A stretch of 64,000 nucleotides of DNA from Geobacteraceae bacterium (GTDB taxonomy: Bacteria > Desulfobacterota > Desulfuromonadia > Geobacterales > Geobacteraceae): NCBI GenBank assembly GCA_009773645.1, contig WSYB01000010.1, positions 1-64,000 on the forward strand, in the 5' to 3' direction. Each line of letters opens with the position of its first letter. Within the stretch, counting starts at the first letter, position 1. The notes under the pieces were generated by a model, which ran no database searches, was not told the origin of the DNA, and saw nothing but the letters and a program-made list of their open reading frames with translations. A program made the translations under genes and the position numbers. Shown here one piece after another: positions 1 to 64,000 of this stretch.

Positions 1-99
1 TTTGCTGTCCAGTCAGAACCGGATTGCCTGTCCAGTTAATTCCGGATTCGGTGTCCAGTTGAAACCGGATGGAGTGTCCAGTATAAGCCGGATTTCGCA
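1..99. mobile_element. Right end of an IS21-like insertion sequence (partial)
   Basis: Four tandem copies of a roughly 24-bp unit with the core TGTCCAGT followed by CCGGAT lie between about 7 and 95. The last unit ends in CGCA at 99. Read on the other strand the end begins TGCGAAATCCGG and then repeats ACTGGACA, which fits the multiple transposase-binding repeats and the TG...CA termini of IS21-family elements. The transposase genes would lie left of the window. Family assignment is by pattern only. Confidence 0.5.
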
Positions 100-819
100 G
101 TGCATGGTTGGAGCTGCGATGCCCGTTACTGGCGTGCCCAGGTTCCATATTTTTCTAAGAAAAACCGTGTTGTCATCCTTGACCTTGCCGGCCACGGCCA
201 TTCAGGTGCGGCACGTTCGCAATACAGCATGAAGTCCTTCGGAGAGGATGTTCGAGCAGTGACCGAAGCAACTGGTAGCCGGAGTGTGATCCTCATAGGT
301 CATTCCATGGGCGGCCCGGTCATCGCTGAAGCTGCCCGACTCATGCCAAATAAGGTTTTGGGACTTATCGGCGTAGATACCCTTGAAAACATCGAGTATC
401 CGATGACTCGTGAAGAACTCAATCAAATGATCGCTCCACTTGAAAAGGACTTTCAAACAGGGAGCAGACAATTCGTTAAAGAAATGATTTCACCCCGCAC
501 CGATCCGTTGATCAGGGAGTGGATTCTCTCTGATATGTCAGCTGCGCCTCCTTCCGTTGCCTTAAGTGCCATGAAGGAGATGATGTCACAATATATTACA
601 GGTGAGGCAGCCAAGATATTTGACGAAATCCGCGTGCCCGTCATAACCGTGAAAGGCGACCTGTGGCCAGTTAACTATGAAGCCAATCGGAGGCATATGT
701 TTTCATTCGATGCCATTGTTCTGAAAGATGCAGACCATTTCTTAATGCTGGATCGGCCTGAAGAATTCAACAGTGCACTGGAAAAAGCAATTATCAAAAT
801 AACGAAAAAAATTAAGTAG
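100..819 (+). pseudogene. alpha/beta hydrolase, 5'-truncated at the IS end
   Basis: The reading frame begins exactly where the IS-like end stops. Its first residues, VHGWSCDARYW, match the oxyanion-hole strand that normally lies 25-60 residues inside an alpha/beta hydrolase, so the N-terminal strands are missing. The nucleophile elbow GHSMGG, a later acidic residue in VKGDLWP and the catalytic-type His in DADHF are all present in order. GTG at 100 could serve as a start but has no Shine-Dalgarno site. This is an IS-truncated gene, probably inactive. The substrate cannot be told. Confidence 0.7.
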
Positions 820-1083
820 ATTCGGAAAGTGATGCTCAACCAGAAAGATGCATCTGACCAAAAGTTGTCAGCTGATCTCCCGGCCCGTTCAGGATGTTTT
901 TCAACAGCCCACCGGCGACCATTTCCTCATTCTTCGAGGCGACCGGAGAAGAACAGGTAACGATCTTCGGGGTGATTTTTCCACGAAATCCTTGAGGTTT
1001 GGGACGGAATGTATTATTTTGATGGGCGGTGAAATGATCCGATTTCCCTTATACAAATCCGTTTGTTGCCCAAGGAGAATTCA
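820..1083. other. Intergenic region, no supported gene
   Basis: About 260 bp between the broken hydrolase and the cytochrome gene. Open frames exist on both strands but have no convincing start and no recognisable product. The only clear signal is the Shine-Dalgarno AAGGAG at 1072-1077 belonging to the next gene. Confidence 0.5.
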
Positions 1084-3210
1084 GTGCGACGTTTTTTCCT
1101 GTTCATGCTCCTCCTTTCCATTCCGGTCCTGCTCTACGCCAAGGAATTCAAGGTCGTTACCTACAATACCGACAATGCCGGCAAGGTCTTCTTTGACCAC
1201 GACATCCATCTGAAAAAACTGAGCAACAACTGTCCCCTCTGTCACAATTCCCTCTATAATGTCGCCAAGAAGAACCCGACCACCTCCATGGCGGATATGG
1301 ACAAGGGGATGTCGTGCGGCGCCTGCCATAATAAAGTCAAGGCCTTCCCCCTTGCCGAGTGCACGAGATGCCATGTGACGAAGGAAGTCCCCATCGAAAT
1401 TCCCGATTTCGGCACGTTGATCTTCAGCCACAAGTTCCATGTGGCGCTTTACCGGTGCGAGGATTGTCACAACAAGCTGTTCAGGGCCGGCCCCGACAAC
1501 CCGCACATTTCCATGGCCCAGATGGAGCAGGGGCTTTCCTGCGGCGGCTGCCACGACGGCAAAACCGCCTTTTCCGTCAAAGGGGACTGCACTAAGTGCC
1601 ACGCGGTCAAGGACCTGGACTTCGGCGGTCAGGCGTTTTTCGGCCACACTTTCCATCTGGAGATGTACAAGTGCGGCGATTGCCACAGCAAGCTCTTTGT
1701 GGCCGGGCCGAAAGCCAAGCGTTACACCATGCTGGACATGGAGCAGGGGCTTTCCTGCGGCGGCTGCCATGACGGCAAAAGCGCCTTTTCCGTCAAAGGT
1801 GACTGTGAAAAATGCCATCGGACGACCAAGGATGTCACCTTCAAGCCAACCAACGGCTTTTTCCCCCACAAATTCCATCTGGGAATATACCGATGCGCCG
1901 ACTGCCACAGCGGCATCTTTGTAGGCGGCGCCGGAGCCAAGCGTTACACCATGCCTGACATGGAAAAGGCCAGATCGTGCGGCGCCTGCCATCTGGGCGA
2001 TATCGCGTTTTCCGTGACCGGAAGCTGCGACAGATGCCATAAAGACCCCAAAGACATCGTCTACGACGTTAAGGATGCCGGCAAGGCCCCCTTCAGTCAC
2101 TCTGTGCACACGGGAATGTACAAGTGCGACGATTGCCACAACAAGGTCTTTACCACGGGGGTTGCGCGCAAGAGCTCTACCATGGCGGATATGGAGAAGG
2201 GGAAGTCGTGCGGAGCCTGCCACGACGGGAAATCGGCCTTTACCGCTACGGCCAACTGCGGCAAATGTCATCCCGTCAAGGATTTCACCTATGTGGATGA
2301 CGCATTTTTCAGCCATGACAGACATCTGGAGATGTACATATGTTACGATTGCCACAAGGGGCTGTTCGTCGCCGGGCCGGGCAATAAAAGCAGGTCCATG
2401 GCCGAAATGGAAAAGGGGGTGTCCTGCGGCGCCTGCCACCTGGGGGATATCGCGTTTTCCGTGGCCGGGAGCTGCGACAGATGCCACAAATCGACCATCG
2501 ATATTTCCATGAATACCCCGGGGGCCGGGGTGACCTGGTTCAGCCATAAAATTCATACCGGCTTGTACAAGTGCGGCGACTGCCATAACGCCCTTTTTGT
2601 CGGCGGCCCTTCCGCCAAGCGTTATACCATGGCCGACATGGAGAAAGGGAGTTCGTGCGGCGCCTGCCACGACGGCAAAACGGCATTTACGGTCAAGGAA
2701 AACTGCGAAAAATGCCATCCGGTGAAAGAGATAAAGTTCAAAGATTCAGGCGCCATGTTCAGCCACAAGTTTCATATCGGCCTGTACCGTTGCAATGAGT
2801 GCCACGACAAGTTTTTCATTCCCGGGCCGGGGAACAGGCGCGTTTCCATGCCGGAAATGGAGAAGGGGAAATCGTGCGGTGCCTGTCATGAGAGCAAAAC
2901 CGCCTTCTCGGTCACCGGCAGCTGTGCAAAATGCCACAAGACGAGTACGATCAAATATGAGTTTCCTGCCAACATGAAGGTCCAAAGCGTCATGTTCAGC
3001 CACAAGGTGCATATCGGTAAGGGATATAACTGCAGCGACTGCCATTACAAGTTATATGCCGCAGGCGCCGGCAGGAAATCGTTCACCATGAAGGAGATGA
3101 ACGAGGGGAAATCGTGCGGCGCCTGCCATGGCATGGCCATGGCTTTCAGCGTTCGGGAATCGGCTAACTGTATCAGGTGCCATGTTGATCAATCCGACGG
3201 CGCTCCGTAA
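1084..3210 (+). CDS. 27-heme cytochrome of nine c7-type triheme modules
   Basis: Secreted multiheme cytochrome. The start is taken as GTG 1084, 7 bp after AAGGAG, which gives a signal peptide (RRFFLFMLLLSIPVLLYAK); an upstream TTG at 1063 would put charged residues before it. After the signal come nine tandem repeats of about 72 residues. Each has FSHKxH, CxxCH, then SCGxCH, then a third CxxCH: 27 heme-binding motifs in 708 residues. The repeats match the triheme 'nanowire' cytochrome c7 family known from Geobacter polymers such as the 12-heme GSU1996. No lipobox or membrane anchor is visible, so it is probably periplasmic or exported. Modules 4 and 6 are nearly identical in their second half. 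It stands alone; leuS follows 114 bp later. Confidence 0.9.
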   Translation: MRRFFLFMLLLSIPVLLYAKEFKVVTYNTDNAGKVFFDHDIHLKKLSNNCPLCHNSLYNVAKKNPTTSMADMDKGMSCGACHNKVKAFPLAECTRCHVTKEVPIEIPDFGTLIFSHKFHVALYRCEDCHNKLFRAGPDNPHISMAQMEQGLSCGGCHDGKTAFSVKGDCTKCHAVKDLDFGGQAFFGHTFHLEMYKCGDCHSKLFVAGPKAKRYTMLDMEQGLSCGGCHDGKSAFSVKGDCEKCHRTTKDVTFKPTNGFFPHKFHLGIYRCADCHSGIFVGGAGAKRYTMPDMEKARSCGACHLGDIAFSVTGSCDRCHKDPKDIVYDVKDAGKAPFSHSVHTGMYKCDDCHNKVFTTGVARKSSTMADMEKGKSCGACHDGKSAFTATANCGKCHPVKDFTYVDDAFFSHDRHLEMYICYDCHKGLFVAGPGNKSRSMAEMEKGVSCGACHLGDIAFSVAGSCDRCHKSTIDISMNTPGAGVTWFSHKIHTGLYKCGDCHNALFVGGPSAKRYTMADMEKGSSCGACHDGKTAFTVKENCEKCHPVKEIKFKDSGAMFSHKFHIGLYRCNECHDKFFIPGPGNRRVSMPEMEKGKSCGACHESKTAFSVTGSCAKCHKTSTIKYEFPANMKVQSVMFSHKVHIGKGYNCSDCHYKLYAAGAGRKSFTMKEMNEGKSCGACHGMAMAFSVRESANCIRCHVDQSDGAP

Positions 3211-3324
3211 TCGCAACCCCCGCACTATTGACCGTGGCGTTGTCTGCACGATTGCGCGGCAGCATGAATTGTGGTAATAACTCAACATTATAGTAATTCT
3301 GTCAAATGACCCGGAGGAATCAAA

Positions 3325-5799
3325 TTGGAAGAAAAGTATATCCCCAAAGGCGTAGAGGAAAAGTGGCAGAAATTCTGGGAGGCCAACAAGAGTTTTAAGG
3401 CCGTTGAGGATAAGAACAGGAAGAAGTATTACCTCCTGGAGATGTTCCCCTATCCGTCCGGCCGTATTCATATGGGGCATGTGCGCAACTATTCCATAGG
3501 CGATGTGGTGGCCCGGTTTAAAAGGATGAGGGGGTTTAACGTCCTTCATCCCATGGGGTGGGACGCTTTCGGCATGCCGGCGGAGAATGCCGCAATCCAG
3601 CACAAGAGCCACCCGGCCGAATGGACGTACGAAAACATCGCATACATGCGGGGCCAGCTGAAAAAGATGGGGCTTTCCTATGACTGGGACCGGGAACTGG
3701 CCACCTGCGACGTGGAATACTACAAGTGGGAGCAGCTCATTTTCCTGCAGATGTACAAAAAGGGGCTTGCCTACAAGAAGACCTCGTTCGTCAACTGGTG
3801 TCCCACGTGTGAGACGGTGCTGGCCAACGAACAGGTGGAGGAGGGCTGCTGCTGGCGTTGTGACAGCGAGGTTAAACAGAAGGAGCTGGATCAGTGGTCC
3901 TTCAAGATAACCGATTACGCCGAAGAACTGCTGGACTATACCTACAAGCTTCCCGGCTGGCCGGAACGGGTCCTTACCATGCAGCGCAACTGGATCGGGA
4001 AAAGCTTCGGCTGCGAGATCGACTTCCCGCTGGAAGGGCATCTGGCAAAGATCAGGGTCTTCACCACCCGCCAGGATACCCTCTTTGGCGCCACCTTCAT
4101 GTCCCTTGCCCCGGAGCATCCCATGGCGCTGGAACTGACCACTCCCGAAAAACGGGCGGAAGTGGAAGCCTTTATCGACAAGGTGCAGAAGACCGAGAAA
4201 GCAAAGCGCACCGCCGAGGATTTTGAAAAGGAGGGGGTTTTTACCGGAAGCTTCTGCATAAATCCGGTGACCAACCGCAGAATGCCCGTCTATCTGGCCA
4301 ACTTCGTCCTGACCGACTACGGAACCGGCGCCGTCATGGCGGTGCCGACCCACGATCAGCGGGACTTCGAATTCGCCGGGAAATACGGACTTCCCCTGCA
4401 GGTGGTGATTGAGCCGGAAGGGGAAAAACTCGATCCGCAGACCATGGAGTGTGCCGTGACCGCTGAAGGGATCATGGTGAATTCCGGTCAGTTCGACGGC
4501 CTCACGAGCTCTGAGGCGAAGGAGAGGATCGCCGATTACCTGGAAAAGGAGGGGATCGGCAGGAAAACCGTGAATTTTCGCCTGCGCGACTGGGGCATTT
4601 CCCGGCAGCGCTATTGGGGCAATCCGATTCCGGTCATAAACTGCGAGTTGTGCGGGGTGGTGCCGGTCCCCGAAAAGGACCTGCCGGTGGTCCTCCCCAT
4701 GGACGCCACGTTTTCCGGCGAAGGGGGGAACCCCCTCGCCAGGGTGGAAGCGTTTGTCAATACGACCTGCCCGCAGTGCGGCGAGGCGGCCCGCCGTGAG
4801 ACCGATACCATGGATACCTTTGTGGAATCGTCGTGGTATTTTCTCCGCTACTGCTGTCCGGATTTTTTCTCAGGGCCTCTGGACAAGGCCAGGGCCGAAT
4901 ACTGGATGTCGGTGGATCAGTACATAGGAGGGATCGAACATGCGGTGCTGCATCTCCTTTACGCCCGTTTTTTCACCAAGGTGCTGCGCGATCTGGGTTA
5001 CATCGACATCGACGAACCGTTCATCAATCTCCTCACCCAGGGGATGGTGATCAAGGACGGGGCGAAGATGAGCAAGTCCAAGGGGAACGTGGTGGACCCC
5101 AATGCGCTCATCGAGAAATACGGGGCTGATACCGCCAGGCTCTTTTCTCTCTTTGCCGCACCGCCCGAGAAGGACCTGGACTGGAGCGACCAGGGGGTTG
5201 ACGGGAGCTTCCGTTTTCTGAACCGCGTCTGGAAGCTTGCCTATGAAACCCTGCCGCTGATCGAGGGGGCGTCCTCCCTTGATGCCGATACCTTGAGCGA
5301 AGAGGGGAAAGCCCTGCGCCGGGCCGTCCACAAGACCATCAGGAAGGTAAGCGAGGATATCGAAGACCGGTTTCATTTCAATACGGCCATTGCCGCGGTT
5401 ATGGAACTGGTGAATGCCATCCAGTCCTTTGAACCGAAGAACGACCCGCGCCATGCCCCGGTTTTGAAGGAAGCGATTGAAAGCGTTGTTCTCCTTCTTA
5501 CCCCGATTGCCCCGCATTTTGCCGAAGAGCTGTGGGAAGGGCTGGGGCATGCCGGCGGGGTGGAAAAGGCCGGCTGGCCCACCTTTGACCCGTCCGCCGC
5601 CGTTGATGAAGAGTTGTTGATTGTCGTTCAGGTCAACGGGAAGCTGCGCGGCAAGGTCACCGTCCAGGCTGCTGCCGGCGAGGACGAGGTGAAGGGAGCG
5701 GCCCTTGCCGATGAAAAGGTGAAGGCGTTCATGGAAGGAAAGAGTGTCAGGAAGGTGATTTACGTCCCCGGCAAACTGGTGAACATTGTGGTGGGGTGA
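3325..5799 (+). CDS. leuS: Leucyl-tRNA synthetase
   Basis: Class I synthetase that charges tRNA-Leu in the cytoplasm. The 824-residue length is normal. The HIGH signature appears as HMGH at residues 49-52 and the KMSKS loop at 581-585. The Cys-rich zinc knuckles (CPTCE...CWRCD) and the editing-domain motif [14 protein letters not shown] are present. The start is TTG 3325, 7 bp after GGAGGA at 3312-3317; no better in-frame ATG exists. lptE and holA follow closely, so the three are probably co-transcribed. Confidence 0.97.
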
Positions 5800-5861
5800 T
5801 TGCAACGGACTGCGTTGCGCCGCCCGCGGCGGAGGAATGCAGCAACAAAGAGGTACAGGTT

Positions 5862-6404
5862 TTGCGCAGATTCTTTTCCTTTCTGGTACTGGTTGCCTGT
5901 TGCTGTGTGAACGGCTGCGGTTATCACCTGTCAAGACCCGAGAGTTCTCTTGTGGCGGGCGGGAAGACGATCAGCATTCCCGTGTTTGCCAACAAGAGTT
6001 ACCGGCCTAATCTGGAGGCCATTCTGACCGGAAGCATGGTGGATGAGTTTGCCATGCGAAGCGGCGGAAGGGTCATGGCGGAGGATGCAGCCGACCTGGT
6101 CCTCTCCGGCACGATAGTTTCCTACTCTAAAACCCCGGTATCTTATACGGCACGTGATACGATAAAGGAGTACAGGGCCACCATGACCATGGAGGCGACC
6201 CTCCGCGAAAAGAAGACCCGCAAGGTGCTCTGGAAGGGGAGCGACTCCCTGAGTCAGGATTTTCCGGCCACCCCCATCGTCTCTGTACAGCAGAATAATG
6301 TGGACATAATTGCCCTGCAGCAGAACAGCGAGGACGCCGCCATCCGGGAAATATGCCGCAAACTGGCCCGGCAGGTATACCAAAAAATTACCGAAGATTT
6401 TTAA
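5862..6404 (+). CDS. lptE: LPS-assembly lipoprotein LptE
   Basis: Outer-membrane lipoprotein that plugs the LptD barrel for lipopolysaccharide export. Start chosen at TTG 5862 behind AAAGAGG, giving MRRFFSFLVLVACCCVNG and then Cys-Gly-Tyr-His-Leu; CGYHL after the lipidated Cys is typical of LptE. The mature part of about 160 residues has the family pattern (SIPVFANKSYRPNLE; later ATMTMEATLREKKTRKVLW). An upstream in-frame extension has no ribosome site. The leuS-lptE-holA order is common in delta-proteobacteria and related bacteria. Confidence 0.88.
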   Translation: MRRFFSFLVLVACCCVNGCGYHLSRPESSLVAGGKTISIPVFANKSYRPNLEAILTGSMVDEFAMRSGGRVMAEDAADLVLSGTIVSYSKTPVSYTARDTIKEYRATMTMEATLREKKTRKVLWKGSDSLSQDFPATPIVSVQQNNVDIIALQQNSEDAAIREICRKLARQVYQKITEDF

Positions 6405-6418
6405 CGGGATACGTTTTC

Positions 6419-7414
6419 ATGAAACCGGACGAGTTTGAAAAGGCCGTGAAGAGAGGGGACATAAGTCCCCTTTATTATGTCTATGGCGATGAGCCTTACC
6501 TTGTGGAGAGGGGGGCCAAGCTTCTGCTGGAAAGCGTGGTGTCTCCGGATTTCCGCGATTTCAATCTCAATACCTTTTACGGCAACGAATGCAAGGGTGA
6601 AGAGATTGTGGAGGTGGCCCAGACGCTGCCGATGTTTGCAGATCGGCGCGTGGTGCTGGTCAAAAAGAGCGATGGGTTGCTTGCGGCGGCTCTGGATATC
6701 TTGTCGGCGTATGTGCAGGACCCCTCACCTTCCACCTGTCTGATATTTCAAGGGGTGAAGATAGACCAGCGGAAGAAATTTTTCGTCGAGTTCAAGAAAA
6801 GAGGGGAACTGGTCGAGTTTAAACGCCCCTATGAGAACCAGTTGGGGGTGTTTATCAGGGAAGAAGCCGCGGTTTACGGCAAGAGAGTGGACGCTGCGGC
6901 AACCGAGTTCCTGGTTTACCTGGTTGGGAACAATCTGCAGGAACTGGCATCGCAGCTGGAGAAGGTTGCCACGTATGTCGGGGAGCGGGGGACCATCAGG
7001 GTCGAAGATGTCAGGGAGATGGTTTCCGATACCAGGGTGGACAGCGTGTTCGAACTGGCTAACTCCTTAGGGGACAAGGACCTGGGGAAGGCCTTGCGTA
7101 ACTTAAATACCATCATGCGTGACGGCGAAGCGCCCCTCATGATCCTTGCCATGATGACCCGTCACTTCCGCCAGCTTTGGAAAGTCAGGGAGCTTCTGGA
7201 CAGGAAGGTCTCGGTCCAGGAGATCGGCAAGGCGACAGGAGTTAATCCTTATTTTGTCAAGGGTGTTATGGAACAGGCGAGGAATTACCGTTTATCGGAG
7301 TTTAAGGGGGTGTTCGAGAGGTTTTTTGAAACCGATCTGGCACTGAAAAGCGGCGGAGGAAAGCCGGTCCATCTCATGGAGTGTCTGGTAATGGATATCT
7401 GCAGGAATAAGTGA
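6419..7414 (+). CDS. holA: DNA polymerase III delta subunit
   Basis: Clamp-loader delta subunit that opens the beta sliding clamp during replication. It has 331 residues from ATG 6419; the longer upstream frame overlaps lptE. Recognisable blocks are PLYYVYGDEPYLVERG near the N terminus, VLVKKSDGLL, then DSVFELANSLGDKDLGKAL and the C-terminal MILAMMTRHFRQLWKVREL helix, all typical of HolA. The Shine-Dalgarno is poor (AACGGGATACG), so translational coupling to lptE, which ends 14 bp upstream, is likely. Confidence 0.92.
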   Translation: MKPDEFEKAVKRGDISPLYYVYGDEPYLVERGAKLLLESVVSPDFRDFNLNTFYGNECKGEEIVEVAQTLPMFADRRVVLVKKSDGLLAAALDILSAYVQDPSPSTCLIFQGVKIDQRKKFFVEFKKRGELVEFKRPYENQLGVFIREEAAVYGKRVDAAATEFLVYLVGNNLQELASQLEKVATYVGERGTIRVEDVREMVSDTRVDSVFELANSLGDKDLGKALRNLNTIMRDGEAPLMILAMMTRHFRQLWKVRELLDRKVSVQEIGKATGVNPYFVKGVMEQARNYRLSEFKGVFERFFETDLALKSGGGKPVHLMECLVMDICRNK

Positions 7415-7426
7415 AGCGTGAAAGGT

Positions 7427-7459
7427 GAAAAAGGGGCTCCGTGCGGGGAGCCCCTTTTT
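7427..7459. terminator. Bidirectional terminator between holA and rpsT
   Basis: AAAAGGGGCTCC, a 4-nt loop, then GGGGAGCCCCTTTT. The A-tract on one side and T-tract on the other let it end both the leuS-lptE-holA transcript and the convergent rpsT transcript. Confidence 0.85.
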
Positions 7460-7483
7460 CGTTCTTATGAGGGGGCGCAGATA

Positions 7484-7750
7484 CTACTGCCCCAGAGTGT
7501 TTACCAGTCTGGTCAAGCGGGAGATGTTGCGTGAGGCGTTGGAGCTGTGGATGACACCCTTTGATGCTGCCGAGTCGATAACCGGGATGGCTGCTGCCAG
7601 AGCTTCTTTTGCGGCGGTTACATCCTTGCCGGCAACGGTTTCGCGCACGCGCTTTATGTAGGTCCGCAGGGTCGAGCGGATATGCTTGTTTCTCTCGTTT
7701 TTCTTCTCGTTTTGCTTGATCCTTTTCAGGGCCGATTTATGGTTCGCCAA
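7484..7750 (-). CDS. rpsT: Ribosomal protein S20
   Basis: Primary 16S rRNA-binding protein of the 30S subunit. It has 88 residues, normal length, very basic, beginning [15 protein letters not shown] and carrying the conserved [10 protein letters not shown]...[22 protein letters not shown] blocks. The initiation codon is TTG 7750 with GGAGGTGCA just upstream. A non-ATG start also occurs in E. coli rpsT, where it is tied to autoregulation; the same here is inference. Confidence 0.96.
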
Positions 7751-7910
7751 ACTGCACCTCCGATTATGTTAAATGGTTAACGGGCTTTCGAAAAACATAT
7801 TTTTACCACTGTTGATGATATTCTGTCAAGGGAAAATTACCCTTACCTGCTATGATATTTCAGATTGGTGCTCCTTCAGGTGGCAGGATCATTTGGCCTG
7901 AAAACGGCAA

Positions 7911-8058
7911 TTGGACACGGATTAACACGGAAAAAGCGGATTAAAACTGATAATTCAAAGAGATTAAACCGGGTTACTACCACGACCTTTTGGGTTAATG
8001 TTCTCAGTGGTTTCAAATCCGTGAAAATCCGTATAAATCAGATTTGATCCGTGTTCAA
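7911..8058. repeat. Degenerate long inverted repeat with ACACGGAT arms
   Basis: The left arm starts TTGGACACGGATTAACACGG at 7911. The right arm ends GATCCGTGTTCAA at 8058. Repeated CCGT/ACGG words lie in both arms, so the 148-bp segment can fold into a long imperfect hairpin. It lies in the 325-bp gene-free gap between rpsT and the cytochrome operon end. The rest of that gap shows nothing. Confidence 0.55.
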
Positions 8059-8075
8059 GATGCTTTTTCTTGGGT

Positions 8076-8861
8076 TTAGTGCTGGAGAATTTCTGTCAGG
8101 CCGGCAAACTCCTGCTCATTCAATGGGATGGGCTGCATGAGGGTCCCGTTTTTGATCCGGCGCGGGTTTGCCACCCATTTTTTCAGGTTTGCTGCCGACC
8201 ACCGCTCCCGTTCGCGGAAGGTGGCCGGGTAGAAAGGAGAGAAGAGGCCGGACAGATTGGGTCCGATCTCCCCCTTGCCGATCCCTCCGTCACGGGTGCT
8301 CAACATACGATGACAGGCGCCGCAATGTTTTTCAAAAATATTTTCCCTCGTCCCGGTATTCTGGAAATGAACCACCAGCGGCGTTTCCTTAGATTTCTTT
8401 GCTGTTGCCCCGGCAAGAATTGCGTTTACCATGTCGGTTATCTCCCCGTCAGCCGGCCGGAAATCGGGCATGTATTGGACCGGTGACTGGATGGCATGAA
8501 AGATTTCCCGGGGTTGTCGCAACAGTGCCGAGCTGTCGAGGTTCGCCGCCGGCCGGTTTCCCTTCCCGCCGATTGTGTGGCAGCGGCGGCAGGCAAAGGT
8601 ATCCATGAGTTTCTTCCCCCTTTCCACCGGCGGAGATCCCTGGATCGTGAACCAGGCGAATCGCCCCGGAATCAGGCCGTCGTGGGCGACCCTCTTTCGG
8701 TCGGTCCGGTCGTCGCCCCGGTGGCAGGTAACGCACCTCCCCCTCTCGACATAATGGCGCTTGTGGCAGCCGAGGCATCCCGGCTGTGCGGCCCCTGCCG
8801 GTGAGGAGAAGAGGACGATGAATGGCAGGGACAGAATCAGAAGGCGAAAAGAAAGGCCCAA
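8076..8861 (-). CDS. extS: Tetraheme class-I-type cytochrome c, last gene of the bc complex
   Basis: Periplasmic cytochrome c, the likely electron exit of the bc complex. Start taken at TTG 8861, giving the signal peptide MGLSFRLLILSLPFIVLFSS; it overlaps the upstream gene by 25 bp. Four CxxCH motifs are seen: a close N-terminal pair (CLGCH, CVTCH), then two single-heme class I domains, CRRCH with a possible Met ligand in YMPDF, and CGACH with Met in TLMQPIPL. A longer frame extends upstream through the neighbouring genes and is a shadow. The symbol follows the order M-N-O-P-Q-S of the G. sulfurreducens selenite/tellurite operon, from memory. No lipobox is seen although ExtS is described as a lipoprotein. 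Confidence 0.7.
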   Translation of the reverse strand: MGLSFRLLILSLPFIVLFSSPAGAAQPGCLGCHKRHYVERGRCVTCHRGDDRTDRKRVAHDGLIPGRFAWFTIQGSPPVERGKKLMDTFACRRCHTIGGKGNRPAANLDSSALLRQPREIFHAIQSPVQYMPDFRPADGEITDMVNAILAGATAKKSKETPLVVHFQNTGTRENIFEKHCGACHRMLSTRDGGIGKGEIGPNLSGLFSPFYPATFRERERWSAANLKKWVANPRRIKNGTLMQPIPLNEQEFAGLTEILQH

Positions 8862-9253
8862 TTTCCCCCCCGGAAAAACATGGCGACAACGGTCAGCGCC
8901 AGGATTGCGAGAAATGTCAGCAGGGTCGCGATATTGACCGAAAGCTGATCCCGGGAGAACCACCGGGCTGCTCTGGCCGGTCTGAGCCATGGCAGCCAGG
9001 GGAGCAGGAGAAAGCATGCGGCCAGCAGGATGACCAGATCGATCAAATATTTCGAATAGCTTACCAGTTCCTGTATCCAGAGAAGGAACCAGGCGGATTT
9101 CACCGGGTTGGGTACCCTGGTGATGGTGGCCTGCTCCTGCAGGGGAGCCGGAACAAGAACCGCCAGGCACAGGACAAAAACGGTGAATATCAGCATGGAA
9201 AGCCTGATCAGCCGGAAGAAGCGCAATGAGCTTTTGATGTATCCGTGTTTCAC
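8837..9253 (-). CDS. extQ: Cytochrome b C-terminal (subunit IV-like) membrane protein
   Basis: Small membrane subunit that completes the quinol-oxidising site of a split cytochrome b. It has 138 residues and three or so hydrophobic segments. After the first comes PAPLQEQATITRVPNPVKSAWFL and then WIQELVSYS. This aligns with the subunit IV region that carries PEWY in ubiquinol/plastoquinol enzymes; here the motif is VKSAW, in line with menaquinol-type variants. It overlaps cytochrome b by 4 bp (ATGA) and the downstream cytochrome c by 25 bp, so expression is coupled. Confidence 0.78.
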   Translation of the reverse strand: MKHGYIKSSLRFFRLIRLSMLIFTVFVLCLAVLVPAPLQEQATITRVPNPVKSAWFLLWIQELVSYSKYLIDLVILLAACFLLLPWLPWLRPARAARWFSRDQLSVNIATLLTFLAILALTVVAMFFRGGNWAFLFAF

Positions 9254-9870
9254 AGGTACGGCAGGACCCCCTTGTTTTTGCGTATGCGGTAAAAATGAAG
9301 AAGCGACAGAACCAGGAGCGTGAGCGGGATAACGGCGATATGCAGCACGTAAAAACGGAGCAGGGATAGGGCTTCGCCGACCCCGTCAGGGACCAGGATG
9401 GCCTCAATGTATTCCCCCAGCGGCGCAGCTCTGACCAGTTCCATTCCGGTCTGGGTTGCCCACAGGGCGAGCTGGTCCATGGGGAGAAGATAGCCGGTGT
9501 AGGCGCCGAAAATGGCACTGCAGAGCAGGAGAAAGCCGATTATCCAATTGAGTTCGCGAGGTTTACGGTAGGCGCCGGTAAGAATAACCCGCAGGGTGTG
9601 AAGAAAGATGAGGACCAGGAACAGATGGGAGGAGAGTCGATGCAGACTGCGGATGTAGCGTCCTCCCCAGATCGACGATTCCAGAAAGAGGATCGAAGGG
9701 AAAGCGTGGTCAGGGGTCGGCTGGTAGTAGAAGAGAAGCAGCAGGCCGCTGCCGGCCATGATCAGCAGGGCCGTGAAGGCCAAGCCTCCCAGGCAGAATG
9801 TGTAGGAGAGCCGCAGGTTCTTTTCCAGCACGACCCGGGGAAACAGATGCTTGAGAAATTCCTTGAACAT
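9250..9870 (-). CDS. extP: Cytochrome b6-type diheme subunit of a menaquinol oxidoreductase
   Basis: Four-helix N-terminal cytochrome b. Start ATG 9870 behind GGAGAG (206 residues); the upstream extension overlaps the Rieske gene and is not real. Helix II has His-x13-His (HRLSSH...FLH) and helix IV His-x14-His (LHIAVIP...LLHFYR), the two bis-His heme b sites, with the b6-like block RKPRELNWIIGF...GYLLPMDQ. A Cys sits in SYTFCLGGLAF, the place where b6 has the Cys that binds the extra heme c(n)/c(i). It works with the Rieske protein and the subunit IV-like neighbour. Confidence 0.85.
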   Translation of the reverse strand: MFKEFLKHLFPRVVLEKNLRLSYTFCLGGLAFTALLIMAGSGLLLLFYYQPTPDHAFPSILFLESSIWGGRYIRSLHRLSSHLFLVLIFLHTLRVILTGAYRKPRELNWIIGFLLLCSAIFGAYTGYLLPMDQLALWATQTGMELVRAAPLGEYIEAILVPDGVGEALSLLRFYVLHIAVIPLTLLVLSLLHFYRIRKNKGVLPYL

Positions 9871-9926
9871 GCAACTCTCCGGTTTCAAGTCCACCTTTGG
9901 CAAAGGGGGATATGCTTCCCTACCCA

Positions 9927-10322
9927 TCACGCCAGCAGCACGATGATGCCGTCGTCGCTGACCTCTACGCCGTACCGTTTCAACGGCCGGTCTGCCGGCC
10001 CCTTGTTGACCATCCCTTGTCGGTCGAAACGGCTGCCGTGGCAGGGACACACGAGTCCCGCCGGAGTTACCGATACGGTGCAACCGAGATGGGTGCAGAC
10101 CAGATCGAGGGCGTACAGTTCACCCTTCTCCCTGATGACCGCAATCCTTGCCTGGCGGTAGACCAGTGCCCCCTCGGCCGGGATATCCGCTTTTGCCAGG
10201 GTCAGTTTCACAGCCCGCTTTCCGGGCTGCGGAGATAGGTACCGCCTCAGCAGCAATAGTCCGGCAATCCCTGAAACTAGCGTGGTGAGGAAATGTCTGC
10301 GCGATTTACCAATGCTTTCCAT
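9927..10322 (-). CDS. extO: Rieske [2Fe-2S] protein
   Basis: High-potential iron-sulfur subunit of the bc complex. From ATG 10322 (131 residues) it begins MESIGKSRRHFLTTLVSG, a Tat signal/anchor usual for Rieske proteins. Both cluster boxes are intact: CTHLGC and CPCHGS. It overlaps the end of the upstream multiheme cytochrome by 46 bp in another frame. The twin-Arg motif argues that this start, not the longer frame from 10430, is right. 56 bp separate it from cytochrome b. Confidence 0.9.
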   Translation of the reverse strand: MESIGKSRRHFLTTLVSGIAGLLLLRRYLSPQPGKRAVKLTLAKADIPAEGALVYRQARIAVIREKGELYALDLVCTHLGCTVSVTPAGLVCPCHGSRFDRQGMVNKGPADRPLKRYGVEVSDDGIIVLLA

Positions 10323-11527
10323 TTTTCCACATATGCCTTGTAATAGGCTGGACTCTTCTTCGTCATTGTCTTGTAGCGTTCGAGCGGCAAGAACCCGCCG
10401 TTCACCACGCGTTGGCCGTTTCTGTCCCAAAAGGAGGAAAGGGTCAAGCCATCTTTACGGAGCTCGTAGAGCCGTTCTTCCGGCCGCTCCAATATGAAGC
10501 GCCGGGGATTGTCGTGGCACCCCTCACACATGACCGTACCGCGGCGAACCGTATGGGGGAAGAACGCCCGCCATTCCGCTGCCAGGAGGCGGTTCTCCGT
10601 TCCCACCGGCCGATCATGGTCGATGGCGGTGAAAAAGGCGATGAATTCGGGACGGATCGGGCTCACTCTGCCGGAGCTGTTGATGCCGAGAGGCGGTGCA
10701 TCCTGCCGCTTCAGGTAGGCGCTCTTCACATACTCTCGATTGTCCCCCCGCAGATCATAATCGTCACGGGACGGACTGTCGGTGAAACGGAGATAGAAGG
10801 TGCCGTATTCCTGGGCGCCCCATGCGGAATGGCAGGCATAGCATTCAAGCTTATTCATGTGCGCGGCGATCCGGTGCTCGATGACATCTCCATCGACCAG
10901 GTGGCAGTCACGGCAGTTTTTTGCCGCCTTCCGCCCGGCGATGAGGCTTTGCATGGAGTGGCAGTCGCGACATTGCAGGCCGGCTTCAAAGTGGACGTCG
11001 GGGAGCATTTTGAGGAATGTCTCGCCGTTGGCCGCGGCTCCCCTCTGATAGCGCATGTTGTCTTCGCGGGGAGCCATTCCCCGGTAGTCGCTCCCCACGT
11101 AATATCCCTTGTGACAGTCAAGGCATGAGTCGTCGGTTGCCGTGCCGATCCGGTGACCGCTTTCCCCATGACAGTCGAGACAATCCTGAAGATGGCAGGA
11201 ATTGCAGTTTTTCTCGAAGAAGTGCGAATCCGCGGTGCCGAAAGTGCGGGCGACGAACTGCCGTTCCCGCGCCCGGGTCGCCATGGCGTGGGAAAACAGG
11301 GCTGCGTACCCCCGATGGCAGCCGGTGCATCCCCGTGCTCCGCCCGTTGCCGCGCCGGGTCTGGCGAGGGTTTTGGTTTCATCCAGATGACAGGCGAGGC
11401 AGGGGAGCTTCCCATGAACGCCCAGGACGGAAACCCTGTGGCAGACCGTGCAGCTTTCACCGCCGTAAGCGGTGACGGCGCTAACGGCCATCAAACAGGC
11501 GGCGGTGAAGAGTATCATCAAGCGCAC
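10277..11527 (-). CDS. extN: Decaheme cytochrome c of the bc operon
   Basis: Periplasmic multiheme cytochrome of 416 residues with signal peptide MRLMILFTAACLMAVSAVTAYG. It has ten CxxCH motifs (CTVCH, CLACH, CTGCH, CNSCH, CLDCH twice, CRDCH twice, CYACH, CEGCH). The second half between hemes 9 and 10 is a longer heme-free region that shares wording (YLKRQDAPPLGINSSGRVSP) with the similar segment of the upstream 12-heme protein (NQRGRISPVTPG), so the two are paralogous there. It overlaps the gene before it by 47 bp and the Rieske gene by 46 bp. Position matches extN; the symbol is from memory. Confidence 0.75.
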   Translation of the reverse strand: MRLMILFTAACLMAVSAVTAYGGESCTVCHRVSVLGVHGKLPCLACHLDETKTLARPGAATGGARGCTGCHRGYAALFSHAMATRARERQFVARTFGTADSHFFEKNCNSCHLQDCLDCHGESGHRIGTATDDSCLDCHKGYYVGSDYRGMAPREDNMRYQRGAAANGETFLKMLPDVHFEAGLQCRDCHSMQSLIAGRKAAKNCRDCHLVDGDVIEHRIAAHMNKLECYACHSAWGAQEYGTFYLRFTDSPSRDDYDLRGDNREYVKSAYLKRQDAPPLGINSSGRVSPIRPEFIAFFTAIDHDRPVGTENRLLAAEWRAFFPHTVRRGTVMCEGCHDNPRRFILERPEERLYELRKDGLTLSSFWDRNGQRVVNGGFLPLERYKTMTKKSPAYYKAYVEKWKALVNRADISSPR

Positions 11528-13361
11528 GGTAATCCAGTTCCTTTCGATAAATCGGGTCTTTCGCCTTGTCGTGGCAGACGAGGCAGAGGTTGACCGCCAG
11601 CACCCGGCGCACTTCCCTGCCGTTCAAGGGGCGGGAGTTCTCCCTGGTGATGGCGGAATAGGCGGTGACCTTCCCCTTTTGCATGGTCAGAAAGCCGTCC
11701 AGCGGTTTACTGTCGGATTTTTCACAGAGCAGGGTGCCGCTTATGCTGTTTCCTGCCACCACGTGCTGACCGAAGCCGAGGAAGGCGGGATCACCGTGGC
11801 ATTCCCCGCATGTCACCGCCTTCTTGCCGGTATTATGGGAATAGAAGGGGGCGAAGCGGAGCTGCCGCTTCCCCTTGAAGCGGGCCACGTACTCTTCCCT
11901 GCTCCGGCTTCCGTCCGCTTCTATCACCGTGATGAAGGTCTGGCAGCCGGGGGTCACCGGAGAAATCCGGCCGCGCTGGTTCACCGCCAGTGGAAAAGGG
12001 TAGAGGGTCCGGTAGTCTTCGGTCTCGCTGAAATCGCCGGGGGTCTCCTTTTTCCTGATGAAGTCCATCCCCTGCGCGGTCCGGTCATAGGTCGTATGGC
12101 AGCCGTAACACTGGACAACGGTGCGGGAGTGGCAGGAATAGCATTCAAGCCGGCGGTGCCCGGCTACCAGATGTTCCGGGGTGCCGGAGATGACCTTGCT
12201 GGTGAAGATCTTGCCGCTTCTCTTGCCCAGCACGTATATGCGTCCGGCTTGATGGAAAACGTTTGAATAGGGGCGCCCCTTGGCGGTCAGGACCATCTCC
12301 ATTCCCGGCCGCATCATCTGCTTGTAGCTCTTTGATTCGCGAACCGCCTCTTCGTTTTCCCGGCTGATCGGGCGGTGACGGGGAGGGGCTGTCGGGGTGC
12401 CGTGACAGTCCTCGCAGCGTATCTCGGTCTGGAGATACATGTTCCGGTAGGCATAGCCGTCACCCATGACATCCCGTGAGGTATGGCAGTCAATGCACTC
12501 CATCCCGGCGGCAAAATGGACGTCCGGGGCTATATGGGTCAGATTGCGGTTGCCGCTTGCCATGACGGGACCGGGGAGACCGTTTCTGGTCGGCACCAGT
12601 GAATTATTGCCGTCGTAAAGCCCCTGATAGGAGAGGGCGATCCTCCCGCTCCGGTTGTGGCACCTGAAACAGACGTCATTGCCGGGGAGGGGTGTCATCT
12701 TGTGGCTGGCGGAATAGGGGGACTTACCATGCACGGTCGCATCGTTCCCCTTGTAGGTCGCGGTATCGTTGAAAGGGAAGTGGCAGGCAGCGCACCCCGA
12801 TGCGTGTCCGGCGCTGGACGCATCACCGTTTTCGATGCCCACATGGCAGCGAGAGCAGAACTTGCGATAGAGTTCCCCGGAAAGGTTGTCGAGCTCCGCC
12901 ACCGGCCGGTATTCTAAGGCATTCCCCCGGGAATCAAAAACGTTTCCCCCCGTTGCGCTGTAATTCCTTCCATCCTCTCCTTCCCAGGAGAGCTGGATAT
13001 TCCTGATCATCCCGGCGTTGGTCTGCATGATGGTGGATTTGACCCGGCCGAGCTGGTAGTAATGGCAGGGACCGCAGCTTTTATCCCAGAAAGCGGGGTC
13101 CGCGGGATTGCGCGGGCCGAACATTCCCCGGTGGGCTTTATCCGAACTCTTTCCAGCCGGATTCCCGCTGTGGCAGCTGATACACGAAGGATGTGAGATC
13201 GAGACCGGCTCGATTTTCCGATGGCAGGAGATGCAGTTTGCACTGTCCGTTTTGACGTTTCTGCAACCGGTTGATACCAGGAGCAGGAAAGTTAAAAAGA
13301 GAAATAATGCCCCCTCTCGGTTTCTTCGCAGCTTCACCTTTGCTGATATCCGACTTTGCAT
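11481..13361 (-). CDS. extM: Dodecaheme cytochrome c, first gene of the bc operon
   Basis: A 626-residue exported cytochrome with twelve CxxCH motifs. The N terminus has a hydrophobic stretch GALFLFLTFLLLVSTGC that could be a signal peptide ending in a lipobox-like TGC. The exact start is unsure: ATG 13361 has no clear Shine-Dalgarno, and GTG 13337 is an alternative. Typical family words are CIDCHTSRDVMGDG and PPRHRPISRENEEAV. It heads the leftward operon of six overlapping genes and shares a 104-bp intergenic region with the divergent rhodanese gene. Confidence 0.75.
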   Translation of the reverse strand: MQSRISAKVKLRRNREGALFLFLTFLLLVSTGCRNVKTDSANCISCHRKIEPVSISHPSCISCHSGNPAGKSSDKAHRGMFGPRNPADPAFWDKSCGPCHYYQLGRVKSTIMQTNAGMIRNIQLSWEGEDGRNYSATGGNVFDSRGNALEYRPVAELDNLSGELYRKFCSRCHVGIENGDASSAGHASGCAACHFPFNDTATYKGNDATVHGKSPYSASHKMTPLPGNDVCFRCHNRSGRIALSYQGLYDGNNSLVPTRNGLPGPVMASGNRNLTHIAPDVHFAAGMECIDCHTSRDVMGDGYAYRNMYLQTEIRCEDCHGTPTAPPRHRPISRENEEAVRESKSYKQMMRPGMEMVLTAKGRPYSNVFHQAGRIYVLGKRSGKIFTSKVISGTPEHLVAGHRRLECYSCHSRTVVQCYGCHTTYDRTAQGMDFIRKKETPGDFSETEDYRTLYPFPLAVNQRGRISPVTPGCQTFITVIEADGSRSREEYVARFKGKRQLRFAPFYSHNTGKKAVTCGECHGDPAFLGFGQHVVAGNSISGTLLCEKSDSKPLDGFLTMQKGKVTAYSAITRENSRPLNGREVRRVLAVNLCLVCHDKAKDPIYRKELDYRALDDTLHRRLFDGR

Positions 13362-13465
13362 TGTCGGTAAATATAAACAATTTTACTGATGCACGCAATT
13401 CATTTTCATGCTATATTCCGATGATATCGATATATTAAATCATGGAACTACACAAAGGAGGAGAG

Positions 13466-14854
13466 ATGAAGATGAAAAAGATGATTGCATGCATGTTCGC
13501 CCTGCAGGTCATTGCTCTCACGGCTCTTTCCGGACGGGCCGGAGCGGAGCAGGCAGTACCGCCGGCTAAACCGGCCAGTGCAAAGATTTGCCTGAACTGC
13601 CATAAGACAGAAGCAGGCAAATTGCAGGGGCACTGGGAAAGCGTTGCCATGAAATCCTCGTCGATCCAGCTCAAGATCGATGACCGGTCGGAGGTCATCA
13701 GGTTTGACAAGGCAAAGCTGCAGGTGCTGAACACGACCGAGAAAAGCGACATGGAGAAGATGCTGCGGAGCATCAAGAAAGGACATGAGGTCCGCATCGA
13801 GTTCACCGAGAAGGATGGCGTCAAGTACGCCTCGGCGGTGGTTGCCAAGCCCGCAGTCAAGCTCGCTGCGGAAGAGAAGATCGCGCTTGCCGAGGTGGAG
13901 AAGCTGGTCGCCCTGGGGCCGGAAAAGGGGAAATACACCCTGGTCGACTCCCGTCCCGCTCCTAAATTCAAGGAGGGTGCTATCCCCACCGCCATCAGCC
14001 TTCCCTTTCCCGAGTTCGATAAAAACGTCAGCAGGCTTCCCGCCGACAAGAACGGCTTTATCATCTTCTATTGCAGCGGCGTTACCTGCAACATGAGCCC
14101 CGGCTCCCAGAAGAAGGCAAAGGCGCTGGGTTACACCAACATCAAGGTCTTCGTCGAAGGGATGCCGGCCTGGCTCGCCGGGAACCACGGCGTGCTTTCG
14201 GCCCAGTCGCTCAAGGATGCCTACAAGGATATGCCGTACGTCCTGCTCGATGCCCGCGCGGCCGGCGTGGCAGAGAAGGGGTTCATCAAGGGTGCGGCGG
14301 CCTTTTCTTCGGTAGACGAGAAGTCCCTGAAGTTGCTCCCCAAGAAAGAGATGAAGGCTCCGATCATCGTCTATGACGAGGACGGCAAGGGGAACGCGGT
14401 CAAGGTTGCCGCCGCCATCGTCAAGGCCGGCTATGTGAACGTCATGGTGCTGACTGACGGTTTTGCAGGGGCAACACTGGCGCAACTCCCGCTGGAGACC
14501 GGCAAGCTGGCAACCAGCATCAGCTACGTCCCCAAGCCGAAGCCGGGGGAGTTGCCAATGGAGCAATTCATAAAGACGATCGCTGCAATCCCGGCTGATA
14601 CCGTTATCATCGATGTGCGCACCAAGGATGAGGTCAAGGAAGACATGATCAAGGGGGCCGTGAATATTCCCGCCGAAGAGATTGACCAACGTGCTGGAGA
14701 AATCCCGAAAGACAAGAAGGTTATTGCCTACTGCAACACCGGCACCCGTGCCGAGATGGCCTATCACGCGCTCAAGGCAAAGGGGCTCACCAACATCTTC
14801 TTCCTGAACGCCAAGGTCGATTTCGACGAGGGCAAGCCGGAAATCAGCAAGTAG
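13466..14854 (+). CDS. extH: Secreted monoheme protein with three rhodanese domains
   Basis: Periplasmic sulfur-transfer-type protein of 462 residues. Start ATG 13466 (or 13472) behind AAAGGAGGAG. The signal peptide MKMKKMIACMFALQVIALTA is followed by one heme motif CLNCH (residues 42-46). Then come three rhodanese domains: the first with active loop YCSGVTCNMS, the second with the Cys replaced (VYDEDGKGN), the third with YCNTGTRAEM. The middle domain is therefore probably structural. Rhodanese-like ExtH belongs to the Geobacter selenite/tellurite cluster; the fused heme site and triple domain differ from my recollection of it, so the symbol is tentative. Divergent from the bc operon. Confidence 0.75.
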   Translation: MKMKKMIACMFALQVIALTALSGRAGAEQAVPPAKPASAKICLNCHKTEAGKLQGHWESVAMKSSSIQLKIDDRSEVIRFDKAKLQVLNTTEKSDMEKMLRSIKKGHEVRIEFTEKDGVKYASAVVAKPAVKLAAEEKIALAEVEKLVALGPEKGKYTLVDSRPAPKFKEGAIPTAISLPFPEFDKNVSRLPADKNGFIIFYCSGVTCNMSPGSQKKAKALGYTNIKVFVEGMPAWLAGNHGVLSAQSLKDAYKDMPYVLLDARAAGVAEKGFIKGAAAFSSVDEKSLKLLPKKEMKAPIIVYDEDGKGNAVKVAAAIVKAGYVNVMVLTDGFAGATLAQLPLETGKLATSISYVPKPKPGELPMEQFIKTIAAIPADTVIIDVRTKDEVKEDMIKGAVNIPAEEIDQRAGEIPKDKKVIAYCNTGTRAEMAYHALKAKGLTNIFFLNAKVDFDEGKPEISK

Positions 14855-14884
14855 CTCAGCCTGCATCAGGAAAGGAGGTCACCG

Positions 14885-15232
14885 GTGAAACAGTACTTCA
14901 TTGCGGGAGTGGTGGTGACGGGTATCACGATGACGGCAGCGGGGGGATTCGGCGCGACGATGCAGGATCTCATCTATCAGGGGGCAACGGCGAACGACAT
15001 GGCCATTTTCCATGGGAAAAAACACCTTGAACGGGGCATCAAATGCGCTGAGTGCCACAATAAGGACGTCTTTCCAGAGAAGAAATTCGGGGCCGTCAAG
15101 ATCACCATGAAGTCGATCGCACAAGGGAAACACTGCGGGATATGCCATAACGGCACACGCGCCTTCGGAGTCACGGGAACCTGCAATCGCTGCCATCCGA
15201 TCAAGTCGGGCGATATGGTCGTTTACGACTGA
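14885..15232 (+). CDS. Small triheme cytochrome c7-like protein
   Basis: Periplasmic, 115 residues, GTG 14885 behind AAGGAGGTCACC. The signal peptide is MKQYFIAGVVVTGITMTAAGGFG. One triheme unit, CAECH...HCGICH...CNRCH, has the same spacing as the modules of the 27-heme gene at 1.1 kb (FHGKKHLERGIKC, then IAQGKHCGICHNGTRAFGV). It follows the rhodanese gene by 30 bp and is followed by a terminator, so these two genes form one transcription unit. Confidence 0.85.
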   Translation: MKQYFIAGVVVTGITMTAAGGFGATMQDLIYQGATANDMAIFHGKKHLERGIKCAECHNKDVFPEKKFGAVKITMKSIAQGKHCGICHNGTRAFGVTGTCNRCHPIKSGDMVVYD

Positions 15233-15247
15233 TACCCGCTCGCAATC

Positions 15248-15286
15248 AAAAAAAATCCCTTCAAGAAAAATTGAAGGGATTTTTTT
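15248..15286. terminator. Rho-independent terminator after the triheme cytochrome
   Basis: AAATCCCTTCAA, short A-rich loop, TTGAAGGGATTT flanked by an A8 and a T7 tract. Symmetric, so it can act in both directions. Confidence 0.88.
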
Positions 15287-15432
15287 GACAATTTTCCAAC
15301 CTTGTCAGCAGCCGGCGGCGGCTTGTATACTTTACTTCCTCTTGGAATTCTCCTGTTACCAGATCGTTTTTACGTGGGGATAATCAACAACGTGCCCCTA
15401 GCCCCTTTTCCTGAAATTATCAAAGCTTATGC

Positions 15433-15470
15433 TTGACTTTACACAAGGTGAGGTGTAAATATTTGTGTAA
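15433..15470 (+). promoter_or_regulatory. vapBC promoter with operator palindrome between -35 and -10
   Basis: TTGACT (15433-15438), 17-bp spacer, TAAATA (15456-15461). The spacer and -10 are covered by the palindrome TTTACAC (15438-15444) and GTGTAAA (15453-15459), and a further half-site TTTGTGTAA lies at 15462-15470. This fits autorepression by a VapB-VapC complex. The Shine-Dalgarno GGAGG follows at 15472. Confidence 0.6.
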
Positions 15471-15482
15471 CGGAGGTGCCCC

Positions 15483-15683
15483 ATGGCGACAAACCTGGCT
15501 ATTGACGATAAGTTGCTCGAAGAAGCTCGCATCGTCGGCAAACATGCTACAAAAAAGGCGGTGGTTAACGAAGCACTTGCGGAGTATATCCAGCGCCGCA
15601 AACAAGCCGAGATCATTAAACTGTTCCATTCGGTAGAGTATGATCAGAATTATGACTACAAGAAGCAGCGGCAAAAGCAATGA
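15483..15683 (+). CDS. vapB: VapB-type antitoxin
   Basis: 66 residues. The N-terminal MATNLAIDDKLLEEARIVG and TKKAVVNEALAEYIQRRK make a ribbon-helix-helix DNA-binding fold like that of DUF2191/VapB antitoxins. The C-terminal tail (HSVEYDQNYDYKKQRQKQ) is the flexible toxin-neutralising part. It overlaps the toxin by 4 bp (ATGA). The palindrome in the promoter supports autoregulation. Confidence 0.85.
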   Translation: MATNLAIDDKLLEEARIVGKHATKKAVVNEALAEYIQRRKQAEIIKLFHSVEYDQNYDYKKQRQKQ

Positions 15684-16087
15684 AGGTCCTTGTTGACACA
15701 TCCGTATGGTCCTTGGCACTGCGGAGAAATCTGCCTGCTGATGGCCCGGAGGTATCTGAACTTATCGAGTTGATCAGGGAGACCCGGGTTCAGATGATCG
15801 GACCGGTACGCCAGGAGCTCCTTTCGGGCGTAAAGAGCCAAGCTCAGTTCCATAAACTGCGCAATCATCTGCGGCCATTTCTTGATCTTGAACTTACAAC
15901 CCGCGACTACGAGCATGCAGCTGAGTTATTCAACCTCTGTCGCAGTAAGGGAATCCAGGGATCAAATACCGACTTTCTCATCTGCGCTACGGCGGCGCGC
16001 CACAAGATCCCCATTTTTACCACGGATGGGGATTTCTCTCTGTTTCAGACTCACCTGCCAATTACGCTCCATCGACCTCGCTCCTGA
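15680..16087 (+). CDS. vapC: VapC-type PIN-domain ribonuclease toxin
   Basis: 135-residue PIN-domain toxin. MKVLVDTSVWSLAL holds the first catalytic Asp (D6), GSNTDFLICATA the middle acidic residue and FTTDGDFSLF the C-terminal Asp pair; Glu in VRQELLSG is the remaining metal ligand. VapC proteins cleave tRNA or rRNA. Second gene of the vapBC module, which sits between two parts of the respiratory cluster and is probably a passenger there. Confidence 0.88.
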   Translation: MKVLVDTSVWSLALRRNLPADGPEVSELIELIRETRVQMIGPVRQELLSGVKSQAQFHKLRNHLRPFLDLELTTRDYEHAAELFNLCRSKGIQGSNTDFLICATAARHKIPIFTTDGDFSLFQTHLPITLHRPRS

Positions 16088-16117
16088 ACAATTTTCTCTA
16101 ACAAGGAAAATAAATGC

Positions 16118-16151
16118 AAAAAAGCCCGGGGGCGTTTCCCCGGGCTTTTTT
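16118..16151. terminator. Bidirectional terminator between vapC and the Lys-rich gene
   Basis: AAAAGCCCGGGG, short loop, CCCCGGGCTTTT with A and T tracts on the two sides. It serves the convergent vapBC and leftward molybdoenzyme transcripts. Confidence 0.88.
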
Positions 16152-16174
16152 CATTACTTGGCGGCTACCATGCT

Positions 16175-16453
16175 TTAGCAGCCGGCAGCTTCCTTCTTCT
16201 TCTTTTTGGCAGGTTTGGCGGCCGGCTTGGTCTCTTCCTTCTTTGCCTCGGCCCCTTCTTTTTTCTCTTCTTTAGCGGCTTCTGTCCCCTTCTTGGCCTT
16301 CTTCATTTTCTCTTTCTTCGCGGGTTTGGCCTCAGTGGCAGCGGCCGGGGCTTCCTTCTTCTCTGCGGGTTTGGCTTCCTCGGCAGCGAAGGCGAAGCCC
16401 GAGAGGCTCAAGCTGAGCAGTGCGGCGGCAAGCAGTACGGCAACTCTTTTCAT
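16175..16453 (-). CDS. Secreted Lys/Ala/Glu-rich small protein ending in Ala-Gly-Cys
   Basis: 92 residues from ATG 16453 behind GGAGGAAACG; the longer frame adds an unlikely leader. The signal peptide is MKRVAVLLAAALLSLSLSGF with AFA cleavage. The mature part is almost only Lys, Ala, Glu and Pro in runs (KPAEKKEAPAAA, KKEKMKKAKKG) and is surely unstructured. The last residue is Cys after Ala-Gly. Low complexity prevents family assignment. It lies 100 bp after the molybdoenzyme operon and may be its last gene; another small protein with the same ending lies at 22.3 kb. Confidence 0.75.
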   Translation of the reverse strand: MKRVAVLLAAALLSLSLSGFAFAAEEAKPAEKKEAPAAATEAKPAKKEKMKKAKKGTEAAKEEKKEGAEAKKEETKPAAKPAKKKKKEAAGC

Positions 16454-16553
16454 CGTTTCCTCCTTGTTATATGCATTCTGAACGAATGCCGATTTATTAG
16501 CATATTCGAATAAAAAAGTCCACATCTTGAATCATTCTCACAGGCGCCTTGAA

Positions 16554-17270
16554 CTACGTGATATAGATCACCATCGGCTTGGTACCCAGTTCCTCTTTGT
16601 ATCTGAAGGTGTTCGCCTTGGCGGTTACCCGGGCGATCAGGCTCTTCGGGTCGGAGATGTCGCCGAAATAGGTGGCGTGCCCCAGGCAGGTGGTTGTGCA
16701 GCGGGTCAGTTCGCCCTTCTCCACCCGATGGATGCAGAAATGACACTTACGCGCATTGCCGATGGGGGAGTGCCAGTGGGACTTCCGCTTGAAGGTCTTG
16801 CCGTACTCGCCGGAGTTTTCCACCTCGTAAGTTTCCCGTTTCATGTCGCCGGTGAAGTAATGGCCGACATCGGCGGACCGGGCGCCGTAGGAGCAGGCGA
16901 CAATGCAGTAGCGGCAGCCGATGCACTTCTTGTAGTCGATGTAGACGATGCCGTCATCACGGACGTAGGTTGCGGTTACCGGGCAGACCGGCGTGCAGGT
17001 CGGTGAAGCGCACTGCATGCAGGGGCGCGGCAGAAACCGGAGCGAGACGTTGGGGAACTCGCCGATCTCCTCTTCTTTCACCGGGCGGTAGTGGATCTCC
17101 GGCGGGGTGAGGTTTTCCGACATGCAGCCGGTGGTGCAGGCATGGCAGCCGATGCATTTCTTCAGGTCGATGGCCATGGCCCAGCGCCGCTGGTTGCGGG
17201 GTTTTTTCAGAGCCCGCTGCAGGTCCTCGTGCATGATGTCGAGAATGTCCTTTTCCTCAAACTGTACCAT
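16554..17270 (-). CDS. Four-cluster ferredoxin subunit of a Psr/Phs-like molybdoenzyme
   Basis: 238-residue electron-transfer subunit of the DmsB/PsrB/NrfC type. Four Cys groups hold [4Fe-4S] clusters: CIGCHACTTGC, CMQCASPTCTPVC, CIGCRYCIVAC and CHFCIHRVEKGELTRCTTTC. CIGCH here is an iron-sulfur motif, not a heme site. No signal peptide; the partner A subunit carries the Tat signal. The gene starts 2 bp after the membrane subunit stop, so A-C-B form one operon. Confidence 0.93.
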   Translation of the reverse strand: MVQFEEKDILDIMHEDLQRALKKPRNQRRWAMAIDLKKCIGCHACTTGCMSENLTPPEIHYRPVKEEEIGEFPNVSLRFLPRPCMQCASPTCTPVCPVTATYVRDDGIVYIDYKKCIGCRYCIVACSYGARSADVGHYFTGDMKRETYEVENSGEYGKTFKRKSHWHSPIGNARKCHFCIHRVEKGELTRCTTTCLGHATYFGDISDPKSLIARVTAKANTFRYKEELGTKPMVIYIT

Positions 17271-17272
17271 GG

Positions 17273-18430
17273 TCAGTTCACCTCCTTGTCCGGGCGGGGA
17301 TCGAACACGCCGGTACGGTTGAAGATGATGTAGAGCATCGCCACAAGCGACGTTGAGGCCACGACGACGAGATTCTCGTATATGGAGGGGGTGTAGTGAA
17401 CCACCTCGGGCATGTCGTAGACCCGGAAGACCGGGATCTTGAAGGCGCCGACCACCAGGTCGTTACGGGCCTTGAGCTGGGTCGCCATGATGAAGATGCC
17501 GACGAACATCAGCCAGTTTGCCCCTTTGCCCATTTTGAGCAGCAGATAGGGGACGATGATGACCACCACGATGCCGAAGACGAAGCTGTTGATGAGGGTG
17601 AGGGAGAAGACCTCCGACCCCGGCAGGTGCCCGGTGAGTCCGATGGTGGTGCGCCAGAACGTGATCAGGAGCGCCAGTCCCAGGCCGACCTTTAGCAGGG
17701 TCACGAACGGGGAGAGATGGTAGGTCGCGTCCAGATTCATCCTTTTCACGGTATGGGCGGCAATGATGGTGGTCAGGGCGCAGCCGGTCAGGAAGGCGAT
17801 GAAGAGGAAGTAGATCGGCATCAGGGCGCTGTAGTAGTAAACGCGGGAGCTGACCGTTCCCAGCAGGCTTCCCAGCGTGCTGTGGGTTATGACGGCGGTG
17901 AAGAAGGCCCCCCACATCACCCGGTGGGAATGCCTTTTCCTCTGGATGTTGATGTACTCCATGGTGATGACGATCAGGTAGCAGGTATACCAGACCGCCA
18001 TCCAGAACATGGGAGAGGTGGGGTTGGGCGATACCAGGAACATGTACATCCGGTCGATGCGTCCCATCTCGGTTGCCAGGGAGAAGAAGGCCGCCACGGC
18101 GGTTATGATGCCGACAAAGATGATCCGCGACGCGAACGGCCTGTATTTCTCCTCGAAGAAGACGTGGCCGAAGAAGTTGACGAAGGTGCAGCCGGTGCTG
18201 AGCAGCGCAAAATAGACATAGGTGGATATCTGCAGACCCCAGGGGACCAGGTTGTTGGTGTTGATGGTATGGGCGTGCCCCTTGACGAAGATGGCCGCAA
18301 TGGCGTAAAAACCTACGACAAGGCCTATCATGGAGAGATAGAGGGGTATCCCGCCTTTCCCCCTGAGGATGTCGCCTACGGTTGCCGAGAGTCTGTCCTT
18401 CTCCGGCAGAATGACTCCGAACAGTTCCAT
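17273..18430 (-). CDS. NrfD/PsrC-type membrane quinone-interacting subunit
   Basis: 385 residues with about nine hydrophobic helices (GGIPLYLSMIGLVVGFYAIAA; YVYFALLSTGCTFVNFFGHVF; several more). NrfD/PsrC proteins anchor the ferredoxin subunit in the inner membrane and exchange electrons with menaquinol. It starts 3 bp after the catalytic subunit gene. NrfD alone does not fix the direction of electron flow. Confidence 0.9.
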   Translation of the reverse strand: MELFGVILPEKDRLSATVGDILRGKGGIPLYLSMIGLVVGFYAIAAIFVKGHAHTINTNNLVPWGLQISTYVYFALLSTGCTFVNFFGHVFFEEKYRPFASRIIFVGIITAVAAFFSLATEMGRIDRMYMFLVSPNPTSPMFWMAVWYTCYLIVITMEYINIQRKRHSHRVMWGAFFTAVITHSTLGSLLGTVSSRVYYYSALMPIYFLFIAFLTGCALTTIIAAHTVKRMNLDATYHLSPFVTLLKVGLGLALLITFWRTTIGLTGHLPGSEVFSLTLINSFVFGIVVVIIVPYLLLKMGKGANWLMFVGIFIMATQLKARNDLVVGAFKIPVFRVYDMPEVVHYTPSIYENLVVVASTSLVAMLYIIFNRTGVFDPRPDKEVN

Positions 18431-18433
18431 TGA

Positions 18434-20626
18434 TTACCCCTCCTTCACGATTTTCACGAAATTATGCCGCATGCCGGTCCCCCCCATGAGCGGGTCGACG
18501 GTGTAGCCGGCGAGCATCTCTTCGTCGCCGATTCCGCGGTTGTTGGCCCGGGTCATCTCCCTGGAGTGGATTCCGAAACCGTGGACCATGTAAACGCAAT
18601 CCTCCCGGAGCCTTTGGGTGTAACGCACCTTGATCGTGCCGGGTGACTTGAAACCGGTCCGGTTCTCCAGCCGGACGTACTGACCGTTGGTGAGGCCGAG
18701 CTTCAAGGCGGTCTTACTGTTGACCCAGAGGTAGTTTTCCGGGATAAGGTCGGTCACCATGAAGTTGTTGGTGGTGCGGGAGAAGGTGTGGAGCGGGGAT
18801 CTCCCGTACAGAACCCGCAGGAAACCGTCGGTGGGCTGGGGATGACGGGTGTATTTCGGTACGGGATCGAGCCCCTTTTCGCTCAACTGATTCGAGTAGA
18901 GTTCGATCTTTCCCGAGGGGGTGGCAAACTCCGGCTGATTGAGCGGCGTGATATAGGGGGCCGACTTGGCGGCGGAGGAGATGACCCCCTTCTGCTTCAG
19001 CTCGGTGAAATCGATGCCGCCGGCCTCGCAACGCGTCCGCAGGTACTCCTCGCCGTCCTTCCAGGGGAAGTAGGCATCGAGCCCCATCTTTTTGGCCAGT
19101 TCCCTGGTGATCCACCAGGAGGGCTTGCTCTCCCACATCGGCTCCACTGCAGGCTGCCGCAGAGAGACCTCGAACTGCTTGAACTTGCCGAGGGAGAGGG
19201 TGTCGTGACGCTCCAGATAGGTGCATTCCGGGAGAACCACGTCGGCCCACTGGATGATGTCGGCAGGCAGGATGTCGATTGCCACCAGGAGGTCGAGGTT
19301 CCGGATCGCCTTGATCGTCTCGGTGCGGTCCGGCATGGTCTTGATCAGATTGCAGCCGTAGACCAGCCACCCTTTCATGGCATGGGGCTGACCGCTGATG
19401 GCCGCATTGCGTATGGAGGTCGTGGTCTGGGCCGCGGCGAAGGGATAGGCCGCGTCGAGCTTCGGGAGGTCTTCCCGGTGTTCCGGGTACTCCGGAAGCC
19501 CCGGATACTCGGGGACCCCCCCTCCGGCGGGTAGATATATGCCGCCGGGACGTCCCCAGGCGCCGAGGAGCGCATTCAGGAGCGCAATGGCGCGGCTGCG
19601 CTGGGCGTCATCGCCGTACCAGGCGCTGAAACGGCCGCCGGAAATGATCACGTTCGGCTTGCGGGATGCGAGTTCAAAGGCCACACGGACGATGGTCTCG
19701 GCCGGAATTTCCGTCTCCTTTTCCGCCCACTCGGGGGTGTACTCCTGCACCGCGGCCTTCAGCTCCGGCAGGCCGGTGGCATAGGCCTTGAGATAGTCGG
19801 CATCGTAGAGTTCCTCTGTTACGATGATCCTGATCCAGGCCAGCAGCAGGGCCAGGTCGGTGGCGGGCCGGATGGCGAGCCAGTGGTCGGCCTTTGCGGC
19901 GATATTGGAGAGGCGGGGGTCGACGACGCAGAGCTTCGCCCCCTTGTCGAGCCCCTTGATGATATCCTGGACCTGGCTGTTGTGGGCGTTTTCCCCCAGG
20001 TGTGAGCCGAGGAGGACGATATAGCGGCTCTCGCTGAAGTCGTAGAATTCCGGCGAACCGACCTCTGCGCCGAAGGTGAGGGTGAATCCCACGTCCCGCG
20101 GTCCCCGGCACTGGGCGAAGGAGGGGGCCGTGTAGTTGCTGCTGCCGTAGGCCTTCAGGAGGTGCTTCCAGAAGGCACCGCCGGTGCCGTGGGAAAAGAG
20201 GGCCACGGCTTCCGGCCCGTGCTTCTCCTTGATTGTCTCCAGTTTCCGGGCGATCAGGCCGAGGGCTTCGTCCCAGCTCGCCTTCTTCCACTTCGGTTCG
20301 CCGCGTTTGCCGCTATTGATCATCGGGTGCTTGAGGCGGTCCGGGTCGTAGAGGGAGCCCAGCGCCGCATTCCCCCTGCCGCACAGGCGGCCGCGCCCCC
20401 GTTCGCTGAGCGGGTTGCCGTCCACCTTGATGACCTTGCCGTTGGCGACCTTGGCGATCAGGCCGCAGTTCCAGAAGCAGAGTTCGCAGAAGGTGGGGAC
20501 CTGTTTCAGTTCCTCCTGGGATTCTGCCCATGACAGAAACTGTTCCGGCATGGTTGCGGCTACGGATACGCCGGCTGTCGCCACACCGGATATTTTCAGG
20601 AAGGACCTTCGTGTACATTTAGTCAT
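18434..20626 (-). CDS. Molybdopterin oxidoreductase catalytic subunit (PsrA/PhsA/SrrA-like)
   Basis: 730 residues with a Tat signal TRRSFLKISGVATAGV, start ATG 20626 behind GGAGG. A [4Fe-4S] site Cys47-x2-Cys50-x3-Cys54-x27-Cys82 opens the mature enzyme. SFAQCRGPRDVGF is the probable Mo-ligand region with a Cys, as in polysulfide/thiosulfate reductases. Later blocks (GWLVYGCNLIKTMPDR; VVLPECTYLERHD; TFSRTTNN; C-terminal GIHSREMTRANNRGIGDEEML) fit the DMSO-reductase superfamily. Substrate is inferred only as a sulfur, selenium or arsenic compound. The octaheme cytochrome gene lies 133 bp upstream on the same strand. Confidence 0.88.
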   Translation of the reverse strand: MTKCTRRSFLKISGVATAGVSVAATMPEQFLSWAESQEELKQVPTFCELCFWNCGLIAKVANGKVIKVDGNPLSERGRGRLCGRGNAALGSLYDPDRLKHPMINSGKRGEPKWKKASWDEALGLIARKLETIKEKHGPEAVALFSHGTGGAFWKHLLKAYGSSNYTAPSFAQCRGPRDVGFTLTFGAEVGSPEFYDFSESRYIVLLGSHLGENAHNSQVQDIIKGLDKGAKLCVVDPRLSNIAAKADHWLAIRPATDLALLLAWIRIIVTEELYDADYLKAYATGLPELKAAVQEYTPEWAEKETEIPAETIVRVAFELASRKPNVIISGGRFSAWYGDDAQRSRAIALLNALLGAWGRPGGIYLPAGGGVPEYPGLPEYPEHREDLPKLDAAYPFAAAQTTTSIRNAAISGQPHAMKGWLVYGCNLIKTMPDRTETIKAIRNLDLLVAIDILPADIIQWADVVLPECTYLERHDTLSLGKFKQFEVSLRQPAVEPMWESKPSWWITRELAKKMGLDAYFPWKDGEEYLRTRCEAGGIDFTELKQKGVISSAAKSAPYITPLNQPEFATPSGKIELYSNQLSEKGLDPVPKYTRHPQPTDGFLRVLYGRSPLHTFSRTTNNFMVTDLIPENYLWVNSKTALKLGLTNGQYVRLENRTGFKSPGTIKVRYTQRLREDCVYMVHGFGIHSREMTRANNRGIGDEEMLAGYTVDPLMGGTGMRHNFVKIVKEG

Positions 20627-20759
20627 TCGAAACCTCCATGCCGCGTTTAGATCGTCTATGATTGACCGCGAAAACCCCGTTTAAATTAGAAGCAATATAT
20701 AATCCATAATTCAAGATATGGCAACTATTATATGTAATGACATGCCTCCAATCTCCACC

Positions 20760-22124
20760 TTACCACTCCTCTTTCTGTTTCTGGACCAGTTTTTCGAAAT
20801 AGACATCCGCATTGGTCAGACGTTCGATCTCTTTATCGGCATAGCCAAGGGCCTTGAAGTTCAGGACCCCATTGGGAGCGTGGCATTTTTCGCAACTAAG
20901 GGCCTTGGTCCTGGTGACGAGGTGATTGCTGCCGAAAAATATGGTCTGCCAACCCGGTACCGGCTGGTACTCCTTGATGCCGAGGGTTTTCGCGGCAGAG
21001 GCGACCCCCGCCAGCGTATCACCGGTGGCCATCGGCGGAGCAAAATCCATGGAGAGAAGTTCTCCGGTTTTTTTATCAAAAAATGCTTTCCCTTGGAAAA
21101 TCTTGAAGGGATAGATCTTGCTGTTTTTGTCCTTCCTGTCTCCCTTGGGACCGATGAGGTGCGGCGTATTGGCAACGGTTTTGTTGTACCAGGCGTAAAA
21201 CGGCACGGTTTCATTGGCCTCTTTCTTCAGGGTGGTCGGCTCGTAAAACTTGTCGGCACCCTGTTCCCATCTGGTGAAGTCTTTTGCGATGGCTCCGCCG
21301 GTGCGCGGGATGTGGCAGGTCTGACAGGCGATACGTGCCGTGTGCCGGTTGAGGTCGGCATCCTTGTGCGGTTTGTCGCCGTGGCAATCGCTACAGGACA
21401 GCCTTAGCCCGTCATTGGCCCAGTTGTTCGGGTCAAATCCGGTCGGCATTTTATGATTTTTGGCCTTGTGGCAATCGACGCATACCATACCCTTTGCCGC
21501 GTGGACGTCCGCTTCCCCTGAGAAGGCAAACCCCCTCTTGATAAGGACACCCCCGCCCGCCGTTTCATGGCAGACCATGCAGTTTTTCGCGGTCGGCTTG
21601 CCGATGGCCAATGCAGCTTTTGTGCTGCGGTCCTGGCCCATGATCACCTGTCCCTTCTCGTCCTTGAAAGGTTTGCGCTGTCTGAAATCGTAATCGGCCG
21701 AGTGGCAGACGAGACAGTCGATGGCGTTTTCCGCCTCGGGTCCCGTGCTCCCCACATCGCTCAGGTGATTGCCCGGGTGACAGGTGTTGCAGCCGACAAA
21801 CTTGGTTTTGCCGGTCTCGGGGCTTTTGGGGATCTCCTTCAGGTTATTGACGATATCGTTGCCGTTGCACATGGTGTAGATGCGGTTTTTCATGCCGTAT
21901 TCCTTATCCGGGTCCAATCCGTCAACATTTGTCACCTTTGAGGCGTGTTTCCAGTGGACCGTGGATAAGAACTCCCTGGCCTTGCCGGAATGGCATTCTT
22001 CGCAGGTGGCAGGGCCTTTATAGCCGTTCTTTTCAATAAAATCTCTGCCGGGGTGCTCCCCGGCAGAGACCGTTGCCGCAAGTGCGACTAATGACAGGGC
22101 AATTATCAGGCTTCTTTTGTTCAT
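20760..22124 (-). CDS. Octaheme cytochrome related to octaheme tetrathionate reductase
   Basis: 454 residues, ATG 22124 behind GAGGAGCAG, signal peptide MNKRSLIIALSLVALAATVSAG. Eight CxxCH motifs (CEECH, CNTCH, CLVCH, CMVCH, CVDCH, CSDCH, CQTCH, CEKCH). The start CEECHSGKAREFLSTVHWKH recalls the CxxCH...EFxxTxHWxW opening of octaheme tetrathionate reductase (OTR) and related hydroxylamine-oxidoreductase-like proteins, and IDCLVCH is shared too. Whether it is an enzyme or an electron carrier for the Psr-like complex downstream cannot be told; no CxxCK catalytic site was seen. Confidence 0.82.
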   Translation of the reverse strand: MNKRSLIIALSLVALAATVSAGEHPGRDFIEKNGYKGPATCEECHSGKAREFLSTVHWKHASKVTNVDGLDPDKEYGMKNRIYTMCNGNDIVNNLKEIPKSPETGKTKFVGCNTCHPGNHLSDVGSTGPEAENAIDCLVCHSADYDFRQRKPFKDEKGQVIMGQDRSTKAALAIGKPTAKNCMVCHETAGGGVLIKRGFAFSGEADVHAAKGMVCVDCHKAKNHKMPTGFDPNNWANDGLRLSCSDCHGDKPHKDADLNRHTARIACQTCHIPRTGGAIAKDFTRWEQGADKFYEPTTLKKEANETVPFYAWYNKTVANTPHLIGPKGDRKDKNSKIYPFKIFQGKAFFDKKTGELLSMDFAPPMATGDTLAGVASAAKTLGIKEYQPVPGWQTIFFGSNHLVTRTKALSCEKCHAPNGVLNFKALGYADKEIERLTNADVYFEKLVQKQKEEW

Positions 22125-22139
22125 CTGCTCCTCACTGTA

Positions 22140-22160
22140 AGACGTTTAATACAAACGTCT
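22140..22160. promoter_or_regulatory. 8-bp palindrome upstream of the octaheme cytochrome gene
   Basis: AGACGTTT, 5-bp spacer AATAC, AAACGTCT. It lies 15 bp before the start codon at 22124 (minus strand), inside the likely 5' untranslated region. It could be an operator or an mRNA hairpin. The 100 bp beyond it are very AT-rich. Confidence 0.4.
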
Positions 22161-22286
22161 ATTTAGATAGTAAAGTTATATATATGAATAATCAAATTAA
22201 AAAGAGTAAGAAAAATGCAGCTTCATCAAATTCGCTGCAACAAAAGTTAACCATTAATGGATTGAGAAATCGATACTGCCCGGTAC

Positions 22287-22613
22287 CTAACAGCCGGCAG
22301 TCTTTCTAAAGTATTTGCTCACATTTTTGCCGTCAATGACTTCGTACTTAAGCCTGATTTCATCCCCTTCAACGATCCTGTGGTCCTTCAATTTGTCGAG
22401 GGTCAGGTCATCGTTGACGATTATAACGACCGGCTGCTCGGTTTTGTTGTCCTTCAGGGTTATACTGGCGGAATGCGCATCCTTGCCGGCTATGTCGATT
22501 TTTGTTATGACTCCGACCATTTTGATTTCTTCAGCATTGGCAACCTTGGAGAATGAGAATACCCCCAGTGCCACAAGTGCGACCAAAGCCATTACCGATA
22601 CAACTCTTTTCAT
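22287..22613 (-). CDS. Small periplasmic protein ending in Ala-Gly-Cys
   Basis: 108 residues, ATG 22613 behind AAGGAGAAGC. Signal peptide MKRVVSVMALVALVALGVFSF, then a beta-rich domain with alternating hydrophobic strands (KMVGVITKIDIAGKDAHSAS; VVIIVNDDLTLDKL; DEIRLKYEVIDG), perhaps an OB-like fold. It ends KYFRKTAGC. It lies between the outer-membrane barrel and the octaheme cytochrome on the same strand, where ExtJ would be expected if the ext-cluster reading holds; that is only a guess. The C-terminal Cys is shared with the Lys-rich protein at 16.2 kb. Confidence 0.8.
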   Translation of the reverse strand: MKRVVSVMALVALVALGVFSFSKVANAEEIKMVGVITKIDIAGKDAHSASITLKDNKTEQPVVIIVNDDLTLDKLKDHRIVEGDEIRLKYEVIDGKNVSKYFRKTAGC

Positions 22614-22700
22614 TTTGCTTCTCCTTTTGTTTGTTGACGTAGTGTTAATTTAATGTCTGTGTGGTGGATTGTTGCATGCCCGCGCTGCCTGTTTTCCCAT

Positions 22701-22731
22701 CGGAAGCGAGGGGCTTTCGCCCCTCGTTCCG
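22701..22731. other. Hairpin between the barrel gene and the small periplasmic gene
   Basis: GCGAGGGGC, loop TTTC, GCCCCTCG with outer CGGAA/TTCCG pairing and one bulge. On the minus strand no T-tract follows, so it is not a classical terminator. It may protect the upstream transcript or set the ratio of the two genes. Confidence 0.5.
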
Positions 22732-22750
22732 AAAACAATATATATCAAGA

Positions 22751-24289
22751 CTAAAATTTTACTTCAAATGTCACATAGAGGTCCTGGGCATTTTCCAGCG
22801 GGGTGAAGAACTGGGCATTTGCCGGCTTGTTCAGTTCCGCAATCTTCACCGGAGCGCCGACCCAGTTATTGCTGCCGGTGTAGTCAAAGTCGTAGTATTG
22901 GTAACCGACCTTGAAGAAGGTCTTGCTGAGATAGGAGGAAATCGGCTTCAGCTTCAGCTCCTGGATGATATAGCCTTCGTAGACGCTCCCCCTGGTGCCG
23001 ACCTTGCTGGTCCAGATGTCGTCCGCGGCCGGGGCGAAGGTTATCCAGTCCTTGGAGCCGTGGTTGTACTCAAAGCCGAGCTTCGTACCGGTGGCTTCGA
23101 TGTCGTATCTGCCGCCGACAAAAATTGCCCAACCGGTCTTGTCGTCCGCCGGCTGACCGGCGTTGAATAACAACCCGCCGCCAAGGGCGTTGGTGGCGCC
23201 GTTGGGGTGGGTAACGCTCAGGGCGCCGTCCACGAACCAGTTTAAGTCACCAATGCCGATCTTTTTCAGCTTGCCGATGAAATCAAGCCCGTACCAATCG
23301 ATGTCGCCCACCTCATTTCTCGGCTTGAAACCTAAGGCGGCAGCCTGGCCCGTAAGGATTTGGGGGGAATCAAAAATATTTATTCCTCTGTTCCACTGGA
23401 ACTCCGCGCGGAGCTGGTCGGTGTCATAGGGCACAAGATTAAGCCCTACCATGTGGGTGTCCCGCAGTCCGTTACCGGCGTCTCCGGTGATGCCGTTTTC
23501 AAAACCTATCCCGTAGCACAGCTTGGTGTAGGCGCCTGGAAGGGCCTCGATGTCCGGGGCATAACCGAGGGTTGCCCCGTCAAAGGCATAGTCGACCAGT
23601 AACGCTGGTACGCCGGAGTTGCCGCGCGGCTGAGTATTCTGACGCAGGTGGGTCGGTACACCGCCGGTAGAGGGGCGCCTGCCGATGGAGAACCAGACCG
23701 GCTGTTCGGCGATGTTGCTCCAGGTTGCGAACACTTGGTCCACGAGGAGTTTATTGTCGGTGGGGACATGCCCCAGGGTGCCGTCAAATACCCCGGCCCG
23801 GTCGGCAAAAAATGGGCCGGCGCCTATTTGAGGGTTGCCCGATGCCGAGCCCTGGATGGCGGCATCATCCTGTGCGCCGCTTATCTTGTACATGAGGAGA
23901 CGAGTGGTTACGGTGACATCCTTGGTGGCCTTAGCCTTCAGATCGAGGCCGAACCGGTTGGTGTAGAGTGAGGTGTTTTTGACTGTCTGGCCGTCCACGG
24001 GAATAAACTGCGAGTTTGCAGGATTAGTGAAATCGGGTACGAATTGAGTGTATCCGGGAACCTTGCCCCTCAAATAATCGTACCTGAACCGGTAATCGCC
24101 TCCGATGGTCAACCAACGGCCGAGCGATTTTTCTTCCACCTTTCCCACCTGCTGTTTCAATGCATCGATTTCTTTCTGCAGCGTATCGACTTTCTGCTGG
24201 ATATCCTGATCGGCTGCCAATGCGGAAATCGGCATGCACAGGCCCATTAACAGGACGCCTGACAGGATTTTTCGGGCACTCTTCTTCAT
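22751..24289 (-). CDS. Outer-membrane beta-barrel protein (porin, DUF3373/ExtI-like)
   Basis: 512 residues from ATG 24289 behind AAGGAGAAG. Signal peptide MKKSARKILSGVLLMGLCM, then a coiled coil (IQQKVDTLQKEIDALKQQVGKVEEK), then a long run of alternating beta strands ending in Phe (LYVTFEVKF), as outer-membrane barrels do. No heme motif. In Geobacter conduits such barrels insulate a cytochrome across the outer membrane. The place in the cluster suggests the ExtI role, described for selenite/tellurite uptake and reduction, but sequence identity was not tested. Confidence 0.8.
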   Translation of the reverse strand: MKKSARKILSGVLLMGLCMPISALAADQDIQQKVDTLQKEIDALKQQVGKVEEKSLGRWLTIGGDYRFRYDYLRGKVPGYTQFVPDFTNPANSQFIPVDGQTVKNTSLYTNRFGLDLKAKATKDVTVTTRLLMYKISGAQDDAAIQGSASGNPQIGAGPFFADRAGVFDGTLGHVPTDNKLLVDQVFATWSNIAEQPVWFSIGRRPSTGGVPTHLRQNTQPRGNSGVPALLVDYAFDGATLGYAPDIEALPGAYTKLCYGIGFENGITGDAGNGLRDTHMVGLNLVPYDTDQLRAEFQWNRGINIFDSPQILTGQAAALGFKPRNEVGDIDWYGLDFIGKLKKIGIGDLNWFVDGALSVTHPNGATNALGGGLLFNAGQPADDKTGWAIFVGGRYDIEATGTKLGFEYNHGSKDWITFAPAADDIWTSKVGTRGSVYEGYIIQELKLKPISSYLSKTFFKVGYQYYDFDYTGSNNWVGAPVKIAELNKPANAQFFTPLENAQDLYVTFEVKF

Positions 24290-24713
24290 GTCTTCTCCTT
24301 TTGCGATTAATTTCAAAGTCCAAAGCTGTTTAACCATGACCTGCCGGCTGAACACTTCATAGAGAGACACTCATGTATTTTCCACCCCCTTTCCCGAGCA
24401 TCTGCTTCTCACCTTGATGGGAATATAAACATATTCTTATTAAAGAATGTTGCACATATATAAATTTATAGATACTGAAAGTCAAGATATTTTTATTCCT
24501 AGATATCATTATATGAATTATGCAATAAACGAGCCTGTTGCGGTCGCGTGAAAAATATCAAGTGATTACCCGACGATATTTCTATGGGACCACGAATCTG
24601 TAAAATTATTTCGGTCGTTTGACGGAAATCGGCCGGCATTTAGCGAAGTGATAACCGAAGGAAATCTTGTTGACGGGAAGCTGAGGAATTGCGTAATATC
24701 TGCCGGATATATT
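24290..24713. other. AT-rich non-coding region upstream of the barrel gene
   Basis: About 420 bp, strongly AT-rich from 24420 to 24520, with no supported gene. It must hold the leftward promoter of the barrel-small protein-octaheme unit. I could not pick a convincing -35/-10, sigma54 or riboswitch motif. Confidence 0.5.
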
Positions 24714-24893
24714 TAGTTTCCATCCGGAAACGGTCTTTTTCCGCCCTGGCGGTGTCAATCTGCGGGCTTGCTTGTGCGGCGTACCGATGTACGCCTCCGC
24801 GCAACCCCTTGATTTCCTTGCCAGGACGAAAAAATCCTCGTTTCCAAATTGGAAACCAATAGTTTCTCATCCGGAGTTTCCGGATGGAAACTA
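24714..24893. repeat. REP-like structured element, copy 1, with flanking 18-bp inverted repeat
   Basis: Outer arms TAGTTTCCATCCGGAAAC (24714-24731) and its exact complement at 24876-24893. Inside lies a core (about 24746-24824) that opens CTGGCGG, has the central palindrome GGCGTAC/GTACGCC (24778-24784, 24789-24795) and closes CCTTGCCAG. The same core recurs after guaA. The right arm ends about 8 bp before the miaB ribosome site. Confidence 0.7.
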
Positions 24894-24909
24894 TTTACAA
24901 AGAGGTAAC

Positions 24910-26235
24910 GTGACGAAGGCAAAATTATTATATGTGGAAACGTTCGGCTGCCAGATGAACGTCAGTGACTCGGAAAAGATCACCGCGCTGCTGAAGGGAG
25001 CCGGATATAATCTCACCAAGGATTCCTCCATTGCGGATCTCATCATTCTGAACACCTGCAGTGTCAGGGCAAAAGCGGAACAAAAGGTATACAGTTATCT
25101 CGGCAGATTTAAGGGGTTCAAGGGCAAAAACCCCCGCCTTCTTCTCGGCGTCGGAGGATGTGTCGCCCAGCAGGAGGGGGAGCGGCTTCTGGAAAAAGTC
25201 CCCTATCTGGATATCGTGTTCGGAACCCATAATCTTCATCTGCTGCCGGAGATCGTGCTGGCTGCAGAAAAAGGCCGGCGGCTTGCCGAAGTCTCATTTA
25301 TCGATAATGAGAAACGGCTCGACCTGTTTCCCACTGATGATACCGCCGATGGTATCTCCCGGTTCGTTACGATCATGCAGGGGTGTGACAATTTCTGTTC
25401 ATACTGCATCGTTCCCTACGTGAGGGGGCGTGAGATCAGCCGGCGTTCATCCGAAATTCTTGACGAAATCAGGAAAATGGCCGATAAAGGGGTGAAGGAA
25501 GTCACGCTGCTGGGGCAAAATGTGAATTCCTACGGCCTCAAGAGTCGAGGTGAGCCGGACTTCGCCGGGCTCCTGCAGGAAGTTGCCGGGGTTTCAGGGA
25601 TAGAGCGTATCCGCTTCACCACATCCCACCCCAAGGACATCTCTCCTCCGCTGATCGCCTGCTTCGCAGAACTCCCCAAACTCTGCGGGCATATTCACCT
25701 CCCCGCCCAGGCCGGAAGTGATAAGGTTTTGTCCAGGATGAACAGGGGGTACACCCGCAAACAATATCTGGAAAAGATCGCCGCTCTGAAGGCGGTCCGT
25801 CCTGATATCCAGATTACGGGGGATATGATTGTCGGATTTCCGGGGGAGGACGAGGCTGATTTCCGTGAGACCCTGTCACTGATGGAGGAGGTGGGATATG
25901 CCGATCTCTTTTCCTTCATTTATTCCGTACGGCCGGAGACAAAGGCGGCAGAATATCCGGATGAAACAAGCCGCCTGGAAAAGCAGGAGCGGCTCGAGAG
26001 ATTACAGAGCCTCCAGCGCAAAATGACCCTGGAGGGAAACAGGAGTTTTGTCGGGACCCGTCAGCAGGTTCTTGTGGAAGGGACCAGCAAGCGTGGCGGC
26101 CAGCTTTTCGGACGGAGTTCCGGCAACCGGGTTGTCAATTTTGCCGCCGACCCTTCCCTTATCGGTAAAATTGTAGATGTCGCGGTTATAAAAGCCTTCC
26201 AGAATTCGCTTTTGGGGGAATTAATATCGGGCTAA
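24910..26235 (+). CDS. miaB: tRNA-2-methylthio-N6-dimethylallyladenosine synthase
   Basis: Radical-SAM methylthiotransferase acting on adenosine 37 of tRNAs. 441 residues from GTG 24910 behind AAAGAGGT; the longer frame runs back through the repeat element. The N-terminal domain has ETFGCQMN, LNTCSVRAKAE and GVGGCVAQ (three Cys for the auxiliary cluster). The radical-SAM site is CDNFCSYC, followed by IVPYVRGRE. A TRAM domain closes the protein. Full length and apparently intact. Confidence 0.96.
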   Translation: MTKAKLLYVETFGCQMNVSDSEKITALLKGAGYNLTKDSSIADLIILNTCSVRAKAEQKVYSYLGRFKGFKGKNPRLLLGVGGCVAQQEGERLLEKVPYLDIVFGTHNLHLLPEIVLAAEKGRRLAEVSFIDNEKRLDLFPTDDTADGISRFVTIMQGCDNFCSYCIVPYVRGREISRRSSEILDEIRKMADKGVKEVTLLGQNVNSYGLKSRGEPDFAGLLQEVAGVSGIERIRFTTSHPKDISPPLIACFAELPKLCGHIHLPAQAGSDKVLSRMNRGYTRKQYLEKIAALKAVRPDIQITGDMIVGFPGEDEADFRETLSLMEEVGYADLFSFIYSVRPETKAAEYPDETSRLEKQERLERLQSLQRKMTLEGNRSFVGTRQQVLVEGTSKRGGQLFGRSSGNRVVNFAADPSLIGKIVDVAVIKAFQNSLLGELISG

Positions 26236-26316
26236 CGGCACTAGGCGAAAGGCTAAAGGTAAAATCTTTAACCCTTAGCCCTTAACCCTTAGCCTTGTGT
26301 CCGATTTTATAAAGAG
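26236..26316. repeat. Heptamer-like filler repeat
   Basis: Words GGCTAAAGG and GCGAAAGG are followed by their inverted counterparts TTAACCCTTAGCCC (twice). The segment can pair with itself. Similar short-period fillers occur at 7412-7432, 26824-26860 and 29571-29640. Confidence 0.5.
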
Positions 26317-26322
26317 GTGACC

Positions 26323-26823
26323 ATGTATCATGAGATGACAGTGTTCGGTTTTACCCTTGATTCCGTAGCGCACAGACCGGTAGTTATCCTTAAAGACGTC
26401 AAGGACAGCAACACCGTTCCTATCTGGATAAGCGCCATGGAAGCCGTATCCATCGCCGCCGAGCTTATGAGCCGTGATATATCATGCCAAAGCGGCCGGG
26501 GAGATTTGCTGACCATCCTGTTTGAACAAACGGGAATGAAGGTCGCCAGAATTGCCATTGAAAGTCTTAATAACGGTATTTTTAAGGCTTCGGTGAGTTT
26601 TATCATAAACGGCGATGAGTTTAAGGTAGATGTACGGACGTGTGACGCATTGATTACTGCGCTGAAATACAAGCTGCCGGTCATGGTTGCCGAAGATGTT
26701 GTAGCCCGCGCTTCCATGGATGCCTTGACGGATGAAACGATTGCACAGGAACATGACGCACGAAGGTTTGTCGATTTTCTTGAAGATCTGGATCCTGCGG
26801 ATCTGGGGAAATATCCCATGTAA
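26323..26823 (+). CDS. Bifunctional nuclease family protein (DUF151)
   Basis: 166 residues from ATG 26323 behind AAAGAGGTG. The pattern VFGFTLDSVAHRPVVILKD, VPIWISAMEA, ...RGDLLTILFEQ and SRPCDALI-like VRTCDALITALKY is that of the BFN domain. Family members are linked to nuclease activity in plants and in Thermotoga; the bacterial role is poorly known. The gene sits between miaB and an M42 peptidase, a neighbourhood of single housekeeping genes. Confidence 0.85.
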   Translation: MYHEMTVFGFTLDSVAHRPVVILKDVKDSNTVPIWISAMEAVSIAAELMSRDISCQSGRGDLLTILFEQTGMKVARIAIESLNNGIFKASVSFIINGDEFKVDVRTCDALITALKYKLPVMVAEDVVARASMDALTDETIAQEHDARRFVDFLEDLDPADLGKYPM

Positions 26824-26872
26824 AACGGTGAACGGTGAAAAGTGAAGGGCGAAAATCAAAACTCGGAGATTT
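26824..26872. repeat. GTGAA-type filler repeat
   Basis: Consecutive words GGTGAAC, GGTGAAA, AGTGAAG, GGCGAAA with a period of 7-8 bases directly after the stop codon. Same kind as the segment between guaB and guaA. Confidence 0.45.
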
Positions 26873-26875
26873 GTG

Positions 26876-27946
26876 ATGCGCAAGGAATCTTTTGAATTTC
26901 TGCAGAACCTGTTGGCTGCTCCCAGCCCTTCAGGTTATGAACAGCCGGCCCAGCGGATATTTCGCGACTATCTGAAACCTTTCTGCCAGGTAACCACCGA
27001 TGTCATGGGGAACGTATGCGGTTTAATCTCCGGTAAGGGCAAGGATCTGCCACGGGTGATGCTTGTGGGGCATTCCGACGAGATCGGCTTTCAGGTCAAA
27101 TACATCGACGAAAACGGTTTTATCTTTTTTGGGGCCATAGGGGGGGTGGACCCGCATTTGACGCCGGGCAAACGGGTGAACGTCCACGGCAGAAACGGCG
27201 TCGTCCCCGGTGTTATCGGCAAAAAGCCGATCCATCTCATGGAGGCAAAGGACCGCGAGACGGTGATAAAGCTAGATGCCCAGTACATAGATGTGGGAGC
27301 TGACGACAAGAAGGAGGCTCTGCAACTGGTCCGGGTCGGGGATCCGGTTACATTCGCCGTGGGGCTTGAGAAGCTCCACGGTGACAGGGTCACTTCCCGG
27401 GGGTTTGACGATAAGGCCGGGAGCTTTGTGGTAGCAGAAGTTCTCCGTCAGGTGGCCGCCTCCGGCAAGAAGCCGGCGATCGACCTCTATGGCGTATCGT
27501 CCGTACAGGAGGAAGTCGGGCTGCGTGGCGGCACTACAAGTGCCTACTCCATCAATCCCGATCTGGGGATTTGTGTGGAGGTCGATTTTTGTACCGACCA
27601 GCCGGATGTGGAAAAAAAGCATAACGGTGAAGTGGGACTGGGAAAGGGACCGATTCTCCCCCGCGGTGCCAATATAAATCCCGCGTTGTTCGATCTGTTG
27701 ACGGATACGGCCGTGCGCGAGAACATTGCGGTGCAATTTACCGCGATTCCCAAGGCCACCGGTACGGACGCAAACGTGATGCAGATATCCCGTGGCGGTG
27801 TGGCGACGGCTCTGGTTAAAATACCGCTCCGCTACATGCATACGCCGGTCGAAGTCCTTTCTCTGACCGACCTGGACAATGCAGTCAATCTGATCGTGGC
27901 GACTCTTTACCGCATCAAGGACAAGCAGGTGTTCATCCCTGAGTAG
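26876..27946 (+). CDS. M42-family metallopeptidase
   Basis: Cytoplasmic aminopeptidase/endoglucanase-like enzyme of the M42 (DUF/FrvX, YsdC) family, 356 residues. GTG 26873 is an alternative start. Metal ligands and catalytic residues are visible in order: GHSDEIGF, RGFDDKAG, SVQEEVGLRGG, CVEVDF and a late MHTPVEVLS. The length is usual. It may trim peptides in the cytoplasm. Confidence 0.88.
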   Translation: MRKESFEFLQNLLAAPSPSGYEQPAQRIFRDYLKPFCQVTTDVMGNVCGLISGKGKDLPRVMLVGHSDEIGFQVKYIDENGFIFFGAIGGVDPHLTPGKRVNVHGRNGVVPGVIGKKPIHLMEAKDRETVIKLDAQYIDVGADDKKEALQLVRVGDPVTFAVGLEKLHGDRVTSRGFDDKAGSFVVAEVLRQVAASGKKPAIDLYGVSSVQEEVGLRGGTTSAYSINPDLGICVEVDFCTDQPDVEKKHNGEVGLGKGPILPRGANINPALFDLLTDTAVRENIAVQFTAIPKATGTDANVMQISRGGVATALVKIPLRYMHTPVEVLSLTDLDNAVNLIVATLYRIKDKQVFIPE

Positions 27947-28076
27947 GGGGCCGGGCCGGAGGGGCAGCATGAGTTTGGTGAACTAAGCAACCGGTTCTCG
28001 GTCCCTGGTCCCCGATTCCCGGTTTTAACTTGACTTAAGCGGCTGCATGTAATAACTTGTCCGGTTAATATTTTGA

Positions 28077-29570
<1,494 letters not shown>

Positions 29571-29640
29571 AAAACGGTGAAGGGTGAAGGGTGAAGAAAT
29601 TTCTCCTTTCACGTTTCACATTTCACTTTTCACAAGGGTT
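29571..29640. repeat. Self-complementary GTGAAGG filler between guaB and guaA
   Basis: Three GTGAAG words on one side of AAATTT and four TTTCAC words on the other, so the whole spacer can form a hairpin in the guaBA mRNA. Confidence 0.5.
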
Positions 29641-29644
29641 TTTC

Positions 29645-31207
<1,563 letters not shown>

Positions 31208-31212
31208 ACGGA

Positions 31213-31325
31213 CGAGGATTTCCGGAACCTGGCGGCGTTGGGCTGCCGGTCCACGTTGTGCGGCGTAGCGCTGCTACGCCTCCGCCGGGACCGTTGCCCG
31301 CCTTGCCAGAACCCGAAACTCCTCG
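31213..31325. repeat. REP-like structured element, copy 2
   Basis: Core 31229-31309 has the same order as the copy before miaB: CTGGCGG, TTGTGCGGCGTA, palindrome GGCGTAGC/GCTACGCC (31262-31269, 31273-31280), CTCCGC and CCTTGCCAG. Outer arms CGAGGATTTC and GAAACTCCTCG pair imperfectly. It follows the guaA stop directly. Confidence 0.7.
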
Positions 31326-31385
31326 CCCGATTGGTCATAACTAACAATTTCTGACTACCCTGCTCGACTCATCACCGCTGAAGGT

Positions 31386-32060
31386 ATGTCTTCTAAAACA
31401 ATGGCCATCAAACTCATCATCTTCGACCTGGACGGGACGCTGGCCGATTCCCTCGGGGACCTGACCGATGCAACCAACCATATACGCGCCGCGTTTGCCA
31501 GGCCGCAACTTTTGCCTCACGAGGTGAGGAAACTGGTGGGCCAGGGGGCAAGAAGGCTTGTGGAGCGGGCGTTATCGGGCGCTTCTGCGGAGGAAGTCGA
31601 ACAGGGCCTGCAATTATTCCTGGCTTATAATGATGCCCATATTGCGGATAAGACCGGCCTGTACCCGGCAGTGGAAGAGACGCTCGGATTACTGAAAGCC
31701 CAGGGAAGGCAAATGGCGGTAATTTCCAACAAAAATGTCGCCCTATGCCGGAAACTCCTCTCCGTGCTGGGTGTGGACAATTATTTCGCAACTATCATAG
31801 GCGCGGATTCACTCCCTTTTCGCAAGCCTTCTCCGGAACCGGTACTGAAATTGCTCCGGGATTTGAAGACCACTGCGAAGGAAGCGGCAATTGTCGGTGA
31901 CAGTATAAATGATATCGCCGCCGGAAGGAGCGCAGGCATAATGACGGTAGGGTGCAGCTATGGATACGGTGAGGCGGCTGAAATTGCCACGGCGGACTAC
32001 CGGATCGATGCATTCAGTGACCTGCTGCGATTGCCTCTTTTTAAAAATAATTTGCCGTAG
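31386..32060 (+). CDS. gph: HAD-family phosphatase, phosphoglycolate phosphatase-like
   Basis: 224 residues. HAD motif I is FDLDGTLADS, motif II ISNKN, motif III a Lys in PFRKPSPEP and motif IV VGDSINDIAAG. The helical cap and motifs fit phosphoglycolate phosphatase or the closely related PpaX/MupP enzymes. Start ATG 31386 has only GAAGGT as Shine-Dalgarno; ATG 31401 is possible. Confidence 0.8.
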   Translation: MSSKTMAIKLIIFDLDGTLADSLGDLTDATNHIRAAFARPQLLPHEVRKLVGQGARRLVERALSGASAEEVEQGLQLFLAYNDAHIADKTGLYPAVEETLGLLKAQGRQMAVISNKNVALCRKLLSVLGVDNYFATIIGADSLPFRKPSPEPVLKLLRDLKTTAKEAAIVGDSINDIAAGRSAGIMTVGCSYGYGEAAEIATADYRIDAFSDLLRLPLFKNNLP

Positions 32061-32073
32061 ATGAATTTTTTTC

Positions 32074-32100
32074 TAAAGTTATGTGGAGTCCTGCCGATAT
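32074..32100 (+). promoter_or_regulatory. Sigma28 (FliA)-type promoter before flgM
   Basis: TAAAGTTA (32074-32081), 11-bp spacer, GCCGATAT (32093-32100). This is almost the flagellar sigma28 consensus TAAAGTTT-N11-GCCGATAA and stands 35 bp upstream of the flgM start. Confidence 0.8.
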
Positions 32101-32134
32101 TTCTTATAATTACTCCTTCGGAGGTCAGTCAACA

Positions 32135-32437
32135 ATGAAAATCGAGGAAAGCAATCAGCAGGCGATCATAAATCCTTTCAAGAATGAGCGGGTTGAGCAG
32201 GTTGGCGGGAAAGACGGCAAACCCGTTGACGCTGCGGGAAAACCCCAGGCCGGCAGGGACAATGTTGCCCTTTCTCCGGCTGCCGAACATCTGAATAAGG
32301 CGACTGCTTCCCAAGAGCTCCCCGAATTCAGGGCGGACCGTGTTGCGGAACTGAAAGCAACTATTGAAGCGGGCGAATATAAGGTAAACAGCAGGGACGT
32401 AGCCGCAAAAATGTACGACAAGCTGAAACAACGCTGA
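32135..32437 (+). CDS. flgM: Negative regulator of flagellin synthesis (anti-sigma28 factor)
   Basis: 100 residues from ATG 32135 behind CGGAGGTCAG. The C-terminal half (FRADRVAELKATIEAGEYKVNSRDVAAKMYDKLK) is the conserved FlgM segment that binds sigma28; the N-terminal half with VALSPAAEHL is disordered as usual. FlgM holds FliA until the hook is complete and is then secreted. The FliA-type promoter gives the usual negative feedback. No other flagellar gene is in the window. Confidence 0.88.
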   Translation: MKIEESNQQAIINPFKNERVEQVGGKDGKPVDAAGKPQAGRDNVALSPAAEHLNKATASQELPEFRADRVAELKATIEAGEYKVNSRDVAAKMYDKLKQR

Positions 32438-32468
32438 GCAATCCTGAACCCCATGGAGTCGCTATATG

Positions 32469-32495
32469 AAAAGCCCGCGTTTTGCGGGCTTTTTT
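32469..32495 (+). terminator. Terminator after flgM
   Basis: AAAAGCCCGC, loop GTTTT, GCGGGCTTTTTT. Confidence 0.9.
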
Positions 32496-32534
32496 GTTGC
32501 CGTCCCGCCATTGTGAATGTAATCTATAAGTATC

Positions 32535-33863
32535 ATGGATGTAAATTTGAGAGAGCTATGTGCGAATGAGAGCTTTCGCACCATCATCAGTGTGGCTGCC
32601 GAACTCGATGTGCGGGTTTATTTTGTCGGCGGAGCCCTGCGTGATCTCCTTTTGGGGAGAAGGGGCAACGACCTGGACTTTGCCCTTGAGGGGGCTTTTG
32701 CGGAATTTCCCCGCACGTTTGCGGAAAGGGTGGCGGGCACTTTTTTCTGGCTTGACGAGGAGAGGCTTCAGGCAAGGGTGGTAAAGAAAGGGAAAGGGGA
32801 AACCGCTACGTTTGATTTCGCCCCTCTGTGCGGCGCAAACGTTGAGGAGGACCTTTGCCGGCGTGATTTTACCATCAATGCGATGGCCGTTGAGGTGGGA
32901 AGGGAAGATGTCCTCATAGACCCATTGGATGGGGGGGCCGATCTCCGGCAAAAAATTGTCAGGGCGTGCTCTGAAAGCTCGTTCACCGACGATCCGCTCC
33001 GGCTTTTGCGGGCGCTTCGTTTTGCCGCTGCGTTGGGTTTTGCCGTGGAGGACGGCACCTGGCTGAAAATCGCACAGAATGCCCATCTTCTGGAACATGT
33101 GGCGGCGGAAAGGGTGAGGGGCGAGCTGTTTCAGATACTGGCCGCCCCGGGAATCGGCGCATCCCTGGTGAGGCTCCATGAATCGGGACTGCTGGCAAGG
33201 ATATTTCCCCAGGATGTGCTTAGGGAAACGTCTCGACCGCATATCGAACGGCAGATAGGATGCGCTGACCGGATCGAGCAGATAAGCGGGATGTTACAGC
33301 GATATTTCCCGGAAGAACACCGACTGCTGGCGGAATACCTTGATTGCGAGGTGGAAACCGGCATTACGGTACTGTCGCTCGTGAAGCTGGCCGCCTTTTT
33401 GGGTGGAGCTGAAGGGCCTGGAACAGCCGCTGTCGTGGCCGAAAGGATTCGGCTTGGCAGGAAGGTCGGCCGGATGCTGGAACAGTTCAGCAGTGACAAG
33501 AAGCCCGAGTTCGGGGTACTGGAGCAGAGACCGACTAAGCGGGCCAAGTACAGGTTCTTCAAAGACCATGACCCGGCTGGTCCCGGGCTTGTTATTCTGT
33601 CCCTGTCCAGGGAAGTTGCGTCTCCGCAGCTCTGTGAGGAGCTGGTTACCTATTATTTTCGTGAATACGGTGCCGTCGGGGATGAGTCGCTCCTCTCGGG
33701 CGAGGAGATCATGGGCATTTTCGGTATCGCTCAGGGAAGGGGAGTGGGGGAGGCAATGGAACGGCTGAGGGAGGCGGAACGCCGTGGTCTGGTCAACAAC
33801 AGGGTGGAGGCACGGGAGTTCCTCCGGAAAAATCTGTTGACAAAAGGAGAGTCGATGAGCTAA
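32535..33863 (+). CDS. CCA-adding enzyme / poly(A) polymerase family nucleotidyltransferase
   Basis: 442 residues of the class II tRNA nucleotidyltransferase fold. VYFVGGALRDLLLGRRGNDLDF holds the GG and DxD catalytic motifs. RRDFTINAMAVEV and DDPLRLLRALRFAA follow in the neck region. The C-terminal half is less conserved and has no HD motif that I can see. Family members add or repair CCA ends or poly(A) tails, and the two roles are hard to separate. It ends 17 bp before a tRNA gene. No clear Shine-Dalgarno before ATG 32535. Confidence 0.82.
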   Translation: MDVNLRELCANESFRTIISVAAELDVRVYFVGGALRDLLLGRRGNDLDFALEGAFAEFPRTFAERVAGTFFWLDEERLQARVVKKGKGETATFDFAPLCGANVEEDLCRRDFTINAMAVEVGREDVLIDPLDGGADLRQKIVRACSESSFTDDPLRLLRALRFAAALGFAVEDGTWLKIAQNAHLLEHVAAERVRGELFQILAAPGIGASLVRLHESGLLARIFPQDVLRETSRPHIERQIGCADRIEQISGMLQRYFPEEHRLLAEYLDCEVETGITVLSLVKLAAFLGGAEGPGTAAVVAERIRLGRKVGRMLEQFSSDKKPEFGVLEQRPTKRAKYRFFKDHDPAGPGLVILSLSREVASPQLCEELVTYYFREYGAVGDESLLSGEEIMGIFGIAQGRGVGEAMERLREAERRGLVNNRVEAREFLRKNLLTKGESMS

Positions 33864-33880
33864 AAGTATAGCTCCATTGA

Positions 33881-33955
<75 letters not shown>

Positions 33956-33963
33956 TAAAAATC

Positions 33964-33992
33964 AAGGGGTTAGGCGATTTGCCTAGCCCCTT
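33964..33992 (+). terminator. Terminator after tRNA-Gly
   Basis: AAGGGGTTAGGC, loop GATTT, GCCTAGCCCCTT followed by TCTTCTTC. Probably ends the tRNA transcript. Confidence 0.75.
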
Positions 33993-34178
33993 TCTTCTTC
34001 CGTGTAACCTCTCGTGTAACCTCTAAAGTCATGCTTTGGATTTCCAAAACGTTCTTCCATATCTCCTTGCAGGGGGTAGTTAAGGTCCTCCTCTATACAA
34101 GCCCGAATGCACCGAATGTCAATGACGTTCTGGGGACCCTTGTTCTGCTGTGCTGTTCGCTGCGGTTGACGTCATAAG
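33987..34178 (-). pseudogene. Possible C-terminal gene remnant downstream of tRNA-Gly
   Basis: The minus strand has an open frame of about 62 codons without a start (reading ...VIDIRCIRACIEEDLNYPLQG and ending TEEERG). In another frame it reads TLEVTREVTRKKKGARQIA and stop, which resembles the extreme C terminus of tRNA-targeting phage integrases. The location next to a tRNA 3' end fits. Only a weak pattern match. Confidence 0.25.
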
Positions 34179-34198
34179 TACCAGTAGGGCCAGTATCT

Positions 34199-35992
34199 TC
34201 AACTGTTTCTTTTCTCTTCACTTGGTACGATATTGCAGGTGTTCGTCGTCAGGTCGAAGACCACTCTGGCTTTCTTTTCCTGAAGTAGCCGGAGTACCTG
34301 GTTGATCTTGTCGTTGAGCGTGAAGTGGGAATCTCCCCCTTCCTCCCATTCCCTGGTCACGAACTCGGCGATCAGGTTGCGCAGGGTGTCGGGGTTGATG
34401 CTCTCCATCGGCACCTCCACCCCGTCTTCGTGGCGGTCAGGGAGTTTCTCCGGTTGGCAGCCTTCATCATACTCGATAATGACTTCATCGGACTTCGACA
34501 CCGTCAGCCCCGGATTGCTGAGCGCGACCCACCGGCGGGGGGTGACGCCGTTGGTCACGTTGTGAAATTTCTCCGGGGAGAGTTCGTGGAAGTCATGCAG
34601 CACGGTCTTTTTCAGCAGCTCCGTATGCAGGGCGGCAACGCCGTTGACGGCATGACTGCCCACGCAGGCAAGATTGGCCATGCGGACGTACTTGTCACCG
34701 GTCTCGTCGATCAACGACAGGCGGGTAATTCGTGCTTCGTCTTCCGGGAAACGGATCTGCACCTCGTCGAGAAACCGCCGGTTTATTTCAAAGATGATTT
34801 CGATAATGCGGGGAAGGACTGTGGAGAACAAAGGCAGGGGCCACTTTTCCAGCGCTTCCGACAGGAGCGTGTGGTTGGTATAGGCAAAGCACGTATTGGT
34901 TATCCCCCATGCTTCGTCCCATTCCAGCTTATGCTCGTCCACCAGCAGCCGCATCAGCTCGGCGATCCCCATGGCAGGATGGGTATCATTGATCTGGATG
35001 GCAAAGGTTTCGGAGAGATCCTTGATGTCTCTACCATACGAGAGGTGGAAAAAGATCATGTCCTGCAGCGAACATGAAACAAAGAAATATTGCTGGCACA
35101 GGCGAAGAAGCTTGCCTAGTTCCGGTTGGTCGTTGGGGTAAAGGACCTTGGAGATCGTCTCGGAAAGAACCTTTTCGTCGACGGCCCTGTTATAATCACC
35201 TGCATTAAAAACCTGAAAATCAAACGCCGCTACGGCCTCTGATTTCCAGAGTCGGAGCACCGAGACTCCTCCGGAGCGATAGCCGGCAACTGGAGTATCG
35301 TAGGCCACTCCCATGATGACCTTGTCGGGAATCCAGCGAACCGCCAGCCGTCCGGCAGAATCGCGGACGAACTCCGTATGACCGCCAAATTTGACTTCGA
35401 AGGCGAGATCCGGCCGGCGTACTTCCCATGGATTGCCGAACTTGAGCCAATTGTCGGCTTTTTCGACTTGCCATCCATTTCGGATCTCTTGATCGAAGAT
35501 GCCGAATTCGTAGCGGATTCCGTAGCCTACGGCAGGGACCCTAAGTGTTGCCAGAGACTCCAGATAACAGGCTGCAAGGCGACCAAGTCCGCCGTTTCCT
35601 AGTCCCGGCTCGACCTCTTGCTTGAGTATATCCTCCGGATTCTGTCCCAACGCTGCCAGCGCCGCGCGGACTGGAGCTTCAAGTCCCAAGTTTACCAGGT
35701 TGTTCCCCAAATGCGGACCCATGAGGAATTCCGATGACAGGTAGCTGACAACTTTAAGCTTTTCTTTAGCCAAAGCGATCAGGTCATAGAAAGACGTGAG
35801 CCAATTTTTGACCATCTGATCGCGAACAGCGTGAGCCACTGCCATATACCAGTCGTTACGTGTCGCAAATGGTAGCGGTTTTGCCTGAGTGTAGTGGAGG
35901 TGATTAAGAATGGCCTGTTGTATCTCGTCAGAACTCTGGCCGGTCCGCATGGTGTCGTGGCTGTTGCTTCCACGTTTTGTTGCTCGTGCCAT
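34199..35992 (-). pseudogene. Truncated glycogen phosphorylase fused to a YheU/UPF0270-like domain
   Basis: 597-residue frame from ATG 35992 behind AAGGAGTAAAG (ATG 36052 is a possible earlier start). Residues 1 to about 470 are glycogen/alpha-glucan phosphorylase (SYLSSEFLMG, EPGLGNGGLGRLAACYLESLA, INDTHPAMGIAELMR, NVTNGVTPRRWVALSNPGL). The match then stops. The C-terminal third with the PLP-binding Lys is missing, so phosphorylase activity is lost. The tail instead has VPMESINPDTLRNLIAEFVT, later QVLRLLQEKKARVVFD and TNTCNIVP, which fits the small UPF0270 (YheU) family. A GGAGG and ATG inside the frame could start this domain alone. Confidence 0.75.
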
Positions 35993-36093
35993 GGCTTTAC
36001 TCCTTGTTGTCCGTTTATATTGGCTCACGCAAAACTGCTGGTTCATACTCATTTCCCTACCTTCTCCCTTGTTCGGAGAGATGGCTTTGTAAT

Positions 36094-36210
36094 TCAGTCA
36101 TTGTCATACGGCTCTGTTTGGCTACTTATAGAGAAGAGGCACATCAGAGCAACCCCTCCTAGACCTCCCAGGAAACAACCGCATAAAAAAGCTATCCATA
36201 CAGTATTCAA
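36094..36210 (-). CDS. Tiny one-helix membrane protein, copy 1
   Basis: 38 residues from TTG 36210, with GGAGGT 7 bp upstream. It reads NTVWIAFLCGCFLGGLGGVA then LMCLFSISSQ, a single membrane helix with a GG pair, like DUF3789-type small proteins. A relative (VWIAFVCGFFLGGMVG) lies at 41.2-41.4 kb, and the DNA upstream of both is also related. Function unknown. Confidence 0.45.
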   Translation of the reverse strand: MNTVWIAFLCGCFLGGLGGVALMCLFSISSQTEPYDND

Positions 36211-36360
36211 AGTCCTACCTCCACGTTCTTCGTTACAACAAGCTGGTATTTGTCGTACCTCTTAACATCAGCACCAGCTTTAGCGATTCCAGACTTAATA
36301 AATATTGCGCACAGTAGAATGAGGAAATTTCTATAACAGAACGTATCAACCAGTACGTGT

Positions 36361-36978
36361 CTATGATGCTATTTGATCAAGAAGTTTATCAAGCATACTT
36401 TCCGCTTCAGTCTTATCATATTTTGCTGATTGAATGAAAAGTTGGTCATAGCCGAAAAGTAAGATGCTCGCCAGTAAGGAACGCGAAACATATTGAATGT
36501 TTTCTGCTTTGAATTCGTTTCTTTTAATCCCATCCATTATAATTTCATTAATAATAGCTACAATAAAATTTCTTATTCGTTCATGAAATCGAGATAGTAT
36601 GTCTCTACGCGAATCTAGAAAGAGTACATAGAGAAGTGTACGGTTTTCATTATTTTCAATAGAATCAATGATTCCTTGAACGAACAACACGATTCTACTG
36701 CGTGCAGTTCCATGCGGAACCAATGAGAGCATAACTGTCTTTTCAATGGTCCCACATATGTGGCCTAACAGTTCAAGATAGAGCCCCTCTTTATTTTTGA
36801 AATAGTAATAAATTGTCGGTTTAGTCACTTCAGCGGCAGAGGCAATCTCACGTACGCTCGTAGATTCGAAACCTTTTTGTGCAAACAGCTGTAGTGCCAC
36901 ATTCAGCAGTCGGTCTCGAACGGCAGGGCAGGGCCGCTCTGTAATTACGTTTTCTGATCCGGTACTTCCTGACGACAT
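36361..36978 (-). CDS. TetR-family transcriptional regulator (AT-rich)
   Basis: 205 residues. The N-terminal helix-turn-helix is clear (RDRLLNVALQLFAQKGFESTSVREIASAAEVTKPTIYYYFKNKEGLY); the ligand domain is not diagnostic. The gene is markedly AT-rich compared with its neighbours, which suggests recent acquisition. It stands alone, with over 100 bp of non-coding DNA on each side. No operator palindrome was found near its start. Confidence 0.85.
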   Translation of the reverse strand: MSSGSTGSENVITERPCPAVRDRLLNVALQLFAQKGFESTSVREIASAAEVTKPTIYYYFKNKEGLYLELLGHICGTIEKTVMLSLVPHGTARSRIVLFVQGIIDSIENNENRTLLYVLFLDSRRDILSRFHERIRNFIVAIINEIIMDGIKRNEFKAENIQYVSRSLLASILLFGYDQLFIQSAKYDKTEAESMLDKLLDQIAS

Positions 36979-37096
36979 ACAATCCCCCAGCAGGCTTTAA
37001 TGGTTTTGTTAATAAAGTGGTAATCCAAGCAAGATCAATTCCTTTTCTGGCACTATGGGAGGTCTTATCTACTTCATCTTGTGGCCACTGCCACAG

Positions 37097-37225
37097 TTAC
37101 TTCAACTTCGCAAGAATTACTTTGAGTCTTTCCACTGCAAGTTGAAACTTCCTCAACTCGGCACTGTCCCCCCGGAGGCAGAAGTTTTCCGTTTCTTTCT
37201 CCTCAATCAGCCAAGATACAAGCAC
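37097..37225 (-). CDS. Possible small basic protein downstream of ppk2
   Basis: 42-codon frame from GTG 37225 reading LVSWLIEEKETENFCLRGDS then AELRKFQLAVERLKVILAKL. The second half would be an amphipathic helix. No Shine-Dalgarno is evident and no family is recognised. The 355-bp stretch between the TetR gene and ppk2 holds nothing else. Confidence 0.22.
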   Translation of the reverse strand: MLVSWLIEEKETENFCLRGDSAELRKFQLAVERLKVILAKLK

Positions 37226-37333
37226 AGCGTCTGCGAATGGAGACGCTCATACTTACGATTTTTGGGTGGTGCCGCGACCTGTGTACTGCAGCTCTTCCTT
37301 CTCCACGGTAACCCTTTTCGGCCTGTTCACGGA

Positions 37334-38164
37334 TCAATAGACATCGGGGATATATTTGAACGGGTAATCGGGGGACTTGTACGACCCTTCCTTCTGCCGC
37401 TTCGGGAGCACCACCTTCTTGCGGGGCGCTTTCTTGTACGGTATCCTGCCGAGCAGGTGGGTAATGAGATTCAGCCGCACTTTCTTCTTGTCATCGGATT
37501 TAGCCACGAACCAAGGTGCCCACGGCGTGTCGGACGCCGCGATCATTTCGTCGCGCGCCCTGGTGTAGTCGTCCCAGCGGCTGTACGACTCGATGTCCAT
37601 GGGGGAGAGCTTCCATATTTTGCGTCCGTCATCAATCCGACGCTCCAACCGGCGGGTCTGCTCCTCCGGACTGACCTCCAGCCAGTATTTGAGCAGGATG
37701 ATGCCCGAGTCACACGCCAGCTTCTCGAAGTGCGGCACCACCTCCAGGAACTCTTTGCACTCTTCCCTGGTACAGAACCCCATGACCCGTTCGACCCCAG
37801 CCCGGTTGTACCAGCTCCGGTCGAAGATGACCACCTCGCCGGCTGCCGGGAGATGCGGCATGTAGCGCTGGGGGTACATCTGCGTCTTCTCCCTCTCCGT
37901 CGGGGCCGGGAGAGCTACTACGCGGAAGACGCGCGGACTCACCCGCTCTGTAATCGCCTTGATCGTCCCCCCCTTGCCGGCGCCATCGCGCCCCTCGAAG
38001 ATTATGCAGACTTTCAGCCCCTTATATTTGACCCATTCCTGGAGCTTTACCAGCTCCACGTGCAGTTTGGCCAGTTCCTTCTCATACTCCTTGGTTTTCA
38101 GCTTTTCACAAGCTTTTGCGATGTTTTCCTTCTCCTTTTCCTCTTCCTTTCCACCTTTCATCAC
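37334..38164 (-). CDS. ppk2: Polyphosphate kinase 2 family protein
   Basis: 276 residues. Uses polyphosphate to phosphorylate nucleotides (or the reverse). Walker A is EGRDGAGKGG and Walker B VVIFDRSWYNRAGVERVMGF; the lid region has RLERRIDDGRKIWKLSPMD. The length fits single-domain PPK2 class I. The N terminus is a charged helix (KGGKEEEKEKENIAKACEKL). GGAGTAATAGTG precedes ATG 38164. The CBS-domain gene lies 38 bp upstream on the same strand, so they may be one operon. Confidence 0.92.
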   Translation of the reverse strand: MMKGGKEEEKEKENIAKACEKLKTKEYEKELAKLHVELVKLQEWVKYKGLKVCIIFEGRDGAGKGGTIKAITERVSPRVFRVVALPAPTEREKTQMYPQRYMPHLPAAGEVVIFDRSWYNRAGVERVMGFCTREECKEFLEVVPHFEKLACDSGIILLKYWLEVSPEEQTRRLERRIDDGRKIWKLSPMDIESYSRWDDYTRARDEMIAASDTPWAPWFVAKSDDKKKVRLNLITHLLGRIPYKKAPRKKVVLPKRQKEGSYKSPDYPFKYIPDVY

Positions 38165-38202
38165 TATTACTCCTTTCTTCTACGTCCTTTTCTCGTGCCC
38201 GA

Positions 38203-38991
38203 CTAAACGTTTATTACATCGATAATCTGTACCCTCTGAAGGAAGCGGGCAAACTCACGAATTGCCTGCAAGTCCTTTTCGGGTATTCCGTCCGGGTCAA
38301 AATGCATGACGTCATTTCTGATTCTCCTTACATTCTCAAACTTCTCCATACAGGTTTTGCGATCGACAGTAATATTCAACTTGTCCCATCGTTCCGGGTT
38401 TTCAAGTAGCCTTTGGTACTCTCCGTAAGTAAGATCTGCAACGGAGGTTACTTCGCGTTTCGAGTCTGTCGGGTTTTTTGCGGACATTAATTCTGTAGGA
38501 GTAAACCGTTGGCTGATGACTTGTCGCAAGTGGCTTTCTATTTCTCCAAGCAACAAGAATGGTTCTGACAGTTGTTGAAACTGCAGGCTCAGGTCACTTG
38601 CTGTAACGATGCCTGCAATCTTCTGATCATGGCCACGAACCAACACATACTGATGTTCCGCAATGATACCGATTGCTGAAATAAGTGATGCATCAGAACG
38701 AATCTCATGGTGTTGTTCCATAAACTCACGGGCTACGGAACAATTTTTACCCATAGCCAGGCGACTACCGATAGATGCCCACGTAATAATTCCTTTGATG
38801 TCTCTTTCACTCGTCATCACAGGCAGTTGAGAAAAGTCGTTTGTGAGCATATGGGTGATTGCTTCTTCCAACTTGGTTTCAGGGAATACGGAAAGAGGCT
38901 TACGAGTTGAGGCAGCGAGTCTGATAATGCGATATATCGGGTCGGCGTATGCTGGATGTGGCCCCTTTTCCTCTCCTTTTTCACCTTTCAT
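38203..38991 (-). CDS. CBS-pair protein with HEPN-like C-terminal domain
   Basis: 262 residues from ATG 38991 behind AAAAGGAG. Two CBS motifs (residues about 25-150: KLEEAITHMLTNDFSQLPVM; ASLISAIGIIAEHQYVLVRG) usually bind adenine nucleotides. The C-terminal half is helical and has VRRIRNDVMHFDPDG, an R-x4-H motif like the catalytic/RNA-binding signature of HEPN domains (Swt1-like). A nucleotide-sensing nuclease or binding protein is inferred. Upstream of and probably co-transcribed with ppk2. Confidence 0.78.
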   Translation of the reverse strand: MKGEKGEEKGPHPAYADPIYRIIRLAASTRKPLSVFPETKLEEAITHMLTNDFSQLPVMTSERDIKGIITWASIGSRLAMGKNCSVAREFMEQHHEIRSDASLISAIGIIAEHQYVLVRGHDQKIAGIVTASDLSLQFQQLSEPFLLLGEIESHLRQVISQRFTPTELMSAKNPTDSKREVTSVADLTYGEYQRLLENPERWDKLNITVDRKTCMEKFENVRRIRNDVMHFDPDGIPEKDLQAIREFARFLQRVQIIDVINV

Positions 38992-39086
38992 GTAGATCAC
39001 TCCTTTTCCGCGATTTCATGTCCCACCCTTACCTACAGACGCATAACGAACAAAAGATGCGGCAGCCGTCTATCCCCTTCTCAGCG

Positions 39087-39851
39087 TTACCTGAGAATTT
39101 TCAACTCACGCTCCTGGCTGAAGAGGTATCGGACCATGTAGTATTCGAACGGATAGTCGCTGTCGTAATAGCGGAAGCTTTCCCTGTAGCGCAGATCTAC
39201 CGTTTCCAGAGCTGTGACCCCCGTCTCGATCTCGGTGCTGGCCCCGGTTCCACCAAACGGATCGATGGCGTTCGCAATCGCCCAGCGGACACCACCATCT
39301 ACGGCAAGTCCACCCGCACTCCGGGCCGTATTCGGCCCAAGAATCGGCAGAACCAGATACGGCCCGGTACCGACCCCCCAGGTTTCGAGGGTTCGGTCGA
39401 AGTCCTCGTGCTCCCGCCTCATCCCGAAGGCAGTCGCCGGATCGAAGAGGCCGCCTATCCCAATGGTCGAGTTCGTAACAAAACGTCCGAGGGTCACCAG
39501 GGACTTCTTTCCTTTTGCTTGCAGAATACAGTTGTAAAAGGTCCTGACCTCGCGAATGTTGGCGAAAAAGTTGCTCACGCCGGTCCGGGCAGTACGTGGA
39601 ACTACCGTTTCGTATCCGGCAACGACCGGTAGGAGTACGAAACGGTCGACCTCGTAGTTGAACTTGTACATGCTCCTGTTTAAGCCTTCCCATGGATCGC
39701 GCGTACGCGAAACGTTCTCGTCGTCGCTGAATTCGCTCACCGTGTGCATTGGCGGAACGTCGTCGGGGAGGTATGCTCTCCCCGCGGCACAGCCGGAGAG
39801 AAGCAGGACCAGAACCGTCTTGAAGATCAACTTGATTGCGTTGCTGTACAT
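39087..39851 (-). CDS. mlaA: Outer-membrane lipid asymmetry lipoprotein MlaA (VacJ)
   Basis: 254 residues from ATG 39851. The lipobox is LLLSGCAAG. Family blocks are DPWEGLNRSMYKFNYEVDRF, TGVSNFFANIREV, LGRFVTNSTIGIGGLFD and FDRTLETWGVGTGPYLVLPILGP. MlaA removes misplaced phospholipids from the outer leaflet of the outer membrane. The hydrolase gene ends 17 bp upstream, so the two form an operon. No mlaBCDEF is in the window. Confidence 0.93.
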   Translation of the reverse strand: MYSNAIKLIFKTVLVLLLSGCAAGRAYLPDDVPPMHTVSEFSDDENVSRTRDPWEGLNRSMYKFNYEVDRFVLLPVVAGYETVVPRTARTGVSNFFANIREVRTFYNCILQAKGKKSLVTLGRFVTNSTIGIGGLFDPATAFGMRREHEDFDRTLETWGVGTGPYLVLPILGPNTARSAGGLAVDGGVRWAIANAIDPFGGTGASTEIETGVTALETVDLRYRESFRYYDSDYPFEYYMVRYLFSQERELKILR

Positions 39852-39868
39852 ACCGTCCCCCACTTTAC

Positions 39869-41146
39869 TTACCACGTTGATGAGCGCAGCCGATCGATCA
39901 GAAAGGCCATGTTATCGCGGAAGTCGAGATTGCCGAGGTGCCCACCGCGGGGATAGACCTTGAGACGGGGGCCGAAAACCCGGCGCAGGTAGTCGAGCTC
40001 GCCCGGAGCCAGGATGAAATCATCTTCGTTGGTGATCACCCCTATCTTCGCGGAGGAAGCGAGGTAGCTTTCGATGCTTCTGATGCTTAACGCTTCGAGA
40101 AGTTCCTCCTTGGTGAGGCCGGGGTGCCTGCTTTGAAAATAGGGAACGAAATACTCATTGAAGTAGTCCAGGAAGGAAAGATGCAGACAGGTCCAGAAAT
40201 AGTCGTCAAGGGAATCACTGTTTTTCAACTCCCTGTTTTTCGGCACCACATAGCCGCCATGGGTCATAACGTCAGAAGCGAAGATCATCCCTGCGGAGCT
40301 GATGCGGAAGGAAACCGCAATCATCCCCCCGGCTTCGTCCCGGTTCAGAATCTGAGCCTGGTACGCCGCGAAAAGGAAGTCGTCGTCGATGGCAACGAAA
40401 TCTCCCTTGCGATAAAATTCGGTACTTTTCGCCATGACGCGGTTGTAGAACGCTCCGATCCTCCTGGGGCCGCCGGGGATACGGTCCAGCAACCCCTCTA
40501 TCCTCGACACTGAATTGTAGAGGCTCACCGCCGGGTTGAGCATCAGCACCCTGCGGAAATCGAAGACCTTACGCTCCTCGTCCAGCCTGGCGATGAAGGC
40601 GGCCTCGGTTCCTCCGAGACTGTATCCGGCAAGGGAAAAATCGGTGACCTCGATACTCCCCTTGGATTGGCCCCAGATCTGCTCCATCACCCGATAGAGA
40701 TCATCGGCGTCATCGGACAGATTTCCCGGGACATGGGTGGTAGAGGCATTGATGATAAAGTTGGAAAAGGTCGGAGAGGGAAGCGCGATTACGTGGAACC
40801 CCGCGTGGTACAAGTTTGTTATGAGGGCGACTATTTTCGCCGACTTGCTGCTGCCGCCGGTCCCCGCAATGAGGAAAACCAGGGGAGCCTTCCGGTCCTG
40901 GAACGCCACTGTGTAGCGTAGCCCCAGATCGTAAAAGAATATCTCCGGTTTTTCCCGGTCCGTTTCCAGGACCATGGTCTTGATTGGAACCTCACCAGGA
41001 GTATCCGGCCTGAGCTTCTGCGGAGTGCCCAGAATCGTCGCCGCGTAGGAGTCGTCAATCGGATAACGGTAAACAGCGTCTTCGGCCCAAGCAAAAGCTG
41101 GTATAAGCAGAAGGAAGACAATGAGGACGCCTCTTACAATTTTCAT
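39869..41146 (-). CDS. Secreted alpha/beta hydrolase linked to mlaA
   Basis: 425 residues from ATG 41146, signal peptide MKIVRGVLIVFLLLIPAFAW. LVFLIAGTGGSSKS is the oxyanion region, DFSLAGYSLGGTEAAF the nucleophile elbow (Ser), and the C-terminal YPRGGHLGNL provides the His; the Asp is probably in ITNEDDFI. It is periplasmic and paired with mlaA, so a lipid or ester substrate is likely but unproven. Confidence 0.78.
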   Translation of the reverse strand: MKIVRGVLIVFLLLIPAFAWAEDAVYRYPIDDSYAATILGTPQKLRPDTPGEVPIKTMVLETDREKPEIFFYDLGLRYTVAFQDRKAPLVFLIAGTGGSSKSAKIVALITNLYHAGFHVIALPSPTFSNFIINASTTHVPGNLSDDADDLYRVMEQIWGQSKGSIEVTDFSLAGYSLGGTEAAFIARLDEERKVFDFRRVLMLNPAVSLYNSVSRIEGLLDRIPGGPRRIGAFYNRVMAKSTEFYRKGDFVAIDDDFLFAAYQAQILNRDEAGGMIAVSFRISSAGMIFASDVMTHGGYVVPKNRELKNSDSLDDYFWTCLHLSFLDYFNEYFVPYFQSRHPGLTKEELLEALSIRSIESYLASSAKIGVITNEDDFILAPGELDYLRRVFGPRLKVYPRGGHLGNLDFRDNMAFLIDRLRSSTW

Positions 41147-41162
41147 AGGTAATCCCTTTCTC

Positions 41163-41393
41163 TCATCTGACCACGCCATTATCAGCCGTGGGCACTTTGC
41201 TTCGATTCACCCTCATTCGATGATTTGCCATCCACTTCTGTCTCCAGCCAAGTGCGGCAAGCCTCTCCCGCCTCACTACCGCAAACCGTGCCACTACTTG
41301 GTGACTAACTGAAATGAGGCAAAACAAAAGAGGAAATCCCACCATGCCTCCAAGAAAGAAACCGCATACAAAAGCTATCCATACAGGTTTCAA
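41163..41393 (-). CDS. Small one-helix membrane protein, copy 2
   Basis: 76 residues from TTG 41393 behind GGAGGTGG; GTG 41408 in the same frame would add five residues. It begins KPVWIAFVCGFFLGGMVGFP and continues with a basic tail (VRRERLAALGWRQKWMANHR). The first 30 residues match the tiny protein at 36.1 kb; the basic extension is absent there. It lies 15 bp after the 37-residue ORF next door. Confidence 0.4.
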   Translation of the reverse strand: MKPVWIAFVCGFFLGGMVGFPLLFCLISVSHQVVARFAVVRRERLAALGWRQKWMANHRMRVNRSKVPTADNGVVR

Positions 41394-41408
41394 AGTTTCC
41401 ACCTCCAC

Positions 41409-41522
41409 TCACTTCGATACAACAAGCTGGTTTTTGTTGTACCCTCTTAAAACATCCGCACCAGAGAGAAGGTTTAGATACATGATGTCATCATCAACGA
41501 GAAGGATGTCCTTCGTTTTCAT
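41409..41522 (-). CDS. 37-residue small protein of the duplicated module
   Basis: From ATG 41522 behind AAAAGGAG. It begins MKTKDILLVDDDIMYLNLLS, like the first strand and acidic pocket of a response-regulator receiver, but stops after LRGYNKNQLVVSK. The last part (GADV...YxKxQLVVxK) recurs at 36.3 kb without a start. Either a real small protein or the trimmed remains of a receiver gene. Confidence 0.35.
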   Translation of the reverse strand: MKTKDILLVDDDIMYLNLLSGADVLRGYNKNQLVVSK

Positions 41523-41570
41523 TCTGAACTCCTTTTTCTGCCTGTCGTTTTGCAGTTCCGCTGATTATCC

Positions 41571-44500
41571 CTACCGGTTTGCCGCGAGCACTCCCCTGAT
41601 CCGCTCAAGCTCGGCTCCGGCCAACCGGTATTGCAATGAAGCCTGCAACTCTCCCATCTCCGCCTTTCTCAGTGCTGCAACCGCTTCGGCATGTTTTGCC
41701 GCTGTGACGGTCCCGGCCTTCAAGCCGTTTTCGCTGAGCCGCGCATTCTCCTTCGACAGGGAAAGCGCCTCGCGGGCGACGTCCACCATCTGTTTCGAGC
41801 GTTCCAGCTTCCGGTACACCTTGTCGATTTCGATGCCGATCCGCTTGTCCATCCGGGCCAGGTTCTCTTCCGCCTGTGACTGTTGGGCGACCCTCTGGCC
41901 GATTTCACCTTTCCGTTTCCCCCAGTCGAAGATGTTCCAGGTCAGCTCGGCCCCGAAGATGCCAATGTTGTCCTTCAGAAACGGCGCCCCATCCTGATAG
42001 CCGTGCTTGGCAAAGATCGTCACGTCGGGGATGTACTCGTATTTTGCCGCCCGCACGGCGTGGCGCGACTTTTCCACGGTTTCACGAGCCGCACGAAGTT
42101 CTCCGTTTCTCGCTCTGGCCTCCTCATAGGACTGGTCCTTTGCCAATTCCGTCAACTCCGGCAACCCCGCCTCGGTCAGATCAAGGATAGTGTCGCTCGG
42201 CAGCCCCAAGAGATCGTTGAGCTCCGAGGTTACGTCCGAGATGCGGTTCTCCGCTGCAATGAGCGCCTGTCTGCCCTGGAGCAGGTCGGCCTTGGCCGAG
42301 ATCAGGGCAACATCGAGCAAGTTCCCCGCCTTTACCGCCTCACCGGCCTCGCGCAGGTTCTCCTGCGCCGCAGTCAGCGAGGCCTGGGCGGCCTCCCTTT
42401 CCTTGCAGGCAACCAGCAAGGAGTAATAGAGCTGATGCACCGCAAGAACCGTCTCGTTTGCCGATCTGGTCAGCTCTGCTTCCGCAATGCCGCGATCTGC
42501 CCTGGCAATGTCATTGGCAGCGCCTATCTTCAAAAGCTGCGTTGTCGGTTGAGCGAGAGTCGTTTCGCTGTAGAGGATAGTGGAGTCGCCCTGCCTTATC
42601 TTTACATCTTGGTTCGGGAATGGGCTCCCTGAGACATTCCCCAAACTGCCGGCACCAATGGTGATCTCTTGCTTGTCAGAGAAGGCCATGAGCTTGGTGT
42701 TGTTGGAAAGCTGCGGGAAATATTGGGACCGTGTTGACACGATCTTCTGATCGTTCTCCGTCACCTTTGACCGACCGATTTTGAGCACCGAGTTCTGCTG
42801 CAGAGCCAGTTCGACCGCCTGCGACAGCGTCAGTGAATGCTTCACCGGCTCTGCCGAGGCATCCTTTCCCGCCGCAAGAAGTGCTAATGCCACGACCGCG
42901 ATGGTGACTGCAGCAGCCGGCTTGGAGGAATGCTCCTTCATGGTGCGCGATTTGACGGCCACGAAGATGACGGGAACGACCAGGAGCGTGAAGAACATCG
43001 AGAAGATGAGGCCGAAGGCGATGACGCTCGCCAGCGGGCTCCAGAGGCTCGACCCGGAGATGATCATCGGTGTCACCCCCACGGCAGCGGCCATGGTGGT
43101 GAGGAAGATGGGGCGCAGCCGCCTGGCCCCCGCGTCCCGCGCCGCCTGCTCCAGAGATTCCCCCTCGGCGACCCGTTCGTTGCAGTAATCCACCAGGATG
43201 ATGCCGTTTCTCACCACGATGCCGCAGAGGCTGATGAGCCCCATGAACGCGGTGAAGCCGAAAGGGTTGTGGGTGATGACGAGCCCGAAGATCGCCCCGA
43301 ACAGGGTGAGCGGGATGGAGGCCATCACCACCAGCGGGTCGGAAATGTTCCTGAACTGCACCAAGAGGACCAGGAAGATCGCTACCAGGCTGATCCCAAG
43401 AGCGCCGACCATCTGCGGGAAGGTCTCGTCCTGGTTAAATTTCTCGCCGCCGTAATCGATCCGGTAGCCCGCCGGGAGTTGCAGAGCCTTGATCTTCGGC
43501 ATTGCCTCCTCCAGTATTTTGGAAGCGTAGTGCCCCGGCTTCGCGAAGGCACGGATGGTCAGGGTGCGCACCCCGTTCCTGCGCACGATCCTGCTGGTCT
43601 GCCACTCGGGTGAGAGTTGGGCAACGGCGCGGAGCGGCACCCTGGCACGGGTCAGGTCCGAGTTGAGATAGGTATTGCCGATGTCCGCAAAGTTCGTGCG
43701 GGAGGCCTGGTCCAGACGCAGTTTGATGCTGACCGGTCGATCCCCTTCCCAGAAGGTGCTCACTGCAGCGCCGTCGAATGCCCCGGCCATGGTCTGCGAT
43801 ACCGACGCGTCGGTTATGCCGAGACGGTTTGCCAGCTCGTCGTTGACCTTCACGTCCACCATGTACGAATCGTTGAAGTAGTCGCGGAACACGTACTGTG
43901 CATTCGATACGCCCTCCAGAATACCCTGCACCTGTTCCCCCAGTCGCTTCAGTTCGCCGACATCATCACCGGAGATCCGTACCTCGATCGGCGCCTCCGT
44001 CTGGGCTCCCTGCTGGAGCTCCTTCACGATCACCATCGCCTCCGGCGCCACTTTTGCCAGTGCCGGGCGCAGTTCCTTCACCAGCCGCGTGGTGTCCTCT
44101 ATCGAGGCGGTATTGACGATGAACTGTCCATAGGCGCCGTCGGGCTGCTGGGGGTTGACGTTGTAATAGAATCTCGGTGAGCTCTGCCCGACGAAGGTGG
44201 CGTAGTGGGCGACACCTTTGCTGGACCCCAGGGTTTTTTCGATCCGCCCCATGACCGCGTCGGTAGCCTCAATCCTCGTCCCTTGGGGCATCCAGACATC
44301 GATCACGAACTGGTCGCGCTCGGCCGACGGGAAGAACTGCTGCGGCACGAGTGCAAAGAGCATGACTCCGAAGACGAACGCACATCCACCGAGGGTGAAG
44401 GCGAGCCACTTTCTGTTCATGAAGATGTTGATCAATATCCCGTATTTGTCCTGGAGCCGGTCAAGCAGGCTCTTCTTCTCCTTGCCATGGGTCTCTGCGG

Positions 44501-45998
44501 CGTCGTGGTCGTGCAGCCCCTTCTTGATGAAGAATCTGCAGAGCAGGGGGGTCAGCATGACCGCAACGATAAATGAAACCGCCAACGCGATTGCCACGGC
44601 GATGGGAAGCGCCATGATGAATTCGCCGGACGAGCCGGTGATGATCAGGAGCGGCAGGAAGGAGGCGATGATGGTAACGGTCGCCGTGAGGACCGGTACG
44701 AAGACATCGCTGGCACACCTCCAGGCAGCCTCGGCCTTCGGCACCTTATGGTCCAGGAGTTCGACGTAGTTGTCGGCGATGACGATGGCGTCGTCTACAA
44801 CGATCCCGAGAACCATGATGAGCGCTGCTATGGATACCTGGTGTAGCGCAATCCCCACCGCGTTCATGACGGCGAGGGTACCGCACAGGGTTACCGGTAT
44901 GGCCAGGGCGGCAATGAGAGCGACCCGCAGCGGCAGGAGTAAGATGGTGACGATAACCACGGAAATGATAGCCAGCAGGAATTCGTGGGAGAGCGTCGTA
45001 ACCCGTTCCTTGACCACTCCCGGCTGGTTGGCGACCAGGTCCAGTTGGACGTCGGGGGGGAGGAGCACCTTGAGGCGCTGGAAGACCTTGTCCAACTGCT
45101 CGCCCAGTTCGACAATATTCTTTCCCTTCTGCATCTCGACGGAGAGGAGCAGGCACGGGTCTCCGTCGTAGCGCACCATGAAGGTCGGGTCCTGATACCT
45201 GCGCTCCACCTTGGCAAAATCCTTGATATAGAGAGGGTGCCCATCCTTGGAGACGTCCACGAGCACGTTCCGTATCTCGTTTTCGGTATTGAAGATTCCC
45301 GTGGTCCTCATGGGGATCTTCGACCGGTCTGCCTCAAAATTCCCGCCGCTCTGGATGGCGTTTCGCTGTCTCAGGGCATTCGCTATCTGGCGCGGGTCGG
45401 CAAAATACTGCGCCATCCGTTCAAGGCTGCCGGTGATCAGGATTTCTTCTGATTGATTTCCGTAGGTGTCGAGTTTCCCCACCTCGCGGACGGTGCGCAT
45501 TTCGTCGTGAATCTTGTCCGCAAAGTCCCGCAGCTCACGATATCCGTACCGCTTACCGTGAACGGCAACCAGCATGGCTACGGTATCACCGAAATCGGAG
45601 TCCACCACCGGCCCCATGACGCCGGCGGGGAGTTCGGTGCTCTTCACCAGATTCAACTCGTGGCGCAGCTTCGCCCAGAAGACGTCGGAATTCTTGACGT
45701 TGTCCTCCAGTTCCACGTTAATGATGACCACGCCGGGACGGCTTGTGGAATAGGTCTTTTCCTTGCGCACTTCGGGAAACTTGAAGATGTGCTTCTCAAG
45801 GGTCTTCGTTACCTGTTTTTCCACCTGCTCGGAGGTCGCTCCGGGGTACATCGCGGCCACCAGCCCGGTTCTGATGGTGACCGTCGGATCTTCCGTCCGT
45901 TGCATTTTCAGAAAGGCATGAATGCCGATCATGACGACCATTGCCGCCAATATGAGGGTAACGGCGGGATAGCGAAGCGAAAACTTTATCGGTTTCAT
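41571..45998 (-). CDS. RND efflux permease fused to a TolC-type outer-membrane factor
   Basis: One uninterrupted 1475-residue frame, ATG 45998 behind GAGAGGA. Residues 1-1030 are an RND (HAE1-like) proton-driven pump: MKPIKFSLRYPAVTLILAAM, the TM4 motif GIVVDDAIVIADNYVE, and TM10-12 ending TLLVVPVIFVAVKSRT. Directly after that comes MKEHSSKPAAAVTIAVVALA, which looks like a signal peptide. Then follow about 400 residues of outer-membrane factor with two long coiled-coil helical hairpins (VKHSLTLSQAVELALQQNSV; AEENLARMDKRIGIEIDKVY). The adaptor gene is 26 bp upstream. Separate translation from the internal ATG or proteolysis may produce two proteins. Confidence 0.85.
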   Translation of the reverse strand: MKPIKFSLRYPAVTLILAAMVVMIGIHAFLKMQRTEDPTVTIRTGLVAAMYPGATSEQVEKQVTKTLEKHIFKFPEVRKEKTYSTSRPGVVIINVELEDNVKNSDVFWAKLRHELNLVKSTELPAGVMGPVVDSDFGDTVAMLVAVHGKRYGYRELRDFADKIHDEMRTVREVGKLDTYGNQSEEILITGSLERMAQYFADPRQIANALRQRNAIQSGGNFEADRSKIPMRTTGIFNTENEIRNVLVDVSKDGHPLYIKDFAKVERRYQDPTFMVRYDGDPCLLLSVEMQKGKNIVELGEQLDKVFQRLKVLLPPDVQLDLVANQPGVVKERVTTLSHEFLLAIISVVIVTILLLPLRVALIAALAIPVTLCGTLAVMNAVGIALHQVSIAALIMVLGIVVDDAIVIADNYVELLDHKVPKAEAAWRCASDVFVPVLTATVTIIASFLPLLIITGSSGEFIMALPIAVAIALAVSFIVAVMLTPLLCRFFIKKGLHDHDAAETHGKEKKSLLDRLQDKYGILINIFMNRKWLAFTLGGCAFVFGVMLFALVPQQFFPSAERDQFVIDVWMPQGTRIEATDAVMGRIEKTLGSSKGVAHYATFVGQSSPRFYYNVNPQQPDGAYGQFIVNTASIEDTTRLVKELRPALAKVAPEAMVIVKELQQGAQTEAPIEVRISGDDVGELKRLGEQVQGILEGVSNAQYVFRDYFNDSYMVDVKVNDELANRLGITDASVSQTMAGAFDGAAVSTFWEGDRPVSIKLRLDQASRTNFADIGNTYLNSDLTRARVPLRAVAQLSPEWQTSRIVRRNGVRTLTIRAFAKPGHYASKILEEAMPKIKALQLPAGYRIDYGGEKFNQDETFPQMVGALGISLVAIFLVLLVQFRNISDPLVVMASIPLTLFGAIFGLVITHNPFGFTAFMGLISLCGIVVRNGIILVDYCNERVAEGESLEQAARDAGARRLRPIFLTTMAAAVGVTPMIISGSSLWSPLASVIAFGLIFSMFFTLLVVPVIFVAVKSRTMKEHSSKPAAAVTIAVVALALLAAGKDASAEPVKHSLTLSQAVELALQQNSVLKIGRSKVTENDQKIVSTRSQYFPQLSNNTKLMAFSDKQEITIGAGSLGNVSGSPFPNQDVKIRQGDSTILYSETTLAQPTTQLLKIGAANDIARADRGIAEAELTRSANETVLAVHQLYYSLLVACKEREAAQASLTAAQENLREAGEAVKAGNLLDVALISAKADLLQGRQALIAAENRISDVTSELNDLLGLPSDTILDLTEAGLPELTELAKDQSYEEARARNGELRAARETVEKSRHAVRAAKYEYIPDVTIFAKHGYQDGAPFLKDNIGIFGAELTWNIFDWGKRKGEIGQRVAQQSQAEENLARMDKRIGIEIDKVYRKLERSKQMVDVAREALSLSKENARLSENGLKAGTVTAAKHAEAVAALRKAEMGELQASLQYRLAGAELERIRGVLAANR

Positions 45999-46024
45999 AC
46001 AATTTATCCTCTCGCTGATGCGGT

Positions 46025-47251
46025 TTATTTCCGAACCGGCTGTTCTGTTGCCGATACGGCCAGACCGTTTCTGAGTTTCGTCTGGCCGGCCAGAACGATC
46101 AGTTCGTTACCGGAAAGACCGCTCTTTATCTCGACGTTCTTATTGACAGCCGCTCCGGTTTCCACGCGTTTGGTGTAGACGCGTTTCTGTTCCGGGTAGT
46201 AGACGTACACCTGCGTTGCTCCCTGTGGGTCACGCACCACCGCATCTCCGGGGAGTGTCGCCATGGCAATTGTCCGATCCCCGCGTATGGTTGCTTCCGC
46301 GACCATACCGACGCGCAACTCGTGCTCTCGATTCGCAACACTGATCCTGGTCATGTAGGTCCGCGTGTTGGGGTCCGCGGAGACATTGATGACACGCACC
46401 GTACCCTGGAACGTCTTCCTCGGGAGGGCGGGGACGGTGATGTCCGCTCTCTGGCCGATCCTGACAAGGTGCACGTCCGTCTCCGGCACGCCGACATTCA
46501 CCTCCACCGGGTCCATCTGGACGATCTCGAAGACCGGGCGTCCGGGGGAGGCGGTATCGCCGGGCTCTATGGACCTTTTCGCGATGTAGCCGTCCATGGG
46601 TGCACACAGCGTTGCATCGGACAACGCCTTCCTAACAACCTCAAGGTGGGCGGCCGCCTGGTTGTAACTTGCCTTCGCCAGGTCCTTGTCTTCCCTCTGG
46701 CCGCCGACCTTTGCCTGCTCATAGTCCTGTTTAGCGTGCTCGTAGGCGGCCTTGTATTTTTGGAAGTCGTTCGGCGCCAGGCTCTTTGCGTCGTACAACA
46801 TCTTCATCCGGCGATACTCGTCCTCGGCCCGCTCAAAGCTGATGCGCGCCTGCTCCAGAAGCTCCGGCCTGGCGGAATGCAGTGCCTTTTCCATGGCCGC
46901 TTGCGCACTGGCCGCCTGAGCTGCGGCTCCCTTTACTGAAAGGTTGAAGTCGGTGGGGTCGATCTTGGCAAGAACCTGCCCCTGTTTTACGAATTCCCCT
47001 TCTCGCGGCCCCACGAATACCACCTTGCCGGAGACGAGAAAGCAGACACTCGCGGGGGAGTTCGGCGTCGAAACGGTCCCGCTTACGGAGATCGTCTCTC
47101 GCTCCTGAACCTTCTGGACCCTTCCCACGGTCACAGGAACGGCATCGCTGCTCGATTCCTTCTTGTGCGGCTCGCCGGTGCAGGCAGCCAGTGAAACTCC
47201 TAACAGTGACAGGACTACGACCTTGAGAACCGATGTCAGACTACTTTTCAT
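46025..47251 (-). CDS. RND periplasmic adaptor lipoprotein
   Basis: 408 residues, lipobox VSLAACTG. The lipoyl half-motifs (SGKVVFVGPREGEFVKQGQVLAKIDP and ATLCAPMDGYIAKRSIEPGD) flank an alpha-helical hairpin of about 110 residues. The C-terminal beta domains have VRVINVSADPNTRTYMTRIS. It bridges the inner-membrane pump and the outer-membrane channel encoded by the next gene. ATG 47251 behind AAGGAG. Confidence 0.92.
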   Translation of the reverse strand: MKSSLTSVLKVVVLSLLGVSLAACTGEPHKKESSSDAVPVTVGRVQKVQERETISVSGTVSTPNSPASVCFLVSGKVVFVGPREGEFVKQGQVLAKIDPTDFNLSVKGAAAQAASAQAAMEKALHSARPELLEQARISFERAEDEYRRMKMLYDAKSLAPNDFQKYKAAYEHAKQDYEQAKVGGQREDKDLAKASYNQAAAHLEVVRKALSDATLCAPMDGYIAKRSIEPGDTASPGRPVFEIVQMDPVEVNVGVPETDVHLVRIGQRADITVPALPRKTFQGTVRVINVSADPNTRTYMTRISVANREHELRVGMVAEATIRGDRTIAMATLPGDAVVRDPQGATQVYVYYPEQKRVYTKRVETGAAVNKNVEIKSGLSGNELIVLAGQTKLRNGLAVSATEQPVRK

Positions 47252-47317
47252 TGTTTATGCTCCTTTACTTGAAATCCTAATCTGCTTCGTCAACCAGCCT
47301 GCTCAAAGGCCGATCTT

Positions 47318-47395
47318 CTATTTATTCCGGGCTCCGAACGCGAGAAGTGCTGCCAGGAACCAGATTGCAGCAAAGAATGCAACGACGAGTTCCAT
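47318..47395 (-). CDS. 25-residue one-helix membrane peptide
   Basis: ATG 47395 behind AAAGGAGCGCGGA. It reads MELVVAFFAAIWFLAALLAF and ends GARNK: a single membrane helix with a positive C terminus. It lies between the reductase (13 bp) and the adaptor (66 bp). RND pumps can carry such subunits (AcrZ, KdpF-like), so an accessory role is possible, but only the ORF and ribosome site are seen. Confidence 0.45.
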   Translation of the reverse strand: MELVVAFFAAIWFLAALLAFGARNK

Positions 47396-47408
47396 TCCGC
47401 GCTCCTTT

Positions 47409-48038
47409 TCAGAAACGACTGGCCAGTTCCAATAGCCTGTGCCGTACCGTTTCGTACTCATCTTTAGCCCCTTGTTCATGGTCATCACCCTCAAGGAGCA
47501 CTGTTTCATGATCAGTGGCCCCCAGGAAGCTGAGCACCGAGCGCAGGTAGGCAACACTCAGCTCTTGCTCCTGCACGAAGTTGTGAGGCGAACATGCGTG
47601 CAAATGCAGGGATTTCTTGCGCTGGCCGGGAAGCATGCTTTTCGCCGCCAGAGGCGTCATGCGGTTGGTCGGGTCAGGGATACCGATCGCATCGATGTAC
47701 ATCTTGAATTCGGCCGGGAACCAGAGGTTGAGGCTGCAGGTGACGAAGACGTACTTGTCGCACCGGCGAAACTGATCGGCGAGACGAAAAAGCCGGGCGA
47801 TCTTGTTCCGCTCTCCATCCGAAACGAAGCTGTAATCCTCGCCGCGTTCGATCCGCCACCAGACGTTGAGCACGTCCAGATCGACGCGCTGAATGCTGTC
47901 GCGGTACAGGTCAAGAATCTGCACCTCGTCCTGCGGATTCCTGCTCAGGTATTCCTCAAGGAATTCATTGCCAAGCGTAAGGGTACGAGATCTATCCTGT
48001 GGTCTGACATTGCAGGTGACATAGAGCAGGTTGGCCAT
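47409..48038 (-). CDS. FMN-dependent NAD(P)H:quinone/azo reductase family protein
   Basis: 209 residues of the flavodoxin-like AzoR/NQO fold. NLLYVTCNVRPQDRSRTLTLGNEFLEEYL is the FMN-phosphate region; KYVFVTCSLNLWFPAEFKMYIDAI matches the AzoR motif around the flavin (PMYNFxxPxxLKxYID). It may detoxify quinones or azo compounds that also induce the pump. It is the first gene of the leftward pump operon, behind a sigma54-type promoter. Confidence 0.82.
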   Translation of the reverse strand: MANLLYVTCNVRPQDRSRTLTLGNEFLEEYLSRNPQDEVQILDLYRDSIQRVDLDVLNVWWRIERGEDYSFVSDGERNKIARLFRLADQFRRCDKYVFVTCSLNLWFPAEFKMYIDAIGIPDPTNRMTPLAAKSMLPGQRKKSLHLHACSPHNFVQEQELSVAYLRSVLSFLGATDHETVLLEGDDHEQGAKDEYETVRHRLLELASRF

Positions 48039-48072
48039 AATATTCTCCTTTGAATTGACACTGTCCTCTTAA

Positions 48073-48090
48073 TAGCGACAAGTGTGCCAA
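48073..48090 (-). promoter_or_regulatory. Sigma54 (-24/-12) promoter of the reductase-pump operon
   Basis: On the minus strand TTGGCACACTTGTCGCTA: the invariant GG, ten bases, then GC, close to the consensus TTGGCACG-N4-TTGC. It stands 35 bp upstream of the reductase start at 48038, as expected. Confidence 0.65.
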
Positions 48091-48152
48091 CTTCTTGAAG
48101 TACGTTATTTCAGCTAGTTACATAGCCATATCTTGAATATTCTTGTATATCA

Positions 48153-48213
48153 GCGATATTTCCTGTTTTTTTGTTGTGAAATGTCGAGGAAACCGGATAT
48201 AATGCGAAATATC
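48153..48213. promoter_or_regulatory. Repeated GAAATATCG sites and sigma70-like promoter
   Basis: GAAATATCGC in inverted orientation (about 48153-48162), GTGAAATGTC (48176-48185) and GCGAAATATC (48204-48213). The last two are 28 bp apart and flank TATAAT (48198-48203) with TTGTGA 18 bp before it. The same pair with the same 28-bp period lies before the intact sigma54-activator gene at 57.4 kb. They are likely activator sites upstream of the sigma54 promoter. Confidence 0.55.
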
Positions 48214-48242
48214 GTGGATGTTGACGGGAGGTCTAAAAGCAA

Positions 48243-48284
48243 ATGGGGACAAAAACGGAAGACAGAATGATTTCAGAAGCGTAG
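48243..48284 (+). pseudogene. Relic of the start of a sigma54-activator gene
   Basis: Begins MGTKTED and stops after 13 codons. The Shine-Dalgarno and about 90 bp before it match the upstream region of the intact activator gene at 57508 base for base over long stretches, including the GGGACAAAAACGGAAG start. After eight codons the similarity ends. The rest of the 407-bp gap to 48445 has only a terminator-like hairpin. Confidence 0.55.
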
Positions 48285-48324
48285 AACATGGTTCGATAAA
48301 TCCGTTGGAATAATTGACTTTAAT

Positions 48325-48361
48325 GGGGGCAAGTGCGATAAAAAGCCGCCTGCCCCCTTTT
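48325..48361 (+). terminator. Terminator-like hairpin
   Basis: GGGGGCA, 19-nt loop, TGCCCCC followed by TTTTCC. It could end transcription from the relic promoter. Confidence 0.45.
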
Positions 48362-48445
48362 CCTTCCTGAAACCATCGTCTCTTTTGTTTACTATATCAA
48401 ACCAAGTTTTTTTTGGTTGTTTCCGTATAATCTTCCGATACGGTT

Positions 48446-49204
48446 TTACGGTCTGGATCTGGAACAGGTTGCTTCCTGTCCTTTTCGGTTCATAGCGATA
48501 ACATCCTCATGAGTGAGTGGTGCAGCACTATTGAGGAATAAGTTGAGCAACGCGTCCCGATTCTCTGGTGCGCGAGCCTTATTGGCGGATGAAAGCGAGA
48601 AGCGCAATTGCTCTACGGTCAGCTCGGTACAATATGCAGGCGTCCCAGGTTGCTGCCGCCATGAATCGGCTAGAACACCCGCATCTACAGCGTCAAAACC
48701 TGCGTCTTCAACCAACTCGAGAGCGAGGCGTTTGCAGCGTTCATCGTCGCCTGCGACAGGGAGAGCGATGCGCCCCGGTGTACCCTTGGGCTGCCCTCTG
48801 TCAGCGAGCGTTTGCGCTAATGCAGCATTGAATGCCTTGATTACTGGTCTCCCTATTTGTTCGCCGACCCAAATGCTCTCTGGCTTCCCCGCGTCTACCT
48901 CAGCAATCGCTCCATCGCGATATGGGTAATAATTGGAAGTGTCGATTGCCGTTACGTCGCGCGGCACAGCGGCCAACAATCCCTTGATATCGGGAATGCG
49001 ACCAAAGGGAATCGAAATGACGATTATCTCGACATCTTTTACAGCATCTTCCGCGCTAACAGGTGTCGCGCCGATTTCTTCCGCAAGCGCACGAATTGTG
49101 TCGGGGCCTCTGGAGTTCCCGAGCTTGACGTGGTGACCAGATGCGATAAGCTTCCGTGCCAACGTGGCTCCGACGTTACCCGCGCCAATAATTCCAATCT
49201 TCAT
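48446..49204 (-). CDS. NAD(P)-binding reductase, F420-dependent NADP reductase-like
   Basis: 252 residues with the Rossmann motif KIGIIGAGNVGATLARKL and NSRGPDTIRALAEEIGATP. IIVISIPFGRIPDI and VAGDDERCKRLALELVEDAGFD are typical of the small 'NADPH-dependent F420 reductase' superfamily. Members lacking F420 context reduce other acceptors; the substrate here is unknown. It is the last of a run of leftward detoxification-type genes. Confidence 0.78.
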   Translation of the reverse strand: MKIGIIGAGNVGATLARKLIASGHHVKLGNSRGPDTIRALAEEIGATPVSAEDAVKDVEIIVISIPFGRIPDIKGLLAAVPRDVTAIDTSNYYPYRDGAIAEVDAGKPESIWVGEQIGRPVIKAFNAALAQTLADRGQPKGTPGRIALPVAGDDERCKRLALELVEDAGFDAVDAGVLADSWRQQPGTPAYCTELTVEQLRFSLSSANKARAPENRDALLNLFLNSAAPLTHEDVIAMNRKGQEATCSRSRP

Positions 49205-49270
49205 ACTGCCTCCTGGTAATAAGTAAATAGCACCGCTTCAGTCCTGGTTCGAATCGATTCGAACGAAGTC

Positions 49271-49651
49271 CTACGACTTTGCTGCCACATGATTCGTGGT
49301 CACATCGGCAATCAAGCGGTCGCTCTTGCCGTAGACAATCGTCCGTACAACATTGACCCGTTTCCCCTTCTTTACGAAGGTAGAGACCGCCCTGAACGCC
49401 CCCTCTTTCTGGTTGCTGACAAAGTTCGCGTTCAAGGTTATGGCAAGGGGGAAACCCGCCATGCCTTCTGAGGGGAGTGTTGATGGTCCCATCACCAATA
49501 TTGTGGCGGTGACGTCCGCAAACCACATGATTGCACCGGCATTGACCACGCCATAGGGATTCTTTATGCCGGGCAGAATGGGCATTTCGGAAACAACCCG
49601 TTCAGGTGTTCGCTCCACCACTTGGAATTCTATATTCCCTTCAATTTTCAT
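49271..49651 (-). CDS. PaaI-type hotdog-fold thioesterase
   Basis: 126 residues. NPYGVVNAGAIMWFADVTATILV is the hotdog helix with the family's catalytic Asn/Gly region, followed by PLAITLNANFVSNQKEG and VVRTIVYGKSDRLIADVT. Acts on acyl-CoA thioesters by family; substrate not evident. 66 bp separate it from the reductase gene. Confidence 0.8.
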   Translation of the reverse strand: MKIEGNIEFQVVERTPERVVSEMPILPGIKNPYGVVNAGAIMWFADVTATILVMGPSTLPSEGMAGFPLAITLNANFVSNQKEGAFRAVSTFVKKGKRVNVVRTIVYGKSDRLIADVTTNHVAAKS

Positions 49652-49672
49652 ATGATTCCCCTGACATCCTGG

Positions 49673-49939
49673 CTAGGTTTCGTTTTCAACCCGTTTAAGT
49701 TCGTCCATAGCATCCTGCAGTTTTCTGTCCAGCTTTTTCACTTCTTCCGGTGAGCCATTAGTATTCTTAGCTATTTCGTTTTTGATTTCCATGATCCTCT
49801 TCTCAAGAAGTTTTGCCGTATTCAGGCAATTACCGGCTGTCATCGCACAGGCCAGTTTTTCCTGGTGAGTCAGGGCATAAACCGGACCCGCTGCAGACAC
49901 CAGGAATGCCAACGTTACTGCCAATGCACTTGTTTTCAT
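49673..49939 (-). CDS. Small periplasmic helical protein
   Basis: 88 residues with signal peptide MKTSALAVTLAFLVSAAGPV. The mature part is helical and charged with two Cys (HQEKLACAMTAGNCLNTAKL), then a coiled coil (EKRIMEIKNEIAKN; EVKKLDRKLQDAMDELKRV). Good Shine-Dalgarno AAAAAGGAG. No family recognised. It lies just after an RND operon's outer-membrane factor gene and may be periplasmic support. Confidence 0.7.
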   Translation of the reverse strand: MKTSALAVTLAFLVSAAGPVYALTHQEKLACAMTAGNCLNTAKLLEKRIMEIKNEIAKNTNGSPEEVKKLDRKLQDAMDELKRVENET

Positions 49940-50025
49940 GATTTACTCCTTTTTAATGTGATATTTCAGGGCAGTATTCCCTGAATCCGTAGATACAATT
50001 TTGCTGCGTAGACTCATTTGACTTA

Positions 50026-51444
50026 CTACTCACTCCCCCCGCCAAGCACCTTGTAGAGCGTTACCAGATTGGCCAGTCGTGCCAGCCGGACCCCGATCAG
50101 GTTTTGCTGGGCTCCGTAGAGTGAGCGTTGGGAATCCAGCACCTGCAGATAGCTGTCCACACCTTTTTCATAGCGGGCCTGAGATAGCCGGTAGCTCTCG
50201 GATGTGGCACCCGTGAGCGACTGCTGCGCAGCTAGTTGATCGTCAATTGTTCCCCGCTGTGCCAGGGCATCGGCCACCTCCCGAAAGGCGGTTTGGATGG
50301 CTTTCTCATACTGGGCCACAGCGATTGCACGATCAGTTTCAGCCACTTTCAGATTGGCCTTGTTACTGCCACCGTCGAAGATCGGCAGGGTTATCTGGGG
50401 TGCAATCTTCCAGGCAAGCGATCCGGGCTTGAACAACGCCGCAAGGTCATCTGCGCCAAAGCCGAGTGACGTCACCAGAGTAATACGTGGGAAAAATGCT
50501 GCCCGTGCCGCTCCGATGTTGGCATTTGCCCCCTTGAGCACGCCTTCTGCCTGGACAATATCGGGACGGCTGAGCAGGACATCGGAGGGGAGACCGGGAG
50601 AGATCTCCTTGAGGCTGGTCAGCTTTTCCGACAGCGACAGGGGCAGCAGTTCAGACGGCACGGGAGAGCCGACCACAAGCACCAGGGCATTTTCGTTCTG
50701 AGCTGCCAGGGTGGTGTAACGGGCAATGTCCACCCGGGCCCCATCGACGGTGGTCTGGGCCTGATTCAAGGCAAGTGCCGAAGAAACCCCGGCCTCGAAA
50801 CGGCTTCTGATCAGCTTGTAGGACTCCTGCTGATTGGCCAGGGTTTCCTGTGCCAGCTGCAGCCGTTCACGATCAGCGGCAAGGGCCAGCCAGGTGGCGG
50901 CAACCTGGGAAACCAGGCTGATCTGAACAGTGCGCCCGGCCTGCTCGGTGGCAAGATACTGTTCCAGTGCCTGGTCCTTGAGGCTGCGAACCCGGCCGAA
51001 CAGGTCGACTTCGTACGAACTGATGCCAAGGCCGACACCGTATTGCTCTACGGTCATGGCCTTGCCCGTGGAGGAGAGGGTCTCAGGAATCCTCTGGTAA
51101 CTGGCGGCTGCGTTGGCGTCAACTTTGGGGAAAAGGTCGGAGCGTTGGATCTGGAATTGCGCTCGTGAGCGTTCGATGTTGAGGGTTGCTACCTTCAAGT
51201 CACGATTGTTCTTGAGCGCCAGTTCGATCAGCGCACCCAACTGTTTATCTACAAAAAACTCGCGCCAGGGTATGTCGGCCACCCGCGTATCCGGACTTTT
51301 ATCAGCCCCGCTGTTCCGGTAGGCCGGGCCTGTGGGCCAGGCTGCGGAAACCGGCGCATCCGGCCGGGTATAGCTCGGCGCCATGGTAGTGCAGCCGGCA
51401 AGACAGGCGCTTGCTATGCTCAGGATTGCAATTGAGCGGATCAT
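50026..51444 (-). CDS. Outer-membrane factor lipoprotein (OprM/NodT family)
   Basis: 472 residues, lipobox CLAGCTTM. Family blocks: APSYTRPDAPVSAAWP, NRDLKVATLNIERSRAQFQI, YEVDLFGRVRSLKDQA, RPDIVQAEGVLKGANANIGAARAAFFPRI and the C-terminal LDSQRSLYGAQQNLIGVRLARL. It is the tunnel of the tripartite pump. The start overlaps the permease stop by 4 bp. Confidence 0.94.
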   Translation of the reverse strand: MIRSIAILSIASACLAGCTTMAPSYTRPDAPVSAAWPTGPAYRNSGADKSPDTRVADIPWREFFVDKQLGALIELALKNNRDLKVATLNIERSRAQFQIQRSDLFPKVDANAAASYQRIPETLSSTGKAMTVEQYGVGLGISSYEVDLFGRVRSLKDQALEQYLATEQAGRTVQISLVSQVAATWLALAADRERLQLAQETLANQQESYKLIRSRFEAGVSSALALNQAQTTVDGARVDIARYTTLAAQNENALVLVVGSPVPSELLPLSLSEKLTSLKEISPGLPSDVLLSRPDIVQAEGVLKGANANIGAARAAFFPRITLVTSLGFGADDLAALFKPGSLAWKIAPQITLPIFDGGSNKANLKVAETDRAIAVAQYEKAIQTAFREVADALAQRGTIDDQLAAQQSLTGATSESYRLSQARYEKGVDSYLQVLDSQRSLYGAQQNLIGVRLARLANLVTLYKVLGGGSE

Positions 51445-54400
51445 GTCAGGGCTCCTTCTTCTGTGGCAGCATCGGTATGTTTCACCTTGAACCAGATCGC
51501 GTAGAGGGCCGGCAGGAAGAGCAGCGTCAGGACCGTTCCGACCCCTACTCCGCCGATCAGAACATAGGCCATCGATCCCCAGAAACTGGAAAATGTCAGG
51601 GGGATAAAGGCAAGCATGGCAGCCACGGCGGTCAGGACTACCGGGCGTGCACGACGTACGGTGGATTCCACGATTGCATTGTAATCACTTAGTCCCGCTG
51701 CCTGATCGTGACGAATCTGGTCGACGAGAATCAGCGTATTGCGCATGATGATCCCCGCCAGTCCGATCAGCCCGAGAATTGCGTTAAACCCGAACGGCTG
51801 ATGACAGATGAGAAGGGTCGGCACGGCACCGACCAGGCCAAGCGGGGCCGTGGCAAATACCATGAACATGGTGGCGAACGAACGGACCTGAAGCATGATG
51901 AAGATCAGCATCAGGAGTATCATCGGCGGGAAAAGCAGCCCCAGGGCCGTATCGGCCTTCTTGCTCTCTTCCACGGAACCACCCGTTTCTATGCGATAGC
52001 CGGCGGGCAGGGCTGCTTTCAATTTTTCCAGTTTGGGGAGAACTTGGGCCGTTACATCCGGAGGCTGGACCCCATCGACAACGTCCCCCTGAACCGCGAT
52101 ATATGGCTCGCGGTTGTAGCGCTTCAGCAGCGGATCTTCCATCCGGGATTCGAAATGCGCCATCTGTGATAGCGGGATCGAACGCCCGTCGCTGGTGGTC
52201 AGGGAAACATTGGCGATATTTTCCAGGCTGTGGCGCTCGGAACCGGGAGCGCGAACCACCACGTCGACCGAACGGATGCCGTCGCGCATTTGGGTTGTCG
52301 GCGCACCGTTCAGAATCGCCTGTAATTGCAACCCGGATTCTTGCGGGGTGAGGCCGATCAGGCGCAGGCGATCCTGATCGAGGACCAATCTCTGGCTCGG
52401 AGTCCGTTCACCCCAATCCAGGTGCACATCACGCAGGTTCGGATTTTCAGCCATGATGGCTCGGACATCGCCGGAAATCCGGCGCAGCTCATTGATGTCC
52501 GGTCCCATGACGCGGAAAAGCACCGGAAACGGGACGGGTGGGCCGAATACGTACTGTTTCACTCGCACGCGTGCTTCCGGGAATGCACCCTGTGCTATGA
52601 CACGGCGAAGTTTTATCTTGAGCGCGTCTCGAGCCGCCGGGCCTTGGGTCAGGACCACAATCTGTGCAAAGGCCGGGTTGGGTAATTCGGGATTCAGCGG
52701 CAGTATGAAGCGCGGCACCCCCTGGCCGATATAGCTGGTCACCACTTTGGCCTCCGGTTCGGCCAGAATCGCTTTTTCGATGTTCTTGACCGATCTTTCG
52801 GTTGCTGCAAAGGCGCTGCCGGGGGGGAGGTTTACCTCGACCGTCAATTCCGGGCGGTCCGAGTTGGGAAAAAACTGTTTCTCCACAAATCCCATCCCGA
52901 CCACCGACAACAGTAAAAAAGCAACCGTTACGCCGGCGGCAATCCATTTATGATCCACCACTCTCCGCACGATACTGCGAAAGCGTTGATAGTTCGGGGT
53001 TGCATAAATAGCATCGTGCCCTCCGGAGACCGGTTTGATGTCAGGCAAAAGCTTGACGCCCAGGTAGGGGGTAAAGAGCACTGCGACAAACCACGAGGTG
53101 ATCAATGCGAATGCCACTACCCAGAAGATGTTGCCCGCATATTCCCCTGCCGTTGACTTGGCAAAACCGACCGGCAGGAAGCCGGCGATGGTAACCAGCG
53201 TACCGAAAAGCATGGGGCTGGCCGTGGATGTCCAGGCAAACGTAGCTGCCTGGATCCGATCCAATCCCTCTTCCATTTTGACCACCATCATCTCGATGGC
53301 GATGATGGCATCATCCACCAGCAGCCCCAATGAAAGAATCAGCGCCCCCAGTGTAATCCGGTCGAAATCCCTTCCCGTAAGCAGCATGATGACGAACACG
53401 GCGGCGAGGGTCAGAGGCACGGCTGCAGCCACGACGATCCCGACACGGAACCCCAGCGTAGCAAGACTCACCGCTATGACAACGGCAAGCGCAACCACGA
53501 ATTTGATCATGAATTCGTTAAACGCCTCGGAAATCACGTGGGACTGATCCGACACCTTGGACAGCACAAGTCCGACCGGTAATTCTTTGTGAATCGCCGC
53601 TTCTTCGGCTTTCAGCAACGTGCCCAGTGTCAGGCCATTGAAGCCTTTTTTCATGACCAGGGCCAGGATGAGAGATGGCTCTCCCTGATTGCGTATCTGT
53701 TTAGTCGCCGGATCTTCGTAGCCGCGGGTGACCTCGGCCACATCGCCGATTTTCAGTAATTTCCCCCCGCTTGCCACGGGAATCGCCTTGACCGCTTCGA
53801 CTCCGTTGATGCCTCCGTCAAGCCGTAGATAGACCCGCGGTCCGGCTGTATCCACAAATCCTGAAGGTGTAAGATCGTTCTGGGTTGCCAGTGCATGGAA
53901 CAGATCGGTCGCTTTTACGCCAAGAGTTGCCAGACGTTTGTAGGAAATTTCAACATAGATCTTGGGGTCCTGCTCCCCGAGAATGGTGACCTTCTCTACG
54001 CCACCTACCCGGGAAAGGCGCTGACGCAGCGCTTCCGCTTCCAGCACGAGCTGGCGCTGGGGAAGCCCTTTTGCTTCCAACGCATACATGGCGAAATACA
54101 CATCGGAAAATTCGTCATTGAGAATCGGGCCAATCACCCCTTTTGGCAGATTGATCTTTTCGTCTCCCAGCTTTTTTCGTGCCTGGTAAAATTCGTCCGG
54201 AACATCCTTGGGCGGCGTGGAGTCTTTAAGCTGGAGCTTCATCAGGATCATTCCGGGGTATGCGGAGGTTTCCACCCGGTCGTAATGTTCAAGCTCCTGA
54301 AGACGTTTTTCCAGTCGATCGCCCACCTGCTCCTGCATTTCCTTTGCAGTAGCACCTGTCCATACTGCCGTCACGGTCAAGGTTTTTACGGTAAATTTGG

Positions 54401-54521
54401 GGTCTTCTCCCCGTCCCAGTTTCAGAAAGGCAAATCCCCCCGCCATTATGATAGCAATTATAAAAAACAGGGTGATGGCGCGTTCGCGTACCGCAAAAGC
54501 GGATAGATTGAAGCGGCTCAT
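51441..54521 (-). CDS. RND efflux permease (HAE1/HME-like)
   Basis: 1026 residues, full length. MSRFNLSAFAVRERAITLFFIIAIIMAGGF is TM1; the proton-relay helix TM4 has LGLLVDDAIIAIEMMVVKME; the C-terminal half repeats the fold (PFGFNAILGLIGLAGIIMRN) and ends VLTLLFLPALYAIWFKV. Substrate is not predictable from this. Overlaps the adaptor stop and the outer-membrane factor start, so A-B-C are translationally coupled. Confidence 0.95.
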   Translation of the reverse strand: MSRFNLSAFAVRERAITLFFIIAIIMAGGFAFLKLGRGEDPKFTVKTLTVTAVWTGATAKEMQEQVGDRLEKRLQELEHYDRVETSAYPGMILMKLQLKDSTPPKDVPDEFYQARKKLGDEKINLPKGVIGPILNDEFSDVYFAMYALEAKGLPQRQLVLEAEALRQRLSRVGGVEKVTILGEQDPKIYVEISYKRLATLGVKATDLFHALATQNDLTPSGFVDTAGPRVYLRLDGGINGVEAVKAIPVASGGKLLKIGDVAEVTRGYEDPATKQIRNQGEPSLILALVMKKGFNGLTLGTLLKAEEAAIHKELPVGLVLSKVSDQSHVISEAFNEFMIKFVVALAVVIAVSLATLGFRVGIVVAAAVPLTLAAVFVIMLLTGRDFDRITLGALILSLGLLVDDAIIAIEMMVVKMEEGLDRIQAATFAWTSTASPMLFGTLVTIAGFLPVGFAKSTAGEYAGNIFWVVAFALITSWFVAVLFTPYLGVKLLPDIKPVSGGHDAIYATPNYQRFRSIVRRVVDHKWIAAGVTVAFLLLSVVGMGFVEKQFFPNSDRPELTVEVNLPPGSAFAATERSVKNIEKAILAEPEAKVVTSYIGQGVPRFILPLNPELPNPAFAQIVVLTQGPAARDALKIKLRRVIAQGAFPEARVRVKQYVFGPPVPFPVLFRVMGPDINELRRISGDVRAIMAENPNLRDVHLDWGERTPSQRLVLDQDRLRLIGLTPQESGLQLQAILNGAPTTQMRDGIRSVDVVVRAPGSERHSLENIANVSLTTSDGRSIPLSQMAHFESRMEDPLLKRYNREPYIAVQGDVVDGVQPPDVTAQVLPKLEKLKAALPAGYRIETGGSVEESKKADTALGLLFPPMILLMLIFIMLQVRSFATMFMVFATAPLGLVGAVPTLLICHQPFGFNAILGLIGLAGIIMRNTLILVDQIRHDQAAGLSDYNAIVESTVRRARPVVLTAVAAMLAFIPLTFSSFWGSMAYVLIGGVGVGTVLTLLFLPALYAIWFKVKHTDAATEEGALT

Positions 54522-55669
54522 TATTTTTGCTCCTTCGCCGGGCCAGAGAGGATCTTGACTTTTTCCCCTTCCTTGACTAGGTGAGCGCCCAGCGCGAGAA
54601 TCCGTTCACCCGGCTTAAGCCCTTTGCTGACCAGAGCGGTCTCGCTGCCGAGCTTCGCAACTTCGACCGGTCGGCGCGATAAGGACGATGCGTCGGGATG
54701 TATCACCCACACGCTTGTGCCGCTGCCGCCGTCGTACAGCGCGCCGACAGGGATTTCATACTGCTGCAACGTGCCACTACGGGTCTCGCCATTCAGATGG
54801 ACGGTGACCGTTGCGCCAAGGGGAGCGTTTTTACCTGCTCCATCCAGACTGAAGCGCGCCTGATAGGTGCGTGTGAGCGGATCGGCCATTGCGGACAACT
54901 CACGCAGTTTTGCCGGAAAAAAGTGGCCTGAATCGGCATAGAGGCTGGCAACGGCCTTGGAATTCGCAATCTTTGTAGTCCCTTCAGGAAGGTTGACGAC
55001 CGCTTCGCGGGCACCATCATGGGCGAGACGAACCACTACGTTTCCCGCAGCCACCACCTGTCCGACGTCCGCCGGTATTTCCATGATGACACCGTCCGCT
55101 TCAGCCCTGAGAACGGCATAGCCCTCCTGGTTTTCCAGCTGCCTGGAATATGCAACGGCGGAATTCAGCTGTGCGGTTGTTGCGTCTGCCGCTGATTTGG
55201 CCTGTTCGTATTCCTGTACGGATACGGCCTTTATGGCAACCAGCCCACGCTGGCGCAGTTCATCGGCGAGAGCGCGTTTGTTCTGCGCCCGGGCCGCTTC
55301 GACCGCCTCCCGGGCCGCATTGGCGGCCAGCCGCAGGTCTGTCGGATCAAGCCGCATGAGCGCCTGTCCGCGTCTGACGTGGTCTCCGGCCTTGACGAGT
55401 TTCTCAATGATTTTGCCCGGCACGCGAAAACCGAGATCGCTCTCCGTGCGAGCATGGATCACCCCGGTATATTCCATCGAGTCACTCCCGGCGGAACCCA
55501 CCGTAAAGGCGCGGATCATGCGGGGTGAAGTCGCATCTACAGGCAATGGCTTCTTGTCTTTTCCAAAAACAGCACCGAAGGCAATGGCAACCACTGCTCC
55601 CATGAGGAGCGCTATGCGATACCTGTGTGAGCCAGTGATGAGAACCCATGAATTGTCTCTTGTTGTCAT
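54521..55669 (-). CDS. RND periplasmic adaptor
   Basis: 382 residues from ATG 55669 (GTG 55678 is also possible), behind AGAGGTG. N-terminal membrane anchor RIALLMGAVVAIAFGAVF. Lipoyl halves SDLGFRVPGKIIEKLVKAGDHVRRGQ and EADGVIMEIPADVGQVV surround a helical hairpin. First gene of the pump operon, transcribed leftward from a promoter region holding the operator TAGACGGGTCTA. Confidence 0.92.
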   Translation of the reverse strand: MTTRDNSWVLITGSHRYRIALLMGAVVAIAFGAVFGKDKKPLPVDATSPRMIRAFTVGSAGSDSMEYTGVIHARTESDLGFRVPGKIIEKLVKAGDHVRRGQALMRLDPTDLRLAANAAREAVEAARAQNKRALADELRQRGLVAIKAVSVQEYEQAKSAADATTAQLNSAVAYSRQLENQEGYAVLRAEADGVIMEIPADVGQVVAAGNVVVRLAHDGAREAVVNLPEGTTKIANSKAVASLYADSGHFFPAKLRELSAMADPLTRTYQARFSLDGAGKNAPLGATVTVHLNGETRSGTLQQYEIPVGALYDGGSGTSVWVIHPDASSLSRRPVEVAKLGSETALVSKGLKPGERILALGAHLVKEGEKVKILSGPAKEQK

Positions 55670-55703
55670 TTTATTCACCTCTGGTTTGCAGATTTTATAT
55701 GCC

Positions 55704-55715
55704 TAGACGGGTCTA
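55704..55715. promoter_or_regulatory. TetR operator 1 (before the pump operon)
   Basis: TAGACGGGTCTA, a one-mismatch palindrome 35 bp upstream of the adaptor start. The flanks GCC before it and GTAATACTTGCTAAAAAATAT after it also match operator 2. Confidence 0.7.
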
Positions 55716-55741
55716 CGTAATACTTGCTAAAAAATATGCGC

Positions 55742-56512
55742 TCATTTCACTGTTCTGCCGATTGGGCACGCTGCAAAGCAACGAAAGCAGAAGTACTGGT
55801 AGCCTATAAAGGCGGACTGGTACAAACTCATATATTCAGGGCTTCGGAGCATTGTCTTCTGTTCTTCGCTGGTTGCAGCACCAAAACGGGACCAGAATGC
55901 TATGCTACCGCCCATCCCGTATGGCTGGCTGTTCCGGAGGCATTTCGTCACGTCTGTCTTTCCAGCTTTATCCAGTGCACCGGCGGGGCAGTTGCTTACG
56001 CATAGGCCGCAATCGGTGCAGGGACTTTTTCTCACGGGGAGATCCGGTGCAAGGTCCAGCTTCGTGAGCACGGCCGCGAAAATTACCCGGGTCCCGAAAC
56101 GCGGATGGACGACCAGGTTATGGCGGCCAAAGGTGCCCAAACCCGCGACTACAGCGGCATGACGTAGCGACACTTCGGCCACGCCAATTTTTTCCGGAGT
56201 GCTATAGTCCATCGGGTAGGCCACCGGAACGGTCATGGCAGGGCTGCCAAGCTTGCCCTCCACGAAGCGGGCGAGGCGGTAACATGTGGAACGGGAGAAT
56301 TCCATGAGATCAAGCCTGGCGTTCATCGCCATCTGCGGGCTAGGACTCTCGCAGGCCGCCAGTTCCTGGAAGGCCATGACAATCATAGTTCTGGCGCCGG
56401 GAAACAGGGACTCTATCGCAGGGGAGTTGGGGCTCCGGTAATCGCAGACCGATGCGAACCCCACATCATCAACTCCCCACCCCTGGACTAACCCGCGTAT
56501 GATCTCTTTCAT
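55742..56512 (-). CDS. Epoxyqueuosine-reductase-like [4Fe-4S] protein
   Basis: 256 residues. The N-terminal half resembles the QueG/reductive-dehalogenase-like fold (GVDDVGFASVCDYRS; AGLGTFGRHNLVVHPRFGTRVIFAAVLT). Two [4Fe-4S] motifs follow: CTDCGLCVSNCP and CFRCFAACP with an isolated upstream Cys in VTKCLRN. Not a canonical QueG (shorter). It is flanked by operators of the TetR regulator, so it probably reduces an inducing toxic compound; this is inference. Confidence 0.78.
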   Translation of the reverse strand: MKEIIRGLVQGWGVDDVGFASVCDYRSPNSPAIESLFPGARTMIVMAFQELAACESPSPQMAMNARLDLMEFSRSTCYRLARFVEGKLGSPAMTVPVAYPMDYSTPEKIGVAEVSLRHAAVVAGLGTFGRHNLVVHPRFGTRVIFAAVLTKLDLAPDLPVRKSPCTDCGLCVSNCPAGALDKAGKTDVTKCLRNSQPYGMGGSIAFWSRFGAATSEEQKTMLRSPEYMSLYQSAFIGYQYFCFRCFAACPIGRTVK

Positions 56513-56554
56513 GTCCGTACCCTCACATTGTTTTTTGCCATTAATCGTTACGCC

Positions 56555-56566
56555 TAGACCGGTCTA
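56555..56566. promoter_or_regulatory. TetR operator 2 (before the Fe-S reductase)
   Basis: TAGACCGGTCTA, a perfect 12-bp palindrome, 43 bp upstream of the reductase start. Confidence 0.75.
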
Positions 56567-56595
56567 TGTAATACTGGTTAAAAAATATATTCGCG

Positions 56596-57192
56596 TTATT
56601 TCTCTTCTCTCTGGGCAAGAAATACATCGAAATACAGATGGATGAAGTTCCTTAATGGCTCAGGGGACTTTTTCACCTTGGAGCGAAGCAGTGCTCCCTG
56701 GAATGAAGAAATCAGGTTTTCCGCCAGCATTTCTGCGTTCATGTCTGCGGGAATTGCATTTTCCTTCTGCGCTTGAAGAAGCAACTTAGACACCCCCTTG
56801 GTCCACTCTTGCAGAGACTTCTCAAGGCGTTGCCGGACGTTATCGAATTGATCTGCCATCTCCTGGCCCAGGTTGCCGATCAAGCACCCTTTGGAGCATT
56901 CAGCACCTTCAAATGTATCAATTAAGGTTTCGAAGCTTTTTTTGACGCGCTCCAGAGGTGGTAAAGATTGATCGCTGAAAATGGGGTAAAAGACTTCAAC
57001 CCTGTCTGCGACGAATTTGTCAATTACCGCAAGGGCAAATTCTTCTTTGCTGGAGAAAAAGTTGTAAAATGAGCCCTTTGGAATATTCGCCTGCTTCAGA
57101 ATTGCTTCAACACCGGTAGCATTGAACCCTCTGCTTAACACGAGGTCGAGTCCAACCTGAATGATATCGTCTTTGTTGTGTGTTCGTTTCAT
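56596..57192 (-). CDS. TetR-family repressor, NemR/AcuR-like
   Basis: 198 residues. HTH: DDIIQVGLDLVLSRGFNATGVEAILKQANIPKGSFYNFFSSKEEFA. The ligand domain has ECSKGCLIGNLGQEMAD, a Cys-containing motif shared with NemR/AcuR-type electrophile sensors. It lies upstream of the Fe-S reductase and pump genes on the same strand, and a variant operator TAGACCGGTCAGTCTA lies just before its own start. It probably represses itself, the reductase and the pump until an electrophile reacts with it. Confidence 0.88.
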   Translation of the reverse strand: MKRTHNKDDIIQVGLDLVLSRGFNATGVEAILKQANIPKGSFYNFFSSKEEFALAVIDKFVADRVEVFYPIFSDQSLPPLERVKKSFETLIDTFEGAECSKGCLIGNLGQEMADQFDNVRQRLEKSLQEWTKGVSKLLLQAQKENAIPADMNAEMLAENLISSFQGALLRSKVKKSPEPLRNFIHLYFDVFLAQREEK

Positions 57193-57202
57193 GCTTATAA
57201 CA

Positions 57203-57218
57203 TAGACCGGTCAGTCTA
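57203..57218. promoter_or_regulatory. TetR operator 3 (before the repressor gene)
   Basis: TAGACCGG then TCAGTCTA: the same half-sites TAGAC/GTCTA with four extra bases between them, 10 bp upstream of the repressor start codon. Confidence 0.65.
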
Positions 57219-57438
57219 ATGCGTCAAGCATTTTTTTCGGATCTACTTCGAAACGGGCAAGGAACGACCAACCCCCGGAAACTAAGGTACTCCCCGTATT
57301 TCATCAAAGACGGCCAATTGGCCGCCTTTCCTGTTTACCACCAAGCTACAACTCTTATTTCTCCAATAACTTCCTCGCAAGACCATGCAGTTTCGCGTTT
57401 GCCGATTCACACCCTCATTCTTATTTCCTGCTTTAGTA
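57219..57438. other. Non-coding spacer with CGGCCAATTGGCCG palindrome
   Basis: About 220 bp between the repressor and the activator promoter. The palindrome CGGCCAATTGGCCG (about 57311) inside AAAG/CTTT could be a hairpin; there is no T-tract. Nothing else seen. Confidence 0.4.
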
Positions 57439-57478
57439 TTGCGAAATATCAAGGAAAGTTGGTATTGTGCGAAATATC
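57439..57478 (+). promoter_or_regulatory. Promoter of the sigma54-activator gene with GCGAAATATC repeats
   Basis: TTGCGA (57439-57444), 18-bp spacer, TATTGT (57463-57468). GCGAAATATC occurs at 57441-57450 and 57469-57478, one over the -35 and one after the -10, so autoregulation is likely. It is homologous to 48174-48213. Confidence 0.6.
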
Positions 57479-57507
57479 GTTGATAATGACGGGAGGTCCA
57501 AAAGCAA

Positions 57508-59103
57508 ATGGGGACAAAAACGGAAGGCACGGGAATCGCTAGCGTGGTGAGCGGCAAGGGTATGGCCGGCCGCGACGAATTTATCAGGGAAATAACCCTC
57601 AGAATCTGCGGCAGTCTGGAAATAAAAGAATCGCTGCGCAGTGCCTTCGAGTATCTGAAGGAACAATTCCCCCTCGAAGCCTTGGTCCTCTTCATCATAG
57701 ACGAGCGGCTGGGGGCGATCCGGCGCATTGAACATGCCTCTGAAAATGTCGCTCTTCCTCCCCAGCTCATCCCGCTGCCGGAAGGGATGCTGCGAAAGAT
57801 TGCCGCCCGGAATTTTTCAGAGCCATTTATCGTGGACATTGAAAAGGATGAGATTCTTGGCGCGCTCGCACCAATGCTGAAAATCGAAGGGAACACGCAC
57901 TTGATCGTTCCTTTGCGCATCAGGGGGGAGCTGATTGGGGGGCTGACGCTACAGGCATCGGGAGAGGGACGATACGGCGAAGAACTTCTTGAGCTCGCCG
58001 GCTGCCTTGCGGAGCCGTTTGCGATTGCCCTTGCCAACACCCTCGCTCACGAAGAGGTACTTCGCTACCAGGCCATACTGTTGGACGACAAGCGCTTCCT
58101 GAACCGGGAGTTGCACGGTGACGCCGCGGACGGGATCATCGGCGGCAATACCGGGCTGCGCAATGTGATGGAAATGGTGCGCCAGGTGGCGCCGCTCAAC
58201 AGCACCGTGCTCATCCTCGGCGAGACCGGGACCGGCAAGGAGTTGATCGCCAATGCGATTCACTTTTCTTCGCCGCGCAGGAATGGACCTTTCATTACGG
58301 TGAATTGCGGCGCGTTGCCGGAAAACCTGATCGACAGCGAGCTCTTCGGTCATGAGAGAGGGGCTTTTACCGGGGCGGTGGCCGAGAGCCGGGGGCGCTT
58401 CGAGCGGGCCGACGGCGGGACCATTTTCCTGGATGAAATCGGCGAACTCCCGCCGAACGCACAGGTACGGCTGCTACGGGTGCTGCAAAACCGCGAAGTG
58501 GAGAGAGTGGGCGGGAAGCGCCCGATCCCCGTCGATATACGGGTGATCGCGGCAACGCACCGCAACCTGCAAAGCATGGTGGCGGAAGGTAGCTTCCGCG
58601 AGGACCTCTGGTACCGTTTGAGTGGCTTTCCCATCATGGTGCCGCCGGTGCGGCAGCGGAAGGAGGATGTGCCGGCCCTTACCCGCCACTTCGTAACGGT
58701 CAGGAGCAGGGACCTCGGCATCGGGGTGCCCCCGTCAATCGCGCCGGGGGCACTGCAGCGGCTCATGGAATACGACTGGCCCGGCAACGTTCGGGAGCTG
58801 GAGAACCTGGTCGAGCGTGAGCTCATCCTGCATCGTGGCGGGCCACTGACCTTCAGCACGATTCTGCCGGGCCCGGAACAAAAGAACATGCCGCTCGTCG
58901 CCGGCAACGGCCGCTCGCTTTACCCGCTCAATCTGGACGAGGCAAACGCAGTGCATATCACTGAGGTACTTAAACTGGCCATGGGGAAGATCGATGGTCC
59001 CGGAGGTGCGGCGGAGATGTTGGGGATCAACCCAAGCACGCTACGTTCGCGTCTGGACAAGCTAGGCATCAGCTATCGCCGCCGGGGTCGAGAAAACAAC
59101 TGA
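57508..59103 (+). CDS. Sigma54-dependent transcriptional activator (GAF-AAA-Fis)
   Basis: 531 residues, ATG 57508 behind GGGAGGT. A GAF-like sensor (about 25-190) is followed by the AAA+ domain: Walker A GETGTGKE near residue 237, the sigma54-contact loop GAFTGA near 286, Walker B GGTIFLDEIGELP, and RVIAATHRNL. The C-terminal Fis-type HTH is AEMLGINPSTLRSRLDKLGI. It opens sigma54 promoters when its ligand binds GAF. The duplicated operator region at 48.2 kb next to a sigma54 promoter makes the reductase-pump operon the best candidate target. Confidence 0.93.
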   Translation: MGTKTEGTGIASVVSGKGMAGRDEFIREITLRICGSLEIKESLRSAFEYLKEQFPLEALVLFIIDERLGAIRRIEHASENVALPPQLIPLPEGMLRKIAARNFSEPFIVDIEKDEILGALAPMLKIEGNTHLIVPLRIRGELIGGLTLQASGEGRYGEELLELAGCLAEPFAIALANTLAHEEVLRYQAILLDDKRFLNRELHGDAADGIIGGNTGLRNVMEMVRQVAPLNSTVLILGETGTGKELIANAIHFSSPRRNGPFITVNCGALPENLIDSELFGHERGAFTGAVAESRGRFERADGGTIFLDEIGELPPNAQVRLLRVLQNREVERVGGKRPIPVDIRVIAATHRNLQSMVAEGSFREDLWYRLSGFPIMVPPVRQRKEDVPALTRHFVTVRSRDLGIGVPPSIAPGALQRLMEYDWPGNVRELENLVERELILHRGGPLTFSTILPGPEQKNMPLVAGNGRSLYPLNLDEANAVHITEVLKLAMGKIDGPGGAAEMLGINPSTLRSRLDKLGISYRRRGRENN

Positions 59104-59184
59104 TAAGAAACGACTCACATAATCCCTTGCCAAATCAAGAAGTTCAAGGTTCGAGTCCGTGATGGTCGCTGCCTCATTCTCAGG

Positions 59185-59295
59185 TTAAGATGGCCATTCG
59201 CGTCCAGTTCCGTAGGCTGCCATGAATACTTCAATAGTGCGAACTGTTCCCTTTTTGATATCCGTCTGAGTGACTTCGCCAGGCAACTGGTGCAT
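59185..59295 (-). pseudogene. Gene fragment beside the IS3 element
   Basis: 36-residue frame beginning MHQLPGEVTQTDIKKGTVRT and ending FMAAYGTGREWPS. It has coding character and stops normally, and the IS inverted repeat lies 9 bp before its ATG, so the N-terminal part was probably cut off by the insertion. Family not recognised. Confidence 0.4.
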
Positions 59296-59356
59296 GAGGT
59301 ATCCTGATGACAACGGACACTCCCACTTGGTATAAACTACCGAGAGGGAGGAAAAC

Positions 59357-59665
59357 ATGAAAAAACAGCAGCGCTACACGCCAGAGTTTCGTGCCGAGGC
59401 GGTCAAGTTGGTCTCTGAGCAGGGATTATCTCAAGAGACAGCAGCAAAACGGCTGGCGATCCCCAAAGGGACGTTGGCAAACTGGGTAGCGGCCTCCAAG
59501 GCCTCTACTCGTTCATCTGCACCTGGAGCGCGTTCAGCCGCGGAACTGGAGGCGGAGAACGCCCGGTTGCGTAAGGAACTGGCTGAGGCCCGCATGGAGC
59601 GTGACATCTTAAAAAAGGCGACGGCGTACTTTGCCAGGGAGTCGCTGCCCGGTACGCGTTCATGA
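59357..59665 (+). CDS. IS3-family transposase OrfA
   Basis: 102 residues. Helix-turn-helix RYTPEFRAEAVKLVSEQGLS and QETAAKRLAIPKGTLANWV, then a leucine-zipper-like helix LEAENARLRKELAEARMERDILKKATAYFA. ATG 59357 behind GAGGGAGG. A slippery AAAAAAG at 59611-59617 lies upstream of its stop. Confidence 0.93.
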   Translation: MKKQQRYTPEFRAEAVKLVSEQGLSQETAAKRLAIPKGTLANWVAASKASTRSSAPGARSAAELEAENARLRKELAEARMERDILKKATAYFARESLPGTRS

Positions 59666-60522
59666 AGCAGTGGCGACTCTATTTTCCTGTCAAAACAATG
59701 AGTCGGCTGTTCAGCGTATCGCGTAGCGGCTTTTATACCTGGCTGAGGCAAAAGCCCTCGCGCCGAGCCCAGGAGGATGAACGCCTCAAGGTGGCGATTA
59801 AAGCTGCCCACAAACGTACACGCGAGAGTTGCAGTGCGCGGCGGTTGCAGCCGGAGCTGGCCGCTGATGGCTTTGTCGCCGGGCGTGATCGCATTGCCCG
59901 TTTGCGCCGGGAACTGGGGCTGCGCTGTCGGCAGAAGCGCAAGTTCAAGGCGACCACGAACTCGAAACACAGCTTGCCAGTGGCGGAAAACCTGTTGAAT
60001 CAGACATTTACTCCTAGCGCACCCAACCAGGTCTGGGTCACCGACATTACCTACATCCCCACCGGCGAGGGATGGCTTTACCTTGCGGGTGTAAAAGACG
60101 TTTGCACCTGCGAGCTCGTTGGCTACGCGATGGCCGAGCGTATGACCCAGGATCTGATCGGCCGGGCGTTGTTCCGAGCGGTACAACAGAAACGACCGGC
60201 GGCTGGGTTGATCCACCATTCGGATCGTGGCAGCCAGTATTGCTCCCATGACTACCGTAAACTTCTCCACCAGTTTGGAATGCAGTCGTCGATGTCACGC
60301 AAGGGAAACTGCTATGACAACGCCCCGATGGAGAGCTTCTGGGGAAGCCTCAAGAATGAACTTGTACATCATTGCCGCTATGAGACCAGGGCAGAGGCTG
60401 AAGCCTCCATCCGAGAGTACATCGAGATATTCTACAACCGCCAACGGCGCCATTCGCGCCTCGGCTACATTGCGCCGGCCGTGTTTGCACAAAACTTCAG
60501 CACACAGTCGGCTGCCGCTTGA
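59662..60522 (+). CDS. IS3-family transposase OrfB (DDE integrase)
   Basis: 286 residues. rve integrase core with D in WVTDITYIP, D in HHSDRGSQY and E in NAPMESFWGSLKNE. It overlaps orfA by 4 bp in the -1 frame, and that frame is open back to the A6G run, so a -1 frameshift can make the OrfAB fusion transposase as in other IS3 elements. Confidence 0.95.
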   Translation: MKQWRLYFPVKTMSRLFSVSRSGFYTWLRQKPSRRAQEDERLKVAIKAAHKRTRESCSARRLQPELAADGFVAGRDRIARLRRELGLRCRQKRKFKATTNSKHSLPVAENLLNQTFTPSAPNQVWVTDITYIPTGEGWLYLAGVKDVCTCELVGYAMAERMTQDLIGRALFRAVQQKRPAAGLIHHSDRGSQYCSHDYRKLLHQFGMQSSMSRKGNCYDNAPMESFWGSLKNELVHHCRYETRAEAEASIREYIEIFYNRQRRHSRLGYIAPAVFAQNFSTQSAAA

Positions 60523-60552
60523 GTGGTGAGTGTCCGTTGTTGACAGGACACC

Positions 60553-60903
60553 TCAACTCCTCTTGGACGGTTTTTTTTCGCCGATCAAGGGAGCCAGGTA
60601 TTCAAGGCGCTTTTCGAGCTTCAGGCAATTGCTTCGGTATGCTTCGCGCTGCTCGATTTTTTTCTGCAGCTCCGGAACTTCTTTTTCAGGGATGTGCCTG
60701 GATAAGACCTTCTCCCCCTCTCGCCATTGCAGATGGTGATATTCATAGACGCGTTCCTTCGCTTTCACCTTCTTGACGACTAATCGCCCCCGGGGGTAAC
60801 TGTCCATAGACTGTTTCACCTGCTCCATGAGTTCCAGGCAGCGATTGAACTCGTCCCGGAGCATCCCCTTTATTCCTTCGTCTTCTGCTTTGATCTTTCG
60901 CAT
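60553..60903 (-). CDS. DUF6788-like coiled-coil protein
   Basis: 116 residues from ATG 60903. Charged and helical: IKAEDEGIKGMLRDEFNRCL, LMEQVKQSMDSYPRGRLVVKK, YHHLQWREGEKVLSRHIPEKEV. The pattern (PxG.L..K.....YYY......GKR..K.YIPK..) recalls DUF6788 proteins, which often lie beside transposase or integrase genes. Three AAATGTAGGATAA boxes lie upstream. Ends 8 bp after the IS boundary, so it may have lost its last codons to the insertion. Confidence 0.6.
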   Translation of the reverse strand: MRKIKAEDEGIKGMLRDEFNRCLELMEQVKQSMDSYPRGRLVVKKVKAKERVYEYHHLQWREGEKVLSRHIPEKEVPELQKKIEQREAYRSNCLKLEKRLEYLAPLIGEKKPSKRS

Positions 60904-60915
60904 GGTTAGCGTCTC

Positions 60916-61005
60916 TTTTATCCTACACAAGGTCTATGCTCAGCATAAATGTAGGATAAATAAGTTATCCTACATTTGTAACAAAAAAATGAAAATGTAG
61001 GATAA
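60916..61005. promoter_or_regulatory. Palindromic TGTAGGATAA operator cluster
   Basis: AAATGTAGGATAA (60947-60959), 5 bp, and the exact complement TTATCCTACATTT (60965-60977). A further copy in the first orientation is at 60993-61005, and a shorter TTTATCCTACA at about 60917. They lie 13-100 bp upstream of the DUF6788-like start, so they are probably its operator. Confidence 0.6.
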
Positions 61006-61076
61006 ATAAAAAACATTCTGCTGTTTATGCCCTGGCGTTGTCTCTCTGTACTACTGCAACAGGGAATTTTGAAGAT

Positions 61077-61460
61077 CTATGATTTCTTATCGTCGCCGGC
61101 TTTCTTACCTCGCTTTTTGCCACGGTTACTCGTGCTGGTGGCAGATTGTTTGCCCTTTAACAGTTTCTTCAGATGCTGAGACCACTTGGTGAGCCACTGC
61201 TGCTTTTCCTTGTCGTACTTGTTCCGATTGTAAATTCCGCTAACCCCTTTTTTTCGTGGTTCAGAATTACGTCGATTATTTCGTCGGATGCCCCGATCTT
61301 GGACAGTCTGGTAGCCGCCGTGCGGCGGAGATCATGTGGCGTCCAGCGGGGGAGACCGTAATACGGCCTTTTTACTGTATCCAGGCGCATTGGCAAATAA
61401 AACTGATCGTTTTCCATCAACAGAACGCCTGAATGCGAAAACTTCGGGCGCTACTGGCGG
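61077..61460 (-). pseudogene. Tyrosine recombinase (phage integrase) C-terminal fragment, frameshifted
   Basis: Reads FYLPMRLDTVKRPYYGLPRW then TPHDLRRTAATRLSKIGASDE and VILNHEKKG, the HxxR box region of tyrosine recombinases. At the A6G4 run near 61243 the frame breaks; one base later the other frame continues GVSGIYNRNKYDKEKQQWL (active-Tyr region) to a basic tail and stop at 61077. The 5' part is missing behind stops near 61450. A dead integrase; its partner element is gone. Confidence 0.7.
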
Positions 61461-61477
61461 ATGACGGGAAGAATGGG

Positions 61478-61702
61478 TCATTCGAGTTTCACTGGCATGG
61501 CAGCCGGAGGGATCAGAAGTATGGATATGTTGAATGCGTATAAAATATCTCCTGGTCGATCAGCAGGCCATCTAACCTGAAATTTTTTTATGGCCAGTTT
61601 CCCGAGAAGGGAGTTCCTCTCACCGACTGAAAGTCGTCGCCATAACTCCCCGCTATCCCTCACTGACAGGCAATGCAGATTCAAATGTGAGCTTCCTGAC
61701 AT
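61478..61702 (-). CDS. Unrecognised 74-residue ORF
   Basis: ATG 61702 behind GGAGATAAAG. Begins MSGSSHLNLHCLSVRDSGEL, middle GERNSLLGKLAIKKFQVRWP, ends IPPAAMPVKLE. No domain recognised. It follows the upstream operator region of the TetR gene and reads toward the integrase fragment. May be a small gene of the same lost element. Confidence 0.3.
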   Translation of the reverse strand: MSGSSHLNLHCLSVRDSGELWRRLSVGERNSLLGKLAIKKFQVRWPADRPGDILYAFNISILLIPPAAMPVKLE

Positions 61703-61763
61703 TCCTTTATCTCCAAATCCTCGGCTAAATCTCTGGAGCGGAAATGAAGCCACTATAGATTTA

Positions 61764-61826
61764 TGTGAGCATGATCATTTTTGTCTTGCAAGTTTTTTTT
61801 GGTTAACGTATTGTGAGCATGGTCAT
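61764..61826 (+). promoter_or_regulatory. Promoter with two TetR-type operator copies
   Basis: TTGCAA (61786-61791), 17-bp spacer, TATTGT (61809-61814). TGTGAGCATGATCAT (61764-61778) lies before the -35 and TGTGAGCATGGTCAT (61812-61826) covers the -10/+1 region. The 48-bp spacing and near identity suggest autoregulation of the TetR gene. Confidence 0.6.
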
Positions 61827-61842
61827 AATACAGGAGTGCTTT

Positions 61843-62469
61843 ATGCGTATTACCGAACAAGCCAAACAGGAAAGCCGGGCACGCATTCTGGAAAAGGCTG
61901 CGGAGCTTTTTGCCGGCAAGGGATTTGAGGATACCACAACACGGGATATCGCTTTGGCAGCCGGATTGGCCGCGGGGACGATGTTTAACTATTTTCCAAG
62001 CAAGGAAACGCTGGGGATGACCATGGTCACCGATGCCCTGAATCAGGGGACAGAGGATTTCCGGCACCGTCGTACCGGCGAAGAGGATCTGACTGAGGAG
62101 CTGTTTCTGTTCATCGCCTCCGGCCTTCGGCGGTTGCACCCCTTGCGCCCGTTTCTGGGCCCGGTCCTTGAGCGCAGCTTAAGCCCTTTCCCTCGGAAAA
62201 CCGTCTGCCAGGAAGGGGAAGCGGCCAGATTGAGACATCTGGACACAGTGCAGGAGATAATAAGCCGACATGGCTTTACGGAGGCCCCTGATTACGTCGC
62301 GATGACTATCTACTGGTCCCTCTATCTCGGCATACTTGCATTCTGGTCCAGCGATGAATCCCGCAATCAGGAAGAGAGTAAGGGCCTTATCGATTATTCC
62401 CTCCGCTTCTTTGTGCAGGTGATTTCAGGCGCTTCGGCGGACACAGGAGAACCTCATGCAAACATATGA
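61843..62469 (+). CDS. TetR-family regulator
   Basis: 208 residues from ATG 61843 behind AGGAGTGC. HTH: ESRARILEKAAELFAGKGFEDTTTRDIALAAGLAAGTMFNYFPSKETLG. It overlaps the next gene by 14 bp, so regulator, UbiB-like kinase and ABC transporter form one operon that it probably represses through the two TGTGAGCATG boxes. Confidence 0.9.
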   Translation: MRITEQAKQESRARILEKAAELFAGKGFEDTTTRDIALAAGLAAGTMFNYFPSKETLGMTMVTDALNQGTEDFRHRRTGEEDLTEELFLFIASGLRRLHPLRPFLGPVLERSLSPFPRKTVCQEGEAARLRHLDTVQEIISRHGFTEAPDYVAMTIYWSLYLGILAFWSSDESRNQEESKGLIDYSLRFFVQVISGASADTGEPHANI

Positions 62470-63898
62470 TAGTAACGGTAACCATTCAGAAACAACGGAT
62501 ATGGAAATGCTGCTTGATGCCTTGCCGAAGGAAAACAGCACTGACCCGACCGGTCAGCGGTTAGCGCGGCTGATTACCCGTATCTCCAATAAGAAGGTAC
62601 CGGTCACTTCCTTTTCCCGAGCATGGATATTGAGTTCTCTCCATGCCAAGGTCACTTTCGGGTATTTCGCCTATTGGCTCCGAAGCCGTTTTGTGGACGC
62701 TGATGAAAAGGAGCGCCTCAGGAATGAAGCCCACCTGGATGCCGCGCTGAGGCTGCTGGGGACGATGGGGTACATGAGAGGTGCCGTCATGAAGGTCGGC
62801 CAGATGCTGGCAACGCTTCCCGAAATCGTACCGGAGCAATTTGCGGAGGTGCTATCCGCACTGCACTTTGAAGCGCCCCCCATGCATTTCGCCATGGTGC
62901 GGGAAGTCATCATCGATGAGTTCGGTCGTGAGCCGGAGGAGGTTTTTGCTTTCTTCGACCGCCGGGCATTTGCCGCAGCCTCCCTCGGGCAGGTGCATCG
63001 CGCCCGGCTCAAAAGCGGCGAGGAGGTGGCGGTAAAGGTGCAGTACCCCGGAATGGCTCGGAGCATCAAGGCGGACCTGCGCAATCTCCGCGTCCTGCTC
63101 CAGCCGATGCGCCTGATGCAGGACTGGGGAAACATGCTCGACAAGCTTGCCGATATAGAGCAAGTGCTCCTGATGGAGACGGATTACCAACAGGAGGCCC
63201 TCTTCGGCAAAGAAGCCCGAGCCCTTTATACAGACGAGGACCGGGTGGTGGTGCCGCGGGTGTACGACGAATACTCTACCAAGCGTGTGCTGACGACGGA
63301 GTACCTGCATGGTTGCCATCTTGATCAGTTCCTTGCCACCAGCCCTAGTCAGGAAGAACGGGATAACTTCACTGCGTTGGTCACGAAGGCCATTTACCGG
63401 ATTTATTACAGGCTCCACTGGTTTCCCGCCGATCCCCACCCCGGCAACTTCATCTTTATGGAAAATGGCCGTCTCGGACTTATCGACTTTGGCTGCTCAC
63501 GGAGAATGACCGATGATGAGTGGCGCCTGATGTGCAACATTGAGCAAGCGGTCTTGAAGCAGGATGAACAGCAAAGCAGGCGGTTCATCGCCAAGGCGTG
63601 CCTTTTCAACAACCCGGAAGAGATAGAGCCGGCCCGGCTGGAAAGCGTAAGGCGGGGGGTGGACTGGCAGATGGAGCCGTGCCTGAAGGAAGGGCTCTTC
63701 GATTTCGGGGACCGGGAATTTTTTCGGCGCGGCGTCGATTGTATCGTTGATATGACCCGGAAACGTTACACACGGGGCTCTCCGTTGTACCTCTGGACCA
63801 ACCGGTTGTCATTAGGGGGAAGGGCGCTGTGTTACCGCTTGAAGGGGCGCTGCGACATGAGAAAGATTCAACAGCAGGAATCTGTCTGGCATCAGTAG
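62456..63898 (+). CDS. ABC1/UbiB-family atypical kinase
   Basis: 480 residues. Features of the family: KxGQ motif VMKVGQMLATLPEIVPEQF, A-rich loop FAAASLGQVHRA, Lys in VAVKVQYPG, ExD region METDYQQEALFGKEA, catalytic HPGNFIF and IDFGCSRRM. No C-terminal membrane helix is obvious. UbiB/COQ8 proteins act on isoprenoid-lipid pathways; here, between a TetR regulator and an ABC transporter, the role is unknown. Confidence 0.9.
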   Translation: MQTYDSNGNHSETTDMEMLLDALPKENSTDPTGQRLARLITRISNKKVPVTSFSRAWILSSLHAKVTFGYFAYWLRSRFVDADEKERLRNEAHLDAALRLLGTMGYMRGAVMKVGQMLATLPEIVPEQFAEVLSALHFEAPPMHFAMVREVIIDEFGREPEEVFAFFDRRAFAAASLGQVHRARLKSGEEVAVKVQYPGMARSIKADLRNLRVLLQPMRLMQDWGNMLDKLADIEQVLLMETDYQQEALFGKEARALYTDEDRVVVPRVYDEYSTKRVLTTEYLHGCHLDQFLATSPSQEERDNFTALVTKAIYRIYYRLHWFPADPHPGNFIFMENGRLGLIDFGCSRRMTDDEWRLMCNIEQAVLKQDEQQSRRFIAKACLFNNPEEIEPARLESVRRGVDWQMEPCLKEGLFDFGDREFFRRGVDCIVDMTRKRYTRGSPLYLWTNRLSLGGRALCYRLKGRCDMRKIQQQESVWHQ

Positions 63899-63950
63899 GG
63901 GGGGCCACCGCTCCTACCAACAATTCCATCCTCAAAGGAGATACGCTCCG

Positions 63951-64000
63951 ATGCTTAACCTCCGCGATGTAACCAAGAGCTTTGATGGGAAGTCCGAAGT
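63951..64000 (+). CDS. ABC transporter ATP-binding protein (partial, cut by window end)
   Basis: ATG 63951 behind AAAGGAGAT. The 16 visible codons read MLNLRDVTKSFDGKSEV, the usual start of an ABC ATPase before its Walker A. Third gene of the TetR-UbiB operon. Nothing more can be said. Confidence 0.7.
   Translation, partial: MLNLRDVTKSFDGKSE

Follow-up and report, generated by a model that had tools for sequence, protein, structure and literature searches.

The window analysed, a 64,000-nucleotide stretch of DNA from a member of the Geobacteraceae, contains near its beginning one intact gene for a c7-type multidomain cytochrome with 27 heme motifs, followed by leuS and then by lptE and holA (Table 1). 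The reading frame is open from position 1033 to 3207 on the forward strand, and the best start, as read from the sequence, is a GTG codon at 1084 with AAGGAG a few bases 5' of it; a TTG codon at 1063 represents an alternative in-frame start. A scan for promoters and terminators flanking the cytochrome gene gave no signal above chance, and an Rfam search detected no RNA element close to it, the sole match at the gathering threshold within the window being a tRNA gene at 33881-33952 (+).

Table 1. Coordinates of the cytochrome gene, its parts and its downstream neighbour in the window.
Feature	Position	Strand	Details
Ribosome-binding-site-like AAGGAG	1072..1078	+	5' of the GTG start; read from the sequence
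27-heme c7-type multidomain cytochrome gene	1084..3210	+	708 aa; GTG start; stop codon 3208-3210
Signal-peptide-like segment	1084..1140	+	residues 1-19, VRRFFLFMLLLSIPVLLYA, without lipobox; read from the sequence, N-termini of this kind also in 32 orthologues
Module 1	1165..1374	+	hemes 1-3; predicted axial Met69
Module 2	1390..1602	+	hemes 4-6; predicted axial Met144; extra His141
Module 3	1606..1818	+	hemes 7-9; predicted axial Met216
Module 4	1828..2040	+	hemes 10-12; predicted axial Met290
Module 5	2059..2271	+	hemes 13-15; predicted axial Met367; best match of GSU1996 domain C
Module 6	2275..2487	+	hemes 16-18; predicted axial Met439
Module 7	2506..2718	+	hemes 19-21; predicted axial Met516
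Module 8	2725..2937	+	hemes 22-24; predicted axial Met589
Module 9	2965..3183	+	hemes 25-27; predicted axial Met669
leuS, leucine--tRNA ligase	3325..5799	+	downstream neighbour; synteny marker separate from the cytochrome

The gene product contains exactly 27 CxxCH motifs, arranged in nine modules of three, whereas codon-shuffled versions of the gene (n = 1000) reached a maximum of three. All of its 54 cysteines lie within these motifs, and its 46 histidines comprise the 27 of the CxxCH motifs, 18 in nine FxHxxH motifs and a single additional residue, His141. Consistent with the direct count, the NCBIfam model TIGR04257, which describes a c(7)-type triheme 'nanowire' domain (nanowire_3heme), matches the protein nine times (737.4 bits; cut-off 40), as does the Pfam model PF14522. 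The tandem array of nine c7-type modules with 27 CxxCH motifs given in the preliminary description is thus borne out.

The N-terminus resembles a signal peptide, with a putative cleavage site, identified by eye, after residue 19 (VRRFFLFMLLLSIPVLLYA followed by KEF). It lacks a lipobox cysteine that could carry a lipid anchor, and no further hydrophobic segment was seen by eye in the remainder of the chain. The protein therefore looks like an exported soluble chain without a visible anchor, in agreement with the earlier reading. Its mature form would have a mass of 75.4 kDa as an apoprotein and of about 92 kDa with 27 hemes, at a computed pI of 8.6.

Other cytochromes are also encoded in the window. 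A small triheme c7 protein, PpcA-like in size, is found at 14885-15229 (+) (TIGR04257, 68.8 bits). Two multiheme cytochromes at 10283-13382 (-) match models for the ExtN/ExtO and ExtM components of a selenite/tellurite reduction operon; one of them is recognized by both the ExtN and the ExtO model with almost equal scores (668 and 675 bits, both above the cut-off), and the ExtM match reaches 1074 bits. A further cytochrome at 20766-22145 (-), with about eight heme motifs, obtains 156 bits with the octaheme model of the tetrathionate reductase family, well under its cut-off of 375, and may therefore belong to a distinct subgroup.

Heme ligation and module fold

The closest solved structures by sequence, 3OV0, 3OUE, 3OUQ and 1RWJ, all represent the 12-heme protein GSU1996 or fragments of it, and the same entries occupy the first four places in a Foldseek search with the predicted model. 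In GSU1996, Met209 of domain C and Met287 of domain D act as axial ligands (PMC10138318). When counted along the alignment, these residues correspond to the first methionine of an MxxM motif that precedes the middle CxxCH of each module. Neither this methionine nor either distal histidine is replaced in any of the nine modules across the 33 sequences compared, leading us to predict, by analogy with GSU1996, that the protein contains 18 His-His and nine His-Met hemes. The only histidine outside the CxxCH and FxHxxH motifs, His141, lies three residues before the predicted axial methionine of module 2; it is conserved in at least 90% of the orthologues and could be an alternative heme ligand.

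An AlphaFold model of the mature full chain, generated without hemes from 33 orthologues as input, was of moderate quality (mean pLDDT 69.8, pTM 0.34). It is fit for the analysis of single modules, whose fold matches 1RWJ and 3OV0, and says little on their relative placement; an extended chain of closely spaced hemes, as expected for this class, may be formed. The structure prediction proposed in the preliminary description has thus provided a usable fold for the single modules.

Conservation across the order

At a threshold of E <= 1e-150, a survey of 141 genomes from the same order detected the 27-heme gene in 41, this one included; in an even sample of the whole phylum (395 genomes), matches at E <= 1e-90 were restricted to that order. 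Coordinates and tblastn searches place leuS directly downstream, on the same strand and within about 200 bases, in all 41 genomes. Heme counts for 33 distinct intact copies, again including this one, came to exactly 27 in every case, so that the count of modules in relatives suggested earlier gave the same result as in the cytochrome itself. The spacing from the first heme of one module to that of the next is close to fixed, at 75-79, 72-74, 74-79, 77-80, 71-74, 77-79, 71-73 and 79-81 residues. Fragmented copies exist in two further genomes. One is cut by contig ends (L022/L023, L068), and the other, in Geotalea toluenoxydans (L021/L067), carries a frame break that points to sequence quality, because leuS is broken there as well.

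Comparisons across species show that modules mostly find their best match in the module of the same number, in 99% of comparisons for module 1, 92% for module 2 and 95% for module 9. This proportion is 55-77% for the middle modules, with confusion mainly of module 5 with 7 and of module 3 with 6. The nine-module array thus predates the split of these genera, and recent repeat expansion was rejected as a general account. A shorter c7 protein with five modules and 15 hemes (L069; G005:C1:1162869-1164065) was seen in a relative without the 27-heme gene, where it does not adjoin leuS; a frame of similar length (G052:C25:302129-303364) is known from its length only.

Discussion

Geobacter sulfurreducens is described as having three monomeric periplasmic 'nanowires of hemes', of which GSU2210 carries 27 hemes, and GSU0592 and GSU1996 carry 12 each (PMC10138318). 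The gene studied here is very probably the local counterpart of GSU2210, an assignment made from the heme number and class reported for that protein rather than from a sequence alignment; by description, the two proteins share their class, heme number and single-chain architecture. Two further c7 arrays of four modules each (343 and 354 aa; at C33 and C37) complete a trio in this genome that matches the one in G. sulfurreducens. GSU1996 (PDB 3OV0; domain C, 1RWJ) has the same c7-type domain with its FxHxxH motif, three CxxCH motifs and axial methionine, as well as a linear heme array in a single chain, but comprises four modules instead of nine. GSU0592, likewise compared by description only, is listed in the same class and would have four modules by heme count. 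The triheme cytochromes PpcA-E consist of a single module of the same fold, to which weak fold matches were obtained, with three hemes that are all His-His-ligated (PMC10138318). OmcS, OmcE and OmcZ also form long heme chains for electron transport, but as polymers of separate subunits that reach outside the cell, unlike the single-chain 27-heme cytochrome. An extracellular filament protein of this kind was rejected as a candidate, since there was no sequence or fold match to them among the solved structures.

The protein is therefore already known in kind and form, because GSU2210 has been published as a 27-heme cytochrome (PMC10138318). The preliminary description was mistaken in assuming that the c7 polymers known from G. 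sulfurreducens stop at 12 hemes, and its claim to novelty fails. The possibility it raised that many 27-heme orthologues had already been described holds largely rather than in full, with GSU2210 as the one described case and dozens of copies in public genomes. In the papers searched, we found no functional study of GSU2210, which is mentioned there in passing, nor any redox, expression or localization data or spectra for the protein studied here; two published gene lists give the location of GSU2210 as unknown or leave it blank, and no mention of GSU2209 was found.

The analysis shows the gene, its modules, the conservation of the ligands, and the orthologue group with its synteny. Judging from GSU1996 and GSU2210, on which our view of the heme loading, the continuity of the heme chain, the location, the partners and the role is modelled, the protein probably acts in the periplasm, where its hemes would serve both as a wire and as a store of electrons. 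It would be exported via its signal peptide, have 27 hemes attached covalently by the cytochrome c maturation machinery and fold as an extended version of GSU1996, with its nine c7-type triheme modules following one another. Each module would hold two His-His hemes and one His-Met heme, and neighbouring hemes, whether in the same module or in adjacent ones, would probably be near enough for electron hopping. The chain could then hold electrons or pass them from quinol-oxidizing cytochromes of the inner membrane or PpcA-type carriers to outer-membrane conduits, thereby acting as both wire and capacitor. Ferrihydrite reduction decreases when GSU1996, a predicted periplasmic protein, is deleted (PMC12094021). 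The soluble periplasmic wire or charge store envisaged at the outset is consistent with the signal-like N-terminus and the likeness to GSU1996 and GSU2210.

The array may also function mainly as an electron store, or redox buffer, and not as a directional wire. This alternative has a chance only slightly short of even, since the 12-heme relative GSU1996 has been called a capacitor (PMC10138318) and 27 hemes would give one soluble chain a large charge capacity; these points are, however, compatible with a wire function as well. An electrical contact at the outer surface or in secreted form has been argued for Gmet_0558, which is also listed with 27 hemes, but this protein was described by its homology to OmcO and not as a c7 polymer (PMC10989804). 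Such a role is very unlikely for the cytochrome studied here, which has no lipobox and no adjoining porin partner, its neighbours being leuS, lptE and holA, and whose counterpart GSU2210 is described as periplasmic (PMC10138318). Misassembly is a common risk for tandem repeats, but the existence of 33 distinct intact sequences with 27 hemes each, one open frame and near-identical module spacing excludes the frame error merging two genes that had been considered earlier and, together with the divergence of the modules within the chain (37-67% identity) and the fact that leuS is broken in the assembly with the sole frame-broken copy (L021), leaves virtually no probability for a fusion of two or more c7 genes by frame error or for a repeat misassembly.

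The periplasmic wire and store considered most probable here adds little as a discovery, since it extends a described class by one more genome. Tandem repeats often vary in number, and the constancy of nine modules looks as if length had been selected. On a scale of about 3 nm per module, derived from the 12 nm of the four-module GSU1996, nine modules would form a chain of about 27 nm. As a bridge of fixed length, it could span the periplasm between inner- and outer-membrane cytochromes and would not tolerate the loss or gain of repeats, although we consider it unlikely that module number is selected in this manner. The constant number of nine modules across the order provides a modest lead for distinguishing length-matched wires from simple stores.
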